From: Gloeobacter kilaueensis JS1
Lineage (GTDB): Bacteria > Cyanobacteriota > Cyanobacteriia > Gloeobacterales > Gloeobacteraceae
NCBI RefSeq assembly: GCF_000484535.1
Contig: NC_022600.1
Coordinates: forward strand, 1,550,001-1,614,000
Direction of reading: 5' to 3'
Length of the DNA stretch: 64,000 nt
Made by a program: the position numbers and the translations under genes. Within the stretch, counting starts at the first letter, position 1, and each line of letters begins with the position of its first letter. A model generated the notes under the pieces. That model did no database searches, was not told the DNA's origin, and worked only from the letters and a program-made list of their open reading frames with translations. This document shows positions 1 through 64,000 of this stretch, one piece after another.

Positions 1-255
1 CAGATTGAAGGGCCGCCGGAGAATGGGCTGGGCCCGCCAGTCGCGCCGGGGCCCCTCGAAGCGCCAGTCGGGCCGCTGGGGCCCCTCACCGATTGGTCGG
101 CAGAGCATCGTATCGGTGGTCACCAGTTGCCCGCCCCCTGTCACGTGGGGAGGGCGCGGCGTGCAGCGCAGGGGCTGGTCCGGCGAAGTTTGGGCAAGGA
201 CGGGAGCGCCGATCAGTAGCGGGGTGACAAGAGCGAGCAGTACGGGGGTTTTCAT
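1..255 (-). CDS. Exported protein of unknown function, 3' end outside the window
   Basis: The reading frame starts at an ATG on the minus strand (complement of 253-255) and stays open for 85 codons to the window edge, so the C-terminus is missing. The N-terminus is a typical Sec signal peptide (MKTPVLLALVTPLLIGAPVLA, cleavage after ...VLA-Q). The mature part is rich in Pro, Arg and Trp and has two cysteines about 20 residues apart. The frame has the GC-rich third-position bias of the genome. I do not recognise a family. The frame lies about 157 bases downstream of the protease gene on the same strand, so it may be co-transcribed. Confidence 0.55.
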   Translation of the reverse strand, partial: MKTPVLLALVTPLLIGAPVLAQTSPDQPLRCTPRPPHVTGGGQLVTTDTMLCRPIGEGPQRPDWRFEGPRRDWRAQPILRRPFNL

Positions 256-412
256 CCTGTGGTCTCCTGGTGCAAAGCGAAACGGGCAGGCTTGTTGGGC
301 TTTCTTCTTTGTAAAAGCCAGTGTTGAGCAGCGCCTCTATCTGGCGCGCAAACCTGCCTGCGTCAAAGCGCATCGATGCGGCCTGCAGCGACGGCGGGCG
401 AGAATTAAGAGT

Positions 413-2533
413 TCAAGGGCGCTCGGCGGCAGGATAGCGATCGAAGACTTTCTTGAGCGTCTCTACATCCCTCAACGAAGGACCGCTTACCCCAGAGACC
501 GTTGGGTACATAATGTCATCGTCGCTATCACTGTGTCCCCAAAGACCCAGGGCATGGCCCAGTTCGTGGCTGAGGACTTTGCCTGCCAGTCTTGCTTGAT
601 CTGCGGTTCTATAGCGCAACGGGTAAGCCAGATTCAGCAGAATTGTTGCCGCCTGATCCGGCATGGCAAGAGTCTCGGAACGGGTCGGACCTTGATTTCC
701 GTCTTGCAAGACAAATACGACCAAAACATCCGCCTCAGTTGGCTGATTCACCTCAACAAACTGGACACGCTTATCCGTCGCATCCTGCCAGCTTCTGGCA
801 GCATCCAGGACAGCCTGATAGAAACGGGGTTCCGGGGCTGGACCAATATAGAGGCGGACAGGGGAACGCGAAAAAGGGGTGATCGCTCGATAGCGCATCC
901 TGGCTGGCCGTTGTTCGTCCATAAACGCCAGGTAGTCTCCTGCTACAACCGGCGGATTCCGAAAAGGAAGTACACCAGGCTTTAGCGGACAATCCTGCAA
1001 ATGAATCCCCAAGCTGGTAATCCGGTAGCGGTAGTAATTTAGATTATCCCCAGGCAGGGAATCGGAATCCTTTTGAATTGCGAGTGCGTAGGCACAACTG
1101 AGCAGGCCCGAACTCCCGGATACCTGCATCTGTGCTGCTTGCTCAATATCAGCCATCGCTACTTCCAATGCCCCTCCTCCCTTCAACAAAGCCTGCCCCA
1201 TCTGCAGATACACCCAGCCGAGGGCAGCGTGAGCCTGTTGCGAAGGCAAATCAGCCAGCGATGCGCGCAGGTGAGTGGCAGCAACAGACCACTCTTGTCG
1301 CCCAATTGCAGCAACAGCCTGGTTGTACAGGCTGAGAGCCTTGGCAGTTCTGATCGCCGCCGATTTTGTGACTGGAGTAAAAGTGGCATCTGTCAAACGA
1401 AGACCATCTTCATTGGCTGATTTTCGAAGTGGATTGGGCAGCGCCAACGGTTGCGAAAGGCGGACTCCGACGACTTGATGAGCAAACACTCTAGAGGTAT
1501 AGGCACGCCGCTGATTGCCGAGATATTTGACAATCACTTCTCTGGTAGGAAGAATTTCCGATTGTGCAACTACCGGCCATTTTTGCTCTCCAATCGTATC
1601 GAGGATCAAGCGATGCCCAAAAGGTATAGCAGGCACGAGTCGCCCCTGTACTGGTGTGGCGCGCAACAACAAAGGTACACCATTTTGATCCTCTATATTG
1701 CTCAACAACTTGCCGCTAACTGCGCGGGTCTCACTCTGAGGCAACTCAATGTCCGCATTGAGATCGAGAAGAATAGGCAAGAAAGTTTCCGCTGCTATCT
1801 GAGTGGGTGCTGTCTGCCAGTCAGGTGTATAGGCTGACAGGTGAACATCACCCTTGACATCCACTCTCAAAGATTGGATAGCCTCAGTGCCTTCTACCAA
1901 TACTGTCAGCCGCTGGATCCGAGGAGAGCGAACCTCGGCAAAGAGTGCCTGCGCTGTCCTTTGCAGAAATTTTGTGCTAGCGACTGGATCTATCCGTACC
2001 AGCAGGGTTCTATCCTGCAGAGCCATTGAGCGAACATGGCCCCAACCGAAGTACTGCTGTACTGCCAGTTCAGGTGAAGCCGGGATAACCTGCAATGTCC
2101 GAGTTGCTGCAGGCTGATCGCTAGGGGCAGCAGGCATCATGGGAAGTCGGCCATCCGCCAGAGTTAGGGCTACCTCCAGTTCTTCTTTGCCTCGCAGTAC
2201 TCGTAGCAGTACCCTCTGGCTTGGCTGGTATCCTTTGAGGGCGGCTTGAATATCAGATTCTTGAGAAACAGGGGTGCCAGCCACCGCGAGCAACACATCT
2301 CCGTGACACAACTGCGACTGCTGCGCCTCCTCTGAAATCCAACCAACCAACTGCAAACGACCCGGTTTGCCGTCAAGTGCCGGTAATGGCCGCAGCAGCA
2401 ATCCCAGAAGGCTGCTGCCACTGGCGTACATTGGGAGTGCGAAAGCAGGTAAAGCCGTCACAAGTACAGCCACCACCGTTAGACTGATTCGCTGCCAAAA
2501 AGTTATGAGTTTAGACAAGAGACGTTTAGCCAT
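413..2533 (-). CDS. Secreted PDZ-TPR-matrixin-type zinc metalloprotease
   Basis: A 706-residue exported protein. Residues 1-33 form a signal peptide or anchor ending ...LPAFA. Residues about 55-130 look like a PDZ domain (LCHGDVLLAVAG, then a bulky hydrophobic strand pattern), about 395-475 a TPR-like helical stretch, and the C-terminal 120 residues a metzincin fold. The zinc motif HELGHALGLWGH lies at 656-667, followed by the Met-turn DIMYP, as in matrixins and archaemetzincins; the three His and the Glu are all present. It should therefore be an active periplasmic or cell-surface peptidase. Its first codons overlap the end of the upstream TIGR03032 gene by 8 bases, so the two are translationally coupled. 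The substrate is unknown; PDZ domains often bind C-termini. Confidence 0.8.
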   Translation of the reverse strand: MAKRLLSKLITFWQRISLTVVAVLVTALPAFALPMYASGSSLLGLLLRPLPALDGKPGRLQLVGWISEEAQQSQLCHGDVLLAVAGTPVSQESDIQAALKGYQPSQRVLLRVLRGKEELEVALTLADGRLPMMPAAPSDQPAATRTLQVIPASPELAVQQYFGWGHVRSMALQDRTLLVRIDPVASTKFLQRTAQALFAEVRSPRIQRLTVLVEGTEAIQSLRVDVKGDVHLSAYTPDWQTAPTQIAAETFLPILLDLNADIELPQSETRAVSGKLLSNIEDQNGVPLLLRATPVQGRLVPAIPFGHRLILDTIGEQKWPVVAQSEILPTREVIVKYLGNQRRAYTSRVFAHQVVGVRLSQPLALPNPLRKSANEDGLRLTDATFTPVTKSAAIRTAKALSLYNQAVAAIGRQEWSVAATHLRASLADLPSQQAHAALGWVYLQMGQALLKGGGALEVAMADIEQAAQMQVSGSSGLLSCAYALAIQKDSDSLPGDNLNYYRYRITSLGIHLQDCPLKPGVLPFRNPPVVAGDYLAFMDEQRPARMRYRAITPFSRSPVRLYIGPAPEPRFYQAVLDAARSWQDATDKRVQFVEVNQPTEADVLVVFVLQDGNQGPTRSETLAMPDQAATILLNLAYPLRYRTADQARLAGKVLSHELGHALGLWGHSDSDDDIMYPTVSGVSGPSLRDVETLKKVFDRYPAAERP

Positions 2534-3638
2534 TTACCTGCTGCACTAGCGGATTAAAAAGGGGCAGGTCAACGAGCTGCTGAAGATCGCCTTTTTGGGA
2601 ATAGCCGGTGATAAATGGATTGCGAGCATGAGTAATGACCTGAATATCGTACAGTTCGGCGATATTGCTGTGGAATTCAAGCGAAGCCTCCCACGTACCA
2701 GTATGAATATTAACTACCTCGACACTACATTTCAGATCTTGAACTTTTTCCTCGATCTGTAGTCCTCCAAAAGTTGACTTCTCACGAATCTTAGAAAGGC
2801 CAACGAACGCATAAGGACCGAAAAAAGCAAGTCCGCGCAAAAAACCGGGAAGATAAATCATTGGCTCAAAACCTAGACTATTCACTATTCCCAACTCGCC
2901 TGTTCCAGAGGAAAGAACCCATAGTAAATTTTCATACACTCGTGGGGAGTGGGGCATCGAAAGCCCCTCGCAAATGATGCAATTATGTTCAACATCCATA
3001 ACAATACCGCCCGTGGCTCGGTTCTCGCGCCAGCCCCCCCTGCTATTTGTAGCACCGAGAGCAGTAACATAGCGGATCCTTCCGTCTTCAAGGGCGAGAC
3101 CATTAAGATGACAGCGATCTTCTCCAGTTAATTCTGTGATAAAGTGTGGCTTCCATAATGGAACGAAACTATGGTCTGAGGAAAGCCCACCTATACAAGA
3201 ATAGGCGCTACTTACTACGAGCGCCTGCTCATTTGTAAGTAGAACATCATGAGAGGCAATGTTGCCTGTAAAGTATGCTATACGAGGCACGTAAAGTTCA
3301 TCGTATGATTCTAGAGGATAGTAACTTTTGATAAGATGCTGCGATCGCTTAAAAGAAAGCACCTGATTTTCTGTTGCTAGTAAAAGACCTTGAGAATGGG
3401 GGTAGCATCCCATCGCTTTACGATAATTCCGTACATTTGCTGAAACATCTATTCCATTGCTTGAGATTATACAGAGACATCCTGCTTGATAGGTTGTTAC
3501 TGCTAGCGAAATGCCAAGTTTATGGAGAATTTTCGGGAAACTGAGAGAGTAATCGTAGTCAAATTCAGGTCGTGGCAAAGCATCAGAATCGTCCGCAATC
3601 ACTCCTTCTATAGTGCCATGCTCCACTATCGCCTCCAT
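2526..3638 (-). CDS. TIGR03032/DUF4915-type protein
   Basis: A 370-residue protein with no signal peptide. The start FPKILHKLGISLAVTTYQAG and the later pattern (LATENQVLSF, HDVLLTNEQALVVSS, HLNGLALEDGRIRYVTALG, NLLWVLSSGTGELGIV) fit the TIGR03032 family, a predicted beta-propeller of unknown biochemical role. Family proteins typically carry these alternating hydrophobic strands over the full length, and the length here is normal. It overlaps the downstream protease gene by 8 bases, which suggests the two products are made in fixed ratio. Codon use is clearly more AT-rich than in the core genes, as in the next 3 kb, consistent with an acquired or fast-evolving island. Confidence 0.72.
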   Translation of the reverse strand: MEAIVEHGTIEGVIADDSDALPRPEFDYDYSLSFPKILHKLGISLAVTTYQAGCLCIISSNGIDVSANVRNYRKAMGCYPHSQGLLLATENQVLSFKRSQHLIKSYYPLESYDELYVPRIAYFTGNIASHDVLLTNEQALVVSSAYSCIGGLSSDHSFVPLWKPHFITELTGEDRCHLNGLALEDGRIRYVTALGATNSRGGWRENRATGGIVMDVEHNCIICEGLSMPHSPRVYENLLWVLSSGTGELGIVNSLGFEPMIYLPGFLRGLAFFGPYAFVGLSKIREKSTFGGLQIEEKVQDLKCSVEVVNIHTGTWEASLEFHSNIAELYDIQVITHARNPFITGYSQKGDLQQLVDLPLFNPLVQQVNG

Positions 3639-3776
3639 ATATCACTAGTCACTTGCATTCGACAATTTTTCTTAGGATCTGAATGTACTTTCGGCCTTAA
3701 CTAGATTGTATGTAGAGAGACGATGGTGCCACGCATGTTTCCTTAAAAGCAGCAAATTTTGCATCATAATTATTAA

Positions 3777-4025
3777 TCATCTACTATGACTAAATCCTAG
3801 AAATATTAGAAGAACTCCAGCTATTAGTAGCAAACTGCTAAGTAGTCGTTGGACTGACCATATCTGTTCTGAATACTTCGAGGTGTAAAAGGCACCATGT
3901 GTGAAAAGCCAAATTCCTAAAAACACCCTACTTGCTTCAACTCGACCGCTTAAAAGCATGACAAAAGCTGCAACCAATGCCCCTAGTCCTACTAGCCAAA
4001 TGGAGAACCACACCCATTCGCTCAT
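3777..4025 (-). CDS. Small three-helix membrane protein of unknown function
   Basis: An 82-residue protein with three predicted membrane helices (about residues 4-26, 33-48 and 59-78) and little else. I chose the ATG at 4025 rather than the in-frame ATG at 4043 because GGAAAG sits at Shine-Dalgarno distance before it. No family is recognised. It lies 82 bases downstream of the exported CX3C-hairpin protein on the same strand. In several known systems, small multi-helix proteins next to hydrophobic secreted peptides are immunity proteins; that role here is only an inference. It could equally be an unrelated small membrane protein. Confidence 0.5.
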   Translation of the reverse strand: MSEWVWFSIWLVGLGALVAAFVMLLSGRVEASRVFLGIWLFTHGAFYTSKYSEQIWSVQRLLSSLLLIAGVLLIFLGFSHSR

Positions 4026-4107
4026 GTTCGCTTTCCAATGCAATTTTTGAAAACTCTCTTACCACACCTGCTTCCCTTGTAGCACAATGATCGCAGTCAG
4101 CAGCATA

Positions 4108-4866
4108 TTAAACGGTTACAAATGGATAGATGCCTGTGCCAGGATCGGCACAAGTATTTATACAATACCACAATGACAGAACAATTATGAGTATACAAAG
4201 TGCAACAATTAATGCCGCAAATTTTGGAGAAAAATATATCGACAGGAGTCCGATTAATGAGTTGATAGTATTCACTAAGCCAAGACCCGCCAAACAACTA
4301 TTGACACATTCCAAAAACCCGTTATTGGGAGCGCCTTGAGCGATATCTGATTTCACTGTTGTTACGTACTGTAGACCTTGGGAGGTAAAGTTCTGGCCGG
4401 TCACATCAATTATGGACTGGCCTGCATATACAGTACCGCCCGTAATTGCTCCATTCGAATCCATAGTTGCTATTGCAAACAGTACACCATTTTGAGCGAT
4501 TGTAAAATACGTATCAGAATTAGTCTTGCTATAGTAGTATGTTAAACTTCCTAAAGGAGCCTGAGTCGTACCATCAAAAAGAGCAATGTAAAAGCTGCTG
4601 TTCGGATTGTTAACATCCGCTGGAATGCCAACAAATACATTGGAATCAATGCCAAGTACAACTGCATTGGTGAAATTCCCTCCTACAGCACTCGCGTATT
4701 CGGGGAAACCACATGTAGATTGGCTAAGCTGTATAAATAGTGTTGCAGTAGATTCTGAAACTGTCGATAGCGTCGCTGTCTGAGCAGCAACTGGTGGCAG
4801 ATTTGCAAAAGGCATGCATGCAGCTAGCAAAGTAGCTAGCATTTCTATAGTTTCTCTTCTCTTCAT
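4108..4866 (-). CDS. Exported protein with C-terminal hydrophobic hairpin framed by two CX3C motifs
   Basis: A 252-residue protein with an N-terminal signal peptide (cleavage near ...PPVAAQ). The middle (about 30-180) is a Ser/Thr/Asn-rich beta-type domain. The C-terminal 66 residues start with CX3C (C187, C191), run through about 43 very hydrophobic residues with a central SPK turn, and end with a second CX3C (C235, C239). One more cysteine, C224, lies in the second helix. This arrangement resembles a membrane-active helical hairpin pinned by disulfides, as in some leader-plus-toxin bacteriocin precursors, but no specific family is recognised. GGAGC precedes the ATG. The gene follows the helical-repeat gene by 20 bases, so the two form an operon. 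Confidence 0.6.
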   Translation of the reverse strand: MKRRETIEMLATLLAACMPFANLPPVAAQTATLSTVSESTATLFIQLSQSTCGFPEYASAVGGNFTNAVVLGIDSNVFVGIPADVNNPNSSFYIALFDGTTQAPLGSLTYYYSKTNSDTYFTIAQNGVLFAIATMDSNGAITGGTVYAGQSIIDVTGQNFTSQGLQYVTTVKSDIAQGAPNNGFLECVNSCLAGLGLVNTINSLIGLLSIYFSPKFAALIVALCILIIVLSLWYCINTCADPGTGIYPFVTV

Positions 4867-4886
4867 TTTGATGCTCCGTTGATTTA

Positions 4887-5717
4887 CTAATCGCTTGATA
4901 GTTTCAAAGCTTGAATGGCTCTTTTAGTTTGTTGGAGTGCAAGCATCCTATAACCATGAAAATCCGTGCTATCCTTCGTCGCTAAATACTCCCGATCCTT
5001 CTTTAGATCGTTTAGTACCTGTTCTATACTTGGTTTGCTTCGTGGTTCTGCAGTGTAAGATTGAAAAGATTGCTTGACAATTCGCAGTCCATTTTCCATG
5101 TTTACGATTGCAGTAGCAACATGTATTAAAGCTTTTTTCTGACTGTTATTTAATAGTTCACCTAGCGTTTGTAAATCAGCACGGCACTGGCGCAAGTTGT
5201 CAACAGCTAAGAGAAAATTTGGATTAACTGTTGTCCTTTTTACAGCCGGTAATGCTGAAAGCTCACTACTTATTAATCGCTCCATATTCAATATCGCAAA
5301 TTTGACATTCTTTTGCGCTTGGGCGACTTCTCGAACAGGATCTGGCCGACTAGCAGAACCGAGCTTTTGTCGGACGCGCTGTAGATTATGCAGTGCTGCC
5401 TTAGCATAAGGGTCAACGTTCCCATTAACAACTGGTTCTGGTGAGGCTGAACTAGGAATAACTAGTGAAATATTCCCTGAAGATTTCAGTACCTGCTCAA
5501 GATTACGGATTGCAAAGTTAATATTCTGCAAAGCGAACACGCGCAGCCCTTGGTATTCATCCTTAATGTTTACAACATTAATTCGAGCCTGTCGCAATAT
5601 AGTCAGCGCAGCTTGCATATTAGATGTGCTTGCAGCTCTTACAGGATTACTGGATCCACTTACAAGAAGCGCGCTTGCTGCCGCCAATGAAACACAAATT
5701 TGCTTACGAATATTCAT
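4887..5717 (-). CDS. Exported all-helical protein with four hairpin repeats
   Basis: A 276-residue protein with a signal peptide (...SNPVRAAS). The mature part consists of four diverged copies of a helix-turn-helix unit of about 50-60 residues. The units share a pattern of Leu-Arg-Gln near the start of helix 1 and Ala-Leu-x(5-6)-Ala-Ile-x-Asn-Leu/Met-Glu in helix 2; copies begin near residues 33, 108, 165 and 228. The best-kept elements are a Tyr/Phe-x-Gly-x-Arg turn in copies 1 and 4 and the AI.N(L/M)E motif in copies 1-3. No enzyme motif is visible. It is likely a periplasmic scaffold or binding protein. The next gene starts 20 bases downstream. GAGGG precedes the start. Confidence 0.6.
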   Translation of the reverse strand: MNIRKQICVSLAAASALLVSGSSNPVRAASTSNMQAALTILRQARINVVNIKDEYQGLRVFALQNINFAIRNLEQVLKSSGNISLVIPSSASPEPVVNGNVDPYAKAALHNLQRVRQKLGSASRPDPVREVAQAQKNVKFAILNMERLISSELSALPAVKRTTVNPNFLLAVDNLRQCRADLQTLGELLNNSQKKALIHVATAIVNMENGLRIVKQSFQSYTAEPRSKPSIEQVLNDLKKDREYLATKDSTDFHGYRMLALQQTKRAIQALKLSSD

Positions 5718-5852
5718 CGCAGTCCCTCTTTTGCGGATCAGTATTATTGTTTGTCTTTGCCTTAGGCTACGTCTACTGAGTGAGGTCAGAGAATAGCGCT
5801 AGTCAACCTATGCTCAAATGAACTAAATCACAATTTCGTTGTACATCTCTCA

Positions 5853-6482
5853 TTATGCAAGGTAGCATCCCTCAAGACAGTAGACCGGCGGTAATGGTGG
5901 CGGTGGCGGTGGTTGGTATGGTGGGGGTGGAGGAGTATAGTAGGGAACGTAGTAAGGAGGAGAATAGTATGGAGGTACCGTTGGCGTATAGCTTCCATAA
6001 CACTGCGTTTGTGCAACAGTGCCGTTCAGTTTTCCTTTTCGCCTTGTCTTTTTCTCTACGTCTGTGGATGTTGCTACGTCAACCTTAGTTACTTCAAACC
6101 ATGGAACAAGTGTTTCGAGAACATTGTTTAGAATCATATTCTCTGAAGAAACATCGTTCCTCAATGTGCTCTCAACTGAGTGATCAGCGTTCTCTTCAAG
6201 GCTTGCTACCTTTCTATTAGATGTTGCCAGAACCGAACTTCCAAGATCAAAACCAAGTATGGAAGGAAGCGTAGCTACTACAGCAGAAGAGTGCTCTAGA
6301 TTAGCTTTCTCTTCATCAGCTACTACTTTAATGTCATTCAACCGTACAAATGGTGCTAATGCTCGATTAATTTTACAGCTTTGAGCGTAGCTCGGAATAC
6401 TTCCCCAAGAAAGAATCCCTGTTGTAGTGAGTAAAAAGAACGGGCAAATATATGCCATTCGATGCAATTGAGTGGGTTTCAT
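5853..6482 (-). CDS. Exported protein with proline-rich Cys-flanked tail
   Basis: A 209-residue exported protein. The signal peptide is near residues 9-34 if MKPTQLH is the start; the second ATG (MAYICPF, 6458) would give a better-sized signal. The middle is charged and contains many Ser, Glu and Val residues but no motif I recognise. The last 50 residues are a Pro/Tyr-rich low-complexity tail containing runs of five and six prolines and ending with a C-x3-C pair (YCLEGCY). Such tails are common on surface-exposed or wall-interacting proteins. It lies 135 bases upstream of the helical-repeat gene on the same strand. Confidence 0.55.
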   Translation of the reverse strand: MKPTQLHRMAYICPFFLLTTTGILSWGSIPSYAQSCKINRALAPFVRLNDIKVVADEEKANLEHSSAVVATLPSILGFDLGSSVLATSNRKVASLEENADHSVESTLRNDVSSENMILNNVLETLVPWFEVTKVDVATSTDVEKKTRRKGKLNGTVAQTQCYGSYTPTVPPYYSPPYYVPYYTPPPPPYQPPPPPPLPPVYCLEGCYLA

Positions 6483-6649
6483 GAAAGCATACCTTTTGAC
6501 GATTGCACGCGAAGCTAGTCTGGCCCTAGTCTGCGCATGTTCGTAGGCTCATGCTTAGATGCTCTTTCTAAGCAATTTAGAAACGCTACCGCTATCTACC
6601 AGGATCGAGCTTGGGTCCCAGTCCGGCTAGGCTTGTGCGCTTTTCGCAC

Positions 6650-6667
6650 TTCACGGTATACAGTGAA
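6650..6667. promoter_or_regulatory. Palindromic operator-like site
   Basis: TTCAC-G-GTATAC-A-GTGAA is a near-perfect 18-bp palindrome with a perfect GTATAC core, symmetrical except at the two linker bases. It lies 168 bases upstream of the Pro-rich exported protein gene. The form fits a homodimeric repressor site, but no regulator gene is adjacent. Confidence 0.3.
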
Positions 6668-6840
6668 AGCTACGACACTGGAAGAACGTGAACAATGCAA
6701 CAAACTCTCTTACTATTTGCACTCCTCACACCTGTGAATATTGCATTTTAAGATGCTGTGTTCCGTAAAATTCGCTACATTTTTGACCTGCTAGCACTAA
6801 ATTCCCTTGTATTAAGTATGCAGAAAATGCAAGTCTCTTT

Positions 6841-6870
6841 TTGATATTTTTTCGACTACCTTGCTATAAA
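6841..6870 (+). promoter_or_regulatory. Possible sigma70-type promoter without a downstream gene
   Basis: TTGATA (6841-6846) and TATAAA (6865-6870) are separated by 18 bases. No plus-strand gene follows; a transcript would run antisense into the end of the permease gene. In an AT-rich stretch this may be chance. Confidence 0.25.
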
Positions 6871-7053
6871 GTATTTGACAGAAGTAGTTCGGGCTGCTCT
6901 CTGGTGGCTCACGATCGGACAGTAATCTAGGATTCGTAAAAGCGGATACCAATGTTGGTGCCGCCTACTAAGGCTCTAATCGCCATCGGCAGGCTCTTGA
7001 GCACGATTCGCTCTACCAGCTGTTTGCCGATAAGTTGTTCGCGGTTGCCGGCC

Positions 7054-8406
7054 TCAGCCGTTGCGGCCTGGGGCGACGGTGGGGGATGGCTTACTCCAGG
7101 GGGCAAAGATGGGCAATAGCAACAGTCCAGGTACTGCTGCCAGGGCGGTGAGGGCAAAGAACAGCGGCCAGCCGGTGGCCTGAGCGACGGTGCCGGTGGT
7201 AGAACCCAGCACAATGCCGCCTACGGCCATCAGGCTCGACAGGAGCGCGTACTGGGTAGCCGAATAGCGCGGATCGCACAGGCTGATTAAAAAGGCGACG
7301 AAGGCGGCTGTCCCCAGACCGGCACAGCCGTTCTCGACGCTGACCACAGCGGCAAGGAGAAGCGCGTTCTTGCCCGCAAAAGCGAGCAGCACGTAGCCGA
7401 AGTTGCTCGCTGCCTGCAGGATGCCAAAGACCCACAGCGAGCGGTTGATGCCCAATCGGCCCAGGATGGCTCCGCCCGCCAACAGCCCCAAAGCTGTCGC
7501 AAAAAAGCCGACGCCGCCTTTGATGTCGCCAATCTGGCCCAGGCGGAAGCCCGTCTGAATGAGAAACGGCGTCGCCATGCGCGTCGCCAGGGTGTCCCCG
7601 AGCTTGTAGAGGACGATAAACACCAGGATCGCCGCCGCCCGGCCAGTGCCCGAGCGCGAAAAAAATTCGATAAGCGGTAGGCGAACGGCGTCGCCGATGC
7701 TCTCGGGCGGCTGCAGCTTCTTTGCCTCCGGTGCCCAGAGCGTCGCAAAGGTGCCGACGGCCATCAAAGCGGCCAGCCAGAGGTACGTCCGGGGCCAGGA
7801 GATCCACTCGGCCAGCTTGAAGGCAAAGGCGCTGGTAAAAAGCAGGGCGAGCCGGTAGCCCAGCACACCCAGCGCCGCGCCGTTGCCCAATTCTGCCGGT
7901 AAGAGAACGTCGCTCTTGTAGGCGTCGTAGGCGACATCCTGGGTGGCGCTGAAGATGGCGATGAGCAGCGCCAGAGCGGCGATCGCCTGTACGCCCCGGT
8001 GCGGGTCGAAGGCCGCCATCGTAGCCAGTGCCCCAGCCATCGCCAGTTGCATCGATAAAAGCCAGCTGCGCCGCCGTCCCAGTACGGGCAGGCTAAAGCG
8101 ATCCACCAGGGGCGACCAGAGAAATTTGAGCGCGTAGGGCAGGCCAACCAGGGTGATGAGCCCGACGGTCTCAAGGGCGATGCCGTCGCCGGTCAACCAG
8201 GCTTGCAGGGTGTCGGCGGTGAGGTTGTACGGTAGGCCCGAGTAAAAACCGAGCAGAAACAGAACGGCCAGCTTGCGACTGGTAAAGAGGTGCCGGATCG
8301 AGCGGGTCTGTTCCAAAAGAGCGGCGCAGGCAACTGCCAGCGACTGTAGCACAGGGCTGCCCGCTGCCTCAGTCGGCGGTGCCCGGTTCTTCGCCACTGC
8401 GGGCAT
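7054..8406 (-). CDS. AmpG-like major facilitator permease
   Basis: A 450-residue polytopic membrane protein of the PAT/AmpG branch of the major facilitator superfamily. The opening of the transport domain (LFLLGFYSGLPYNLTADTLQ, then LPYALKFLWSPLVDRF) and QDVAYDAYK in the fourth to fifth helices are hallmark AmpG segments. About 12 hydrophobic helices follow residue 45. AmpG carries anhydromuropeptides in enterobacteria; the cyanobacterial substrate is not known. The first codons overlap the end of the nuclease-like gene by 38 bases, so the true start may be a GTG near 8352. It is the third gene of the helicase-nuclease operon, an odd partner for DNA-processing genes. Confidence 0.82.
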   Translation of the reverse strand: MPAVAKNRAPPTEAAGSPVLQSLAVACAALLEQTRSIRHLFTSRKLAVLFLLGFYSGLPYNLTADTLQAWLTGDGIALETVGLITLVGLPYALKFLWSPLVDRFSLPVLGRRRSWLLSMQLAMAGALATMAAFDPHRGVQAIAALALLIAIFSATQDVAYDAYKSDVLLPAELGNGAALGVLGYRLALLFTSAFAFKLAEWISWPRTYLWLAALMAVGTFATLWAPEAKKLQPPESIGDAVRLPLIEFFSRSGTGRAAAILVFIVLYKLGDTLATRMATPFLIQTGFRLGQIGDIKGGVGFFATALGLLAGGAILGRLGINRSLWVFGILQAASNFGYVLLAFAGKNALLLAAVVSVENGCAGLGTAAFVAFLISLCDPRYSATQYALLSSLMAVGGIVLGSTTGTVAQATGWPLFFALTALAAVPGLLLLPIFAPWSKPSPTVAPGRNG

Positions 8407-9133
8407 CTCCGTCTTCCCACCAGCCTGACAGCCCCGGTCCCAGCCGCTCCGGGTGCAGTCCGTGGCAGCGAATCCGAAAAAAGCATTCGGCGCAGATGGC
8501 CGGATCGTCGCTCATCCGGGAGGTGCGCAGCTGGGGAAGAGCCCGTTCAAGGCGCTGCCGGTCGGCTATGAGCTGTGTCTGGCTGTATCGGAGGTGAAAG
8601 GGCTGCTCGGGATAACGGGTAAACCAGAGCGTCAACTGCACCTGCTCGGGGGCGATCGGGCGATTGTCGTTCAATTGACTGCCCACCAGACAGACCAGTA
8701 GCAAAGGCAGGCGCACCGGCCAGGCAGCCTTTAATTCGGCATCCGGCGGACGCTCAAGGCCCGTATCCCACTGGACGATGGCGAATCTGGTTCCCACCGC
8801 GAGCCGGTGCAGCTGCACGCCCACGCGCCACTCCCCCATCTGAACGTGCAGAGGGTATTCAAGATACAGCCGCCCGGCGAACTTTGCCTCGGGGCTTTGC
8901 AAAAATTGCTCCCACCCGCGTGCCACCTCCGCTTCGAGGCAGGCGCGTTGCCGCTCTTTTATTCGTCCTTTTGCCATCAGCTCCGTGTAGCGGCGGTAGC
9001 GGCGCTGCCCGGCGATGCGTTCGTCTTCTACCGCCGGTAGGAGCCGATCGATGTAGAGGTAATCAAAGAGCCGCCCGCAGCGCTCAAAAGCAGCAAAGGC
9101 AGCAGCGCCCAGTACGGGTGGCCGTTCAACCAT
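8369..9133 (-). CDS. RecB-like (PD-(D/E)XK superfamily) protein with Fe-S cysteines but altered active site
   Basis: A 254-residue protein starting at the ATG at 9133, which overlaps the end of the helicase gene by 8 bases. The FERCGRLFDYLYIDRLLP stretch near the N-terminus and the C-terminal Cx2Cx5C (C214, C217, C223) with C19 match the four-cysteine iron-sulfur layout of AddB/Cas4-type nucleases. The family's core strands are recognisable, but where relatives carry Asp and Asp-x-Lys this protein has His109, Gln121 and Asp123 (GVQLHRL ... IVQWDTG). It therefore looks like a structural, DNA-binding subunit rather than a nuclease. The pairing with a UvrD-type helicase resembles AddAB/RecBCD in outline. 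Confidence 0.7.
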   Translation of the reverse strand: MVERPPVLGAAAFAAFERCGRLFDYLYIDRLLPAVEDERIAGQRRYRRYTELMAKGRIKERQRACLEAEVARGWEQFLQSPEAKFAGRLYLEYPLHVQMGEWRVGVQLHRLAVGTRFAIVQWDTGLERPPDAELKAAWPVRLPLLLVCLVGSQLNDNRPIAPEQVQLTLWFTRYPEQPFHLRYSQTQLIADRQRLERALPQLRTSRMSDDPAICAECFFRIRCHGLHPERLGPGLSGWWEDGDARSGEEPGTAD

Positions 9134-11252
9134 CGCGGGCGACTGACTGCAGCAGCGCAAACAAGCGGGAGGGCCGTTGCTCGCGGCCAAACAGATCGCG
9201 GCTGGCCGTACTTAAAACCAGCCGTCGCCGGGCACGGGTAATCGCGACGTACAACAGTCGCAGCCGCTCGGCGGCCAGATCGATAAATGCCTGGTCGGTG
9301 GCGGAGTGCTGCCCCGGCTGGGGCCGGACGGCGGCCCGCAACTCGGAGAGCGCTTCGGCGCGCATGTCGAGGCCGTCCAAAAAATACAACCCGCCCGGTC
9401 GGTCCTCCCGCAGCACCGGGTACTCGTAGGCGCTCAGGCCACTCAAGAAGACTTCGTCCCATTCGAGGCCCTTGGCGCGGTGGGTGGTGGCGACGGTGAT
9501 CGCCCCGGCCTCCGGCGCAAAGGAGAATGCTTCGGAGGGCAAATTGTTGAGCGCGCCGTCGAGGATGGCCTGGATCTCGTCGGCCACCTGCTGCCAGTCG
9601 GCGCTGTTGTGGTCTAAGACGCGCTCGAGCTGATCGACTACGTAGTTGCCCAAAAAGATCTCGGCGCTGCTGCGGTAGAGGGTCTGGACCACCAGCCGCA
9701 GCACCTCCGGCCAGGGCGAACGGGCCGCAAGCAGCCAGCGGGCCAGCTGCGACATCAACTGGTGCAAAGGCGGCTCCCCCGGCAGGCGGTGCGCTGTACC
9801 AGGAGCCGGGAAGAGCAATTTCTCAGGGGTAACGCGCAGCAGCGATTCTTTGTGGGCGGCCATCCGGCTTTTCGGCAGCCCCGCCCAGTCCGCCAACGCT
9901 TCGCAGGCTGCCACCAGGCGCAAGGAAGAAGCGGGCTGGGCAAAAAATTCGCACAGCACCCGCAATCTTTCGATGAGTTCCCGCTGGCTGGGATTGCTGC
10001 GCAACAGGTCGAGGCTGCGCACGTCGGGATGCTGGCGCAAGGCTCTGAGCACCTGGGCTCCCAGTTCGTTGGTGCTCACCAAGATGGCGAAGCTGTGGCT
10101 GGGGCGCTCCCGCAGGGCAGCGATCGCCATCCGCGCCACCTCTGCCATCTCCTGTTCGGGCTGGCCGTCGATGATCGCAAAGTGAATCGCCGCCTCGCTG
10201 TCGCTCGGGTTGGCCGCTCCGGTCGTGGCGGTGCGGATGTGCTGGACGACCAGAGCCCGGCGCAACTGCGGGTTGGGGTGATCGGTTGCTGCCCAATCGA
10301 CCAGGGCGTTGGCCAGCTCGATAATCCGGGGGGCGGAGCGGCTGGACTCTTCGAGCACGACCGGGCGGCTGTTGCGGCAAAAGCGGCGAAAAAAGCGCGG
10401 CTCGGCGGTGGTAAAGGTGCTCATCACGCTCTGGTTGGGATCGCCCACGCGCACGAGGTTGCCCGTGCGGGCGCTCAAAAGTTGCAGCAGCCGCTCCTGC
10501 AGGGGCGAGCTGTCCTGGGACTCGTCCTCGAAGAGGTAGTCGTACCACTGCTCGACCTCGGCGCGCACCGCCTCGTCCTGCTCAATCAGATCGACTGCCC
10601 GCCAGGCTAGATCGTCGTAGTCGAGCTTGCCGGTGCGATTTAACTCAGCCTGGTAGCTGCGGTAGACCGGCAGCGCCCAGGCAAGAAAACCTTCTCCCTC
10701 CGCCTCGATCGAGCCGGGTGCCAGGCGGTAGCTCTTGGCTGAGCGGATCACCTCGCGGCACATCGCCTTAAAGCCCCGGCTGAAGGCGGCGCGGTTGCGG
10801 GCCATCCGCTCAGCCTGCTGGGCCTGGGGCAACAGCGGCTCCCAGATCCGACTGTGGTTGCGCAGCCACGACTGGGTGAGGCGGCTGATAAAGCGCTCCT
10901 GCTCGTAACCTTCTAATAGATCGATCGCCTCAAAACCCAGGCGGCCATGAAAGTGCTGCAGGATCTTGAGCGCCAGCGAGTGCAGGGTAAAAGCCTCCAG
11001 CCTCCCCAGCACGCCCTGCTGGTGCAGGCGCTGGTTGATCCGGGCCGCAAGGTGCGCCCGCGCCGAGCGCATATAAGTAAAGATCCCCAGCCGCTCAGGC
11101 GGAACACCGCGCTCGACCACCAGCTCGACAATCAGCGCTTCGAGCGTAAAGGTCTTGCCGCTGCCGGGGACCGCCGAGATACCCAACCGGCCCCCCGCGT
11201 AGCGCAGCACCTCGCGCTGGGCCGGTCGCAAAATGGTTTCGCTCAGTAGCAC
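9126..11252 (-). CDS. UvrD/Rep-family superfamily 1 DNA helicase
   Basis: A 708-residue SF1A helicase. Motif I is AVPGSGKT (about residues 29-36), motif II is the DEsQD box in LFEDESQDSSP (about 244-254), motif III is GDPNQSV, motif V is TTHRAKGLEWDEVF and motif VI is LYVAITRARRRL. All ATPase residues are present, so it should unwind DNA 3'-5'. The length is about normal for UvrD relatives without a fused nuclease; the missing nuclease function would be expected from the next gene, which overlaps by 8 bases. It probably acts in double-strand-break processing or replication repair. A separate SbcC-like ATPase is coded 14 kb away. Confidence 0.88.
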   Translation of the reverse strand: MLLSETILRPAQREVLRYAGGRLGISAVPGSGKTFTLEALIVELVVERGVPPERLGIFTYMRSARAHLAARINQRLHQQGVLGRLEAFTLHSLALKILQHFHGRLGFEAIDLLEGYEQERFISRLTQSWLRNHSRIWEPLLPQAQQAERMARNRAAFSRGFKAMCREVIRSAKSYRLAPGSIEAEGEGFLAWALPVYRSYQAELNRTGKLDYDDLAWRAVDLIEQDEAVRAEVEQWYDYLFEDESQDSSPLQERLLQLLSARTGNLVRVGDPNQSVMSTFTTAEPRFFRRFCRNSRPVVLEESSRSAPRIIELANALVDWAATDHPNPQLRRALVVQHIRTATTGAANPSDSEAAIHFAIIDGQPEQEMAEVARMAIAALRERPSHSFAILVSTNELGAQVLRALRQHPDVRSLDLLRSNPSQRELIERLRVLCEFFAQPASSLRLVAACEALADWAGLPKSRMAAHKESLLRVTPEKLLFPAPGTAHRLPGEPPLHQLMSQLARWLLAARSPWPEVLRLVVQTLYRSSAEIFLGNYVVDQLERVLDHNSADWQQVADEIQAILDGALNNLPSEAFSFAPEAGAITVATTHRAKGLEWDEVFLSGLSAYEYPVLREDRPGGLYFLDGLDMRAEALSELRAAVRPQPGQHSATDQAFIDLAAERLRLLYVAITRARRRLVLSTASRDLFGREQRPSRLFALLQSVARDG

Positions 11253-11533
11253 GCTCGCTCCTGGACAAACGTCCCTGCGCAGGCGATCTTAAACCGTCCT
11301 GGCGGGCGCAGTAAAGTACTGCTTGCAAACCACTGCTCTCAGCGCTAAGCTTTTAGACGATTTGCTGTGACTCGCTGAGTCGTAGCATCCTGTGCGCCTC
11401 CTGTCCGGATTTCCACTTGTGGAATTGTCTAGCTTACCTATGCTCCAGTGTGATCGCCTCTGTCGGCAGGGAGCATGAAATCCGGAGTATGTCGGTTTCC
11501 GCCGCCCCGGCCCACCGTCGGGGCGGTTACTTT

Positions 11534-11938
11534 TTAATCAGCTGCCCAACGGCAGAGCCGCTCGAACAGGGCGTTCGGCTCAAGCTTCACGGTTTTTCCG
11601 CCCTCGACGCGCAGCGCCTCCGACTGGCCGACGAACTGCTTGCCACAGGCTCTAGCAGTAAATACTCGAATCAAAAAGCGGTCATCGCTGCAGCCGGTGG
11701 CGACGAATATCTGGCCCGGTTCGAGTTCCTGGGCGAGGGTGTCGGTGCGGCTGCTCTCTCGATCGACTTCGATGTAGGCTCTACCGGAGAGGGCACTTTC
11801 GATTTCAAGGCGCACCAGAGCGCTCGCCCGGCAGCGGTTGACAGGTTCATCCGCCAGGGACGGGACTGCCAGAAGCGCGCCGGCAGACAGAACAACGAAA
11901 GCCAGATGGGTAGATAGCCAGTTGCTGCTCGCGAACAT
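11534..11938 (-). CDS. Small exported protein of unknown function
   Basis: A 134-residue protein starting at ATG 11938, with a signal peptide ending ...AVPSLADE. The mature part of about 105 residues has three cysteines (one near the start, two in the C-terminal half) and a beta-rich look (YIEVDRE, GQIFVATG, RFLIRVFTAR). No family is recognised. The reverse frame (11417-11917) is also open, but the minus frame has a signal peptide and the expected third-position bias, so I call the minus strand. It diverges from the DUF2808 gene at 12052. Confidence 0.55.
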   Translation of the reverse strand: MFASSNWLSTHLAFVVLSAGALLAVPSLADEPVNRCRASALVRLEIESALSGRAYIEVDRESSRTDTLAQELEPGQIFVATGCSDDRFLIRVFTARACGKQFVGQSEALRVEGGKTVKLEPNALFERLCRWAAD

Positions 11939-12051
11939 GAGCACTTTCTCATGCCTGTTTCAGTAACACTTTAACTGCTCCTTCGAGACTGGAAACAGGA
12001 TTAGCCCAGGTGCGCAGACGCCGGCTAACCGTGTGCAGAAGGAGGTAACCT

Positions 12052-12609
12052 ATGTTCAGTTCAAAGCAGCTCCGCCCGCCCTGGCGCGTGGGGCTGGCTG
12101 CCGGTGCGCTCGGCATATTGCTGGGCGCGGCCAGCCCTGCCTGGTCGGTTCAGCTTGCCAGCGGAAAGACCTATTTTCTGAATGTGCCCAAGTTGCTCAA
12201 CACCACGGCTTATAACCGGGTGATCAACTTTCAGTCCAACTTTGTCTTCACGATCGCTGTGCCTGCCAACGCCGGCGAGCCGCTCAAGCGGGTCGAGATC
12301 GACCTGGGCGATTACGGTACGGACATGTACCTGGATCTGAATCGCTCGCTGGTGGTTCAGGCCGATCAGCCCGATCAGCGCTACGCGATCGAGAAGATGA
12401 GCCGCGACCCCGATCCGCGCAAGCCGGTGGTCTCGCTGTCGCTGGCTGAGCCGGTACCTCCCGGCAACACCGTGCGCCTGGAGTTATTTGTCGCTGTCGG
12501 GCCGCGTATCGGCGGCACCCACTTGTTCGGGGTGACAGCCTATCCGCCTGGAGAGAACGCCCACGGCCAGTTTCTTGGTTTTGGGCGCACCCGGATCGAC
12601 GACAACTGA
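12052..12609 (+). CDS. DUF2808-type exported protein
   Basis: A 185-residue protein with a signal peptide (...ASPAWSVQL) and a beta-rich mature domain. The segments FQSNFVFTIAVPANAGEPLKRVEIDLG and FGVTAYPPGE fit DUF2808, a family largely restricted to cyanobacteria and of unknown function. The start is certain: AGAAGGAGGT stands 6-7 bases before the ATG, an unusually strong ribosome-binding site that predicts high expression. The gene ends at a strong rho-independent terminator (12638-12662), so it is a single-gene unit. Confidence 0.75.
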   Translation: MFSSKQLRPPWRVGLAAGALGILLGAASPAWSVQLASGKTYFLNVPKLLNTTAYNRVINFQSNFVFTIAVPANAGEPLKRVEIDLGDYGTDMYLDLNRSLVVQADQPDQRYAIEKMSRDPDPRKPVVSLSLAEPVPPGNTVRLELFVAVGPRIGGTHLFGVTAYPPGENAHGQFLGFGRTRIDDN

Positions 12610-12637
12610 TTTACGGGCCTCTCTTTGGGGAAGGACG

Positions 12638-12662
12638 GGGGGCCGGTTGGCCCCCTTTTTTT
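12638..12662 (+). terminator. Rho-independent terminator of the DUF2808 gene
   Basis: GGGGGCC pairs with GGCCCCC around a GGTT loop, followed by seven T. It starts 28 bases after the stop codon. Confidence 0.85.
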
Positions 12663-12932
12663 GGAAGACCTTCCCTGCGGCCCCTCACCCCCAGCCCCTC
12701 TCCCACAAGGGAAGACAAGCCTGCAACTGACTTCACCCATCCCCTCTGCAGCCCAGTGACAGTGAACCCCCCCTCTTCTCCTCTGCCCGGCGGGGCAGGG
12801 GAGGAGAGCGGGGGGCAGGGGGGGTGTGGAGGGGTGGGGACGGTTTTAGAAGTACCCAAAAAAGCAAAAGAACGATTAGCTCCCAAAATCTGCTTCCCCC
12901 ACTCCAGCCCAAAACCGCGCTTTGAGCCTGTT
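12663..12932. repeat. Intergenic C-rich/G-rich segment with imperfect inverted repeat
   Basis: There is no gene between the DUF2808 terminator and the end of the tolC-like gene. The DNA is a C-rich tract (12681-12711) followed by an imperfect inverted repeat whose arms are about 12773-12788 (CTCTTCTCCTCTGCCC) and 12792-12808 (GGGGCAGGGGAGGAGAG), then G runs to 12840. C-rich stretches of the CCCTCACCCCCAGCCCC kind are common intergenic repeats in many bacterial genomes. The G runs could form G-quadruplexes. Only one copy is visible here. Confidence 0.45.
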
Positions 12933-14345
12933 TCAAAACTGCCCCGTCGCCGCCCGAAAAGTGGCCAGCGCCCGCTCGTAATCGGCCTGGGCGTCGATCT
13001 GCCGGGTGCGGGCGCTAGCGGCGGCCCGCTCGCGCTGGTTGACCAAAAACAGGGTACTGTCGCCCAGGGCAAAGCGGTCGCGCTCGCCCTGCTCCAGCTG
13101 GATAGCGAGCTGTACTTCCTGCTCGGCGTTGCGGTAGCGCTCGTAGGCAGCGTCGATAGCCGCCGCCGAGTCGGCGACGTCGGTGAGGATGCGCTGGCGC
13201 TCGTCGAGCGAGTCGAGGTCGATCTTCTGCATCTTGAGCTGTGCCTGGGCGATCAGACCGTCGGCGGTGCGCTGGGCGAGGGGCAAGCTCACCGCCACCC
13301 CAAATTTGAAGGTGGCTCCGACCGAGTTGGTGCCGGTGTCGATGCCGGGGCTGAGGTAGAGGTCGATGCCCGGCAGGCGCTGGTTTTCGGCGAGGGCCAG
13401 ATCCAACCGGGCGCTCTCGCGCAATAGCTGCAGCTGCTGCAATTCGGGACGTCGCTCAATCGCCTGCTGCTGGGCAGTGTCGATCATCCCTTCCGGTAGA
13501 GCCACCGGCTCTGCGAGAGTGACAGGCAGCCGGGAGATGTCCGGTGGCTGGGGCGGGTTGCCGTCCGCCTGCCACAGATAGAGCGAGAGTTTGAACGCTT
13601 CTTTTTGGGCGTCGCGCTCGGCTTTGACCAGGTCGCCCCGGCGCAACTGCACTTCTTGATTGGCTTCGACGGCGTCGATAGAAGGCAGATCGCCTGAACC
13701 AATGCGGTTGCCCACCGCTTCGGCGCGCTGTTGGGCGAGGGCGAGCAACTGGCGGGCCACCAGCAGCTTGCGCCCGGCTGCTACCCAGTCCCAGTAGCTG
13801 CTGGCCGCCTTGAGCTTGAGCTGCTGGCGAGTCTGCACCAGCTGGGCAGCGCTGAGCGGTTCGCCCAGTTCGGCCTGCCTTTCGGCGACGACCTTTTCGT
13901 TGAGGCCGAGGCCGCGCAACAGCGGCACCGAGAAGGCGACGAAGTATTCGCCGGTGTCGCCGGTCGAGGAGAGGGGCGACTTGACGTTGCCGATGTTGTA
14001 GCGCGCTCCGACCGCGTACTTGATGCCGGTGCGGGTCGGAAATTCGAAGCTGAGGGTGTTTTGAAACGCGCTGGCGAATCTGCCCCGGCTGGAGGTGCTG
14101 TTGTATTCGAGATATTCGCTGGCGGCGGTGAAGGCCGGGTCGAAGGCTCCCTGCTTTTCGAGCCGTTTGGCCGAAGCGATGCGCCGCTCGAGGTTTGTGC
14201 CGAGCAGCTTCGGATGGTACCGCTCGACGCGGGTGAGCACTTCTTCGAGCTGGAGCGGTTGGGGCGTTTCCGGCTGGGCCCAAACCGGCTGGAGTGCCAG
14301 ACAGCTCAGTACAGCCGCGATGGGAATGGCGCGGTGGTAAGCCAT
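12933..14345 (-). CDS. TolC-family outer-membrane efflux protein
   Basis: A 470-residue protein from ATG 14345, with a signal peptide (...LQPVWAQ) and two homologous outer-membrane-efflux halves of long amphipathic helices. QLEEVLTRVERYHPKLL is the typical first helix, and GATFKFGVAVSLPLAQ the second-repeat beta segment. It should form the trimeric outer-membrane duct of a tripartite exporter. The upstream in-frame ATG at 14501 would run through the end of the HlyD gene and would bury the signal peptide, so I rejected it. It is the last gene of the ABC-HlyD-TolC operon. Confidence 0.85.
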   Translation of the reverse strand: MAYHRAIPIAAVLSCLALQPVWAQPETPQPLQLEEVLTRVERYHPKLLGTNLERRIASAKRLEKQGAFDPAFTAASEYLEYNSTSSRGRFASAFQNTLSFEFPTRTGIKYAVGARYNIGNVKSPLSSTGDTGEYFVAFSVPLLRGLGLNEKVVAERQAELGEPLSAAQLVQTRQQLKLKAASSYWDWVAAGRKLLVARQLLALAQQRAEAVGNRIGSGDLPSIDAVEANQEVQLRRGDLVKAERDAQKEAFKLSLYLWQADGNPPQPPDISRLPVTLAEPVALPEGMIDTAQQQAIERRPELQQLQLLRESARLDLALAENQRLPGIDLYLSPGIDTGTNSVGATFKFGVAVSLPLAQRTADGLIAQAQLKMQKIDLDSLDERQRILTDVADSAAAIDAAYERYRNAEQEVQLAIQLEQGERDRFALGDSTLFLVNQRERAAASARTRQIDAQADYERALATFRAATGQF

Positions 14346-14355
14346 AAAGGTGGTT

Positions 14356-15720
14356 CTAGCTCTTGGTCTTGGTCTTGACGGGCTGGGCCTGGATGGTGGG
14401 CGGAAAGGCATTAAATTGCCGCCACAGCTCAAAACCCAAGGAGACGGTATCGAGCATGATCCAGCCGGTCGCCTCGGTGCCGGGGCGCAGGTACTGGGCA
14501 CCGGGCCAGGGCTGCTCGCCCCGCTCGCGCACCGCCTGCGGGTCAGGCACGACGATCACCCGGTAGCGGCTGCTGCCGTCGTCGATGGCGTCGATCACCG
14601 CCACCCGGCCCGCAAAAGTACCGACGGCGACGGAGGGCCAGCCGACGAACTGAACGGCGGGCCAGCCGGCAAACTGCAGCCGGACCTGCCGCCCTGGGGC
14701 GACCAGGGGCGCGTCGTTGTCAGAAAGATACAGCTCCACTGCCCGGTCGTTCGTCTCCGGAGCGACGATGGCGAGCACGTCTCCTGCCTTGACCGTCTCG
14801 CCGGGGCCGACTTTGAGCAACCGCACGACCACACCGGCACTGGGGGCGCGCACGATGCGCTGCAGGTTGCGACCGCGCAGGTTGGCGATATCGACTTCGA
14901 GCTTGAGGATGTCGCCCTCGATCGTGGCCAGACTCTCGCGGGCACTGGCGAGGGAAGCGCGGGTGCTGGCGAGGGAAGCAGCGGTGTCAAAGACGACTTT
15001 TTGCTGGTCGAGCCTGCCAATCGATACGTCGCGCCGGGCTGCGTCGAGGGCAGCCTGGGCCCGCTCGCGCTCGGTGCGGGCGCGCTCAAAATCGAGTTCT
15101 GCCAGCTCTAGATCGCGCCGGGAACGCAGCCCTTTGGCGTTCAGTTCCTGCAGGCGCTTGCGGTTGAGTTCGGCGGTGGTGTAGCTGGCAGCAGCGGCGG
15201 CGAGTGCCTCGCGGGCGGAGCGCTGGCGGTCTACACTCTGGCGGGCCTTCTCACCGGCTGTAGGAATGGCGACGCTGCGCGACTGCTCGATCGCGCCTAT
15301 CTGACCAGCCAGCTCCGCGATGCGTCCCCGGGCGGCGTCGCGCTTGCGCACGAGAGTCAGCCGCTGCTGCTGGAGGCGGGTGAGCTGGTCGCTATCGAGA
15401 AACTTGGCATCGAGGTCGCTCAGCTCAGCTAGAACTGTGTTGGCTTTTACTGCCTGTCCCTCCCGGACGTGCCAGCGCACCAGCCTGCCGGGAATCTGGG
15501 CCTCGACTCCCTGGGGCCGCTGCATGGGCGAGAGGACCATCACCTTGCCCTTGCCCGCCACCGACTGCTGCCAGGGAATGAGCCCCAGGCCCAGACCCAC
15601 CATTACGACGAGCAGAATGAGCACGGTGGCAAGGACAAATAGAGGTGCGGGCGAGACCAGTTGGCCCAGGGAGCGCAGCTGGGGAGGCGATTTGTAGCGT
15701 TCGGGCAGCAGTCCGGTCAT
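14356..15720 (-). CDS. HlyD-family membrane fusion protein
   Basis: A 454-residue periplasmic adaptor. A single membrane helix at about residues 28-52 (LFVLATVLILLVVMVGLGLG) is followed by a lipoyl-like half motif (GRLVRWHVREGQAVKANTVLAEL), a long coiled-coil hairpin (about 105-290), a second lipoyl half (GVVVRLLKVGPGETVKAGDV) and beta-barrel domains. It bridges the ABC transporter and the TolC-type duct. Its ATG overlaps the ABC gene stop by 4 bases (ATGA), and the tolC-like gene starts 10 bases after its end, so all three are one operon. The substrate cannot be read from sequence. Confidence 0.87.
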   Translation of the reverse strand: MTGLLPERYKSPPQLRSLGQLVSPAPLFVLATVLILLVVMVGLGLGLIPWQQSVAGKGKVMVLSPMQRPQGVEAQIPGRLVRWHVREGQAVKANTVLAELSDLDAKFLDSDQLTRLQQQRLTLVRKRDAARGRIAELAGQIGAIEQSRSVAIPTAGEKARQSVDRQRSAREALAAAAASYTTAELNRKRLQELNAKGLRSRRDLELAELDFERARTERERAQAALDAARRDVSIGRLDQQKVVFDTAASLASTRASLASARESLATIEGDILKLEVDIANLRGRNLQRIVRAPSAGVVVRLLKVGPGETVKAGDVLAIVAPETNDRAVELYLSDNDAPLVAPGRQVRLQFAGWPAVQFVGWPSVAVGTFAGRVAVIDAIDDGSSRYRVIVVPDPQAVRERGEQPWPGAQYLRPGTEATGWIMLDTVSLGFELWRQFNAFPPTIQAQPVKTKTKS

Positions 15721-17537
15721 AGAGAAATAGCCAGATTGGGGAACAAGGCGGCAAAGCGGCTCGTGGAGCGGCGGCTCAGTTCAACTGGGCTGCCGGATTC
15801 GACGATCCGGCCATCGGCGAGCACGTGCACGATCTCGGAGCGGGTGACCACCTCCGGGTCGTGGGAGATGTTGAGCAGCGTCCAGCCGTGGGAGCGGCTG
15901 TAGATGTGATCGAGGATGGCGAGCTTGTCGCACTCGTCGATGCCGGTAAAGGCTTCGTCGAGGATCAACAGCTGCGGGCGGGCCACCAGGGCGCGGGCGA
16001 TGAGCAGCCGCTGGGCCTGGCCGCGCGAGAGGTTGCGCCCGCCGCTGACGAGCTGGGTGCGCAGACCCTCCGGCAACTTAGCAAGTTCGTCGCTCAACTG
16101 CGAAACTTCCAGTGCCCAGACGACATCCTCGTAGCGGATAAAAGAGCGCCCGAGCACGATATTCTGCTCGATGCTGCCTTCAAAAATTTCATCGTCGGTG
16201 TCGCCCACCAGACCCACGACCCGGCGCAGATCGTCGAGGTCGGCGTCGCGCACTTCGACGCTATTGATGCTCACAGTGCCCTGGTCCGGCTGGCGCAACC
16301 CCCACAAAAGCCCACTCAGGGTCGATTTGCCGGCCCCGCTGGTGCCGACGAGGCTGACGCGCTCGCCGGGTTTCAAGCTCAAGTGGAGCTGGTCGAGCAC
16401 CGCCATGCCCTGGCGGTAGCCGAAGCGCAGGTTGCGGCAGTGGACGCTCGCTCCCTCGCCTGGCCGGTGCAGCATCGAGCGGCCCCCCCGCCGCTCGATG
16501 GGCAAATCGGTGGCCTGGGCAAGCTTTTCGAGGCTGGTGAGCAGATCGTAGAGATCTTCGAGCGAGCGGATGAGCTTCTCCTGGGCGGAGAGCACCGTGA
16601 GCACCACCAGTTCCGCCGCCACCAGCTGGCCCAGCGTCAGCTGGCCACCGATCACAAGCCAGCCGCCGATGGCGAGAATACCGGCGTTGGCCACCGCCCG
16701 AAACAGGTAACTGCCCACCGCCTGGCGGAAGAGCACCCGAAAGTGGCTGCGGCGCGCCTGGATATAATCGAGCACCAGCGCGTCGGCGCGTTCGAGGGCA
16801 AAACCGGAGACCCCACTCACCTTGAAGCCGGTCTGGCAGCGCCCCAGCTCCTCCAGCCACTCCGCCACCCGGTACTTGCCCGAGGATTCCTTGAGGCTCG
16901 ATTCGAGTCCGCCTACCCCCAGGCCCAACCAGACAAAGCCGACAAAAAGAATAAACGCGAGGTTGAAGGCGAGCAGATAGGGGCTGTAGACCGCCAGCAG
17001 CAATAGCCCCACCAGAATCGAGAGCGCTGCTGCCGGGACGGTGAGCAGGAGCTTGGCAAGCGTCTTCTGAGCGGTGACCACATCGAAGAAGCGGTTGACC
17101 AGCTGCGGTCCGTAGCGATTTTCGAGCGCCGCCTGACGCACAAAAGGCAAACGCGCTGCCAGCCTGAGGGCGATGCGGGCAAAGATCCGCTGCTGCAGCC
17201 GCTCGGCAATCACCATCTGCAACAACTGCAATAGCCCGGCAAAGGTGAGGCAGCCCAGGACGATGAGCGTCAGGACCACCAGTGGCTGCAACAGCACGCC
17301 GGTGGCGATCGTGTTGACCACCGCCGAAGCGGCCAGCGGCACCGCCAGCGAGAGCACGCCGACAATCAGCGTATAAGCGCCGATCGCCACCAGATCCCGC
17401 CAGTCCTGGCGCAATAGCCTCAAAAGCCGCCCGTAGGGACCAGGATTGCCCGGCTGCTCCGAGCGCCAGAAGTCGCTGAGCAGATCTGCAGCGTCGTGAG
17501 CTGGTCTCATCAAGGGCACCACCTTTTCCAGGAACAT
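15717..17537 (-). CDS. ABC exporter, fused permease and ATPase
   Basis: A 606-residue half-transporter. Residues about 45-345 hold the six-helix exporter permease; the C-terminal half is the ATPase with Walker A GTSGAGKST (about 397), signature LSRGQ (about 502), Walker B LLILDEAF (about 524) and switch His in NISHDPEVV (about 555). It would dimerise and drive export through the HlyD and TolC partners. There is no N-terminal C39 peptidase domain, so it does not process leader peptides. A site resembling that found upstream of the small exported protein at 20195 lies about 60-90 bases before the start (17599-17627) and suggests control by the adjacent response regulator. Confidence 0.87.
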   Translation of the reverse strand: MFLEKVVPLMRPAHDAADLLSDFWRSEQPGNPGPYGRLLRLLRQDWRDLVAIGAYTLIVGVLSLAVPLAASAVVNTIATGVLLQPLVVLTLIVLGCLTFAGLLQLLQMVIAERLQQRIFARIALRLAARLPFVRQAALENRYGPQLVNRFFDVVTAQKTLAKLLLTVPAAALSILVGLLLLAVYSPYLLAFNLAFILFVGFVWLGLGVGGLESSLKESSGKYRVAEWLEELGRCQTGFKVSGVSGFALERADALVLDYIQARRSHFRVLFRQAVGSYLFRAVANAGILAIGGWLVIGGQLTLGQLVAAELVVLTVLSAQEKLIRSLEDLYDLLTSLEKLAQATDLPIERRGGRSMLHRPGEGASVHCRNLRFGYRQGMAVLDQLHLSLKPGERVSLVGTSGAGKSTLSGLLWGLRQPDQGTVSINSVEVRDADLDDLRRVVGLVGDTDDEIFEGSIEQNIVLGRSFIRYEDVVWALEVSQLSDELAKLPEGLRTQLVSGGRNLSRGQAQRLLIARALVARPQLLILDEAFTGIDECDKLAILDHIYSRSHGWTLLNISHDPEVVTRSEIVHVLADGRIVESGSPVELSRRSTSRFAALFPNLAISL

Positions 17538-17598
17538 GCCGGAGCCTCCTTGCGGGCGAGAAACGATCCGCTCTTGTCGTCGATCTTCAAGATTCTTC

Positions 17599-17627
17599 GT
17601 AAAGCGTTCATGAAGAAAAGATGAGAA
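17599..17627 (-). promoter_or_regulatory. Predicted response-regulator box upstream of the ABC exporter
   Basis: On the minus strand this reads TTCTCAT, 4 bases, TCTTCAT, 4 bases, GCTTTAC: three related 7-mers at 11-base steps, the layout expected for OmpR/PhoB-type regulators. It lies between the regulator gene and the ABC start. Two more copies with the same overall spacing lie at 19959 and 20098. Confidence 0.5.
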
Positions 17628-17630
17628 GCT

Positions 17631-18308
17631 TCACATGCGTGCCTGGCGCAGGCGATAGCCCATGCCGCGCACGGTTTCGATGCGGTCGGTACTGAGTTTG
17701 CGGCGCAGGTAACCGACGTAGACATCGACGATGTTGGAGCCGGGGTCGTAGTCGTAGCCCCAGACGCGGCTGAGCAGGTGTTCGCGGCTCATCACCTGGC
17801 CCGGATGGCGCAGGAAGGTCTCCGCCAGGGTAAATTCGCGCGCCGACAGCTCGACGGTGCGGCCACTCACCGTCACCCTGCGGGTGCGCAGATCGAGGCT
17901 GATATCGCCGGAATTCAGGCTAAATTGCTCGTTCTGCCAGCCAGGGGTGGGCGGACGCAGCCGGGCGCGCACGCGGGCGAGCAACTCCTCGAAGCGAAAG
18001 GGCTTGGTCACGTAATCGTCTGCCCCGGACTCGAAACCTGCAACTTTATCGCTCACATCGTCGCGGGCGGTGAGGATAATCACCGGCAGCCTTTCGCCGC
18101 GCCCGCGCAGCTCCTCGAGCACCGCCAGACCGTCCTTGCCCGGCAAGCCGAGATCGAGAATCATCAAGTCGAAGTGTTCGCCTGAGGCCAGATGGACGGC
18201 CTCCTGGCCATTCTGGACAACGGTGGTGGTAAAACCGCTGGCGCGCAGGCCCTTTTCTAAAAAGTCGGCAATGCGCGTCTCATCCTCGGCAATCAAAATG
18301 CGATTCAC
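17631..18308 (-). CDS. OmpR/PhoB-family response regulator
   Basis: A 225-residue two-domain regulator. The receiver domain has the acidic pair E8/D9, the phosphoacceptor D52 (LMILDLGLPGKDG), the switch Thr in ILTARDD and the conserved Lys in YVTKPF. The C-terminal winged helix (about 130-223) ends with the standard DVYVGYLRRKL ... VRGMGYRL. It is 19 bases downstream of its sensor kinase gene and is read with it. Its likely targets are the exporter operon that follows and the small exported protein at 20195, because both carry the same triple half-site. Confidence 0.9.
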   Translation of the reverse strand: MNRILIAEDETRIADFLEKGLRASGFTTTVVQNGQEAVHLASGEHFDLMILDLGLPGKDGLAVLEELRGRGERLPVIILTARDDVSDKVAGFESGADDYVTKPFRFEELLARVRARLRPPTPGWQNEQFSLNSGDISLDLRTRRVTVSGRTVELSAREFTLAETFLRHPGQVMSREHLLSRVWGYDYDPGSNIVDVYVGYLRRKLSTDRIETVRGMGYRLRQARM

Positions 18309-18327
18309 CAGAACCTCCTGTGTGTGA

Positions 18328-19758
18328 TTAGTGTCTGAGGGGCTGCAGATCGTCGGTAATCTGCCCCGGCGGATCGAGCGGCACGATCACGATGAAGGTC
18401 GCTCCTTTGCCCACCTCGCTTTCGAGTTGCACGCTGCCGCCGTGGGCAGCAGCGATGGCGCGCACGATCGCAAGGCCGAGGCCGCTGCCCTCGTAGTGGC
18501 TGGCACTGCCGCGCTCGAAGCGCTCGAAGATGCGCTGGTGGTCCTCCGGTGCGATGCCCGGTCCACTGTCACTCACCCACACATGTACCCATCGACCCCG
18601 CAGCGCCGTACCGATCGCGATGCGATCGCCGGGGCGCGTCTGCTTGACGGCGTTCTGGGCCAGGTTCATCACGGCCTGGGTCAACCGCTGGCGGTCGGCG
18701 ACGACCTGGCCGCTGCCCTGCGCCTCGATGCACCAGCGGCGCGGTGCCAGTGCCCGCGCTTTGGCCAACAGCTCGTCGGTCAGATCGCCGATATCGACGA
18801 GTTCGAGAAACAAAAAATCGGGCCGCTCCGCCTTAGCCAGCAACAACAGATCCTCGACGAAGCGATTGATCCGGTCGAGTTCGTCCTGCACCAGGGCCAT
18901 CGTCTCGGCCCGCTCCGCCGGGTCGTCGCCCATCAACTCAAGGTGGCCCCGGATGATCGTAATCGGCGTGCGCAACTCGTGGCCAGCGTCGCTGATGAAC
19001 TGCCGCTGGCTGGCAAAGGCGTTTTCGAGCCGGTCGAGCATCTGGTTAAACGTAAGGGCCAGCTCCCCGAGTTCGCCGGGATCGTCGATGGCAAGGCGCT
19101 GTGTCAGGTCCGTCTCGCTGATGCTGTGGGCCGTCTCCGCCAGGAGCCTGAGGGGGGCGAGCACCCGACCGGCGGTAATCCAGGCGAGGGTAGAAGCAAG
19201 GACCATCACCGCCAGAAACACCTGGGCGACGAGCTGGACAGACCTTTCGACTTCCTGGCGCTCGCAGGAGATGCAGTAGGCGACGACCAGCGTGCCCTGC
19301 AGGCGGCCCTCGAACTGTAGCGGCACGGAGATATAGAGAAATTTTTCGCCCATCGAACTGCTGCGCGTTCCCTCTTCCTGGAGCTGCAGCCGTCCCCAGT
19401 AATCCACCAGCGCTCCACTGGCGCGCAGCGAACCGGGAAACGCCTCGGGCATCGTCCGGTAAAGCCGTCCGCCGATAAAGGCGAGGGTAAATTCGTTGTC
19501 GTGGGCAATATAGCGCTCAAAGTAGCGATCAAATACCTGGGCAGCAGACTGATTGCGGCTCCGGTTTTTGGCCAGCAGCTGCATCTGGGCGGCCTCCCGC
19601 TCCAGCGACTGCTCCAGCCGTTCCTGCAGCTGCAAAAATAAAATTTCGCGCACCGCCAGGATCGATATCAGACCGCACAGGGCGATCAGAACTACATACC
19701 AGGCCAGAATGCGCGTGCGCACACCCGTCAGCAGTTTCTGACAGAAACTTCTAATCAT
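18328..19758 (-). CDS. Membrane sensor histidine kinase with HAMP domain
   Basis: A 476-residue kinase from ATG 19758 (a TTG at 19827 would add 23 residues). Two membrane helices (about 15-40 and 175-200) enclose a periplasmic sensor of about 135 residues containing a Cys pair (CISCERQE) close to the second helix. A HAMP domain follows, then the dimerisation box DAGHELRTPITIIRGH with the phospho-His, and an ATPase with N, G1 (DSGPGIAPED) and G2 (GLGLAIVRAI) boxes. It phosphorylates the response regulator coded next. The paired cysteines near the membrane could sense redox state or metals; that is an inference. Confidence 0.88.
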   Translation of the reverse strand: MIRSFCQKLLTGVRTRILAWYVVLIALCGLISILAVREILFLQLQERLEQSLEREAAQMQLLAKNRSRNQSAAQVFDRYFERYIAHDNEFTLAFIGGRLYRTMPEAFPGSLRASGALVDYWGRLQLQEEGTRSSSMGEKFLYISVPLQFEGRLQGTLVVAYCISCERQEVERSVQLVAQVFLAVMVLASTLAWITAGRVLAPLRLLAETAHSISETDLTQRLAIDDPGELGELALTFNQMLDRLENAFASQRQFISDAGHELRTPITIIRGHLELMGDDPAERAETMALVQDELDRINRFVEDLLLLAKAERPDFLFLELVDIGDLTDELLAKARALAPRRWCIEAQGSGQVVADRQRLTQAVMNLAQNAVKQTRPGDRIAIGTALRGRWVHVWVSDSGPGIAPEDHQRIFERFERGSASHYEGSGLGLAIVRAIAAAHGGSVQLESEVGKGATFIVIVPLDPPGQITDDLQPLRH

Positions 19759-19958
19759 CAGCCAGAAACTCTTGCCAGAACGCAGATCTCGCTGCACGCC
19801 CACGATCGCTCTCTCAAAAAGGTGCAACTGTGAACCGATTCCACAGAACCTGCAGGTGCAGAGACAGGTTCCTTCCTGCTCCGCCAGATCGTAGAGGCCG
19901 ATTCATCTCTCTTCAACTTTGATGATAATCCAAATTATTTCTTTATAAGATGAGAGAC

Positions 19959-19987
19959 TTCTCATCTTGCTTTTAGGCACCTTTCAT
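19959..19987 (+). promoter_or_regulatory. Predicted response-regulator box B
   Basis: TTCTCAT ... CTTTTAG ... CTTTCAT in the plus strand, with the first and last elements at the same spacing as at 17599 and 20098. It overlaps the right arm of the AAGATGAGA inverted repeat and lies between the kinase gene and the exported-protein gene, so it could act on either. Confidence 0.4.
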
Positions 19988-20097
19988 CCCATTGATGACG
20001 GCGATTCGGTCGGTTGATCGTAGAAAAATACCCGCTCAAAGCATCTGTAAAGAAAGCTGAGCGATGATTACAACAAGCTTTACAGAAGGTAAGGAAC

Positions 20098-20126
20098 TTC
20101 TCATGAATGTTTAATGCACGCTTCAC
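20098..20126 (+). promoter_or_regulatory. Predicted response-regulator box C
   Basis: TTCTCAT ... GTTTAAT ... GCTTCAC in the plus strand, half-sites at about 11-base steps. It ends about 70 bases before the start codon of the exported protein, at a suitable distance for activation of a promoter with a -10 near CAGAAT (20142-20147). Confidence 0.45.
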
Positions 20127-20194
20127 AAAATGTTGTGAAACTCAGAATTAAGCCTGCAGGACGCAGGCACGAAGATTCTCCAAAGGAGGCTGTT

Positions 20195-20737
20195 ATGAAC
20201 CGTTTGATTGTCAGCGCGTTGCTTGGTGTTGCCCTGATTGCCCCGGCTGTTCCAGCAGCCGCCGATAGCGTCGCCACCGCCTCGGGCCTGAGCCGTCCGG
20301 CCCAGCTGTGGGAGCGCTCCAGCACCTACGTCCGCGACAAGTCCGTGCGCACGCAGATTCCTGGCAAGACGATCTCCGAGGTGATCGACCTGCAGAACCA
20401 GGTCAAGCCCCGCCTCTACAGCGTCAATGCTGCTTCGCCGTCCGCGACCCAGCAGGCGACCACCCCTGCCACCGGCAAGTCGCTGAGCTACGGCGTCGCT
20501 GAGCCGACCGATGCTGCCGCTGCCTCCTCGGTGACGACGAGTGCCCCGAGCGAGCAGGAGAAGGTAGCCGCCGGCAGCGGCATCGTCTTCAGTGCCGGTC
20601 AGCCCAAGGTGTGCATCGATAACCCCCGCTTCAACCCGGACAACGACGAGAGCGGACCCCGTGCCTCTGAGCCCTACACCGACAGCACCCCCTACGCGGG
20701 CACCCCGACCGCTGCTTTGAGCGCTGCCTGCCGCTAA
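20195..20737 (+). CDS. Small exported Ala/Ser/Thr-rich protein of unknown function
   Basis: A 180-residue protein with a clear signal peptide (MNRLIVSALLGVALIAPAVP...AAADS). The start is fixed by AAAGGAGG 7 bases upstream. The mature part is low-complexity, mostly Ala, Ser, Thr and Pro, with two cysteines (KVCIDNP and the last-but-one residue). No family is recognised. A strong promoter region with response-regulator-like boxes and a strong terminator make it a discrete, regulated unit divergent from the two-component operon. It may be a periplasmic or exported effector of that system. Confidence 0.65.
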   Translation: MNRLIVSALLGVALIAPAVPAAADSVATASGLSRPAQLWERSSTYVRDKSVRTQIPGKTISEVIDLQNQVKPRLYSVNAASPSATQQATTPATGKSLSYGVAEPTDAAAASSVTTSAPSEQEKVAAGSGIVFSAGQPKVCIDNPRFNPDNDESGPRASEPYTDSTPYAGTPTAALSAACR

Positions 20738-20789
20738 GGCGCTGTCTGGCAGTAGTTAGTCACCTTCAAGACAACCGCACCCGCATCCT

Positions 20790-20827
20790 GGCTGGGGCTG
20801 CAGAACTTGCAGCCCCAGCCTTTTTTT
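20790..20827 (+). terminator. Rho-independent terminator after the exported protein
   Basis: A perfect 13-bp stem GGCTGGGGCTGCA/TGCAGCCCCAGCC with a 5-base loop is followed by seven T. It lies between two converging genes. Confidence 0.92.
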
Positions 20828-20830
20828 GCG

Positions 20831-23260
20831 CTAGAGCAGCCGCAGCGGATCGACATCGACGCTGACGCCGATGCCAGGAGGTGTTGCGTAGAGGGCGAGC
20901 AGATCTTGCAGGCGCGCCCGTCCGGCGGCAGCGGCGGTATTTTTTATCAGCAGTTGCCAGCGGTAGCGATTCGCCACGCGCTCGACCGTACAGGGCGCAG
21001 GTCCAAGCAGCTGCCCTTCAAAGGCTCCATCGCCTTCGAGCATCGTCGCGAGCGCTTCGGCGGCGGCGATCACCCACTGCTGCTCGCTGCCCGTTATCTG
21101 CAAACAGATGAGCTGTTCGTAGGGCGGATAACCCAGTGCCCGGCGCTCAGTCAGTTCACTCGTTGCAAAGCGGCGGTAGTCGTGGCCACTCGCCGCCTGA
21201 ACCACTGGATGCTCCGGAGCGTAGGTCTGGAGGATCACCCGGCCCGGCTCCTCGCCCCGCCCCGCCCGGCCCGCCACCTGGGTAAGCAGTTGAAAGGCCC
21301 GCTCACCGGCTCGAAAATCCGGTTGATTGAGGAGGCCATCGGCGGCCAGAATCCCTACCAGTGTCACCTGGGGCAGGTCCAGGCCCTTGGTGAGCATCTG
21401 GGTGCCCACGAGAATATCGGCCTGCTGGCGGGCGAACTGTTCGATGATCGCTCTGTGGCCATCTTTGCGGGCGGTGGTGTCGCGGTCGAAGCGCAGGACG
21501 CGCAGGGCCGGGAACTGTTCGGCCAACTGGGCGGCGATGCGCTGGGTACCGGCTCCGAAGTAGCGCAGGTTGGGCGAGCGGCAGTGGGGACAGTGGCGCG
21601 GTTGGGGACGGCCATAGTTGCAGTAGTGGCAGCGCAGGTGCTCGCCGCTTTCGAGGCGGTGGTAGGTGAGCGAGACGGCGCAGTTGGGACAGCGCAGCGT
21701 CTCGCCGCAGCTGCGGCAGAGCACGAAGGTGCTGTAGCCCCGCCGGTTGATAAATAAAATTCCCTGGCGACCGGCGGCGTGCATCTGCTGGAGCGCCTGC
21801 TGCAGCGTGCGGCTAAAGGGGGTGAGGTTGCCCCGATCCAATTCTTCGCGCATATCGACCACTTCGACCGCCGGTAAGGGCCGCTGTGCCACCCGCTCGT
21901 TCATCTGCAGGTGCAGGTACTGCCCTTCGGCAGCAGCTCTAAAACTGGCCAGATCCGGTGTGGCGGAGCCTAAAAGCAGCGGGCAGCCGCACAACTCAGC
22001 GCGCCAGAGGGCGACGGTGCGGGCGTGGTAGCAGGGGGCGGGCCGGTCCTGCTTGTAGGAGCCATCGTGCTCTTCGTCGAGCACGATAAGCCCCAGCCTG
22101 GGCAGCGGCGCAAAGATCGCCGAGCGGGTACCGACGACGACCTGCGGCTCGCCGGTGAGCATCCGCCGCCAGCCGTCAAAGCGCTCGCCCTCCGACAGGG
22201 CCGAGTGATAGATCTGCACCTGCTCGCCAAAGCGTGCCCGGAAGCGATCGCCCAACTGGGGGGTGAGGCCAATCTCAGGCACCAGCACCAGGGCCGACTC
22301 GCCCCGCGCCAGCACCGGGGCAATCGCCTGCAGGTACACCTCGGTCTTGCCCGAACCCGTCACCCCTTCTAAGAGCACCGGCCCCGGCGGAGCAGTGTTC
22401 AACTTTTCGAGCACCCACTGCTGGGGCGGTGTGAGGATCTTGGGTGCATCGGCGGGAACGGCGTGGTGGGCAGAGCGGAACACCTGGCGCTCGAAGAGGC
22501 GCAGGTGCCCGAGCCTGTCGAGGTTCTGGATAAGCGAGCGGGTCGTGTGCGCCGCCTCCACCAGTTGCTCGACGCTCGCCTCGCCGCCCAGCCGTCTGAG
22601 GCAGTGGATCACCTCGCGCTGCCGGGGAGTGAGGCCGCTCGGGCCGCCGGTAAGGGCGACGTACTGGCGGGTGCGGGGCCGGACCCGTTCACCGGCGGCA
22701 AAATAACTTTCGATGAGCCCGCGCGCCAGCAGTTCTTTGAGCGCCTGCTGGCCCTCCGGCAGTTGCTGGACGCAGAAGCGCCAGCTGAGGTCACTGCTTT
22801 TTTGGGCCTCTAAAAACTGAAGCGCCGCTTTTGCCCCGGTGCTCAGGCCCCACTCCGCCATCGGGCTGACTGGACGAACCAAGCGCAACCGGCGGCGCGC
22901 CCGACTCAAGATCCCCGGCGGCAGGGCCGCCTCGATTACCCGGCTCAGGGGCGTGAGGTAGTACTCCGCCACCCGCACCAGCAAGGGCCAGAGCGTGGCC
23001 GGAAAGAACCCAGATCCCAGCACCGCCTCGACGGTCTTGAGCCGCTGAGCGTCCAATCCGGCGGGCAACTCTTCGAGGCAACCGACGACAATCCCGCCCA
23101 CCGACTGACCGCCGAAGGGCACGCAGACGATATCGCCCTCGGCGGCAGCCATGTCCGCTGCCAGCCTGTAGGTGTAGGTGCGCTCGCGCACCGGCGCATC
23201 GACGAGCACCTGTACCCAGCACGAGCGGTGCAGGGCTTCTTTGAGCAGGGGAGTCTCCAT
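20831..23260 (-). CDS. priA: Primosomal protein N' (PriA helicase)
   Basis: An 809-residue SF2 helicase that reloads the replisome at stalled forks. The N-terminal 3'-DNA-binding domain ([16 protein letters not shown]) is followed by motif [12 protein letters not shown], motif [14 protein letters not shown], and the zinc-binding insertion with eight cysteines in four pairs ([13 protein letters not shown] ... [17 protein letters not shown]). Motif V/VI segments ([19 protein letters not shown]) are complete. Length is slightly above the E. coli protein and typical of cyanobacteria. Its start lies about 125 bases from the divergent RNase Z gene, so the two probably share a promoter region. Confidence 0.95.
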
Positions 23261-23386
23261 GCTCCGCTTCTCGCAACTTCGCTCATCGTACCTGGAGGGA
23301 CGCTAAATATGGAGTGCCACCGGCTGCCGGACGCCAGAAATTGTCTTCCAGGGCACCGGAGAGGACAGAAAAGCTACAAAAGATGT

Positions 23387-24319
23387 ATGCTCCTTACTTT
23401 TTTAGGCACCAGCAGCGGCACACCGACCCTGGCGCGCAACGTGACGGCAATTGCCCTGCAGTTGCCGCAGCGCAGTAGCCTGTGGCTGTTTGACTGCGGC
23501 GAGGGCACCCAGCATCAGGTGCTGCGCACGCCCCTCAGGTTGAGCCAGCTTGAGAAGATTTTTTTTACCCACCTGCACGGCGATCACCTCTTTGGCACGG
23601 TGGGCCTGCTCGCGAGCCGCGCTCTGGGTGGGGCGGGTACGACCCCGGTGACGCTCTACGGCCCGCCGGGATTGCAGGAGTACGTCAAGGCCACCCTCCG
23701 CTACAGCGACACCCACATCAACTATCCGATTCACTTTCAGACCGTCGAGCCGGGGCTCATCGCAAGCAGCGACGGCTTCACCGTGCTCGCCAACAGCCTC
23801 AAGCACCGCATCCCGGCCTTTGGCTACAGCGTGATCGAGGACGACCAGCCGGGCCACTTCGACGCCGAGCGGGCTGCCGCCCTGGGGGTTCCTTTTGGTC
23901 CCCTCTACGGCCAGCTCAAATCGGGCCAGAGCATTACCCTGGCGGACGGACGGGTCATCGATGGCCGCACGCTGGTCGGTCCGGCCCGCAGGGGCCGCAA
24001 GTTGACCTACTGCTCGGACACGATCTACACCCGGCAGGCGGTCGAGCTGGCGCTCAATGCCGATGTGCTCGTCCACGAGGCGACTTTTTTGACCAGTGAG
24101 TTGAACCTGGCGGAGCGCGCCCTGCACTCGACGGCGGCGATGGCGGCCCAGGTCGCTTCTGAGGCGCGGGTGGGACAGCTCATCCTCACCCACTTCAGTC
24201 CGCGCTACGAAAACTGTCCGGCGGCCATCCGCGCCGAGGCGGAGGCGATCTTCCCGAATGTGCTTCTGGCAGAGGACTTCTGGCGCTTCGAGATCCAGGC
24301 GAAGGCAGCGTCTATCTGA
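23387..24319 (+). CDS. rnz: Ribonuclease Z (tRNA 3'-end processing)
   Basis: A 310-residue metallo-beta-lactamase-fold endonuclease that trims the 3' trailer from tRNA precursors. The start [14 protein letters not shown] is the usual RNase Z opening; the open frame further upstream is not used. The zinc motif THLHGDH is at about residues 62-68, the other ligands are visible in [18 protein letters not shown] and [11 protein letters not shown], and the C-terminus carries LTHFSPRY. Length is normal for the short bacterial form. It is divergent from priA. Confidence 0.94.
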
Positions 24320-24426
24320 GTCAAATTGTCCAGACTTGCGAATTGGAACCGGTGGTGCTAGTTTTAGCACGCATGTCCTTCCGCATGGCCGTGCGCGCTG
24401 GTATTTATCACCTGGAGACGCTCTAT

Positions 24427-25491
24427 ATGAACCGCTACATTCTCCGCTCAGTGTGTGTCGCTCTGCCGGTCTGGTTTGCCGTCGCCGGGATTGCCGGTGC
24501 CGCGCCGCAGCTACTCAAGGCTGCACCGAGGCCGACGGGCACGAGCAGCAAAGCACCGCCCAGCAATGCTATTCCACAGTTGCGCACCGGATTGCAGAAG
24601 ATCCCGGCGGGCACCGCCGGTAACTTGATCGTCATGTTCATGGCCGGTGGACCGACCGCCGCCCTGCCTGTCGAGGAGGGCAAGCAAGTATCGATTCCCG
24701 TCTCCGGCAAGATGGGCACCGTCAACCTGCCCAACGGCTCAGCCCTTCTGGGCAAGCTCTCCCGCATCGACGACACTTCCGGCAACTTCACCTTCGACAC
24801 GATGGTGATCAACAACAGAATTTACAAGATCCAGGCGGTGAGCGCGCCGGTCCAGGGCAAGCTGATCGCCGATCCGACCAGCCTGCAGACAATTCAAGAC
24901 AGCAAAGATCTGGCCAAGTCCGGCGTCCGCGAGCGGCGCGGCGCTGTCCAGGGGGCAGCGACCTCCTCGATCGCCGGGTCAGCAGGCAATGCGATTGGGG
25001 CGATCGGCGGCAATTGGGGAGCCTACCGGGCCGGGGCGGCCCTCGGGGCAGTCGGCGGCATCTTCGGCGCGATCCAGCAGCTGGGGGCGGTCAACCAATC
25101 GACCGGCGAGCAAGAAGAAATCCTCGATCGCAAGATTCCCAGTGTGCTGCAGACCAATCTCTCGCCGCTGCAGAGCCTGAATGTCCAGTTTCTGGCCGAC
25201 GTCGATCTCGATGTGCCCGATACCGAACTGCCTGCCGGGATGCAGCCGGGGACGACGATACTGCCCAACGCCGCTCCGACGCCCACGACGATGTACCCGG
25301 CGAGTCCTGTCGGCCCATCGCCCGTCTACCAGGGCGGCTACGGCTACCCCTATCCCCAGGCCGTTCCCTATCCGACCACCTATCCAACTCCGTATCCGGG
25401 CACCTATCCAGGCGGGTATCCCTATCCGAGCACGACCTACACCGGTCCCTATCCCTCCGCTGTGCCACTGCCGGTGCCCTATCCGCGCTAG
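24427..25491 (+). CDS. Exported protein with Pro/Tyr-rich C-terminal tail
   Basis: A 354-residue protein from ATG 24427 with a signal peptide (...AGIAGAAPQ). Residues about 85-150 form a compact beta domain (QVSIPVSGKMGTVNLPNGSA, NNRIYKIQAV), followed by a Gly/Ala-rich stretch (GAIGGNWGAYRAGAALGAVG) that may contact a membrane. The overall order weakly recalls the periplasmic part of TrbI/VirB10-like proteins, but I would not assign it. The last 65 residues are a repetitive PYP/YPTP tail with about 15 tyrosines, resembling wall- or surface-exposed tails. A second Pro/Tyr-tailed exported protein is coded at 5853-6482. Confidence 0.6.
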   Translation: MNRYILRSVCVALPVWFAVAGIAGAAPQLLKAAPRPTGTSSKAPPSNAIPQLRTGLQKIPAGTAGNLIVMFMAGGPTAALPVEEGKQVSIPVSGKMGTVNLPNGSALLGKLSRIDDTSGNFTFDTMVINNRIYKIQAVSAPVQGKLIADPTSLQTIQDSKDLAKSGVRERRGAVQGAATSSIAGSAGNAIGAIGGNWGAYRAGAALGAVGGIFGAIQQLGAVNQSTGEQEEILDRKIPSVLQTNLSPLQSLNVQFLADVDLDVPDTELPAGMQPGTTILPNAAPTPTTMYPASPVGPSPVYQGGYGYPYPQAVPYPTTYPTPYPGTYPGGYPYPSTTYTGPYPSAVPLPVPYPR

Positions 25492-25563
25492 AGTGCGCCC
25501 CCGCCTTCCGAAAATGGCCGTCCCAGGGTAGAGTCAGGGCAGAAGACATGGACGAATGTCGCA

Positions 25564-28500
25564 ATGATTCCTCTGCAGCTCAGCCTCAGCAATTTTCTTA
25601 GCTACCGCGACGGGCACCTCGACTTTTCGGGTATGCACACCGCCTGCATCTGCGGCGTCAACGGTGCAGGCAAGTCGTCTTTGTTGGAGGCGCTTACCTG
25701 GGTGCTCTGGGGCAAGTCGCGGGCCGAATCGGATGACGATGTAGTAAGGCGGGGGGCGACCGAGGCGCGGGTGGATCTGAGCTTTCGCTGCGAGGGGCAG
25801 CTTTTTCGGATCATCCGTACCCGCCTGCTGGCCAAGGCGAGCAGCCTCGAATTTCAAGTAGGCGACGGGGGCGGCTTTCGCACCCTCACCCGCCAGTCGA
25901 TGCGCGCTACCCAGGAGGCGATCAACGAAGTCCTGAAGATGGACTACGAGACGTTCATCAACTCGGCCTACCTGCGCCAGGGCCGAGCCGACGAATTTAC
26001 GATCAAGCGTCCCGCCGAGCGCAAGGAAGTGCTCGTCGAGATTTTGAGCCTCAACCGCTACGAGCAACTGTGCGAGCGCAGCAAAGAGCACGAAAAGCAC
26101 TTTGCCACCCGCGTCCAGATGCTCAAAGAATCCCTGCAGCGCAGTCGCCTCGCCATCGCCGAGCGCTCCCAACTCGAAGCGCGCCGCAACGCCATCGCCG
26201 CCGACCTGGAGCAGTTGCGCGAGCGGCACACAGAGATCGAAGAGCGCCTGAAGTTCTTTAATGCCCAGGCCCGCGCCCGCGAGCAATTTCAGCAGCAACT
26301 GGTGCGATTGGAGCAGCAAATTCAGCAGTTGAGCACCGCCCTCAGCCGCCAGCATACCCAGCTTGAGCGTCAGGCGCGCACGGTGCAGGAACTGGAGGTG
26401 CTCCTGGCCCAGGAAGGCCAGATTGCCCAGGGCTGTGCCCGCTACCAGCAACTGCACGCCGAGGAGGCGGCGCTGAGCGAGCGCAGCAAAAGCCACAAGG
26501 ACCTCAGCGAAAAGCGCACCGAACTGGAGCGCCGGCTCGACGAAGCGCGCCACCAGCGCGAACTGCAATTGCAGGCCCAAAAAAGTCGGCTCGACACACT
26601 GCTGCTGCAGCGGGGCGAGGCCCAGGCCACCTTAAAAGACGCCGCCAAGATCGAGCAGGGCCTGGCGGATCTGGCCCGCGCCCGCGAGGTGCTGAATGGC
26701 TACGACCAGCGCCAGCGCGAGTTTTTTCCGCTCAACGGCGAAAAGGACCAGATCGAAAAGGACATCCACCGCGCCTACAGCGATCTGGCCGCCCAGATCG
26801 CCGTGCGCGAGCAACAACTGCGCCAGTTGCAGCAGGAGATGGGCCGCCGCGCCTTCCACGAGCAGACCTATCAAAAAGTCAGCGAAAAGATCGAACAGCT
26901 CGAAAAAAAACGGGTCTACCAGCAGCGGGTAGCCGAAAAGGGGCTCGAGCGCCGCGAGTTCGAGGGCCGCCTCAAGCTCCAGCAGGAGCGGCTGCGCAAG
27001 GAACTCGAACAACTGGCCGAGAAGACCCAGCTCCTCGCTGCCGAGGGTGAGAGCGCCTGTCCCCTCTGCGGTGGTCCCCTCGACGGCGAGCACCGCCAGC
27101 AACTGCGCGAGCAGCACCAGCAACTGCACGCCGAGATCGACGATCAACTGGTGCTGCTGACCCACCAGATCAGCACCGCCGAGCACGAGGTGCGCGTGCT
27201 GCGGGGCGAATACGCCGAACTGGTGCGCGAACTGGAGCAGTTGCCGTCGCTGTTGCAGCAGCAGGCCCAACTGCGGCTGCAGCTCACCACGATCGAGGCC
27301 CACCGCACCCAGATCCAGCAGTTGCGCTCCGAAATTCAGGAGATCGGGACCCAGCTTGAGCGCGGCGATTACGCCCACGACCTTAAAAAGCGCCACGCCG
27401 AACTGCTGCAGCAGATGCAGCTGGTGGGCTACGACGAAAAAGATCACGCCATGGCCCGCGCCGAGGTCGATCGCTGGCGCTGGGCCGAAATCAAGGCGAG
27501 CGAGCTGGCCCGCGCCCAGCGCCAGCTTGCCCAACTGGAGAGTGAGATTCCTGCCCTTGAGGCCACCTGCGGCACCCTGCACACCGAACTTGCCACCCAC
27601 GACTATGCCCAGGATCTGCGCGCCCAACTCGCCACGATCCACCAGCAACTGAACGCCCTGGGTTACGACTTCAACGCCCATCAAAATGTGCGCAAGCAGG
27701 TCTCCGAACACCAGCACTGGCTGAGCCGCCACGCTGAACTGATCAAAGCCCGCAACCGCTACCCCGAGGAGCGCTCCATTCTCCAGGAGGCCAAAAAAGC
27801 CTGGCAAGACAGCAGTGAGCAGCTCGCCTCCCTCCAGCAGCAGCGCCAGATCCAGCAGCGCGAACTGGCGGATCTGGCCGACCCGAGCGAGGCCATCGTT
27901 CTGTGGCAGCTAGAAGAACGCACCAGCCGCGCCCGCCAGGAAGAGCAACTGAGCGAACTGGGAGCGGCCCACCAGCGTCTGGTGCAGATAGCCCAGATCG
28001 AATCTCAGACAACCCAGCAGCAGCGCGAACTGGAGGATGCCCAGCGCCAGCAGCTACTGTACAAGGAACTGAGCCGCGCCTTCGGCAAAAATGGCATCCA
28101 GACTTTAATTATCGAAAACGTCCTGCCGGAGCTGGAGAGCGAAACCAATCGGCTTCTAGCTCGCCTCGCCGACAGCCAATTGCACGTGCAGTTCGTCACC
28201 CAGCGCGCCGCCAAAAACGCCAAAAAACTGATCGACACCCTCGACATTTTGATCGCCGATGCCCGTGGAACCCGCCCCTACGAAACCTACTCCGGCGGCG
28301 AAGCCTATCGGGTCAACTTTGCCATCCGTCTTGCTCTCTCGCGCCTTCTGGCCCGCCGCTCCGGAGCTGCTTTGCAGACGCTTATCATCGACGAGGGCTT
28401 CGGCACCCAGGACCAGCAGGGGCGCGAACGGCTGGTGCAATCGATCAATGCGGTTGCCGATGACTTTGCCTGTATTCTGGTGATCACCCATATCCACGAA

Positions 28501-28575
28501 CTCAAAGAAGCCTTCCAGTCGCGCATCGAAGTCGAAAAGAGCCACCAGGGCTCCCAGCTGCAGGTCGTGCTCTAG
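25564..28575 (+). CDS. SbcC/Rad50-type SMC-like ATPase
   Basis: A 1003-residue ABC-type chromosome-processing ATPase. The N-terminal Walker A is CGVNGAGKSS (about residues 29-38) within a start typical of SbcC (LSLSNFLSYRD). Two long coiled-coil arms (about 170-490 and 515-830) flank a zinc hook CPLC at C499/C502. The C-terminal signature is TYSGGEAYRV (about 908) and Walker B TLIIDEGFGTQD (about 940) with a D-loop/His segment ITHIHEL. It should form the SbcCD-like nuclease complex that opens hairpins and processes double-strand ends. The SbcD nuclease gene is not adjacent in the window. Confidence 0.9.
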   Translation: MIPLQLSLSNFLSYRDGHLDFSGMHTACICGVNGAGKSSLLEALTWVLWGKSRAESDDDVVRRGATEARVDLSFRCEGQLFRIIRTRLLAKASSLEFQVGDGGGFRTLTRQSMRATQEAINEVLKMDYETFINSAYLRQGRADEFTIKRPAERKEVLVEILSLNRYEQLCERSKEHEKHFATRVQMLKESLQRSRLAIAERSQLEARRNAIAADLEQLRERHTEIEERLKFFNAQARAREQFQQQLVRLEQQIQQLSTALSRQHTQLERQARTVQELEVLLAQEGQIAQGCARYQQLHAEEAALSERSKSHKDLSEKRTELERRLDEARHQRELQLQAQKSRLDTLLLQRGEAQATLKDAAKIEQGLADLARAREVLNGYDQRQREFFPLNGEKDQIEKDIHRAYSDLAAQIAVREQQLRQLQQEMGRRAFHEQTYQKVSEKIEQLEKKRVYQQRVAEKGLERREFEGRLKLQQERLRKELEQLAEKTQLLAAEGESACPLCGGPLDGEHRQQLREQHQQLHAEIDDQLVLLTHQISTAEHEVRVLRGEYAELVRELEQLPSLLQQQAQLRLQLTTIEAHRTQIQQLRSEIQEIGTQLERGDYAHDLKKRHAELLQQMQLVGYDEKDHAMARAEVDRWRWAEIKASELARAQRQLAQLESEIPALEATCGTLHTELATHDYAQDLRAQLATIHQQLNALGYDFNAHQNVRKQVSEHQHWLSRHAELIKARNRYPEERSILQEAKKAWQDSSEQLASLQQQRQIQQRELADLADPSEAIVLWQLEERTSRARQEEQLSELGAAHQRLVQIAQIESQTTQQQRELEDAQRQQLLYKELSRAFGKNGIQTLIIENVLPELESETNRLLARLADSQLHVQFVTQRAAKNAKKLIDTLDILIADARGTRPYETYSGGEAYRVNFAIRLALSRLLARRSGAALQTLIIDEGFGTQDQQGRERLVQSINAVADDFACILVITHIHELKEAFQSRIEVEKSHQGSQLQVVL

Positions 28576-28637
28576 GGCTCCGGGTGAGGATCTGAGTGTG
28601 TTAGCATAAGCCCGTATGCCAGGTTGGGGCTCAAGTC

Positions 28638-29033
28638 ATGGTTCACTTCGATGATCCCAGAGACCGGCCCGTATATATTATTTCGGTTGCGGCGGAGCTG
28701 GTCGGAATGCACCCGCAGACCCTGCGCCAGTACGAGCGTGCGGGGCTGATTCGTCCTTACCGGATGCCGGGCCGTGGCGAGGGCAAAAACGGCAAAGAAC
28801 GCGAGACGCGGCTCTACTCCGAGCGGGATGTCGAGCAACTGCTCTACATCAAGCGCCTCACCCAGGAGCTGAAGGTCAACCTCGAAGGGGTCAAGCAGAT
28901 CACGATGCTCAAAGATGAGATCGAGCAGCGCCAGCGCGAACTCGACAAACAGCGCCAGAAGATGCAGCAGGAGATCCACCGCCTGCGCTCTAAAATTGGC
29001 CAACTCGAAGTGCAGATGGAGGAGGAGAGTTAG
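28638..29033 (+). CDS. MerR-family regulator, HspR-like
   Basis: A 131-residue regulator. The DNA-binding domain starts [20 protein letters not shown], with [12 protein letters not shown] and the second wing [18 protein letters not shown], matching the HspR-type subgroup (repressors of heat-shock genes in actinobacteria). The C-terminal half (about 85-130) is a charged coiled coil for dimerisation with no metal-binding cysteines, so it is not a metal-sensing MerR. No chaperone gene is adjacent; the target is not visible. It follows the SbcC-like gene by 62 bases. Confidence 0.85.
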
Positions 29034-29069
29034 GCTGTTGCATTGCTTCTTTGCACCCTCCCCCATTGC

Positions 29070-29369
29070 CTATATGCGTTGCTGCCACTGTTTTGGGTCA
29101 CGTCTGGTATGAAAGCAGGCGATAACCAGCACTATATCGGGTTCGATACAAAAGAACAGGCTATAGGGAAAGGGCCGTAGTAGCGCCCGATGTACGATTT
29201 CTTGGAACACGATTGGATAACGCATAGGCTGTGCAGCAATGCTGGCAACAGTGGTATCGACAGTGTTCCGAAACCGTGTACCAAGGCCGGGCAACTGGCT
29301 TTCGTACCAGTCTTGGGCTTCGAGTAATTCCTCGACGGCGATTGGTGTAAAAAGAACTGGCTTGCTCAA
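29070..29369 (-). CDS. ParE/RelE-family toxin
   Basis: A 99-residue toxin whose start is a TTG that overlaps the antitoxin stop codon (TTGA), a common coupling in such pairs; an ATG further upstream at 29408 lies inside the antitoxin gene. The pattern AVEELLEAQDWYESQLPGLG, then YPIVFQEIVHRALLRPFPY and IVLVIACFHTRRDPKQW is the ParE/RelE barstar-like fold; the Arg-Arg-x-Pro ending (HTRRDP) is the usual C-terminal signature. It probably poisons gyrase or ribosomes when free of its antitoxin. Confidence 0.85.
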   Translation of the reverse strand: MSKPVLFTPIAVEELLEAQDWYESQLPGLGTRFRNTVDTTVASIAAQPMRYPIVFQEIVHRALLRPFPYSLFFCIEPDIVLVIACFHTRRDPKQWQQRI

Positions 29370-29584
29370 GGACAGCGCTGTGCCATCAAGGCTTGCAGTT
29401 GCTCCCAATTCACAGCTCGCGTGCGGTCTTGCTCAAGCGTGTCCAAACGGCTTGCCAACTCGGTTTGCTGGCTTGCAGGCAAAGGTAGTGCAGTTTCATC
29501 GAGACTGTCCCACAACTGTTCGATGAGCGCCAGGCGCTCCTGCGGTGTTAAGCGAGTAATTTCGTCGTGGCTCAATATACTCAT
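29366..29584 (-). CDS. Addiction-module antitoxin (TIGR02574/PF09720 type)
   Basis: A 72-residue acidic protein with the family pattern LTPQERLALIEQLWDSLDE ... ELASRLDTLEQD ... VNWEQLQALM. These antitoxins are short, unstable and lie directly before a ParE-type toxin, as here (overlap of 4 bases). The promoter should lie in 29585-29711, between the end of accA and this gene; no operator palindrome stands out. Confidence 0.85.
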   Translation of the reverse strand: MSILSHDEITRLTPQERLALIEQLWDSLDETALPLPASQQTELASRLDTLEQDRTRAVNWEQLQALMAQRCP

Positions 29585-29711
29585 GACGGCAACCTGCTAG
29601 CTCATCCGCATTATATGCCAGCCGGTGCAGATTTTCCCCTGATTGTAGTTTGCTCGCCGTCTTGGTTGGGTTCACAAGCAGTCGAGTTCAGTTTTTTTGA
29701 AGTCATTGAAT

Positions 29712-30692
29712 CTATACTTCCTGAAAGCGGGCGAGGGCGCGGAATTTTTCGTAGCGCTCGGAGCGGAGGGTGGGGCCGTCCAGGGCAACAAGTTCGTTCA
29801 GGTGGCGCAGTAAGGCTTCTTTGAGGGAGGCGGCGACGGCCTGGGGGTTGCTGTGGGCACCGCCGGGCGGTTCGGAGACGATCTCGTCGATGATGCCCAG
29901 TTGTTTGAGGTCGCGGGCGGTGATCTTGAGGGCGGTGGCAGCCTGCTCGATGTGCTGTTTGTCGCGCCAGAGGATGACCGAGCAACTGTCGGGGGCGATG
30001 ACGGAGTAGACGGCGTATTCGAGCATCAGCATCCGGTTGCCGACGCCGATGGCGATCGCTCCGCCGGAACCGCCCTCGCCGATGACGGCGCAGAGAATTG
30101 GCACTTCGTAGCTGAACATCTGCTGCAGGTTGCGGGCGATCGCCTCGCCCTGGCCGCGCTGCTCAGCCTCGACTCCGGCGTGGGCACCGGCGGTGTCGAT
30201 GAGGGCGATAATCGGTAGTCCGAAGCGGTTGGCGTGGTCCATCAGCCGCAGCGCCTTGCGGTAGCCCTCCGGGTGGGGGCAACCAAAGTTGCGCTGGATG
30301 TTGTCCTTGGTGTCGCGGCCCTTCTGGTGGCCGAGGATGACCACTGGCCGGTCGCCCAGGCGGGCGAGGCCGCCCACCAGCGCCAGATCGTCGCCAAAAA
30401 GCCGGTCGCCGTGCAGTTCGATCCAGTCCTCGCACATCAGTTGAATGTAATCGAGGGTGCTGGGCCGCTTGGGGTTGCGGGCCACTTTTAAGACCTCTGC
30501 CGGGGTGAGGTTGGCGTAGAGGTCGCGCTGCAGTTCGGCCAATCGCGCCTCCAGTTCGCCGAGCTTGTCTGAGACATCGACGTTGTTCTCAGCGGCGAGG
30601 CGGCGGATCTGGGCGATGCGCTCCTGCAATTCGCGAATCTCGCGCTCGAAGTCGATGCTGGGCGTAGGTGGAGCTGTCCGAGCCTGGGTCAT
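29712..30692 (-). CDS. accA: Acetyl-CoA carboxylase carboxyltransferase subunit alpha
   Basis: A 326-residue subunit of the carboxyltransferase that makes malonyl-CoA for fatty acid synthesis, working with AccD (not in the window). Recognisable segments are the N-terminal helical region (EIRELQERIAQIRRLAAEN), DYIQLMCEDWIELHGDRLF, GHQKGRDTKDNI, GCPHPEGYRKALRLM, IIALIDTAGAHAGVEAEQRG, GEGGSGGAIAIG and LEYAVYSVIAPDSCSVILW. Length is typical of cyanobacteria. It is transcribed divergently from the glycosyltransferase gene, with about 104 bases between starts. Confidence 0.96.
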   Translation of the reverse strand: MTQARTAPPTPSIDFEREIRELQERIAQIRRLAAENNVDVSDKLGELEARLAELQRDLYANLTPAEVLKVARNPKRPSTLDYIQLMCEDWIELHGDRLFGDDLALVGGLARLGDRPVVILGHQKGRDTKDNIQRNFGCPHPEGYRKALRLMDHANRFGLPIIALIDTAGAHAGVEAEQRGQGEAIARNLQQMFSYEVPILCAVIGEGGSGGAIAIGVGNRMLMLEYAVYSVIAPDSCSVILWRDKQHIEQAATALKITARDLKQLGIIDEIVSEPPGGAHSNPQAVAASLKEALLRHLNELVALDGPTLRSERYEKFRALARFQEV

Positions 30693-30796
30693 CTCAAGTA
30701 CCGACGGGTTGCCCTATCCTACCAGTTCGCACCCCTCAGCCGGTGGCGAGCACAGTATGCTGGATCTGACGCAGTTGCCGCTGAGTGTTTGTACGC

Positions 30797-31978
30797 ATGA
30801 AGATCCTTGCCCTGGCATGGGAATTTCCGCCGCGCATCGTCGGGGGAATTGCCCGCCACGTCGCCGAACTGTATCCCGAAATTGTCCGTCTGGGCCACGA
30901 AGTTCACCTGATCACCGTCGAATTTGGTCAGGCTCCGGGCTATGAAGTGGTCGAAGGTATTTTTGTCCATCGGGTGCCGGTCGGTCCAGCCAACGATTTC
31001 TTTCACTGGATCGTGCTGATGAACGAGGCGATGGGCAACCGGGGCGGCAAGCTGCTCCTCGAAGATGGCCCCTTCGATATTCTCCACGCCCACGACTGGC
31101 TGGTGCAGGATGCCGGGACCGCCCTCAAGCACAACTTTCGCGTACCGCTGGTCTCGACCGTCCACGCCACCGAGTACGGGCGCTACAACGGCATCTGGAC
31201 CGACACCCAGCGCTATATTCACCTCAAAGAATTTTCACTGGTCTTCGAGTCGTGGCGGACGATCGTCTGCACCGAGTACATGCGGGGCGAACTGCAGCGC
31301 GCCTTCGGCTGCCCCTGGGACAAGCTCGATGTCCTTCCCAACGGCATCAAGGCGGCCAAAAAAGAGCGCAATGACTTCGACCGACTGGGGTTCCGCCGCC
31401 GCTTTGCCTACGATCACGAGAAGATCGTCTACTACGTCGGGCGGATGGCCCACGAAAAGGGCGTGCAGTTTTTGATCGAGGCGATGCCCAGAGTGCTCTG
31501 GGAGTACCCCGACGCCAAATTTGTGATTATCGGCGGCGGCAACATCGATCATCTCAAGCGGCGGGTGGGCGAGATGGGCCTCTGGAACAAGTGCTACTTC
31601 ACTGGCTTTATGCCCGACGACGACCTCGACCGCTTTCAGCAGGTGGCCGACTGCGCCGTTTTCCCGAGTCTGTACGAGCCTTTTGGCATCGTCGCCCTCG
31701 AAAGCTTTGCTGCTGGGGTGCCGGTGGTCGTCTCCGACACCGGCGGCCTGCCGGAGGTGGTCAACCACACCAGGACAGGAGTGGTGACCTACACCGGCAA
31801 CCCCGAGTCCCTCGCCTGGGGGATTCTGGAGGTGATTCGCAATCCTGGCTATGCCCAGTGGCTCAAAGACAACGCCCGCGAGGCGGCCAGGAGCCGCTTC
31901 AACTGGGAGGGGATCGCCCGCGCCACCGTGGGTGTCTACGCCAGGGTGGCCTACGAGCGCGAACATTCGCCCTGGTAG
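30797..31978 (+). CDS. GT4-family glycosyltransferase
   Basis: A 393-residue GT-B enzyme. The start MKILALAWEFPPRIVGGIARH is the glycogen-synthase/GT4 donor-loop region, with HAHDWLV and a second half containing YYVGRMAHEKGVQFLIEA, VIIGGGN and the conserved EPFGIVALESFAAGVPVV of the nucleotide-sugar site. It is likely to transfer glucose or a related sugar to a glucan, glycolipid or polysaccharide; the acceptor cannot be told. I took the ATG at 30797 rather than that at 30785 because the GT4 core starts there. The next gene, for citramalate synthase, begins 57 bases later. Confidence 0.9.
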   Translation: MKILALAWEFPPRIVGGIARHVAELYPEIVRLGHEVHLITVEFGQAPGYEVVEGIFVHRVPVGPANDFFHWIVLMNEAMGNRGGKLLLEDGPFDILHAHDWLVQDAGTALKHNFRVPLVSTVHATEYGRYNGIWTDTQRYIHLKEFSLVFESWRTIVCTEYMRGELQRAFGCPWDKLDVLPNGIKAAKKERNDFDRLGFRRRFAYDHEKIVYYVGRMAHEKGVQFLIEAMPRVLWEYPDAKFVIIGGGNIDHLKRRVGEMGLWNKCYFTGFMPDDDLDRFQQVADCAVFPSLYEPFGIVALESFAAGVPVVVSDTGGLPEVVNHTRTGVVTYTGNPESLAWGILEVIRNPGYAQWLKDNAREAARSRFNWEGIARATVGVYARVAYEREHSPW

Positions 31979-32035
31979 AGGCAGCTGGAGTGTCACCGCG
32001 TATACTGAAGTCTCCGCAGCCTCAATCGCTATTCA

Positions 32036-33596
<1,561 letters not shown>

Positions 33597-33616
<20 letters not shown>

Positions 33617-34286
33617 CCGCTTTCAAGTCTGCGATGTGGGCTTCGAGGTTGGTGCGCGCCTGCTTTTCGCGCTTCTCGCGGTAGAGGGCCGTTGCATAGA
33701 GATGGGGACGAGCGAGAAAGCGCTCGATAATCTCCAGGCGAGCCGGATAGAAAACCCGATCGGCAATCGCAGCGTATTCGCGGCGGATCGCCGCCGAGTG
33801 GATACGAAAGACAGGAAGTGGGCCTGACATTGAGCCCAGGTCGATGTCGCAGACGACAGCAGCGAGTGGATCGCGATTTTCTGTGCGGTGGTCGGTAGCG
33901 ACAATCAGCGCTTCGATCCGCTCACAGATAGCAGCAGAAACGCCCAGTCCTAAAAGGGCCGCTCGCGCAGCAACGGCACTCGCACCCTCGTTGTCGGGGC
34001 GGTTCACATCGTAGATGCAGTCGTGGTAGGCGAGGGCCAGAACCACGAGCGCCCATCCCGGCTGGAGCAGGTCGAAGGCCGGAACTTCCGCAAGACAGTC
34101 GGCGATATGGGCCAGGTTGTGATAGCTGCGCGGACTGCCCACGAGCGGATCGGCAGGAGTGCGGTAGAACGTGAGGAGCGCCTGCCAGGCCGAAGCCAGC
34201 TTATCGGCAGGTGGGCTGGCTCCCAGAGCGCCCACGGCGGCCTGAAAGGTGCTCTGCAGTTGAGCTATCTGAGCAGGAGTAGCCAC
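33597..34286 (-). CDS. HD-domain phosphohydrolase-like protein
   Basis: A 229-residue protein with the HD pattern: SYHNLAHIADCL, AYHDCIYD, then TDHRTENRDPLAAVVCDIDLG. These positions supply His, His-Asp and Asp for a divalent metal site, as in the small "predicted metal-dependent HD" proteins. The C-terminal segment is a charged helix bundle (REKREKQARTNLEAHI). Substrate unknown; the family acts on nucleotides or phosphate esters. Its last 20 bases overlap the end of cimA, and it is 33 bases upstream of the copper-storage-like gene on the same strand direction. Confidence 0.8.
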
Positions 34287-34319
34287 CGAGCGAATCCGAA
34301 CAGCCCTTCCAGTCTCGCA

Positions 34320-34703
34320 TCAGGCGGTCGCACCGAGGGCCGAACCGGCGTAGGTCATCTTCTCGCACGATTCGCTCGCCAGGCGGCAGGCCTTGGCGCA
34401 AGCCTGGGCCTGGGGGTCGTCCTTGAGCATCTCACAGGCGGTGGCTGCCCGGTTGCAGGCTTCGGCGCAAAGCGGGCTGACGCGGACATGAAACTCCGAC
34501 TGACGGCTCATCAAGTTGGCGTGGGTCTGGCAGAGTTCGGCGCAGTCCAGCAACAGGCGCACCTGGGCCAGATCGGCTGCCTCGCCCCCGAGTTCGATGC
34601 GGTGCATGGCCGTAGCCAGACACATGTGGTGGGCACTCAAGCAGAGATCGATGCACCGCCACATCTGGTCTTGAACACTGCCGGCGGGCTGGGATCCGTC
34701 CAT
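34320..34703 (-). CDS. Four-helix-bundle cysteine-rich (Csp/DUF326-type) copper-binding protein
   Basis: A 127-residue cytosolic protein with no signal peptide. Cysteines line the inside of a predicted four-helix bundle in the Csp pattern (CIDLCLSAHHMC, LLLDCAELCQTHA, LCAEACNRAATAC, CAKACRLASESC). Such proteins store many Cu(I) ions. The cytosolic form corresponds to Csp3. The His-Met loop (CLSAHHMC) near the N-terminal opening fits copper entry. A gene pair with a metal-independent HD protein is not obviously meaningful. Confidence 0.82.
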   Translation of the reverse strand: MDGSQPAGSVQDQMWRCIDLCLSAHHMCLATAMHRIELGGEAADLAQVRLLLDCAELCQTHANLMSRQSEFHVRVSPLCAEACNRAATACEMLKDDPQAQACAKACRLASESCEKMTYAGSALGATA

Positions 34704-34815
34704 ACTCGCTCTCCTTCTGGATTTCTAGAATTCGCCCCCAATCTAGGCTGTGGACATGTCCGGCATCCTCCGCACGTCAGTCGAAAGCTGTCTCTATCGC
34801 TGGGCAGAGATGCTT

Positions 34816-35898
34816 TTAGTTGGGCCGGACCGGTAGCCGGATAGCGAGCCAGGCACCACCGGTCTCGGGATGGTTGCGGGCTTCGACGCTGCCCTTGTGA
34901 GCCTCGACAATCTGGCGAACGATCGCAAGCCCCAGGCCGGTACCGCCGGTCTGGCGGGCGCGGGCCGGATCGGCCCGGTAAAAGCGCTCGAAGACCCGGC
35001 CTAGATCCTGGACCGGAAAGCCGGGGCCGCTGTCGATGATGTCGAGGTTGACCCAATCTCGCTCGCTGCGGATGTGGACCTCGAAGGACTCGCCCACCGG
35101 GCTGTAGCGCACGGCATTGTCGAGCAGATTGAGCAGGGCGCGGTAGAGCCGCTCGCTGTCAGCACTCAGGACGACCTGCGCCGGACTGTCAAGATGCATA
35201 GACACTTGACGCTCGCGGGCGAGGGGTTCGAGGGTATCCCAGGTGCGGTTGACCAGACCGACGAGATCGACGTCGTGGCTATAGTTGAGCTTTTCGTGGC
35301 CCGCCTGCCACTGGCTGAATTCGAGCAATTCCTGCACGAGTAGATTGAGCCTGTGGACTTCGCCCAAAAGCCGCTCGATCCAGCGCTGCTGGGCGGGATC
35401 GACCCGTGGCAACACCATCTCGGCCACCAGCCGGATCGAGGTGAGGGGCGTTTTGAGTTCGTGGGCCGCGTCGCCCACCCAGCGGTCGCGCTGCTCGATG
35501 AGCTGGAGGATGCTGCTTTGATCTTCGATAAAAAGCCCGACCTGCCCCCGCCCCAGCGGTACGGCAAGCACGATGAATGCCTGCTGCGCCCCCGTATGGG
35601 CCAGGGAGATCCGCGCCTGCTGCACCTTGCCGGCTCTGCGCGCCTGTCGCACCAGCTCGACCAGTTGCCCGTTGACGGCAACAAGGGGGATGCCCACCTC
35701 CGCGTCCTTGAGGTGCTTGGCGGCGAGGGCGTTGACTTCGCTGAGCCGGTCAGCGGCATCGACGAGCAAAAAGGCGAGGGGTACGGCCTCTAAGAGCGTG
35801 CGGTAAGCAGACTCCCTATCCCTGTAGCGGCGCTGGACATAGCCCACCCCCAGCAGCAAACCGATCGCAACGCCCGCTGCCAACCAGACGACCCACAC
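34816..35898 (-). CDS. Orphan PhoR/SphS-like sensor histidine kinase
   Basis: A 360-residue kinase with one N-terminal membrane helix (about 3-20) and a short PAS-like region (LLEAVPLAFLLVDAADRLSE), then the dimerisation box DAAHELKTPLTSIRLV, an N box (ALLNLLDNAVRYSPVG), DSGPGFPVQDLG and GTGLGLAIVRQI. The layout recalls SphS/PhoR, the phosphate-limitation sensor of cyanobacteria and other bacteria. No response-regulator gene lies beside it, so the partner must be elsewhere. It is divergent from the GH3 gene. Confidence 0.82.
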   Translation of the reverse strand: MWVVWLAAGVAIGLLLGVGYVQRRYRDRESAYRTLLEAVPLAFLLVDAADRLSEVNALAAKHLKDAEVGIPLVAVNGQLVELVRQARRAGKVQQARISLAHTGAQQAFIVLAVPLGRGQVGLFIEDQSSILQLIEQRDRWVGDAAHELKTPLTSIRLVAEMVLPRVDPAQQRWIERLLGEVHRLNLLVQELLEFSQWQAGHEKLNYSHDVDLVGLVNRTWDTLEPLARERQVSMHLDSPAQVVLSADSERLYRALLNLLDNAVRYSPVGESFEVHIRSERDWVNLDIIDSGPGFPVQDLGRVFERFYRADPARARQTGGTGLGLAIVRQIVEAHKGSVEARNHPETGGAWLAIRLPVRPN

Positions 35899-35992
35899 GG
35901 CCTTCTAAAAGTTCCTTGAGAGGGGATACCGCCCCTATTGTGACAACAGCTTCGCCAGGACACAATCGGTAGATTGTGATCGAAAGCAAATT

Positions 35993-37519
35993 GTGGCCAG
36001 ACTGCCCTCCGCCGGACAACTGAACCTCAAGCAGGCGGTAGGCCAGCTGCTCGTCGTGCGCACCTCCGGTCTGCTATTGGACCGCCAGCGCCTCTATCCG
36101 CACTGGGAACTGACCAGTGCGGCCCTTGAAGAGGCGATCGGCCATTACGGCGTCGGTGGGGTGCTGCTGTTTGGCGGCAGCCTGGGCGATACGTCGATCA
36201 AGATTGAGGCGATGCAGCGGCAGGCTGCCGTGCCGCTTCTTGTCGCCGCCGATCTGGAGGCGGGCTGTGGCCAGCACATTGGCGGTGCGACGCGGCTACC
36301 GACGGCCCGCGCCATCGGCGAGGCGAACGACCTCGATCTTGCCCGCCGCTGTGGCGAAATCACCGCCCGCGAGGCCCGCGCTGTCGGGATCAACTGGGTT
36401 CTCGCCCCCTGCCTTGACCTGCAAAGCAATCCCCGCAACCCGGTGATTGCCCTGCGCGCCTTCGCCGAAAAACCCGAGCAGGTCGCCCGGCTGGGGACCG
36501 CCTTCGCCGCCGGCCTGCGTAGCGGCGGGGTACTCTCAGCCGCCAAGCACTTTCCTGGCCACGGCGATGTCGAGGTCGATTCCCATCTGGTGCTGCCGGT
36601 GGTGGACCGCGAGCGGGCGCAACTGGAGCGCGAGGACTGGTTGCCTTTTAAAGCAGTGCTGGCAGCCGGCATCGACAGTTTGATCACCGCCCACCTGCGG
36701 GTGCTGTCCCTCGATCCTGACCGGCCCGCCACCTTCTCTCGCCGGATCTTAAGTGAGATCGTGCGCGGCGAGTGGGGCTACGAGGGCTTGATCGTCACCG
36801 ACGCCCTCACCATGGGAGCGGTGGCGGGCTGGCCGGAACCGGCGGTGTGCGCCCTCGAAGCGGGGGCGGATGTGATCTTGATGCCCGAGAGCGTCCCGGT
36901 TGCCGTCGATCAGATCTGCGCCGCTCTGCGGCAGGGCCGCCTCAGCGAAGAGCGCCTCTACGCCTCGGTGGCGCGGGTGCTCGCAGCCAAGGCGGGCCTC
37001 GGTGCTGCTACTGCTGCCCTCGTCGATCTCGAAGGGCTGGACGGCCCGGCTCTGGAGCGCCAGATTGCCCGGCGGGCGATTGCCGTCGATCGCGACCGGA
37101 TGGGACTGTTGCCCCTCGATCGCACCTGCCCGGTGCTGCAGATTCTCGTGGTCGATCGCGCCCTGGACGGGTCGGTGCTGCCGGACTCTGTTCTGTTAGA
37201 TGTGGAGCTGGGCTTTGAAAGCTACTGGCTGGAGGCGGACTGCCCACCGGCTTTCTTGCAGTTTCTCGTCGAGCGGGCTGCTGTGAGCGGGCGCATTCTC
37301 GTGCAGGTGCTCACGCCGCTGCGGGCCTACCGGGGCAGCGCCGGTGTCCACGGGGCCGCTGAAACTTTTCTGCGCACCGTTGCCGGGGAGCGGACGATCC
37401 TGGCAAGCTTTGGTAACCCCTACCTGGGCCGGGATTTTGAGGCGCTATCGACCGTTGTCAACGCCTTCAACAACAGCCCAGCCAGCCACGCTGCCCTGCT
37501 CGAACGCCTCGAAAGCTAG
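35993..37519 (+). CDS. GH3-family glycosyl hydrolase (beta-glucosidase/NagZ-like)
   Basis: A 508-residue protein with a GTG start and no signal peptide. The catalytic TIM barrel has LLVAADLEAGCGQHIGGATRLP, KHFPGHGDVEVDSHLVLP (the NagZ-type His/Asp acid-base loop) and EGLIVTDALTMGAV, in which the Asp is the expected nucleophile. A second, smaller domain (about 365-508) follows, as in longer GH3 enzymes. The KHFPGHGD loop is typical of beta-N-acetylhexosaminidases, so peptidoglycan recycling is plausible, in line with an AmpG-like permease elsewhere in the window. Its substrate is not proven. Confidence 0.86.
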   Translation: MARLPSAGQLNLKQAVGQLLVVRTSGLLLDRQRLYPHWELTSAALEEAIGHYGVGGVLLFGGSLGDTSIKIEAMQRQAAVPLLVAADLEAGCGQHIGGATRLPTARAIGEANDLDLARRCGEITAREARAVGINWVLAPCLDLQSNPRNPVIALRAFAEKPEQVARLGTAFAAGLRSGGVLSAAKHFPGHGDVEVDSHLVLPVVDRERAQLEREDWLPFKAVLAAGIDSLITAHLRVLSLDPDRPATFSRRILSEIVRGEWGYEGLIVTDALTMGAVAGWPEPAVCALEAGADVILMPESVPVAVDQICAALRQGRLSEERLYASVARVLAAKAGLGAATAALVDLEGLDGPALERQIARRAIAVDRDRMGLLPLDRTCPVLQILVVDRALDGSVLPDSVLLDVELGFESYWLEADCPPAFLQFLVERAAVSGRILVQVLTPLRAYRGSAGVHGAAETFLRTVAGERTILASFGNPYLGRDFEALSTVVNAFNNSPASHAALLERLES

Positions 37520-37555
37520 CGTCCGTTACAATTTCTGTGCAACTTGCAGCCAGCC

Positions 37556-38443
37556 ATGACACAGTTCGATCTGACCAGTTATCTTCGCCAGAGCCGGCGG
37601 CAGGTAGAAGCCGCCCTCGATCGCTACCTGCCCCTGCAGTACCCCGAAAAACTCTACGAGTCGATGCGCTATTCGCTGTTGGGAGGGGGCAAGCGCCTGC
37701 GACCGATTCTCTGCCTGACCACCAACCAGATGTGTGACGGGACATCGGCGATGGCCCTGCCCACCGCCTGTGCGCTGGAGATGGTGCATACCATGTCCCT
37801 CATCCACGACGACCTGCCGGCGATGGACGACGACGAGTACCGCCGGGGCCAGAAGACCAATCACATCGTCTTCGGCGAAGACATGGCGATCCTGGCGGGC
37901 GACGCGCTATTGGCCTACGCCTTTCAGCTCATCGCCGAGCAGACGGTAGGCGTGAGTCCCGAGCGCGTCGTCCGCGTACTCGGACTGTTGGGCAAAGCGG
38001 CGAGCGGAGCCGGGCTGGTGGGCGGGCAAGTTGTCGATCTTGCCTCAGAAGGTCAGGACATTGCGCTTGAGACTCTTGAGTATATTCATATCCATAAAAC
38101 CGGCGCTCTGCTCGAAGTTTCGGTGATCTCAGGAGCGATCCTGGCTGGAGCGGCGGAGGCAGAAATCGAGCGGCTCACCCGCTACAGCCGCTGTATCGGC
38201 CTTGCCTTTCAGATCAAAGACGACCTGCTCGATATCACCGGTACCCAACAGGAACTGGGAAAAACCGCCGGCAAAGATCTGCGCGACCACAAGGCCACTT
38301 ACCCGAGCCTTTTAGGCTACGAGGGAGCCTGCAAGCGGGCGGAGCAGCTTTTTGAAGAAGCAGTGGCGGAGCTTGCAATCTTTGGTAAACGGGCAGAGCC
38401 ACTTACCGCCCTGGCAGAATATATCGTCCGCCGCAGCCACTGA
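37556..38443 (+). CDS. Geranylgeranyl/farnesyl diphosphate synthase
   Basis: A 295-residue polyprenyl synthase from ATG 37556. Both Asp-rich motifs are present: [19 protein letters not shown] (first, with the longer DDxxxxD spacing of bacterial short-chain enzymes) and [12 protein letters not shown] (second). [13 protein letters not shown] and [10 protein letters not shown] are also typical. It supplies GGPP for carotenoids, chlorophyll phytyl tails and quinones; it corresponds to CrtE in cyanobacteria. The gene follows the GH3 gene by 36 bases and may be co-transcribed. Confidence 0.92.
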
Positions 38444-38623
38444 GACTGTCGCTGCCGTCCACATTGATTTTGATGAGACAAGTACTGTCTGTCCACCGTA
38501 GATGTCGAGAAACCGGCATCTATTGTCTTTGGTGCCTATCAAAAACATGCGCGCCTCATCGCATTTTGTGCGACTATTAGACTTGGAACATGTGTGTGTT
38601 CATATGGTTGAGGAGTGCGTGAG

Positions 38624-40462
38624 ATGCGTAACGTGTATGTGAGCTGGGGTCTGGCAGGTGCGCTCGGCCTGCTGGCGGTGATAAGCCAGCCAGCCCAGGC
38701 AGAAGTTCCGACTACCAGCGTCAACGACCTGAGCAATCCGTCGCTGTTCACCAAAGATTCGCCTAAGAGTTCACAGGTCAACTCGGTTTCGGAGTTGACC
38801 GACGTAGACCCCAACTCCTGGGCTTTCCAGGCGCTCAAGAACGTTGTCGAGCGCTACGGCTGTTTAGAGGGTTATCCCAACAAGACTTACAAGGGCAACC
38901 GGCCCTTGTCGCGCTACGAGTTTGCGGCGGGGTTGAATGCTTGTCTTGAGAAGGTCAACGAGCTTATCACCGCTTCGACGAGCAATCTGGCGACCAAAGA
39001 AGACTTAGCGGTGCTGCAGCGGCTGGCAGAAGAGTTTCGAAACGAACTGGCGGCGTTGCGGGGCCGGGTAGATTTTCTTGAGGCGAAGACAAAGGAACTG
39101 GAGTCGAAGCTATTTAGTACGACGGCGAAGTTGGACGCCGAGGTGATCATGTCCGCCGAGATTCAGGGGGCGGATGTGAATGCGTTCATTCGGGACAGTG
39201 CGGGAAACTTGCAGCTGACGGGTGGTGGAGCGAACGTCAACTCGATAGCGCGGACGCGGTTGAACATTCGAGCGAACTCGCTGATAACCCGAGGGGACCA
39301 GTTGCGGATTCGTCTGAATGGCCGGACGGGGGATTCGACGCCGTTTACGTCTTCCCAGGGCCGGGTGGCGCGCATTGATTATGCGGGAGCAGCGGGGGAC
39401 ACTTCTCCGACGGGAGTGGCGGCGGTCGATTTTGACAAGGTGTACTACGACTTTCCGCTGTCATTTTTTGGTGGGGTCGATAACGTCCGCATCCGCTTTG
39501 GACCCAGAATCGAAAACATCGACCTGCTAGGCCGCAACAAGTACACGGTCAACGAAGCGCAAAACTTCTCCTGGCGCAACTTCCGCAAAGATCCGCTCTT
39601 TATTCAGATCCAAGAAAGTTCTCACCCCGGCGTGCACGCCGACATTCGCTTCAGCCGCGACTTTGCCCTGCGCATCTTCTACGCAGCTCGCGACGGTGGC
39701 TCGGCGGGCGGTCAGGCGGTCAACGGTCAATTCCCCTACGGTGGTTCGGGCCTGTTCGGCGGCAGCACCCAGATCGCGGCTGAGATTGGCTTCCGGCCTA
39801 CTCCGTCGATCGACATCGGCCTGGGCTACAGCTATCTCAACGTCTCCTCCGCCGGTGGCAGCAGTGGCTTTATTTTCGGAGACGCCTCGGGGGCAGGTGG
39901 CGGCGATGCGCGCCTGCAGTACAACGCGGCCAATGTCTCCAATATTGGCCACAACGTGTTTGCAGCCCACGTCGATTGGGATATTACCCCCGGCATCGCC
40001 ATCTTTGGCCGCTACAGCTACGATACGGCCAACTTCTATGGCCGCACCGGCAACCCCCTCAACGTCGGCGGTTCGATCGATGCCAACACCTGGATGGCGG
40101 GTCTTGCCCTACCGGATCTCTTTGGCAAGGGCAACCTCTTCGAGGCGGCGATCGTACAACCCATCCAGATCTCCAACAACGGCGTCATCGGCTTTGTGAC
40201 AGGTACGACCAACCCGGCCACAGATCCGCGCTCCAACACGCAGATCTTCCGGGGCAACATCGACCCGCGCACGGGTCTACTTAGCTCCACCGGTCTGCCG
40301 TACCTGCGCAACGGCACCGAGTACGACGTATCGGTGGCCTACCGCTACCGGGTCACCGATCGCCTGTCCCTTACTCCGGAGGTTTTGTTCGTCATCAACC
40401 CGAACGGCGTGAACCAGCAGGGCATCACCGTCGGCAACCTCAGAGCCACCTTCGAGTTCTAG
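38624..40462 (+). CDS. Iron-uptake-type outer-membrane porin (SLH + OprB), copy 1
   Basis: A 612-residue outer-membrane protein. The signal peptide ends ...SQPAQAEV; an SLH domain (ELTDVDPNSWAFQALKNVVE to LSRYEFAAGLNAC) anchors to peptidoglycan; a short coiled coil (about 115-155) leads to a C-terminal 16-strand-type beta barrel ending in Phe (ATFEF). This is the standard build of the major cyanobacterial porins that admit iron and other small solutes. The start is fixed by GAGGAG 8 bases before ATG 38624; the GTG at 38615 overlaps that site. The first ~295 codons are identical to copy 2, which begins 152 bases downstream of the stop. Confidence 0.9.
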   Translation: MRNVYVSWGLAGALGLLAVISQPAQAEVPTTSVNDLSNPSLFTKDSPKSSQVNSVSELTDVDPNSWAFQALKNVVERYGCLEGYPNKTYKGNRPLSRYEFAAGLNACLEKVNELITASTSNLATKEDLAVLQRLAEEFRNELAALRGRVDFLEAKTKELESKLFSTTAKLDAEVIMSAEIQGADVNAFIRDSAGNLQLTGGGANVNSIARTRLNIRANSLITRGDQLRIRLNGRTGDSTPFTSSQGRVARIDYAGAAGDTSPTGVAAVDFDKVYYDFPLSFFGGVDNVRIRFGPRIENIDLLGRNKYTVNEAQNFSWRNFRKDPLFIQIQESSHPGVHADIRFSRDFALRIFYAARDGGSAGGQAVNGQFPYGGSGLFGGSTQIAAEIGFRPTPSIDIGLGYSYLNVSSAGGSSGFIFGDASGAGGGDARLQYNAANVSNIGHNVFAAHVDWDITPGIAIFGRYSYDTANFYGRTGNPLNVGGSIDANTWMAGLALPDLFGKGNLFEAAIVQPIQISNNGVIGFVTGTTNPATDPRSNTQIFRGNIDPRTGLLSSTGLPYLRNGTEYDVSVAYRYRVTDRLSLTPEVLFVINPNGVNQQGITVGNLRATFEF

Positions 40463-40483
40463 TTCCAGCCCACTCCAAACCAT

Positions 40484-40517
40484 CCGAGGGTAGCGGGTTC
40501 TGGCCCGGTGCTCTCGG
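40484..40517 (+). other. Imperfect hairpin between the two porin genes
   Basis: CCGAG pairs with CTCGG around an inner GGG/CCC and AGC/GCT pairing. There is no following T-run, so it is not a strong terminator; read-through from copy 1 into copy 2 is possible. Confidence 0.3.
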
Positions 40518-40520
40518 ATA

Positions 40521-40540
40521 GTGCAAAACATTCTATGCAC
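40521..40540 (+). promoter_or_regulatory. Short inverted repeat upstream of porin copy 2
   Basis: GTGCA ... TGCAC flank AAACATTCTA. The 12-mer ACATTCTATGCA (40528-40539) also occurs at 42515-42526 before ppc. Whether it is a regulatory site is not proven. Confidence 0.25.
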
Positions 40541-40614
40541 CAGCTTCAAAGTATGGCATCCTGGATGCTAGCCTTATGGTGCGAGTGTGTCTGTTTGGTT
40601 GAGGAGTGTGAAAG

Positions 40615-42453
40615 ATGCGTAACGTGTATGTGAGCTGGGGTCTGGCAGGTGCGCTCGGCCTGCTGGCGGTGATAAGCCAGCCAGCCCAGGCAGAAGTTCC
40701 GACTACCAGCGTCAACGACCTGAGCAATCCGTCGCTGTTCACCAAAGATTCGCCTAAGAGTTCACAGGTCAACTCGGTTTCGGAGTTGACCGACGTAGAC
40801 CCCAACTCCTGGGCTTTCCAGGCGCTCAAGAACGTTGTCGAGCGCTACGGCTGTTTAGAGGGTTATCCCAACAAGACTTACAAGGGCAACCGGCCCTTGT
40901 CGCGCTACGAGTTTGCGGCGGGGTTGAATGCTTGTCTTGAGAAGGTCAACGAGCTTATCACCGCTTCGACGAGCAATCTGGCGACCAAAGAAGACTTAGC
41001 GGTGCTGCAGCGGCTGGCAGAAGAGTTTCGAAACGAACTGGCGGCGTTGCGGGGCCGGGTAGATTTTCTTGAGGCGAAGACAAAGGAACTGGAGTCGAAG
41101 CTATTTAGTACGACGGCGAAGTTGGACGCCGAGGTGATCATGTCCGCCGAGATTCAGGGGGCGGATGTGAATGCGTTCATTCGGGACAGTGCGGGAAACT
41201 TGCAGCTGACGGGTGGTGGAGCGAACGTCAACTCGATAGCGCGGACGCGGTTGAACATTCGAGCGAACTCGCTGATAACCCGAGGGGACCAGTTGCGGAT
41301 TCGTCTGAATGGCCGGACGGGGGATTCGACGCCGTTTACGTCTTCCCAGGGCCGGGTGGCGCGCATTGATTATGCGGGAGCAGCGGGGGACACTTCTCCG
41401 ACGGGAGTGGCGGCGGTCGATTTTGACAAGGTGTACTACGACTTTCCGCTGTCATTTTTTGGTGGGGTCGATAACGTCCGCATCCGCTTCGGACCGCGCA
41501 TTGAGGCGATCGACTTGCTGGCGCGCATGAAGTACACGGTCAACGAAGGCCAGAACTTCTCCTGGGGCAACTTCAAGCGCGATCCGCTTTTCACCGAAAT
41601 TACCAACGGTCCGCACCCCGGTGCGCATTTAGACATCCGCTTCAGCCGCGACTTTGCCCTGCGCGTGCTCTATATCGCCTACGACGGCGGTTCGGCGGGT
41701 GGGGCGGCGCTGCCTGGTCAGTTCCCCTTCGGTGGCTCGGGTCTTTTTGGCGGTACGACCCAGATCGCGGCTGAGATTGGCTTCCGGCCCACCCCGTCGA
41801 TCGACATCGGCCTGGGCTACAGCTACATCAACCTCTCCTCGGCGAGCAGCGTCGGCGGCTTTATCTACGGTGCGGCCTCCAGCTTCGGCGGCGGCGATGC
41901 CCGATTGGTCTACAACACGGCCAATGTCGGCAACATCGGCCACAACGTGTTTCTGGCCCACGTCGATTGGGACATTACCCCCGGCATCGCCATCTTTGGC
42001 CGCTACAGCTACGACACCGCCAACTTCTATGGCCGCACCGGCAACCCCCTCAACGTCGGCGGTTCGCTCGACTCCAATACCTGGATGGCGGGCTTGGCTC
42101 TGCCGGATCTCTTTGGCAAGGGCAACCTCTTCGAGGCGGCGATCATCCAGCCCATCCAGATCTCCAACAACGGTGTGATCGCCTTCACGCCAGGGGTGAC
42201 CAACTCGTCTACCGACCCACGCGGTAACCTCAATATTTTCCGGGGCAACGTCAACCCCATTACCGGCCAGATTAGCGGGACTGGTCTGCCGTACCTGCGC
42301 AACGGCACCGAGTACGACGTGGCGGTGGCCTACCGCTACCGGGTTACCGATCGCCTGTCCCTTACTCCGGAGGTTTTGTTCGTCATCAACCCGAACGGCG
42401 TGAACCAGCAGGGCATCACCGTCGGCAACCTCAGAGCCACCTTCGAATTCTAG
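40615..42453 (+). CDS. Iron-uptake-type outer-membrane porin (SLH + OprB), copy 2
   Basis: A 612-residue protein of exactly the same length and build as copy 1: signal peptide, SLH domain, coiled coil, beta barrel ending ATFEF. The first ~295 residues are identical to copy 1, and so is the DNA as far as I checked, from the ATG to about 41488. The following ~190 residues of the barrel differ mainly in the loop-like stretches, and the last ~120 residues are again nearly identical. GAGGAG precedes the ATG. A terminator follows 18 bases after the stop. Confidence 0.9.
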   Translation: MRNVYVSWGLAGALGLLAVISQPAQAEVPTTSVNDLSNPSLFTKDSPKSSQVNSVSELTDVDPNSWAFQALKNVVERYGCLEGYPNKTYKGNRPLSRYEFAAGLNACLEKVNELITASTSNLATKEDLAVLQRLAEEFRNELAALRGRVDFLEAKTKELESKLFSTTAKLDAEVIMSAEIQGADVNAFIRDSAGNLQLTGGGANVNSIARTRLNIRANSLITRGDQLRIRLNGRTGDSTPFTSSQGRVARIDYAGAAGDTSPTGVAAVDFDKVYYDFPLSFFGGVDNVRIRFGPRIEAIDLLARMKYTVNEGQNFSWGNFKRDPLFTEITNGPHPGAHLDIRFSRDFALRVLYIAYDGGSAGGAALPGQFPFGGSGLFGGTTQIAAEIGFRPTPSIDIGLGYSYINLSSASSVGGFIYGAASSFGGGDARLVYNTANVGNIGHNVFLAHVDWDITPGIAIFGRYSYDTANFYGRTGNPLNVGGSLDSNTWMAGLALPDLFGKGNLFEAAIIQPIQISNNGVIAFTPGVTNSSTDPRGNLNIFRGNVNPITGQISGTGLPYLRNGTEYDVAVAYRYRVTDRLSLTPEVLFVINPNGVNQQGITVGNLRATFEF

Positions 42454-42470
42454 ATTGCTACTTTTGCTAC

Positions 42471-42502
42471 AAAAATACCGGGCCACCGCCCGGTATTTTT
42501 TT
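42471..42502 (+). terminator. Rho-independent terminator after the porins
   Basis: AAAAATACCGGGC pairs with GCCCGGTATTTTT around a 4-base loop, followed by more T. The A-tract makes it bidirectional in form. Confidence 0.92.
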
Positions 42503-42515
42503 GAGCAGAGAAAGA

Positions 42516-42560
42516 CATTCTATGCATTTCATCCAGAAGGCAACGCTGGTTCATAGAATG
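42516..42560. promoter_or_regulatory. Spaced inverted repeat upstream of ppc
   Basis: CATTCTATG (42516-42524) and its exact reverse complement CATAGAATG (42552-42560) lie 27 bases apart, 30-75 bases before the ppc start. The spacing is compatible with two half-sites or with a hairpin in the 5' leader. Confidence 0.3.
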
Positions 42561-42589
42561 GCAGTCTCTTATCTGTACGGGGGCAGGCC

Positions 42590-45403
42590 GTGAACTGGGA
42601 CTCGCCGATCGATCTTGCCACTGCTGGTTCGCCCGCAGCGCTCTCCCACCAGTCGTTGCGCGAGAATATCGAGCTGGTGGAGCAATTGCTCAGACAGGTG
42701 GCCTTCCAGGAAGGTGGCAGCGAACTGGTCGAATTGCTCGAAAGGCTCTGGGCATCTCAAGACGGCAGCGAGGAAGGGCTGGCGCTCATCCGGGCGCTGT
42801 CGCTCGAACAGTCGGTGCTCGCCATTCGCGCCTTCTCGATCTACTTTCAGCTCATCAACATCGTCGAGCAGCACCACGAGCGCAAGCTGTTGCGGCTGCA
42901 GGCGAGCTTCAGCGCCGATACGGCCCAGCCGGGCTCGTTTTGCTGGTTGTTCGATGAACTGAAGAGCCTGGGCATCTCAAGTCCCGAGATCGAGCGCGTC
43001 CTCCAGCAGCTCGACGTGCGGCTGGTCTTCACCGCCCACCCCACCGAGATCATCCGGCGGACGATCCGCACCAAGCACCGCCGGATTGCCAATTTGCTCG
43101 ACGAACTGGATGGTGCCCTCTCGGAGTGGCAGCAGCAGCAGCTGCGCGCCGACATTCTCGAGGTGATTCAGCTGTGGTGGCGCACCGACGAATTGCATCA
43201 GGTGCGGCCAACGGTGCTCGACGAAGTTGCCCACACCGTCCATTACTTCGAGGAGGTGCTCTTTGAGACGTTGCCCAGGGTAAGGGCCGAACTGACGCGC
43301 TGTCTGGCCCAGTTTCATCCGGCTCTCACCCGCTCGGTCGGCACCTTCTGTCGCTTTGGCTCGTGGGTGGGGGCCGACCGCGACGGCAACCCTTCGGTCA
43401 CCGCCTTGATCACCTGGAAGACGGCCTGCTACCAGCGCGGCGTCGTGCTGGGCAAATACCTGCACAGTATCGAGCGGTTGCGCGACCGGCTGAGCGTGGC
43501 CGACAGTCCGCCCCAGGATCTGATCTTGTCGCTCGAAGAGGACCAACGCGCTCTGGGCGAGGTCTACGAGCGCTATGCGATCGTTTACCGGCAGGAGCCT
43601 TACCGCCTCAAGCTCTCGTTTATCCTGGCGCGGCTCAAGCGCACCCGCGAGCGCAACTGCTGGCTGGAGGAGCACGGGCCGCAGCGCCTGAGCCAGCCGG
43701 ACGATCCGTCCTGGCAGCACTACTACCGCGATGCGTCAGAATTTTTGGCGGAACTGCAGCTGGTGCAGCAGTGCCTGCGGCTGACGGGGCTGGTCTGCCG
43801 CGAGCTGGAAATGTTGATCGAGCAGGTGGGAGCGTTCGGCTTTCACCTCGCTCACCTCGACATCCGCCAGGACAGCGCCCGCCACGAGGAGACGCTCTCA
43901 GAAGTGGCCTCCCGCCTGCGCCTGCTGGATAAAGCCTACGAGGACTTGTCGGAGATAGAAAGGCGCGAGTGGCTGGTGCGCGAGCTGCAGACGCTGCGTC
44001 CGCTCATCCCGGCGGAGCTACCGTTCTCGGCGCGCACCGAAGAGACAATCCAGACCTTCCGGATGATCCGGCGGCTGCAAAAGGAGTTCGGCACCGACAT
44101 CTGCAACACCTACATCATCTCGATGAGCCGCCAGGCGAGCGACCTGTTGGAGGTGCTGCTCTTAGCCGAAGAAGCCGGGCTTTTTGATCCGGCGACCGGC
44201 ACCGGCAGTCTGATGGTCGTGCCCCTGTTTGAGACCATCGAAGATCTGCGCAGCGCCCCGGAGGTGCTGGAGCAACTTTTTGCCCTGCCGCTGTATCGCT
44301 GTTACCTCACCTGCCACGGCAACCTGCAGGAGGTGATGCTGGGCTACTCCGACTCCAACAAAGATTCCGGGTTTCTGGCAAGCAACTGGGAGATCTTCCA
44401 GGCCCAGCAGCACATCGAACAGGTCGCCCGCCGCCACGGCGTTCAATTGCGAATCTTTCATGGCCGGGGTGGTTCTGTGGGCCGGGGCGGTGGACCGGCC
44501 TACCAGGCGATTCTGGCCCAGCCCGACGGGACGGTGAGTGGCCGCATCAAGATTACCGAGCAGGGCGAAGTGCTCGCCTCCAAGTACTCGCTTCCCGAAC
44601 TGGCGGCTTTTAATATCGAGACGGTGGTAGCGGCGGTGGTGCAGGCGAGTCTGCTGCCGGCCAGCCCCCCCGGCAGCCGCAGCTGGGAGTTGCGGATGCA
44701 GGAGTTGTCGGATGTCGCCCGCCGCACCTACCGCGAGCTGATCTACGAGCAGGAAGGCTTTATCGACTTTTTCTGCCACGTCACCCCCATCGACGAAATT
44801 GCCCAGTTGCAGATCAGCTCCCGCCCCGCCCGCCGCGAGGGCCGCCGGGATCTGGCGAGTCTGCGGGCGATTCCCTGGGTCTTTTCCTGGACCCAGAGCC
44901 GCTTTTTGCTGCCCTCCTGGTACGGCGTCGGTACAGCCCTGGCTGGCTTCATCGACTGCAACTACGAGCGCAACCTGGCGGAGTTGCGGTCGATGTACCG
45001 CAACTGGCCTTTCTTTCGCGCTGCCCTCTCCAAAGTCGAGATGACGATCGCCAAGGTCGATCTGGGCCTGGCCCGCCACTACGTCCAGGAGTTGCTGCCC
45101 GAGGAGTACGTCCCGGCAGGCCGGCGGATCTTCCGGCTCATCGAGAGCGAGTTCGAGCGCACCGAAGACGCCCTGTTGCTCATCGCCGAACACCGGCACC
45201 TGCTTGAGGACAACCCGCCCCTGCAGCGCTCGATCGCCCTGCGCAACGCTTCGATTGCGCCTTTAGGCTACTTGCAGGCAATCTTGCTCAAGTACCTGCG
45301 CGGTACGGCCCGCACCGCCCATTCCTACTCGCGCAGCGAGCTGTTGCGCGGCGCACTGCTGACGATCAACGGCATCGCCGCCGGAATGCGCAATACGGGC
45401 TGA
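42590..45403 (+). CDS. ppc: Phosphoenolpyruvate carboxylase
   Basis: A 937-residue enzyme fixing bicarbonate onto PEP to give oxaloacetate, the anaplerotic route in cyanobacteria. Start is GTG. Catalytic His is in VFTAHPTEIIRRT (about residue 152); GYSDSNKDSG and the flexible loop FHGRGGSVGRGGGP (about 625) carry the essential Arg/Gly residues; the C-terminus ends NGIAAGMRNTG, as in nearly all PEPCs. The N-terminus lacks the plant phosphorylation Ser, as expected for bacteria. Length is slightly shorter than typical cyanobacterial forms. Confidence 0.97.
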   Translation: MNWDSPIDLATAGSPAALSHQSLRENIELVEQLLRQVAFQEGGSELVELLERLWASQDGSEEGLALIRALSLEQSVLAIRAFSIYFQLINIVEQHHERKLLRLQASFSADTAQPGSFCWLFDELKSLGISSPEIERVLQQLDVRLVFTAHPTEIIRRTIRTKHRRIANLLDELDGALSEWQQQQLRADILEVIQLWWRTDELHQVRPTVLDEVAHTVHYFEEVLFETLPRVRAELTRCLAQFHPALTRSVGTFCRFGSWVGADRDGNPSVTALITWKTACYQRGVVLGKYLHSIERLRDRLSVADSPPQDLILSLEEDQRALGEVYERYAIVYRQEPYRLKLSFILARLKRTRERNCWLEEHGPQRLSQPDDPSWQHYYRDASEFLAELQLVQQCLRLTGLVCRELEMLIEQVGAFGFHLAHLDIRQDSARHEETLSEVASRLRLLDKAYEDLSEIERREWLVRELQTLRPLIPAELPFSARTEETIQTFRMIRRLQKEFGTDICNTYIISMSRQASDLLEVLLLAEEAGLFDPATGTGSLMVVPLFETIEDLRSAPEVLEQLFALPLYRCYLTCHGNLQEVMLGYSDSNKDSGFLASNWEIFQAQQHIEQVARRHGVQLRIFHGRGGSVGRGGGPAYQAILAQPDGTVSGRIKITEQGEVLASKYSLPELAAFNIETVVAAVVQASLLPASPPGSRSWELRMQELSDVARRTYRELIYEQEGFIDFFCHVTPIDEIAQLQISSRPARREGRRDLASLRAIPWVFSWTQSRFLLPSWYGVGTALAGFIDCNYERNLAELRSMYRNWPFFRAALSKVEMTIAKVDLGLARHYVQELLPEEYVPAGRRIFRLIESEFERTEDALLLIAEHRHLLEDNPPLQRSIALRNASIAPLGYLQAILLKYLRGTARTAHSYSRSELLRGALLTINGIAAGMRNTG

Positions 45404-45407
45404 GGAG

Positions 45408-45629
45408 CTACTTGCGCAGGCGATAGGTGATGCGGCCCTTCGTCAGGTCGTAGGGGGTGAGTTCGACCTTGACCCGGTCACCGGGGAGGATCTTGATGTA
45501 GTTGCGCCGGATCTTGCCGGAGATATGGGCAAGGATATTGAAACTGTTGTCGAGTTCGACCCGGAACATGGCGTTTGGGAGCGATTCGACGACGGTTCCT
45601 TCCATTTCGATAACATCTTGTTTAGCCAA
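45408..45629 (-). CDS. infA: Translation initiation factor IF-1
   Basis: A 73-residue OB-fold protein ([47 protein letters not shown]) that binds the 30S A site during initiation. It follows the map gene by 20 bases on the same strand, the usual end of the spc ribosomal cluster, although the ribosomal genes are not beside it here. It is convergent with ppc, whose stop lies 4 bases away. Confidence 0.97.
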
Positions 45630-45649
45630 GGGCAGCTCCTGAAAAGGGA

Positions 45650-46417
45650 CTAAAGCCGCGAACGGTCGGTGAGAATTTCGTAGCCGTCGCGGGCGACAAG
45701 GACAGTGTGCTCGAACTGGGCCGACAGCGATTTGTCGAGGGTGACCACGGTCCAGCGGTCGGCCAGGGTGCGGGTGGCGTGGTGACCGACGTTGACCATC
45801 GGCTCGATAGCCAGGGTCATGCCTGCTTTTAAGCGGGGATTGGGGATCTCGCGGGTGCGGAAATTGGGCACCTGGGGTTCTTCGTGCAGCTTGCGACCGA
45901 CGCCGTGGCCGACGTACTGGCGGACCACCGAGAAGCCGTTCGCCTCGACGTAATCTTGAATCGCTCCAGAGATCTCCTGTAGATAAGCGTTGTGCCGCAC
46001 CTGGGCGATGCCGCGCATCAACGCCTCCTCGGCGACTGCGATGAGGCGGCGGGCCTCAGCCGTCAGCGGCTCAAGACCAATCGTCACGCACGAATCGCCG
46101 TGCCAGCCGTCATAGATCGCCCCAAAATCGACTTTGAGAATGTCGCCGGGGGCGAGTTTGCGCCTCGGACTGGGAATGCCGTGGACGACTTCGTTGTTGA
46201 TCGAGGTGCAGATGCAGGCTGGGAAACCGTAGTAACCCTTGAAGGCGGGGGTGACGCCAAAGTCGCGGCAGCGCCCTTCGGCGTGGGCGTCGAGATCAGC
46301 TGTCGTGAGACCGGGCCGGGCGATGGCCATTATCTCGGAGAGGACCGTCGCCACGATGCGACCGGCCTCGCGCATCTTGGCAACATCGCGGGTGGATTTA
46401 ATTTCAAGCAGAGCCAT
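45650..46417 (-). CDS. map: Methionine aminopeptidase, type I
   Basis: A 255-residue enzyme that removes the initiator Met. The metal ligands are recognisable in [16 protein letters not shown] (two Asp), [13 protein letters not shown] (His), AIEPMVN (Glu) and FEHTVLVAR (Glu). The start [20 protein letters not shown] and 255-residue length without an N-terminal zinc extension fit type I. Operon with infA. Confidence 0.96.
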
Positions 46418-46695
46418 GGGCGAGCTTTACTGGCCGTGGATACAGCTTCTCTATTATAAGTGTTACGGTACTTTGCGCGTGGCCGGCGCTCTGCTGATAG
46501 AATAGTGCGGTCCTGCTCCTGCAGGCTAAGGAAGAGTCAGCCGACGAAGATGATTCTGCGGCGGGCTAGACCTGGAGGCATTTTGGCGGAGGGTTTCTGC
46601 AGCAGTTCTGCGGCAGCGGCCAGACCCAAAACAAAAAGAATTGGCTGAAAGATCCCAGCCTGTCTCACCTCGTCTGCCAGACTCTGCCTTTTTAG
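46418..46695. other. Intergenic leader between map and the permease gene
   Basis: About 278 bases separate the divergent map and permease starts. The permease leader has several short GC-rich inverted segments, but I could not fit a c-di-AMP (ydaO) riboswitch or another known RNA to it. Confidence 0.35.
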
Positions 46696-48531
46696 ATGAA
46701 TCTTTTAAGCGTCAAACGCATCCTGGTCGGCAAACCGATCCCGACGGACCAAGCGTGCCACGAATGCCTCGATAAGCCGACGGCCCTGGCGGTGCTCTCC
46801 TCGGATGCGCTCTCCTCGGTCGCCTACGCCACCCAGGAGATTCTGCTGGTGCTGGTGGCGGTGGGCACGGCGGCCCGCTGGTGGTCGCTGCCCATCGCCG
46901 GGGCGATTGCCCTGCTGTTGTTTATCGTCATCAGTTCCTACCGCCAGACGATCCAGGCGTACCCCAAAGGCGGCGGTGCCTACATCGTGGCCAAGGACAA
47001 CCTGGGCCAGTATCCGGGACTGGTCGCCGCTGCCGCCCTGCTGACCGACTATATTCTCACGGTTTCGGTCAGCGTTGCCGCCGGTGTCGAGGCGCTCTCC
47101 TCAGCCTTTCCCCAACTTCTGGCCTTCGAGGTACCGATCGGGGTGGTGATGGTGGCGCTCATCACCTGGGCCAACCTGCGGGGCGTCAAAGAGTCGGGCC
47201 GTCTGTTCTCGGTGCCGACATTTTTGTTTATTGGCCTGATTGCCCTGCTGGTGGCCGTTGGTTTCATCAAGGCCGCTGTCGTCGGTGTGCCGCCCGGCGA
47301 GGCGTTTATCCATCCGACTACCGGCAGCGAGACGCTGTCGCTGTTTTTGATCTTGCGCGCCTTTGCTTCCGGCTGCACTGCCCTGACCGGCGTCGAAGCG
47401 ATCTCCGACGGCGTGCCGGTTTTTCGACCGCCCGAGGCCCGCAACGCCCGGATTACCCTTACCTGGATGGGGGTGATCCTCGGTTCGATGTTTCTGGGGA
47501 TCACGGGGCTGTGCTACCTCTATGGGGCGGTGCCCAAGGCCGAGGAGACCGTCGTCTCCCAGGTGGCCCGCCAGGTCTTCGGTACCCAGCCGCCCTTCTC
47601 GCTGCTGTACTACGCCGTGCAGTTCGCCACGGCCTTGATCCTCGTTCTGGCCGCCAACACGGCCTTCTCCGACTTTCCGAGGCTGTCGTTTTTTCTGGCC
47701 CGCGACGGCTTTATACCCCGTCAGTACGCCAACCGGGGCGATCGGCTCGCTTTTTCAAACGGGATCTTGACTCTAGGATTGTTCTCCAGTGCGCTCATCG
47801 TCATCTTTCAAGGCGATGTGAACCGGATCATTCCGCTCTACGCCATTGGCGTCTTTACGAGCTTTACCCTCTCCCAGACCGGCATGGTAGTGCGCTGGTG
47901 GCGGCGGCGCGAGCCGGGCTGGGTGCGATCGATCGCCCTCAATGGCCTCGGGGCGTTTGCGACCGCCCTGGTGCTGGTGGTCGTCGCCGTCACCAAATTC
48001 GCCACCGGTGCCTGGGCGATCCTGGTACTGATTCCGGCGCTGGTGTGGCTGTTTACCCGCATCAAGGTCCACTACAGCGACGTTGCAAGCCAGCTCAGCC
48101 TCGATCACAGCCAGTACGTGCCCCGCCGCCTCAAGCAGAAGGTGGTGATCCCGGTGGGCGGCATCCATCGCGGTATCCTCCAGGCTCTCGACTACGCCCG
48201 CTCGATCAGCGACGATGCCACCGCCGTCTATGTCGATATCGACACCCAATCGACCGAAGCTTTTATCGAGCGCTGGGGCAAGTGGACCGACGTGCCGCTG
48301 GTGGTCGTTCCCTCCCCCACCCGCTCGATCCTCGAACCGTTGCTCGACTACTTCAATGCCGTCGAATCCACCTGCCAGGACAGCGTCATGACCGTCATCG
48401 TCCCCACCTTCGTGACGGCAAAGTGGTGGCAGAATCTGCTGCACAACCAGACGGCTTTTTTGATCAAAAGCGCTCTATTGTTGCAGCGGCGCAAGGTGGT
48501 CGTCAGCGTGCGATTCTACCTCGACCGTTAA
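46696..48531 (+). CDS. KimA-like potassium permease (APC superfamily)
   Basis: A 611-residue protein with 12 membrane helices and a C-terminal cytosolic domain of about 160 residues. It follows Bacillus subtilis KimA (YdaO) closely over its whole length: LVGKP, ALAVLSSDALSSVAY, YPKGGGAYIVAKDNLGQ, ASGCTALTGVEAISDGVP, AANTAFSDFPRLSF, IPLYAIGVFTSFTLSQTGM, and a soluble end with PVGGIHRGILQALDYARSIS. KimA is a high-affinity proton-potassium symporter inhibited by c-di-AMP at its soluble domain; that function is inferred from homology. No Trk, Ktr or Kdp genes are present in the window. Confidence 0.85.
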   Translation: MNLLSVKRILVGKPIPTDQACHECLDKPTALAVLSSDALSSVAYATQEILLVLVAVGTAARWWSLPIAGAIALLLFIVISSYRQTIQAYPKGGGAYIVAKDNLGQYPGLVAAAALLTDYILTVSVSVAAGVEALSSAFPQLLAFEVPIGVVMVALITWANLRGVKESGRLFSVPTFLFIGLIALLVAVGFIKAAVVGVPPGEAFIHPTTGSETLSLFLILRAFASGCTALTGVEAISDGVPVFRPPEARNARITLTWMGVILGSMFLGITGLCYLYGAVPKAEETVVSQVARQVFGTQPPFSLLYYAVQFATALILVLAANTAFSDFPRLSFFLARDGFIPRQYANRGDRLAFSNGILTLGLFSSALIVIFQGDVNRIIPLYAIGVFTSFTLSQTGMVVRWWRRREPGWVRSIALNGLGAFATALVLVVVAVTKFATGAWAILVLIPALVWLFTRIKVHYSDVASQLSLDHSQYVPRRLKQKVVIPVGGIHRGILQALDYARSISDDATAVYVDIDTQSTEAFIERWGKWTDVPLVVVPSPTRSILEPLLDYFNAVESTCQDSVMTVIVPTFVTAKWWQNLLHNQTAFLIKSALLLQRRKVVVSVRFYLDR

Positions 48532-48542
48532 AAAAACGGGCC

Positions 48543-48923
48543 TCACTCCACCGGCACCTCGTCCTTGCCCAGTTGCACCAGCTTGAGGTGCTTGCGGCCA
48601 ATTTGAATCTCGAAGGTCGTGCCGGGCTTGAGGTTTATCTGGCGGGTGTAGGCAGCGCCGATGAGCAGGTTGCCGTTTTGCTGGACCTGGATGCGGTAGG
48701 TGGCCTTGCGACCGCCGCGCACAGTTTCGACTTCTTCCTCGCCACCTTTGAAGTTGATGTTGTTCGCTTCGAGCACGGCTTTTTGGAAGGCGAGCATCTT
48801 GACGCGCTGCTGACCGCTTTTGGTGCTGGTCGTATAGCCTGCAATCTCGGCAAGCTGTCTGGCACTTTTGTCGGGATTTTGTTTGATAAGCTGCAGCAAG
48901 TCTCTACCTGTGACCGCTCCCAT
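48543..48923 (-). CDS. cyAbrB-type transcriptional regulator
   Basis: A 126-residue protein of the cyanobacterial AbrB family, which unlike Bacillus AbrB has its swapped-hairpin DNA-binding domain at the C-terminus. Diagnostic segments are TGRDLLQLIKQNPDKSARQ, KMLAFQKAVLEANNI, and the AbrB-like YRIQVQQNGNLLIGAAYTR. Two paralogues usually exist in cyanobacteria and control carbon/nitrogen balance and stationary-phase genes. It diverges from the heme oxygenase gene (213 bases between). Confidence 0.93.
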   Translation of the reverse strand: MGAVTGRDLLQLIKQNPDKSARQLAEIAGYTTSTKSGQQRVKMLAFQKAVLEANNINFKGGEEEVETVRGGRKATYRIQVQQNGNLLIGAAYTRQINLKPGTTFEIQIGRKHLKLVQLGKDEVPVE

Positions 48924-49136
48924 GAGAACTCCACAAAGTTAAATTGATTTGCCGATTGTAAGATATTTCTTTTGACGATTACAACCCGTTGCACCAAAGC
49001 AGAGGACCGCAACTGGTTCGCTCGCTGCTTTACTCTGTAACGGTGCTTTAGAATTCTTAACGGCCCGTGGTCATTCGTCCGTCCCCTCTATCCAGGGTGG
49101 TAGGGCACAATTCAGAGGGAGTATAGGGAGATAAGG

Positions 49137-49853
49137 ATGGACCAGCTATCTGTCCTGCTGCGTGAGGGGACTCGTCAGGCCCACACGATGGCAGAGAATG
49201 TCGGCTTTGTGAAATGTTTTCTCAAAGGTACCGTCGAGCGCAATTCTTACCGCCAGCTCGTCGCCAACTTCTACTTTATCTACAGTGCCCTCGAAGATGC
49301 GCTGGAGATGCACCGCGACCATCCTGTACTCAAGGGGCTCTATTATCCTGAGCTCTACAGGCGGCGGGCGATCGAAGCCGACCTGCGCTATTACTTTGGT
49401 TCGGACTGGTCCAAACTGGTGCGTCCCACAGCGGCGGCAGCCCGCTACGTCGAGCGCATCCAGACGGTGGCACGCGCTGAGCCGGTGCTGCTTGTCTCCC
49501 ACTCCTATACCCGTTATCTGGGCGATCTCTCCGGTGGTCAGGTGCTCAAAGAAATCGCCCAGCGGGCGATGGGCCTCAGCGATGGCCTGGGCACTGCTTT
49601 TTACGAATTTGAATCGATCCGCGACGCCAAAGCTTTTAAGGCGGCCTACCGGGCTGCCCTCGACGAGCTGCCGATCGATGAGACCCAGGCCCAGCGCATC
49701 GTCGAGGAAGCGATCGAAGCGTTTCGGGCCAACATGCGCCTGTTCGAAGAACTCGAAGGCAGCCTGATTCGGGCCATCGGCCAGATGGTCTTCAACTCGC
49801 TCACCCGCCGCCGCTCGCGCGCGGAGCGCGAAGTGGTGACCGCCTCCGAATAG
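49137..49853 (+). CDS. Heme oxygenase
   Basis: A 238-residue all-helical enzyme converting heme to biliverdin with ferredoxin electrons, the first step in phycobilin synthesis. Proximal His is H16 (REGTRQAHTMAENVGFVKCF), and LVSHSYTRYLGDLSGGQVLK is the distal helix with the Gly-rich kink. Overall it matches cyanobacterial HO1 closely. It is followed after 26 bases by a ferric-reductase-like membrane protein gene; the iron freed by heme cleavage gives a possible link. Confidence 0.95.
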   Translation: MDQLSVLLREGTRQAHTMAENVGFVKCFLKGTVERNSYRQLVANFYFIYSALEDALEMHRDHPVLKGLYYPELYRRRAIEADLRYYFGSDWSKLVRPTAAAARYVERIQTVARAEPVLLVSHSYTRYLGDLSGGQVLKEIAQRAMGLSDGLGTAFYEFESIRDAKAFKAAYRAALDELPIDETQAQRIVEEAIEAFRANMRLFEELEGSLIRAIGQMVFNSLTRRRSRAEREVVTASE

Positions 49854-49879
49854 AGCTGACGCGGCCCTACACTGGAGCC

Positions 49880-50476
49880 ATGTCCCGAGGCAATGCAAAC
49901 TGGATGACGACGCTGGCGGTGCTGGTGGCTGCCTACATCGCCGCCGCTTTGCTGGAGACGGTTTCTTTGATCTTTTACAATGGCCATCCCCAGGGCCAGC
50001 ACCTGGCGGAGTACTACGGCTGGGCGTCGCTTGCCTGTCTGGGAGCGGTCCTGCTCGCTCCGGTGGCGGGCTGGCCCGCCCTCAGAAGCTGGCGGCGGGG
50101 GCTGGGGCTTTCGGCTTGTGGCTTTGCGCTGGCCCACACCGCCTTGATCTACCTCCACGTCCTGGGCAACAACTGGGAGGGCATCGATTTTTTGAACACC
50201 TCGGAGCAGGCTGCCGCCTGGCTGGGCGTCGCCGCTCTGGCGCTGATGCTGCCTCTGGCGCTCACCAGCGCCAACTGGTGGGTGCGGCAGCTGGGTAGAA
50301 ACTGGCGGCGGCTGCACCTGCTGGTCTGGCCCATCGCGTTGTTGTCTTTGGGCCATGCCCTCTGGCTGGGCGCTTCAGCCTGGCTCATCAAACTTGTCGC
50401 CGCTTTCGGGATGGCCCTGATTCTATGGGTCCGCCGCTACCGCCGGCGCGCATTTAAGGAATCTGCCGATGTCTAG
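49880..50476 (+). CDS. Ferric-reductase-like heme-binding membrane protein
   Basis: A 198-residue protein with six predicted membrane helices and no flavin or NAD domain. His residues in FALAHTALIYLHV and LHLLVWPIALLSLGHALWL sit on two different helices, as expected for a b-type heme pair, and NWRRLHLLVW is the ferric-reductase/YedZ (MsrQ) motif. It probably passes electrons across the inner membrane; the partner is unknown. It begins 26 bases after heme oxygenase and its end overlaps the lipoprotein gene by 8 bases, so the three form an operon. Confidence 0.75.
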   Translation: MSRGNANWMTTLAVLVAAYIAAALLETVSLIFYNGHPQGQHLAEYYGWASLACLGAVLLAPVAGWPALRSWRRGLGLSACGFALAHTALIYLHVLGNNWEGIDFLNTSEQAAAWLGVAALALMLPLALTSANWWVRQLGRNWRRLHLLVWPIALLSLGHALWLGASAWLIKLVAAFGMALILWVRRYRRRAFKESADV

Positions 50477-50918
50477 GGGGCTGGGACTCGTTTTTTTGGC
50501 GGCGCTGTTTCTTGCCGGCTGCCAGGGCAGCTCCGGACCAGTCGCAAAAGTAGACGGTGAGAGTATTGGCCCGCGCGTCGCAGTGGGCAGCACCCGCCGC
50601 CTGTCGCTGCCCCCCACCCAGTACGAGCGGATGCACTTTTTGACCCAGGCGGGAGAAAAGATCCGTATCCTCGTGCGAGGCCAGGGAGCGGCCCCGCTCT
50701 CGCTCTCGGTCTTCCCGGTGATCGCCCGCGACCGGGGCCGCTACCAGCAACCGACCGCCAGTTTTACCCTCAAACCCTTCCAGCGCACCGCACCGCTGCC
50801 CCTGGACACAGTGGTGGTCGTGCCCACGGACTGGCAGCCACGCGATGCGATCGTGGTCGAACTGAAAAATATCGGCTCGACTGTCGTGGAGCCGGAGGTC
50901 GAAATCCGCTCCAGCTAA
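50469..50918 (+). CDS. Small lipoprotein of unknown function
   Basis: A 149-residue protein with a lipobox (FLAALFLAGCQGSSG, Cys at residue 18-19) and a beta-rich mature domain of about 125 residues (RRLSLPPTQYERMHFLTQAG, PLDTVVVVPTDWQP, NIGSTVVEPEVEIRSS). Function unknown. It overlaps the ferric-reductase-like gene by 8 bases (translational coupling), so it may be its periplasmic partner. Confidence 0.65.
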   Translation: MSRGLGLVFLAALFLAGCQGSSGPVAKVDGESIGPRVAVGSTRRLSLPPTQYERMHFLTQAGEKIRILVRGQGAAPLSLSVFPVIARDRGRYQQPTASFTLKPFQRTAPLPLDTVVVVPTDWQPRDAIVVELKNIGSTVVEPEVEIRSS

Positions 50919-50924
50919 TCAGAA

Positions 50925-52157
50925 TCAGCCTTTGCCGTTGGGCTGCGGTTGGGTTTTTTGGAGCGCCTGGGCATCCTCCAGCGCCGTTAGTAGCTCGACC
51001 GTGTGCTGGGCGATGGGATAGGTGATGTTGTGGGTGCGCAACTCGGCGTCGATCTTGTAGAGCAGGGCACTTTTGATCCGGAGCTGCTCTTTGGGATAGT
51101 TGCACCAGGCCCAGAGATCAAAGCGCATCGCCAGATTGTCGTAGCCCCGGAAAATCACCTCCGGCGGCGGGCTGTAGAGGACGCGCAATTCTTCCTCCGC
51201 TACCTTCAATAAAATCTCGGTGACCAGCTGCGGGTCGGCGCGGCGGTCCACCAGGACTTCGACGGTGAGGCGCACGCGCCCCTCGAGGTTGGACCAGTTG
51301 AGAATATCTTGATCGACTAGCGAGGCGTTGGGTAGGACCAACCTTGAGCCGTCGAAGCGCCGCAGGGTAGTGGTGCGCAGGCTGGTGCTCTCGACGATGC
51401 CATCCCAGTCGCGAACGACGACATAATCGCCCACCTGGATGGGCCGTTCGACCAGCAGCACCAGGCCGCCGATATAGCTGCGCGCCAGATTCTGCAGGGC
51501 AAAGCCCAGGCCGAGGCCGACCACCCCCAGCAGGATGCCGATCGAGCCTAGATCGATGCCCACGATCTGCAACAGCAGCAGGTAGCCGACGCTGGTGAGC
51601 GTGTAGTTAAAAGCAGTGGTCAGCGCCTCCTGGGTGCCGACATTGAGGTTGAGCCGGGCGAGCAGCAGGCGCTTGAGCAACTGGCCAATCGCCCGCACAG
51701 CCCAGAAGACGACGAAAGCGGTGGTCGGCAACAGCAGCAGGGTACTCAGGGGAAAGCGCGTCTTATCGATCGTGAGCACCGGTACCTGCAGCACCCGGAC
51801 GAGTGTGTCCATCAGCGCCGTCACCACCGCCGTCACGACCTGGGCGACGGGATTGAAGCTGTCGAGGCGGCTGACGACGGCCCAGAGAATGGCCAGCCAC
51901 ACCGCCGCCTGCAGCCCGCCAAACAACAGCTTTAACCAGAGATCGAAGCCCCGGTCGCCGATAAAAAATTGCAGACGGCGGCGAGCCTGCCGCAACAGCC
52001 AGCCGCTCAGTCCCCCCAGCAAGATCGCCGCCAGGGCGATGAGCCACTGCAGCCAGAGGGGAGCGCCCGTCGCCGCCGGCGCGGCCTGGGCCGGGAGCGC
52101 CAGCCACCAGACCGCCGCTGCTCCCCAAAATGCTCGATAATAGGACTGCCTGCGCAC
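50925..52157 (-). CDS. MscS-family mechanosensitive channel
   Basis: A 410-residue inner-membrane protein. After a signal-anchor there are five to six membrane helices; the pore-lining third helix and following beta domain read GVVGLGLGFALQNLARSYIGGLVLLVERPIQVGDYVVV ... ESTSLRTTTLRRFDGSRLVLPNASL, a typical MscS core. It should open on hypo-osmotic shock. It is longer than E. coli MscS because of extra N-terminal helices. It ends 7 bases from the convergent lipoprotein gene and starts 60 bases from the divergent triple-DEP gene. Confidence 0.9.
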   Translation of the reverse strand: MRRQSYYRAFWGAAAVWWLALPAQAAPAATGAPLWLQWLIALAAILLGGLSGWLLRQARRRLQFFIGDRGFDLWLKLLFGGLQAAVWLAILWAVVSRLDSFNPVAQVVTAVVTALMDTLVRVLQVPVLTIDKTRFPLSTLLLLPTTAFVVFWAVRAIGQLLKRLLLARLNLNVGTQEALTTAFNYTLTSVGYLLLLQIVGIDLGSIGILLGVVGLGLGFALQNLARSYIGGLVLLVERPIQVGDYVVVRDWDGIVESTSLRTTTLRRFDGSRLVLPNASLVDQDILNWSNLEGRVRLTVEVLVDRRADPQLVTEILLKVAEEELRVLYSPPPEVIFRGYDNLAMRFDLWAWCNYPKEQLRIKSALLYKIDAELRTHNITYPIAQHTVELLTALEDAQALQKTQPQPNGKG

Positions 52158-52217
52158 GTTCTAAGTGTACTGCACGATCCTGATAGCCACGCCCCGCTCA
52201 CCGCAATCATAGAACCG

Positions 52218-53234
52218 ATGCAACAATCGCTCCTCACCCAGGCAAAAGGCGATCCCGCCGCCCGGATCTGGGCCGCCGGCCTCGATCCACAAAAATTTAT
52301 CGACGAAGCCTATACCCATCTTGAGATTCGCGACCGCTGGTACCGCTTCTATCGCTTTTCCAGTTGCTTTGTCGGCAGCGAGGCGGTGCTGTGGATGACC
52401 CGACACTACGGGATTCCCCGCGAGACCGCCCTGATGCTGGGCAACGCTCTAATCGAGATGGCCGTCTTTCATCATGTCGCCGACGACTGGGATTTTCGCG
52501 ACGACTACTTGTTCTATCGCTTCTACCGCGACGAGAAGCACCGCATCAGTGCGCCCTTTACCCGCGAGCGGGCACTGGAGCTGATTGGACAACTGGGAGT
52601 GGGCCAGCTCGACGCCGTTGCTGTCCAGATGTACCAGGCGATGCCCATCCAGGACCGCCGCTCCGGCCTCAGGCTGCACCGGCGCAGCTTTGTCGGCAAA
52701 GACGCCGCCTGCTGGTTTCGGCGGCGCTTTAATCTCGATCGCAGCCAGGCAATCGCCCTCGGCAACGCTCTGCTCTCGCTCAGGGTCTTCCACCACGTCC
52801 TCGACGGTGCGAGCTTTGAAGACGGCAATCTGTTGTATCGCTTTTACGACGACGAGTACCGCAACGAGGTGCTCACGCCCCACCAGGCGTACCGCAAAGC
52901 CTGGCAGACGATCCAGGGCTACGGCATCGCCGACCTCGATACCTTCATTGCCCAGTGCCGCCGGTCTCCGAGCCTCGGCCTCAAGGACCGCGTCTACGGT
53001 TCGGCGCACTACGGCGATTGCTTCGCCGGTTTTGACGCGGTGAGTCTCTGGTCGGATCTGCTCCAGATCACCCGCGCCGAGGCGGTGGTACTGGGCAACT
53101 ACCTGCTCGATCTGGGCCGCCTCTACCACGTAGGCGACAACTGGGGATTCCACGACGCCTACTTGCTCTATCGCTTTACTACCGCCGAGCAGATCGCCCG
53201 CATCGCCCAGCCGAACGAGGAAACCGAAGCGTGA
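52218..53234 (+). CDS. Protein with three DEP domains
   Basis: A 338-residue cytosolic protein made almost only of three DEP-like domains (about 25-110, 132-217 and 250-333). Each contains the same pattern: F-x-G-x-(D/E)-A-(V/A)-x-W ... LGNxL ... (F/Y)HV-x-(D)-x-x-x-F-x-D-x-x-LxYRF; the three copies read VGSEAVLWM, VGKDAACWF and AGFDAVSLW. DEP domains bind acidic lipids or regulatory partners in eukaryotic signalling and are uncommon in bacteria. Its stop overlaps the GTG start of the next gene (GTGA). No enzyme domain is present. The start is ATG 52218, although the frame is open further upstream. Confidence 0.75.
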   Translation: MQQSLLTQAKGDPAARIWAAGLDPQKFIDEAYTHLEIRDRWYRFYRFSSCFVGSEAVLWMTRHYGIPRETALMLGNALIEMAVFHHVADDWDFRDDYLFYRFYRDEKHRISAPFTRERALELIGQLGVGQLDAVAVQMYQAMPIQDRRSGLRLHRRSFVGKDAACWFRRRFNLDRSQAIALGNALLSLRVFHHVLDGASFEDGNLLYRFYDDEYRNEVLTPHQAYRKAWQTIQGYGIADLDTFIAQCRRSPSLGLKDRVYGSAHYGDCFAGFDAVSLWSDLLQITRAEAVVLGNYLLDLGRLYHVGDNWGFHDAYLLYRFTTAEQIARIAQPNEETEA

Positions 53235-53794
53235 GCGCGATCACCGCCTCCATGCAGACCGTCCGCGACTGGCTTGTGGGCACCTACACCAGCCGCGAGC
53301 AGGCGATGGCACAGCCGGTCTGGTTCATCCCGGTGCGCCTCTGGTACGTCGCCGTCGATGGGCTTTTTGACGAGGGGATCGGCTTTTTTACCGAGCAGGC
53401 CAACGAGCACGACCCCGACCGCATCTACAGAAGCCGGGTGCTGCAGCTTCTAGAGGAGCCGCTGCGCTTTGAGAACTACCGCCTGATCGATCAAGACCGC
53501 TGGCTGGGGGCGGCAACGGACCCGGAGCACCTCGCCCGACTGCGCCGGTCGGACTGCGAACCGCTCCCCGGCTGCGCGATCTACCTGGAGCGCCAGGGAG
53601 ACGCTTTTAGAGGCCGCATGAAGCCGGGGGGTGCCTGCCGCCTGCGGTCTGCAGATACCAGCTACATCGAGATCGAACTTGAGCTGCGCGAAGGCGTCTT
53701 TCTCACCCTCGATCGCGGCTTCGACAGCGCGACCGGCGAGCAGACCTGGGGCTCCCTTGGCGGCCCCTACCGCTACATCAAACAGTCGCCTTGA
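53231..53794 (+). CDS. CpcT/CpeT-family phycobilin lyase
   Basis: A 187-residue bilin lyase of the T type, which attaches phycocyanobilin to Cys-153-type sites of phycobiliprotein beta subunits. The typical segments are LVGTYTSREQAMAQPVWF, IPVRLWYVAVDG, LRFENYRLIDQDRWLG, CAIYLERQGDAFRGRM, GACRLRSADTSYIEIELELR and GEQTWGSLGGPYRYI. The start is a GTG overlapping the stop of the triple-DEP gene. It could also be one of the CpcT-like paralogues not involved in antenna assembly. Confidence 0.85.
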   Translation: MSAITASMQTVRDWLVGTYTSREQAMAQPVWFIPVRLWYVAVDGLFDEGIGFFTEQANEHDPDRIYRSRVLQLLEEPLRFENYRLIDQDRWLGAATDPEHLARLRRSDCEPLPGCAIYLERQGDAFRGRMKPGGACRLRSADTSYIEIELELREGVFLTLDRGFDSATGEQTWGSLGGPYRYIKQSP

Positions 53795-53797
53795 ACT

Positions 53798-56314
53798 TCA
53801 AGGTGTCACCACAAAGCGGGCAACGGCAGTACCTGCAGGGGTGATGACTGCGATCCTGCCCGTGGCTGCTCCTTTTGGAACGATGGCTTGAATTTCACTG
53901 TCGGAGATGACCGTAAATCTTGCCTTTACAATTGGCCTCAATCTACCTCGAAAAACAACAGCCGTAGTACCGCTGAAGCCTGTGCCGGTGATCGTTACTC
54001 TCGTACCCACTGGACCCTGCCGGGGACTGATGGCGGTGATCGTCGGAGCAGTCTGTCTTAATGTAGTATTCAAGAGTATCGAGAGAGTATCGCTGTTGGT
54101 TGTGAAGGGTGGCGAAATGAAGTTGGCTGTAGCGAGGTCGAGCTTGCCGTCACCGTTTAGATCAGCTGGGACGGCTGCAACGGGTGGTGACGAACCCACT
54201 GCCAGATTCTGAGCAGGCTTGAAGGTACTGTCGCCGCTGTTGGCCAGCACCGACACACTGTCCGAGCCATTCACTGTGACAATGTCCACATTGCCGTCCG
54301 CGTCAAAATCTCCGGTCCTTACAAATCGCGCACCAACACCAGTCGCAAAATTTTGAGCGGTAGCGAAACTCAGATCTCCAAGGTTGAGGCGAACGGTGAC
54401 GTCTTCGCTGTTTGCATTTGCACTAACCAAGTCGAGCCTGCCGTCGTTGTCGATATCCGCGAGCGTCACCGAGACAGGACCGTCTCCAGTAGCACGATTG
54501 ATCGAGGCTGCAAAGCTGCCATTGCCGTTGTTGGTGGCAATCGAGAAGCTATCGTATTTGGAGTTGTCAGTTACGATATCAATATCTCCGTCGCCATCTA
54601 TATCGCCAAGGGCAATTGTGTTGGGTCTATAGCCAACGCTAAAACTACTGGAAGGTCCAACAGTACCGTTGCCATTATTTTTGAATATCTGAACTTTTTT
54701 GGACGTGTTGTTTATCGCAGCGAAATCGAGATCTCCATCCCCATCGAGATCAGCTGTGGCAATAGACGTAAGCACGTTATCCGGCGCAATGTTCTGCGTA
54801 GTGAACGTAGCATCGCCGTTGTTAAGCAAAAGATACAAGCCAGATTGCGAAAAGTCGTACACAGAACCGTAAGTGGCTGTTGCCAGATCGTTGTCGCCGT
54901 CACCATCGAAATCACCAATGACGACGGACCTGGGATCGGCACCCGGACTGAGTAGCAAAGGTTCGCCAAAAGTACCGTCGCCCTTATTCAGGAGTACTGC
55001 CACAAAGCCTGGGTCAAAACCACCAAATTTGCCCTGGCTACCACAATCAACAACAGCCAGATCCAGATCGCCGTCGCTGTCAAGATCTCCGCTAGCAATG
55101 GCACAGGCGTTGTTCGTGGCACCGAAGGTCAAGGCGGCGATAAAACTACCGTCACCGCTGTTCTTGATAACTTGATCACTACCGAAGCCTACTGTGACGA
55201 CATCAAGATCACTGTCGCCGTCGAGATCTTTAATTAGTACGGTAGAGGTAGAGCCATTATTGAGGATAGTCTGGGTGTTAGTAAATGAGGCTATACCATC
55301 ATTTTTAAGAACATTCAGACTTGAAGGGGAACTGCCATAGACAGTGGCACTGAAAGCACTGCTGCCCACAATTAGATCAAGATCGCCGTCTTTGTCTATA
55401 TCACCTGCCACAACTGCACTTGCAGGTCCATAAATAGCAATATTTCCAGAGACAGCGAAGTTACCACTACCGCTGTTCGTGAGCACTGAAACGCTTCTCT
55501 TGATCTCGTATGGAACGTTGTTGCCGATGCCTGCAGCGAGGTCCAAATCGCCGTCCCCATCGAGATCTCCTGTTGTCAGGGTGGTGGGACTGCCTGGCAC
55601 TATCAGTGTCTGAGCCGTTGTAAAGTTGGCTTTGCCGTCGTTTTTAAGCACTGAGACGTTGTTTGAGCCAGTATTCGCCGTGGCCAGGTCGCGATCGCCG
55701 TCACCATCAAAGTCTCCTGCTACCAGAGAAGACGGACCTGTTCCGACAGCAAAGTTGATCGCCCCAGCAAAACTGCCGGTGCCGCTACCGGAGAGTACAG
55801 AGACAGTGTTGCTGCTCGGATTGACAGCAGCGATGTCAAGATTGTTGTCACCATTAAGATCTGCGAGAACCAGAAAAGAGGAGTTGCCACCGGAAGCAAA
55901 GCTCTGTGGCGCAGCGAACGTACCGTTGCCGTTGTTCTTGAAAACTTGAATAGTGTTCGCGTTGCTGACAGCAGCGATCAAATCCAGGTCACGATCGCCG
56001 TCTACGTCTGCGAGAGCCACAGAACTCACTTGAGCGGTGAGCGAAATACTTGGGGTGGAGATGAAGTTTCCCTTACCATCGTTGAGAAGCAACAGCAAGG
56101 AAGTACCGTTACTGCCGGTTTCTTTAGCGCCGACAATATCGCTGTCGCCATCTCCGTCGATGTCGCCAGTAGCAGCTGGACCATCGCCCAGATCGAAGAT
56201 GCGCGCCGCTGCAAAGGCAATCTCACCTGCCCGGACCGGCGATGCCCATAGAGTGAGGCTGGCTGCCAGACCCAAAGCAGCTAGCCAGGGAGACCGGTGC
56301 TTGAGCGTCGTCAT
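53798..56314 (-). CDS. Exported FG-GAP/VCBS beta-propeller protein with IPT domain
   Basis: An 838-residue exported protein (signal peptide ending ...SPVRAG). Between about residues 30 and 745 there are 14 copies, roughly 50 residues apart, of an FG-GAP/VCBS repeat with a calcium loop of the D-x-D-G-D-G-D-x-D form (examples DIDGDGDSDI, DLNGDNNLDI, DIDKDGDLDL, DLNGDGKLDL). The C-terminal ~85 residues form an IPT/TIG domain (APTITAISPRQGPVGTRVTI). It is probably a surface or periplasmic adhesive or scaffold protein that needs calcium. It ends 3 bases from the convergent CpcT gene. Confidence 0.88.
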   Translation of the reverse strand: MTTLKHRSPWLAALGLAASLTLWASPVRAGEIAFAAARIFDLGDGPAATGDIDGDGDSDIVGAKETGSNGTSLLLLLNDGKGNFISTPSISLTAQVSSVALADVDGDRDLDLIAAVSNANTIQVFKNNGNGTFAAPQSFASGGNSSFLVLADLNGDNNLDIAAVNPSSNTVSVLSGSGTGSFAGAINFAVGTGPSSLVAGDFDGDGDRDLATANTGSNNVSVLKNDGKANFTTAQTLIVPGSPTTLTTGDLDGDGDLDLAAGIGNNVPYEIKRSVSVLTNSGSGNFAVSGNIAIYGPASAVVAGDIDKDGDLDLIVGSSAFSATVYGSSPSSLNVLKNDGIASFTNTQTILNNGSTSTVLIKDLDGDSDLDVVTVGFGSDQVIKNSGDGSFIAALTFGATNNACAIASGDLDSDGDLDLAVVDCGSQGKFGGFDPGFVAVLLNKGDGTFGEPLLLSPGADPRSVVIGDFDGDGDNDLATATYGSVYDFSQSGLYLLLNNGDATFTTQNIAPDNVLTSIATADLDGDGDLDFAAINNTSKKVQIFKNNGNGTVGPSSSFSVGYRPNTIALGDIDGDGDIDIVTDNSKYDSFSIATNNGNGSFAASINRATGDGPVSVTLADIDNDGRLDLVSANANSEDVTVRLNLGDLSFATAQNFATGVGARFVRTGDFDADGNVDIVTVNGSDSVSVLANSGDSTFKPAQNLAVGSSPPVAAVPADLNGDGKLDLATANFISPPFTTNSDTLSILLNTTLRQTAPTITAISPRQGPVGTRVTITGTGFSGTTAVVFRGRLRPIVKARFTVISDSEIQAIVPKGAATGRIAVITPAGTAVARFVVTP

Positions 56315-56490
56315 CGTTAACCTGCGATTGTGGAGGAGGAAGCAAGGAAACTATACACGCCTCCAGGCGCTCGACAATGTATCCCCGGATATATGAGAGC
56401 GGTAGCCGACTGTGCGAGTTTTAGACGAATGACCCCTGGTAGGCTTCTGCTGCAGCAGCCATTGACGGTCGCCCGAATATTGACTATAAA

Positions 56491-56508
56491 TAAGTAAGCG
56501 TTCACTTA
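56491..56508. promoter_or_regulatory. TetR-type operator upstream of the tetR-clpC pair
   Basis: TAAGTAAGCGTTCACTTA matches its own reverse complement at 14 of 18 positions, 12 bases before the regulator start, in an AT-rich promoter stretch. The form TAAGT-N8-ACTTA is typical of TetR-family self-repression. Confidence 0.65.
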
Positions 56509-56519
56509 TTTATTTAGTC

Positions 56520-57101
56520 ATGGGTCGCCGCCGCAGCATCGATGCCGAGCAGATTGTCCGGGCCACCCTGGTGGTGCTGTCCACCCACGGCGTCGAGGCG
56601 GTGACGATTTCTCAGATCGCAAGGCAGGCGGGCATCTCGGAGGCTTCGATCTACAAGTTCTTTACCAGCAAAGACGACCTTCTGCGCGCCTGCGTGAGCG
56701 AGAGCCTTGAGCCGCAAGATTTCTGGCGGCGTCTTTTTGCCAGGGGGGAAACCTGGTCTGTGAGCGCTCTGCTGGAAGAAGCGGCGCTCTATACGATCGA
56801 CTACTACCAGCAGCATCTGCCCACACTGCTGTTGCGGGTATTGCGTCCCCAGGCGGGCGACTGCTGCAGTGCGCCGTTGCAGACGCTCAAGCTCCAGGCC
56901 CATTACTTTCAGCTGGAGATGGATAGAGGGCGCATTCGTCGGGGCGATCCTTACCGCCTGGCGATGGCCTTCTGTGGTCCGCTTTTTTACCACGTCTTTG
57001 CTGCCCAGGCGTACTTTCAATCTCAGCCCCCGATCGCAAGCGAACCGTTCGCCCGCGCCTGGGCCCAGGATTTTTACCAGAGCATCCGCCCGACCGATTA
57101 G
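56520..57101 (+). CDS. TetR-family transcriptional regulator
   Basis: A 193-residue regulator. The N-terminal helix-turn-helix is [20 protein letters not shown] ... [21 protein letters not shown], with the usual YKFF/YKHF ending. The C-terminal ligand domain is diverged, as normal for the family; no ligand can be inferred. The gene lies directly after a palindromic operator and 43 bases before the clpC-like gene, so it most likely represses itself and that gene. Confidence 0.88.
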
Positions 57102-57144
57102 TTGTGCTCGCTGGCCGTCGTCCGACGGTTTTCAAGGAGGTTCC

Positions 57145-59478
57145 ATGTTTGAGCAATTCAGCCCAGCCGCTTTGCAGGTGCTCAACCTTGCCAAGCAGGA
57201 GGCCCAGCGCCTCGGCCAGAATGCCGTCGGCACCGAGCAGATCCTGCTGGGGCTTCTGGCCTATCCTGAGTCGGCAGCGATCGAGGTGCTCGTTGGTCTT
57301 GGCCTGACGCTCGCCGACGCCCGCGCTGAGGTCGAGGCGATCGTGGGCCGGGGCAACGGCGGCGTGCCCAGCCAGCGCATCGTCTTCACGCCCCGCGCCG
57401 GGAAGCTGCTCGAAGGAGCAGTGGTCGAAGCTGGTACTTTGGGTCAGGCTCTCATCGCGCCGGAACACATGCTCTTGAGCCTCCTGCGCGATAGCCAGGG
57501 GGTAGCAAGCCGCGTCCTCGACAGCCACAATATCGACCGCGAAGAGGCCCGGCGGCTGGTGCTCGATAGCCTGGGCGACAGCGCCAAGGCAAGCGCTTTT
57601 CGTCCCGGCGACCCGCGCCGCGCCGGTGGACGCTCAAACCAGAGCGGCTCGGCCCTCGAGCGCTTTGGCCGCGACCTGACCGCCCTTGCCCAGAGTGGCC
57701 GGATCGACCCGGTGGTGGGCCGCGAGGCCGAAATCGAGCGGGTCGTCCAGATTCTTGGTCGCCGCACCAAAAACAACCCCGTACTCGTCGGTGAGCCGGG
57801 GGTGGGCAAGACGGCAATCGCCGAAGGATTGGCAGTGCGCATCGCCCTCGGCGATGTACCCGAGACGCTGCGCTCGCGCCGGATCGTGAGCCTCGATATG
57901 GGGCAACTGCTCGCCGGTACCCAGCTGCGCGGCGAATTTGAAGAGCGCATCAAGGCGGTCCTCAAAGAATCCGTCACGGCCAAAGGCCAGGTGATTCTCT
58001 TTATCGACGAGATCCACACCCTGGTGGGTGCGGGGGGCAACGAGGGCGGCATCGATGCTGCCAACATGCTCAAGCCCGCCCTCGCGCGCGGCGAACTGCA
58101 GTGCATCGGGGCCACTACCCTCGATGAGTACCGCAAGCACATCGAGCGCGACGCCGCCCTCGAACGGCGCTTCCAGCCGGTAACGGTGGGTGAACCGTCG
58201 GTAGACGAGACGATCGCTATTTTGGGCGGCCTGCGCGAGCGCTACGAAGCCCACCACAAGCTGCAGTACACCGACGCCGCCCTCGAAGCGGCGGCCCGCC
58301 TCGCAGACCGCTACATTACGGATCGCTTTTTGCCGGATAAGGCGATCGATCTCATCGATGAAGCGGGTTCGATGATCCGAGTCAAACTCTCTCGCGGTGC
58401 CGAGTTGCCCGCGATTGTCGATGTCGATGCGATCGCTCAGATCGTCTCGGACTGGACCGGCGTGCCCGCAGGCAAGATCACTGGCGACGAGGCGCTCTCG
58501 CTGGTGCATCTCGAAGCGCGGTTGCACGAGCGGATTATTGGCCAGCACGCCGCCGTGAGCGCTGTGGCCAAAGCGATTCGTCGCGCCCGCGCCGGTCTTA
58601 AAGCGCCGGAGCGGCCCCTCGCGAGCTTTATCTTCGCCGGACCTACCGGCGTCGGTAAGACCGAACTCGCCAAGGCGCTCGCCGACGCGGTCTTCGGCTC
58701 CGAGGAGGCGATGATCCGCCTCGACATGTCCGAATTTATGGAGCCGCACACGGTGAGCAAGCTCATCGGCTCGCCTCCTGGCTACGTCGGCTACGACGAG
58801 GGCGGCCAGCTCACCGAGGCGGTGCGCCGTCGGCCCTACACGGTGATCTTGCTCGATGAGATCGAGAAAGCCCACCCGGACATCTTCAACACCCTCCTGC
58901 AGCTATTGGACGACGGCAGGCTCACCGACGCCAAAGGCCGGGTGGTCAGCTTCAAGAACACGCTCATCATCATGACCTCCAACCTCGGTTCGCGCACGAT
59001 CGAGCGCGGCGGCGGCCTCGGCTTCAGCAACGGCACCAACGAGGCGGACCGGCGCTACACCGTCATCCGTGACCGGGTGCAAGACGACCTCAAGCAGCTC
59101 TTTCGCCCCGAATTTCTCAATCGCCTCGACGAGGTGATCGTCTTCCAGCCCCTCGAACGCGAGGAACTGGTGCAGGTGGCAAAGCTACTGGTCAACGAAG
59201 CTCTGGGCCGGGTGCGCGATCTGGAGATCGAACTTACGGCCAGCCAGGCGTTCATCGATCAGGTAATTGCCCAGGGCTACTCGCCCAACTGGGGAGCGCG
59301 GCCCCTGCGCCGTGCTGTCCAGCGCCTGCTCGAAGACAGTGTTGCCGATGCCATCCTGGCCGGTCGCCTGGTCGCCGGTGAGCGCTATCTGGTAGACATC
59401 GACACCGAGGGCAAGGTGATCTTCGTTCACCCCGACCTGGCCGACGCCGAGGCCGCCCTCGCTGTGAGTGTCCGCTAG
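57145..59478 (+). CDS. ClpC-type AAA+ unfoldase lacking the middle domain
   Basis: A 777-residue ATPase with two Clp_N repeats (about 5-140), two AAA modules (Walker A GEPGVGKT at about 215 and GPTGVGKT at about 507; Walker B LFIDEIH and [10 protein letters not shown]) and a ClpP-binding loop ([10 protein letters not shown]). The usual ClpC middle/UVR segment of about 50-60 residues is absent: [30 protein letters not shown] runs straight into [11 protein letters not shown]. The start is ATG 57145 after AAGGAGG; the frame open further upstream belongs to the tetR gene region. The 777-residue length is shorter than normal ClpC (about 820-850). It should unfold substrates for ClpP. Confidence 0.9.
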
Positions 59479-59504
59479 TTCTCCGACCAACTGCAACCTG
59501 TGTG

Positions 59505-59538
59505 CCCCTTCCCCTTAAAAAGGGAGGGGGTCTTTTTT
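59505..59538 (+). terminator. Rho-independent terminator after the clpC-like gene
   Basis: CCCCTTCCCCTT pairs imperfectly with AAGGGAGGGGG around an A-rich loop, and TCTTTTTT follows, 26 bases after the stop. Confidence 0.75.
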
Positions 59539-59740
59539 GCCCAGCCGCCACCCAAACACCACCCGTAAGCGGAGCATCGGGCGATTCTTGCCTTTCGACA
59601 CGGACGCCAACGACTACGCCTCCTGCGACTACACCGTCTCAGCTCAGCATCGAGTGCGCCGCCTTCGGCATCGGCGGCTTCATCAATCGCGGCTGCCGCA
59701 CCCGCCTGCCCAACTTCCAGACCAATTAATTTATTGCTTC

Positions 59741-59779
59741 AAACAAAAAGCTGTTCCCTGATTTTCAGGGAACAGCTTT
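59741..59779 (-). terminator. Rho-independent terminator of the TonB receptor gene
   Basis: A perfect 15-bp stem (AAAGCTGTTCCCTGA, loop TTT, and its complement at 59765-59779) has a T-rich run on the minus-strand side, 25 bases after the stop codon. Confidence 0.88.
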
Positions 59780-59803
59780 CTAGAGTGAACTTACTACCGG
59801 TAA

Positions 59804-62503
59804 TTAGCCGCCGATTTCAAGGCGGCCACCAACGGTAAATGTCGTCCCTGGTGCAGGTACGCCGATCGGATCCTGGTACTGAGCATCCGTAATATTGAAC
59901 ACACTACCTAGCAGGGTGAAGTAGGGTGTGAGCGGAATTTCAGTGTTCAAGTTAAGAGTGAAGAACGAAGGGGTGGAGAACTCGTTGTAACCCTGCACGT
60001 AACCGTCTTGATATCGACCCACCAGCGAGGCCAGAAAGCCCTTGTTTGCGTAGGTAAACCGGATACCGACGTTGTTGTAGGGAATACCAGTGTTCTGCAC
60101 CTGATAGGTAAACAACTGGCTATTGAATGAATCAACTGAACCTTGAGGGCGCTGGTCGTTGTTGGTCCAGTTAACTAACAGGGAGAACTGATCGCTGATC
60201 TGCCATTGGCCCTGAAACTCAATACCGGAGGAGTAGAGGCTTTGGAGGTTTTGCTGTTGCTGCAGAAGAGGAAACTGAGAAGTTGGATCACCTGCGACAC
60301 CAAAGTTTTGGTTGACAAAGACCCGAGTACCGATGAAACCGTCGAGGTAGATATTGAAGTAGGTAGCTCGGAAAAACAAGTTGTTGGCTGGTGTAATGTC
60401 AACACCTGCGTCAACCGCTACACCTGATTCTGGACGGAGGTTGGGGTTGGCAAGGAAGACACCACCTGCGACGTTCAAATCACTGATCGATGGAGCATTG
60501 AAGACGTAGTTCCAGTTGGCACGGAAAGAGAGCCAGCTGAGCGGTGTAATGCGCACACCAACGCCGGGAGTAAGCACTTCACCAAATTGAGAGCTGCTGG
60601 TGTAGCGCAAACCCACGTTCGCTTTTACCAAGTCGCTGAAGCTGATGTCATCGATGATGAAAATCGACGTACGGGCAATGGATTTGTCAAAGAAGCTACG
60701 ACCACGCTGCCTTTGCTGATAGGACCGATCTTCCTGGAAATTAATGCCGAAGGTAAGAGTCTGACCAGGAGAAATTTGCCAGTTGAGAGCAGTTTCTGCT
60801 ACAAACTTGTCACCCTGCGTGTAAGGCTGTGAAGCAGGGTTAGGATTGAAGATGCCAAAAGGGGCATTGCCAGTACCAATGAGATTGCTATTCACAATGA
60901 AATTGGGTGGCACAGTGGAGGTGTTGCCGAAGTGAAGGTAGTAGACGTAGCTGTTGAGCGAGATGGTTGGTGTGATATTGTAATCCCACTGAACGGCATA
61001 TTCTGCTTGAGACTGATTAGAAACCTGGAAGGTATCAATTGTGCCAGTGAGTGGTTCAGCTCCTTTGTAAGACTGACCAGTTGGGAAGACAATTTTACCG
61101 TTGAACGAAGTGTTGTACGAATAGGGTAGAGCTAGCAGTGAAGACGGCGTATTGAAGGTGTAACGAATCGGGTTGCAGCTCTGCTCCTTGCCAGACCTAT
61201 CAAGAGGCAGGAAGTCTGTGCCTTCCAAGGTGCCATTTGGTGTGGATGAAAGGCCGCTGAAGCAAGGAGTAAAGGCATAGTTTCCAGGTCCATTGCCTGC
61301 GTTCTGAGAGTTTTGGTATGTGACGCGAGCAGTAACCTTGTTGCTTGGGTCGGGCTTGAAGACAAGCTTGCCAGAATAAGAATCACTGGCGTTAAAAGAG
61401 TTGTCGTTGATGCCATTTGCAGTGTAAGCAGGTCCAACCTCTGGCTTGAGGTAGCCGTAGAGGGAAGTGCCATCAGGAAAGCCACCGTTAGCACAGCTAG
61501 AGACTGTAGGATTCCCCTCTGGGTCAAGTATCTGTGGGCAACCAGGATTACTCGCAACATCGCCTGGACCATAATACTGGGCCTGGTTGGGAATCCGGAT
61601 TGAGTAGGGATAGTTGTTTTGCGCCGTTAACCCGGTGTAGACAAAGTTGTAGCTGAAGGTGTCGTCGCCGCCGCCGTACTTAGCCACGTACTTGTTGAAG
61701 CCGTAGGAGCCGCCCTGATATTGCAGAGTGAGCTTGGGCGGTCCTTTCGGTGTTTCAGTAATGATGTTGATGACACCTCCCACTGCACCCGCACCGTAGC
61801 GCAACGTGGCACCGCCAGTCACAACCTCGATGCGCTCGAGATCTTCGACCTGAATGCGCGAGATGTCGGAGCGGTTATTGGAGGCTCTTTGTAGCGGTAG
61901 GCCATCTCTTAATATCTGGAAGCGCTGATCGTCGAAGCCACGCAAGAAAACGCCACCGGCGTTACGGACACCACCCAGGGCGGGCCCGGCCTGGAAACCG
62001 GGTACCAGTGTCAGAGCGTCGGTGACGGTCGTAGCGTTCTGGGCGCGGAAATCTTCTTTTTTGACGGTGTAGACGACCGACGGAATGTCGCGGGCGCGGG
62101 CCGGACGGCGGGTGGCTGTGACGTTTACTTCATCTAGGACGTCGATGCCTTCGTCGGCGGGCTCAGCCGGTTCGGCGGCTGTCTGGGGTGCGGTTGGGGC
62201 AGGTTGGGCCTGGCTCACCCGCTTCGTGGTTGCCGGGTTCGTCCAGTTCCACATCGCCGGAGGCGGCCCTGCCAGATCGGAGGCGCTGCTCGACGACTGG
62301 TCTAGAAGATATTTGGCACTGTCGATACTTAAGGTGCCGCTGCTGAACTGGGCAGCTCTGGCGATTGTTCTGGAGGCAGTCTCATGAGCAGGGACTGGTT
62401 TGGCAAGGGCGACTGAACCACATAAGACAACGCTTGAAAAAGCAGGTACAAGCGCTGCCGCAATACGCCAAGCACCCACACCGGGTTGGCTGGTAAGCTT
62501 CAT
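59804..62503 (-). CDS. TonB-dependent outer-membrane receptor
   Basis: An 899-residue receptor from ATG 62503. The signal peptide ends ...ALAKPV, then a linker of about 80 residues leads to a plug (about 130-260: VNVTATRRPARARDIPSVVY, TDALTLVPGFQAGP, IQVEDLERIEVVTGGATLRYGAGAVGGVINI) and a 22-strand barrel that ends in Gly-Gly (GGRLEIGG). It would take up an iron-siderophore, heme or vitamin complex using the ExbB-ExbD-TonB motor coded divergently. The barrel part (about residues 290-899) is visibly less GC-rich than the N-terminus. Ligand cannot be told. Confidence 0.92.
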   Translation of the reverse strand: MKLTSQPGVGAWRIAAALVPAFSSVVLCGSVALAKPVPAHETASRTIARAAQFSSGTLSIDSAKYLLDQSSSSASDLAGPPPAMWNWTNPATTKRVSQAQPAPTAPQTAAEPAEPADEGIDVLDEVNVTATRRPARARDIPSVVYTVKKEDFRAQNATTVTDALTLVPGFQAGPALGGVRNAGGVFLRGFDDQRFQILRDGLPLQRASNNRSDISRIQVEDLERIEVVTGGATLRYGAGAVGGVINIITETPKGPPKLTLQYQGGSYGFNKYVAKYGGGDDTFSYNFVYTGLTAQNNYPYSIRIPNQAQYYGPGDVASNPGCPQILDPEGNPTVSSCANGGFPDGTSLYGYLKPEVGPAYTANGINDNSFNASDSYSGKLVFKPDPSNKVTARVTYQNSQNAGNGPGNYAFTPCFSGLSSTPNGTLEGTDFLPLDRSGKEQSCNPIRYTFNTPSSLLALPYSYNTSFNGKIVFPTGQSYKGAEPLTGTIDTFQVSNQSQAEYAVQWDYNITPTISLNSYVYYLHFGNTSTVPPNFIVNSNLIGTGNAPFGIFNPNPASQPYTQGDKFVAETALNWQISPGQTLTFGINFQEDRSYQQRQRGRSFFDKSIARTSIFIIDDISFSDLVKANVGLRYTSSSQFGEVLTPGVGVRITPLSWLSFRANWNYVFNAPSISDLNVAGGVFLANPNLRPESGVAVDAGVDITPANNLFFRATYFNIYLDGFIGTRVFVNQNFGVAGDPTSQFPLLQQQQNLQSLYSSGIEFQGQWQISDQFSLLVNWTNNDQRPQGSVDSFNSQLFTYQVQNTGIPYNNVGIRFTYANKGFLASLVGRYQDGYVQGYNEFSTPSFFTLNLNTEIPLTPYFTLLGSVFNITDAQYQDPIGVPAPGTTFTVGGRLEIGG

Positions 62504-62927
62504 TTTTCCGTTCACTCCATACCACAAGTGGACCTGATCTAGCATCCAGCTTTCGTGAGAAAACTGGATGACCCAGTGTAAACCAATTTTGGCCGTTTAG
62601 AGCAGTACAGAACGAACAGTTCATAAAGATCGCAGCCCAATTGCAGCGATCGCTGACATCTGGCCCTGTTTGCTGGTCAACGCCAAAAAACTAGACCCAG
62701 GTATAGGTCTACAGGTTGAGAATGCTCCAGTGCAGGCTGTAGAACGGTTTTGGGCCTGGAGATGATACGAATGGCCGGGCCAGTTTGTTGCGATTCACCA
62801 ACTGTTTACCGTGAACCTCCTACCAGGGTGTAATGTGTTAACAAGGTATTCGCTCCTTGTCTTTCAGCGTGGCAAAAGCGCATGGGAGGCGGGCGGCACC
62901 AACTGTCCGTATGGGATCTAAGGGAGA
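62504..62927. promoter_or_regulatory. Divergent control region of the TonB receptor and exbB
   Basis: There is no gene here. The minus-strand leader contains a 12-bp stem-loop (62543-62570). I could not see a Fur box or a cobalamin riboswitch. The exbB side has AGGGAG 8 bases before the ATG at 62928. Confidence 0.4.
62543..62570 (-). other. Stem-loop in the 5' leader of the TonB receptor transcript
   Basis: On the minus strand CATCCAG-T-TTTC pairs with GAAA-G-CTGGATG around a TCAC loop, a 12-bp stem in which one pair is G-U in that orientation but C-A mismatched in the other. This favours an RNA structure on the minus strand, about 40 bases before the start. Confidence 0.5.
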
Positions 62928-63569
62928 ATGGCAGTAATCGAATGGTTTTTTCGCGGCGGCATCGTCATGTACCCGATGCTGCTCTTGTCATTGATTTCGC
63001 TGGCGATCATCATCGAGCGCATCCTCTACTGGACAAGGCTGTTGCCCAGGCAAAAAGCCTTCGTCGAACAAGCCTTCGCTGACGAGCGCTGGCAACCGGA
63101 GCAACTGCGAAAGCTGATAAACGAAAACGCAGACATTCCCCTTGGCCGCATCTTCGGCTCGGCACTGTCGATCAAGACCGACGACGAGACTGCTTTTCGC
63201 CTGGCTCTCGAAGGGGCAGCCAAAGGCGAGATTCCCAAGCTCAAGCGCTTTGTCTCGGTGCTGGACACGATTGTGACGCTCTCGCCTTTGTTGGGTTTGT
63301 TGGGGACGGTGCTGGGTCTGATTAACTCGTTTGCGTCGTTGGGTCTGGGCACCGAGAATTCCAGCAAGGGTCTGGAGGTGGCTGGGGGCATCTCCGAGGC
63401 GTTGATAGCGACGGCGACGGGGATGATCGTGGCGCTGGTGACGCTTATTTTTGCGAGTACGTTTCGGGCGTTGGCTCGTCGTCAGGTGACGCTGATGGAG
63501 ACGGCGGGTACACAGTTGGAGTTGCGCTGGCGGATGGCAGGCGGGAGGGCACTGAGCAATGTCAGTTAA
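62928..63569 (+). CDS. exbB: ExbB/TolQ/MotA-family proton-channel protein
   Basis: A 213-residue protein with three membrane helices (about 5-30, 105-130, 155-185), the conserved LDTIVTLSPLLGLLGTVLGLI and IATATGMIVALVTLIF of ExbB. It forms the proton-powered motor with ExbD that energises TonB-dependent uptake. Start ATG 62928 follows AGGGAG. From about 63283 the codon choice changes to more TTG, GCG, GGG and GGT endings than in the first half of the gene. Its end overlaps exbD by 11 bases. Confidence 0.92.
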   Translation: MAVIEWFFRGGIVMYPMLLLSLISLAIIIERILYWTRLLPRQKAFVEQAFADERWQPEQLRKLINENADIPLGRIFGSALSIKTDDETAFRLALEGAAKGEIPKLKRFVSVLDTIVTLSPLLGLLGTVLGLINSFASLGLGTENSSKGLEVAGGISEALIATATGMIVALVTLIFASTFRALARRQVTLMETAGTQLELRWRMAGGRALSNVS

Positions 63570-63978
63570 GATGGGCGGCGGCGAAGACGATGGCGTCGCC
63601 GGTGAGATCAACGTCGTTCCACTGATCGACGTCTTGTTCTCGATCCTGACGTTCTTCGTGCTCGCTTCGATCTTTCTCACTCGTCAGCATACGCTTCCTC
63701 TCGATCTGCCGAAGGTGACCCCCGGCGATCCGCAGCAGCAGCTCAGCAAACAGTTGACGCTGACGATCACCGACAAGGGCAAGTATCTTCTTGACAAGAC
63801 TCCGATCGAACTGGACAAGATCGGCCCGACAATCAAGGCGGCGCTCGACAGCAATCCCAACGAGATGGTCGTAATCGCCGGCAACAAAGAAGCAGAGTAT
63901 CAGTACATCGTATTTGTTCTCGACGCCCTCAGGAAGGTCAATGCAACCCGGATCGCTATGGCAACAGACACCGAGTAG
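63559..63978 (+). CDS. exbD: ExbD-family biopolymer transport protein
   Basis: A 139-residue protein with a short cytosolic N-terminus, one membrane helix (NVVPLIDVLFSILTFFVLASIF) whose first Asp (LIDVL) is the conserved proton carrier, and a periplasmic domain (LTLTITDKGKYLLDKTPIEL, NEMVVIAGNKEAEYQYIVFVLD). Together with ExbB it powers TonB; the TonB gene itself is not in the window. It overlaps exbB by 11 bases. Confidence 0.93.
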   Translation: MSVKMGGGEDDGVAGEINVVPLIDVLFSILTFFVLASIFLTRQHTLPLDLPKVTPGDPQQQLSKQLTLTITDKGKYLLDKTPIELDKIGPTIKAALDSNPNEMVVIAGNKEAEYQYIVFVLDALRKVNATRIAMATDTE

Positions 63979-64000
63979 CGGTGGCAAGATCATCGTTCTG

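Follow-up and report, generated by a model that had tools for sequence, protein, structure and literature searches.

A genus-restricted triple-DEP protein of Gloeobacter, a candidate membrane adaptor encoded between an MscS-type channel and a CpcT/CpeT-family protein

Introduction

DEP domains usually serve the proteins that carry them as membrane-docking modules, and to our knowledge nearly all work on them concerns signalling in animals and fungi. What does a protein made of three such domains do in Gloeobacter, and does it act together with the bilin lyase homologue whose gene overlaps its own? The original prediction for this locus had proposed that the protein might dock phycobilisome assembly to the cytoplasmic membrane or, alternatively, that it might have nothing to do with antennae. 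We analyzed a stretch of 64,000 nucleotides (the window), corresponding to positions 1550001 to 1614000 of a single 4,724,791-bp contig, and compared the Gloeobacter genome carrying it (G000) with three other Gloeobacter genomes (G001 to G003). As the DNA is GC-rich, codon scoring was used for the Gloeobacter gene calls. No paper was found on DEP proteins in Gloeobacter or on MscS-DEP proteins in cyanobacteria.

Results

A protein made of three DEP domains

The gene that we call DEP3 (52218..53234, + strand) encodes a protein of 338 amino acids that all four Gloeobacter genomes have retained. The whole protein matched the Pfam family PF00610 with an E value of 6.3e-55, and all three DEP units exceeded the curated Pfam cut-off of 32.7 bits when each third was scanned alone. 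Domain 1 (residues 35 to 102; 52320..52523, +) scored 74.0 to 74.2 bits and has a net charge of -2, domain 2 (52641..52844, +) scored 63.5 to 64.0 bits and is strongly basic (net charge of +4, pI of about 10), and domain 3 (52977..53177, +) scored 56.4 to 57.2 bits and has a net charge of -3. The repeats share 34 to 41% pairwise identity, and no catalytic domain was recognized in the protein. In the AlphaFold2 model (pLDDT 77), every DEP is preceded by a helix pair; at a pTM of 0.40, the arrangement of the units relative to each other is uncertain. The model matched the DEPs of DEPTOR, P-Rex1, Dishevelled, and Epac in Foldseek, the top matches being the tandem DEPs of DEPTOR and P-Rex1, in agreement with the sequence search. 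The three tandem DEP-like copies of the original prediction were thus confirmed by three separate Pfam matches and by their fold, which fits DEP rather than another fold.

DEP3 of G000 is 74 to 75% identical to its counterparts in the other Gloeobacter genomes, and a dN/dS of about 0.05 to 0.19 within the genus indicates purifying selection. In domain 2, residues R148, R152, R155, R156, K161, and R168 to R170 are invariant in all four genomes. This basic domain with its invariant arginines counts in favor of a membrane adaptor, as does the finding that, among solved structures, tandem DEPs come nearest to the protein; the tandem DEP of DEPTOR binds phosphatidic acid (PMC8439649). No DEP3 match was found in two genomes of the same family from outside the genus (G004 and G005), and a scan of the named genomes for relatives returned one locus only, on an Aphanocapsa lilacina MAG contig. 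DEP3 is a real, genus-restricted protein assembled from known parts.

DEP proteins across cyanobacteria and the divergent MscS gene

DEP domains are sparse within Cyanobacteriota, as had been claimed for bacteria: they occurred in 23 of the 386 genomes sampled and were absent from all 14 control genomes. Among roughly 58 distinct cyanobacterial DEP proteins, fusions of an MscS channel to a DEP are the commonest architecture, with about 24 members, and others are kinase-DEP, FHA-DEP, or short DEP proteins; none of the other sampled proteins has three DEPs. The DEP of the fusions is C-terminal in L037, L038, L043, L163, L169, L178, and others. L040 is a Ser/Thr kinase-DEP protein with whose DEP that of L165 groups, L171 is an FHA-DEP protein, and L172 and L173 are similar to it in appearance. 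The kinase-DEP and FHA-DEP proteins show that DEP is a general signalling module in cyanobacteria.

The original prediction had overlooked a gene for an MscS-type mechanosensitive channel (50925..52157, - strand; PF00924 and PF21082) that is transcribed divergently from DEP3 and adjoins it in all four Gloeobacter genomes. The two starts are separated by 60 bp (52158..52217), a spacer whose length and core (AAGTGTAnnGCACG) are conserved and in which no sigma-70-like match was found. This channel falls into a 35-member clade that holds every MscS-DEP fusion (SH-aLRT 99), and its nearest relatives bear a C-terminal cyclic-nucleotide-binding domain; L191, L197, and L207 are MscS relatives of this kind. 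By Pfam, the Gloeobacter channel has neither a C-terminal DEP nor a cyclic-nucleotide-binding domain, and in all four genomes DEP and MscS are encoded at this locus by separate divergent genes rather than in one chain. Since the relatives of the channel carry such domains and the channel itself does not, this comparison of sequences suggests that DEP3 may supply the missing module in trans.

Several observations count for a link between DEP3 and the channel: MscS-DEP is the most frequent DEP arrangement, the neighboring channel is of the same MscS subfamily, the synteny block that has been retained begins with MscS, and none of the four genomes has lost the divergent arrangement or its short spacer. 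On the other side, the fusions are more similar to a different Gloeobacter MscS paralogue, L196, than to the DEP3 neighbor (median of 202 versus 155 bits), and the DEP3 domains do not cluster with channel-fused DEPs in what is a poorly resolved tree. Furthermore, MscS genes were absent from the 1.5 kb around every other unfused DEP gene, synteny is generally high within the genus, and two divergent neighbors make a weaker case than an operon would, the operon partner of DEP3 being the CpcT/CpeT-family gene. Another arrangement was seen in G041, where an MscS protein nested among the DEP fusions (L192, G041:C1:528444) has lost its own DEP and the domains of a free tandem-DEP protein (L180:4977-5858) group with channel DEPs. 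Judging from these groupings, a former fusion may have been split in G041.

Gene order and background synteny

On its other side, DEP3 is followed by the gene for a 187-residue protein of the CpcT/CpeT family (53231..53794, + strand), hereafter the T-type gene. The DEP3 stop codon and the GTG start of the T-type gene share 4 nucleotides (GTGA), and the original prediction had given this overlap, the coordinates, and the lengths exactly. G000 and G003 share the GTGA junction, and G001 and G002 have TAATG instead; in G000, the T-type protein could instead start at an ATG at 53252, and the N termini of the orthologues fit about equally well. Overlaps occur in 3 of the 25 pairs of same-strand neighbors that we called in the window, and we rejected the GTGA overlap as a special feature on these grounds.

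The order of the divergent MscS gene, DEP3, and the T-type gene, followed further on by TetR (56520-57101, +) and ClpC (57145-59478, +), is the same in all four genomes. TetR and ClpC lie in the same retained synteny block, and the DNA between them and the T-type gene is not conserved. When 40 kb of the window was mapped onto G001, we obtained collinear blocks of about 6, 19, and 8 kb, so that the region from 25.5 to 59.5 kb consists of three long collinear blocks, and breaks between Gloeobacter genomes amount to about 3 per 36 kb. With so few breaks, adjacency within the genus is the default. Gene-order conservation was therefore rejected as proof of function once this background had been estimated, and the conserved order of the three genes says little, given the few breaks and the common overlaps.

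It is thus possible that there is no functional link at all, the three genes staying neighbors because Gloeobacter synteny decays slowly and the overlap reflecting compact packing. The long blocks shared with G001, by which most adjacent pairs are conserved by default, and the frequency of overlaps argue for this explanation, as do the T-type relatives elsewhere, which adjoin unrelated genes (ruvA, a Mg-chelatase-like [ComM-type] gene, and a peptidase gene). Additionally, an FG-GAP repeat gene directly follows the T-type gene in G000, which indicates that the stretch tolerates insertion. Nevertheless, the three genes are unbroken in all four genomes although the DNA past MscS and after the T-type gene has changed; indeed, one break relative to G001 falls just past the 3' end of MscS, and the retained block begins with MscS. 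Moreover, G000 and G001 are well separated, with 75% identity in DEP3 and a dS of about 0.85.

The FG-GAP/TIG repeat protein has 838 amino acids, and its gene (53798-56314, - strand) is convergent, lies 3 bp past the T-type gene, and has no alignment at the matching place in G001 or G003. A heme oxygenase gene, belonging to the bilin pathway, lies upstream at 49137-49853, about 2.4 kb from DEP3. It was discarded as a bilin-pathway link, its G001 counterpart being about 1.2 Mb from the DEP3 locus.

The T-type protein belongs to a separate clade

In line with the original prediction, the neighbor of DEP3 is a homologue of T-type bilin lyases, matching PF06206 (CpeT/CpcT) over its full length with an E value of 4.2e-52. 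Its AlphaFold2 model (pLDDT 93) matched CpcT (4o4o) with a TM score of 0.87 in Foldseek, as well as plant CRL (TM of about 0.8) and a phage CpeT (5hi8). The G000 protein is 66 to 69% identical to those of other Gloeobacter genomes, with a dN/dS of about 0.15 to 0.27, again indicating purifying selection. Between G002 and G003, the dS of the T-type gene (L090/L091) is 0.56, well above that of the neighboring DEP3 (0.23) and ClpC (0.11), and recombination is a possible cause.

PF06206 is represented by four copies in each Gloeobacter genome. A tree of 87 PF06206 sequences groups L066 with presumed CpeT and places L070 near CpcT, and L081 is very divergent. The copy in the window falls outside the clade of CpcT and CpeT proper, in a separate clade with copies from G004, G005, and G012, whose sister group comprises copies from other cyanobacteria, Thermostichus-like ones among them. 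The orthologues in G004 and G005 show 52 to 65% identity, and these genomes have no DEP3. L081 (G000:C1:282196), L082, L076, L115, L117, and L125 form a second, very divergent T-type clade that occurs in every Gloeobacter genome and in some other cyanobacteria.

The T-type protein of the window keeps all of the family-invariant residues E54, Q55, Y65, R66, C116, C137, D163, G165, W175, and G176 and lacks H33, R39, and R141 of the CpcT/CpeT core. On this residue pattern, it plausibly binds a bilin or a similar ligand, but calling it CpcT or CpeT would not be justified.

Phycobilisome docking by DEP3, as originally proposed, is not supported. Indeed, the gene nearest to the window T-type gene that encodes a phycobiliprotein domain is 235 kb away, and the two T-type copies able to serve phycocyanin and phycoerythrin (L066 and L070) sit in the phycobilisome rod cluster at 4,497 to 4,506 kb. 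Furthermore, the T-type clade occurs without DEP in sister genera. A 2025 cryo-electron microscopy and mass spectrometry study of the G. violaceus bundle phycobilisome describes phycobiliproteins, known and Gloeobacter-specific linkers, and the core-membrane linker ApcE; its main text explains the bundle by known linkers and ApcE and names no DEP protein (PMC12525769). A loosely bound docking factor would have gone unnoticed there. The alternative that the locus has nothing to do with antennae fits better than docking.

DEP and T-type genes elsewhere

The DEP3/T-type pair is conserved in the three other Gloeobacter genomes, and the two genes could form a functional pair in which DEP3 would hold a bilin lyase or carrier at the cytoplasmic membrane, the site of the Gloeobacter photosystems, for phycobilisome maturation or for another bilin protein. 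We consider this unlikely, although several findings speak for it: the genes are codirectional and overlapping in all four genomes, the T-type protein retains every family-invariant residue, and a T-type fold protein of plants, CRL, is a structural match. Additionally, two lineages outside Gloeobacter have a DEP gene no more than 5 kb from a T-type gene, compared to 0.34 pairs expected by chance among 48 genomes (P of about 0.05), a mild excess that weakly backs the pairing. However, the tandem-DEP gene of the two Thermostichus-like genomes is convergent with the T-type gene, at a distance of about 0.6 kb and with ruvA intervening, which is why we rejected an operon there, and the T-type gene found 4 kb from the single-DEP gene of G007 is of a different clade. 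The T-type orthologues without any DEP in G004 and G005, the distance to the phycobiliprotein genes, the location of two further T-type copies inside the rod cluster, and the main text of the bundle-phycobilisome study (PMC12525769) also weigh against such a pair, and no T-type-DEP fusion was seen. An apparent overlap of a T-type gene with a malic enzyme gene in L122 was discarded, the open reading frame having been called on the wrong strand.

Discussion

Starting from what was observed directly, namely, domains, folds, gene order, conservation, and subfamily membership, we tentatively favor DEP3 as a noncatalytic docking or regulatory adaptor at the cytoplasmic membrane, with the neighboring MscS channel as its likeliest client and the T-type protein as a cotranscribed paralogue. 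DEP3 would be a soluble adaptor of three DEP units that most likely acts at the inner face of the membrane, and its basic domain 2 would be the best candidate for contacting an anionic lipid or a protein. For the divergently encoded channel, DEP3 would serve in trans as a cytoplasmic module for regulation or anchoring, a part that in related cyanobacterial channels belongs to the same chain in the form of a C-terminal DEP or cyclic-nucleotide-binding domain. The T-type protein would be a noncanonical bilin-lyase paralogue with its core intact and presumably a bilin-like ligand, probably sharing an mRNA with DEP3 and not serving as a partner in phycobilisome docking. This explanation is our first choice, held with modest confidence, and the absence of any functional link comes close to it. 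We found nothing that links the pair of DEP3 and the T-type gene to the light-harvesting antenna, and the channel is no less probable a partner of DEP3 than the T-type protein is. Very improbably, DEP3 would tie a bilin-binding T-type protein to MscS or to the cytoplasmic membrane, and this module, responsive to membrane tension or lipids, would influence how bilins are loaded or phycobilisomes attached in a cyanobacterium that has no thylakoids.

With its free-standing triple-DEP protein, encoded next to a channel that has relatives with a DEP in cis, this basal cyanobacterium offers a tractable prokaryotic system for questions of DEP-membrane interaction. The existence of the separate T-type clade suggests a bilin-lyase-like protein to which no substrate has been assigned. 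For phycobilisome docking, the locus is mainly a caution that a conserved overlap inside Gloeobacter is weak evidence.

Compared to known systems, the T-type protein shares with the CpcT/CpeT lyases the PF06206 family, the beta-barrel fold, and the invariant residues but differs from them in its separate clade, its remoteness from phycobiliprotein genes, and the lack of H33, R39, and R141. Arabidopsis CRL (6lix) has the T-type fold (TM of about 0.8) and provides an example of the family beyond phycobilisomes, although it is only 23% identical to the window protein. CRL is located at the chloroplast envelope, and its membrane anchor is part of its own chain. A second cpcT homologue of Thermostichus was set apart from cpcT in a published survey, which gave no function for it (PMC10053587). 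Provided that G041 and G067 are Thermostichus, our tree places it in the clade that is sister to the window T-type protein, but it adjoins ruvA, joined in some genomes by a tandem-DEP gene in convergent orientation, rather than forming a DEP operon. The tandem DEPs of DEPTOR and P-Rex1 are likewise consecutive DEP folds and the best PDB matches of DEP3 by sequence and structure, whereas DEP3 has three units instead of two and is without a PDZ, DH, or PH domain. Finally, in the cyanobacterial MscS-DEP fusions, DEP is associated with an MscS of the same subfamily as the DEP3 neighbor, whereas the three DEPs of Gloeobacter are encoded by a separate, divergently transcribed gene.
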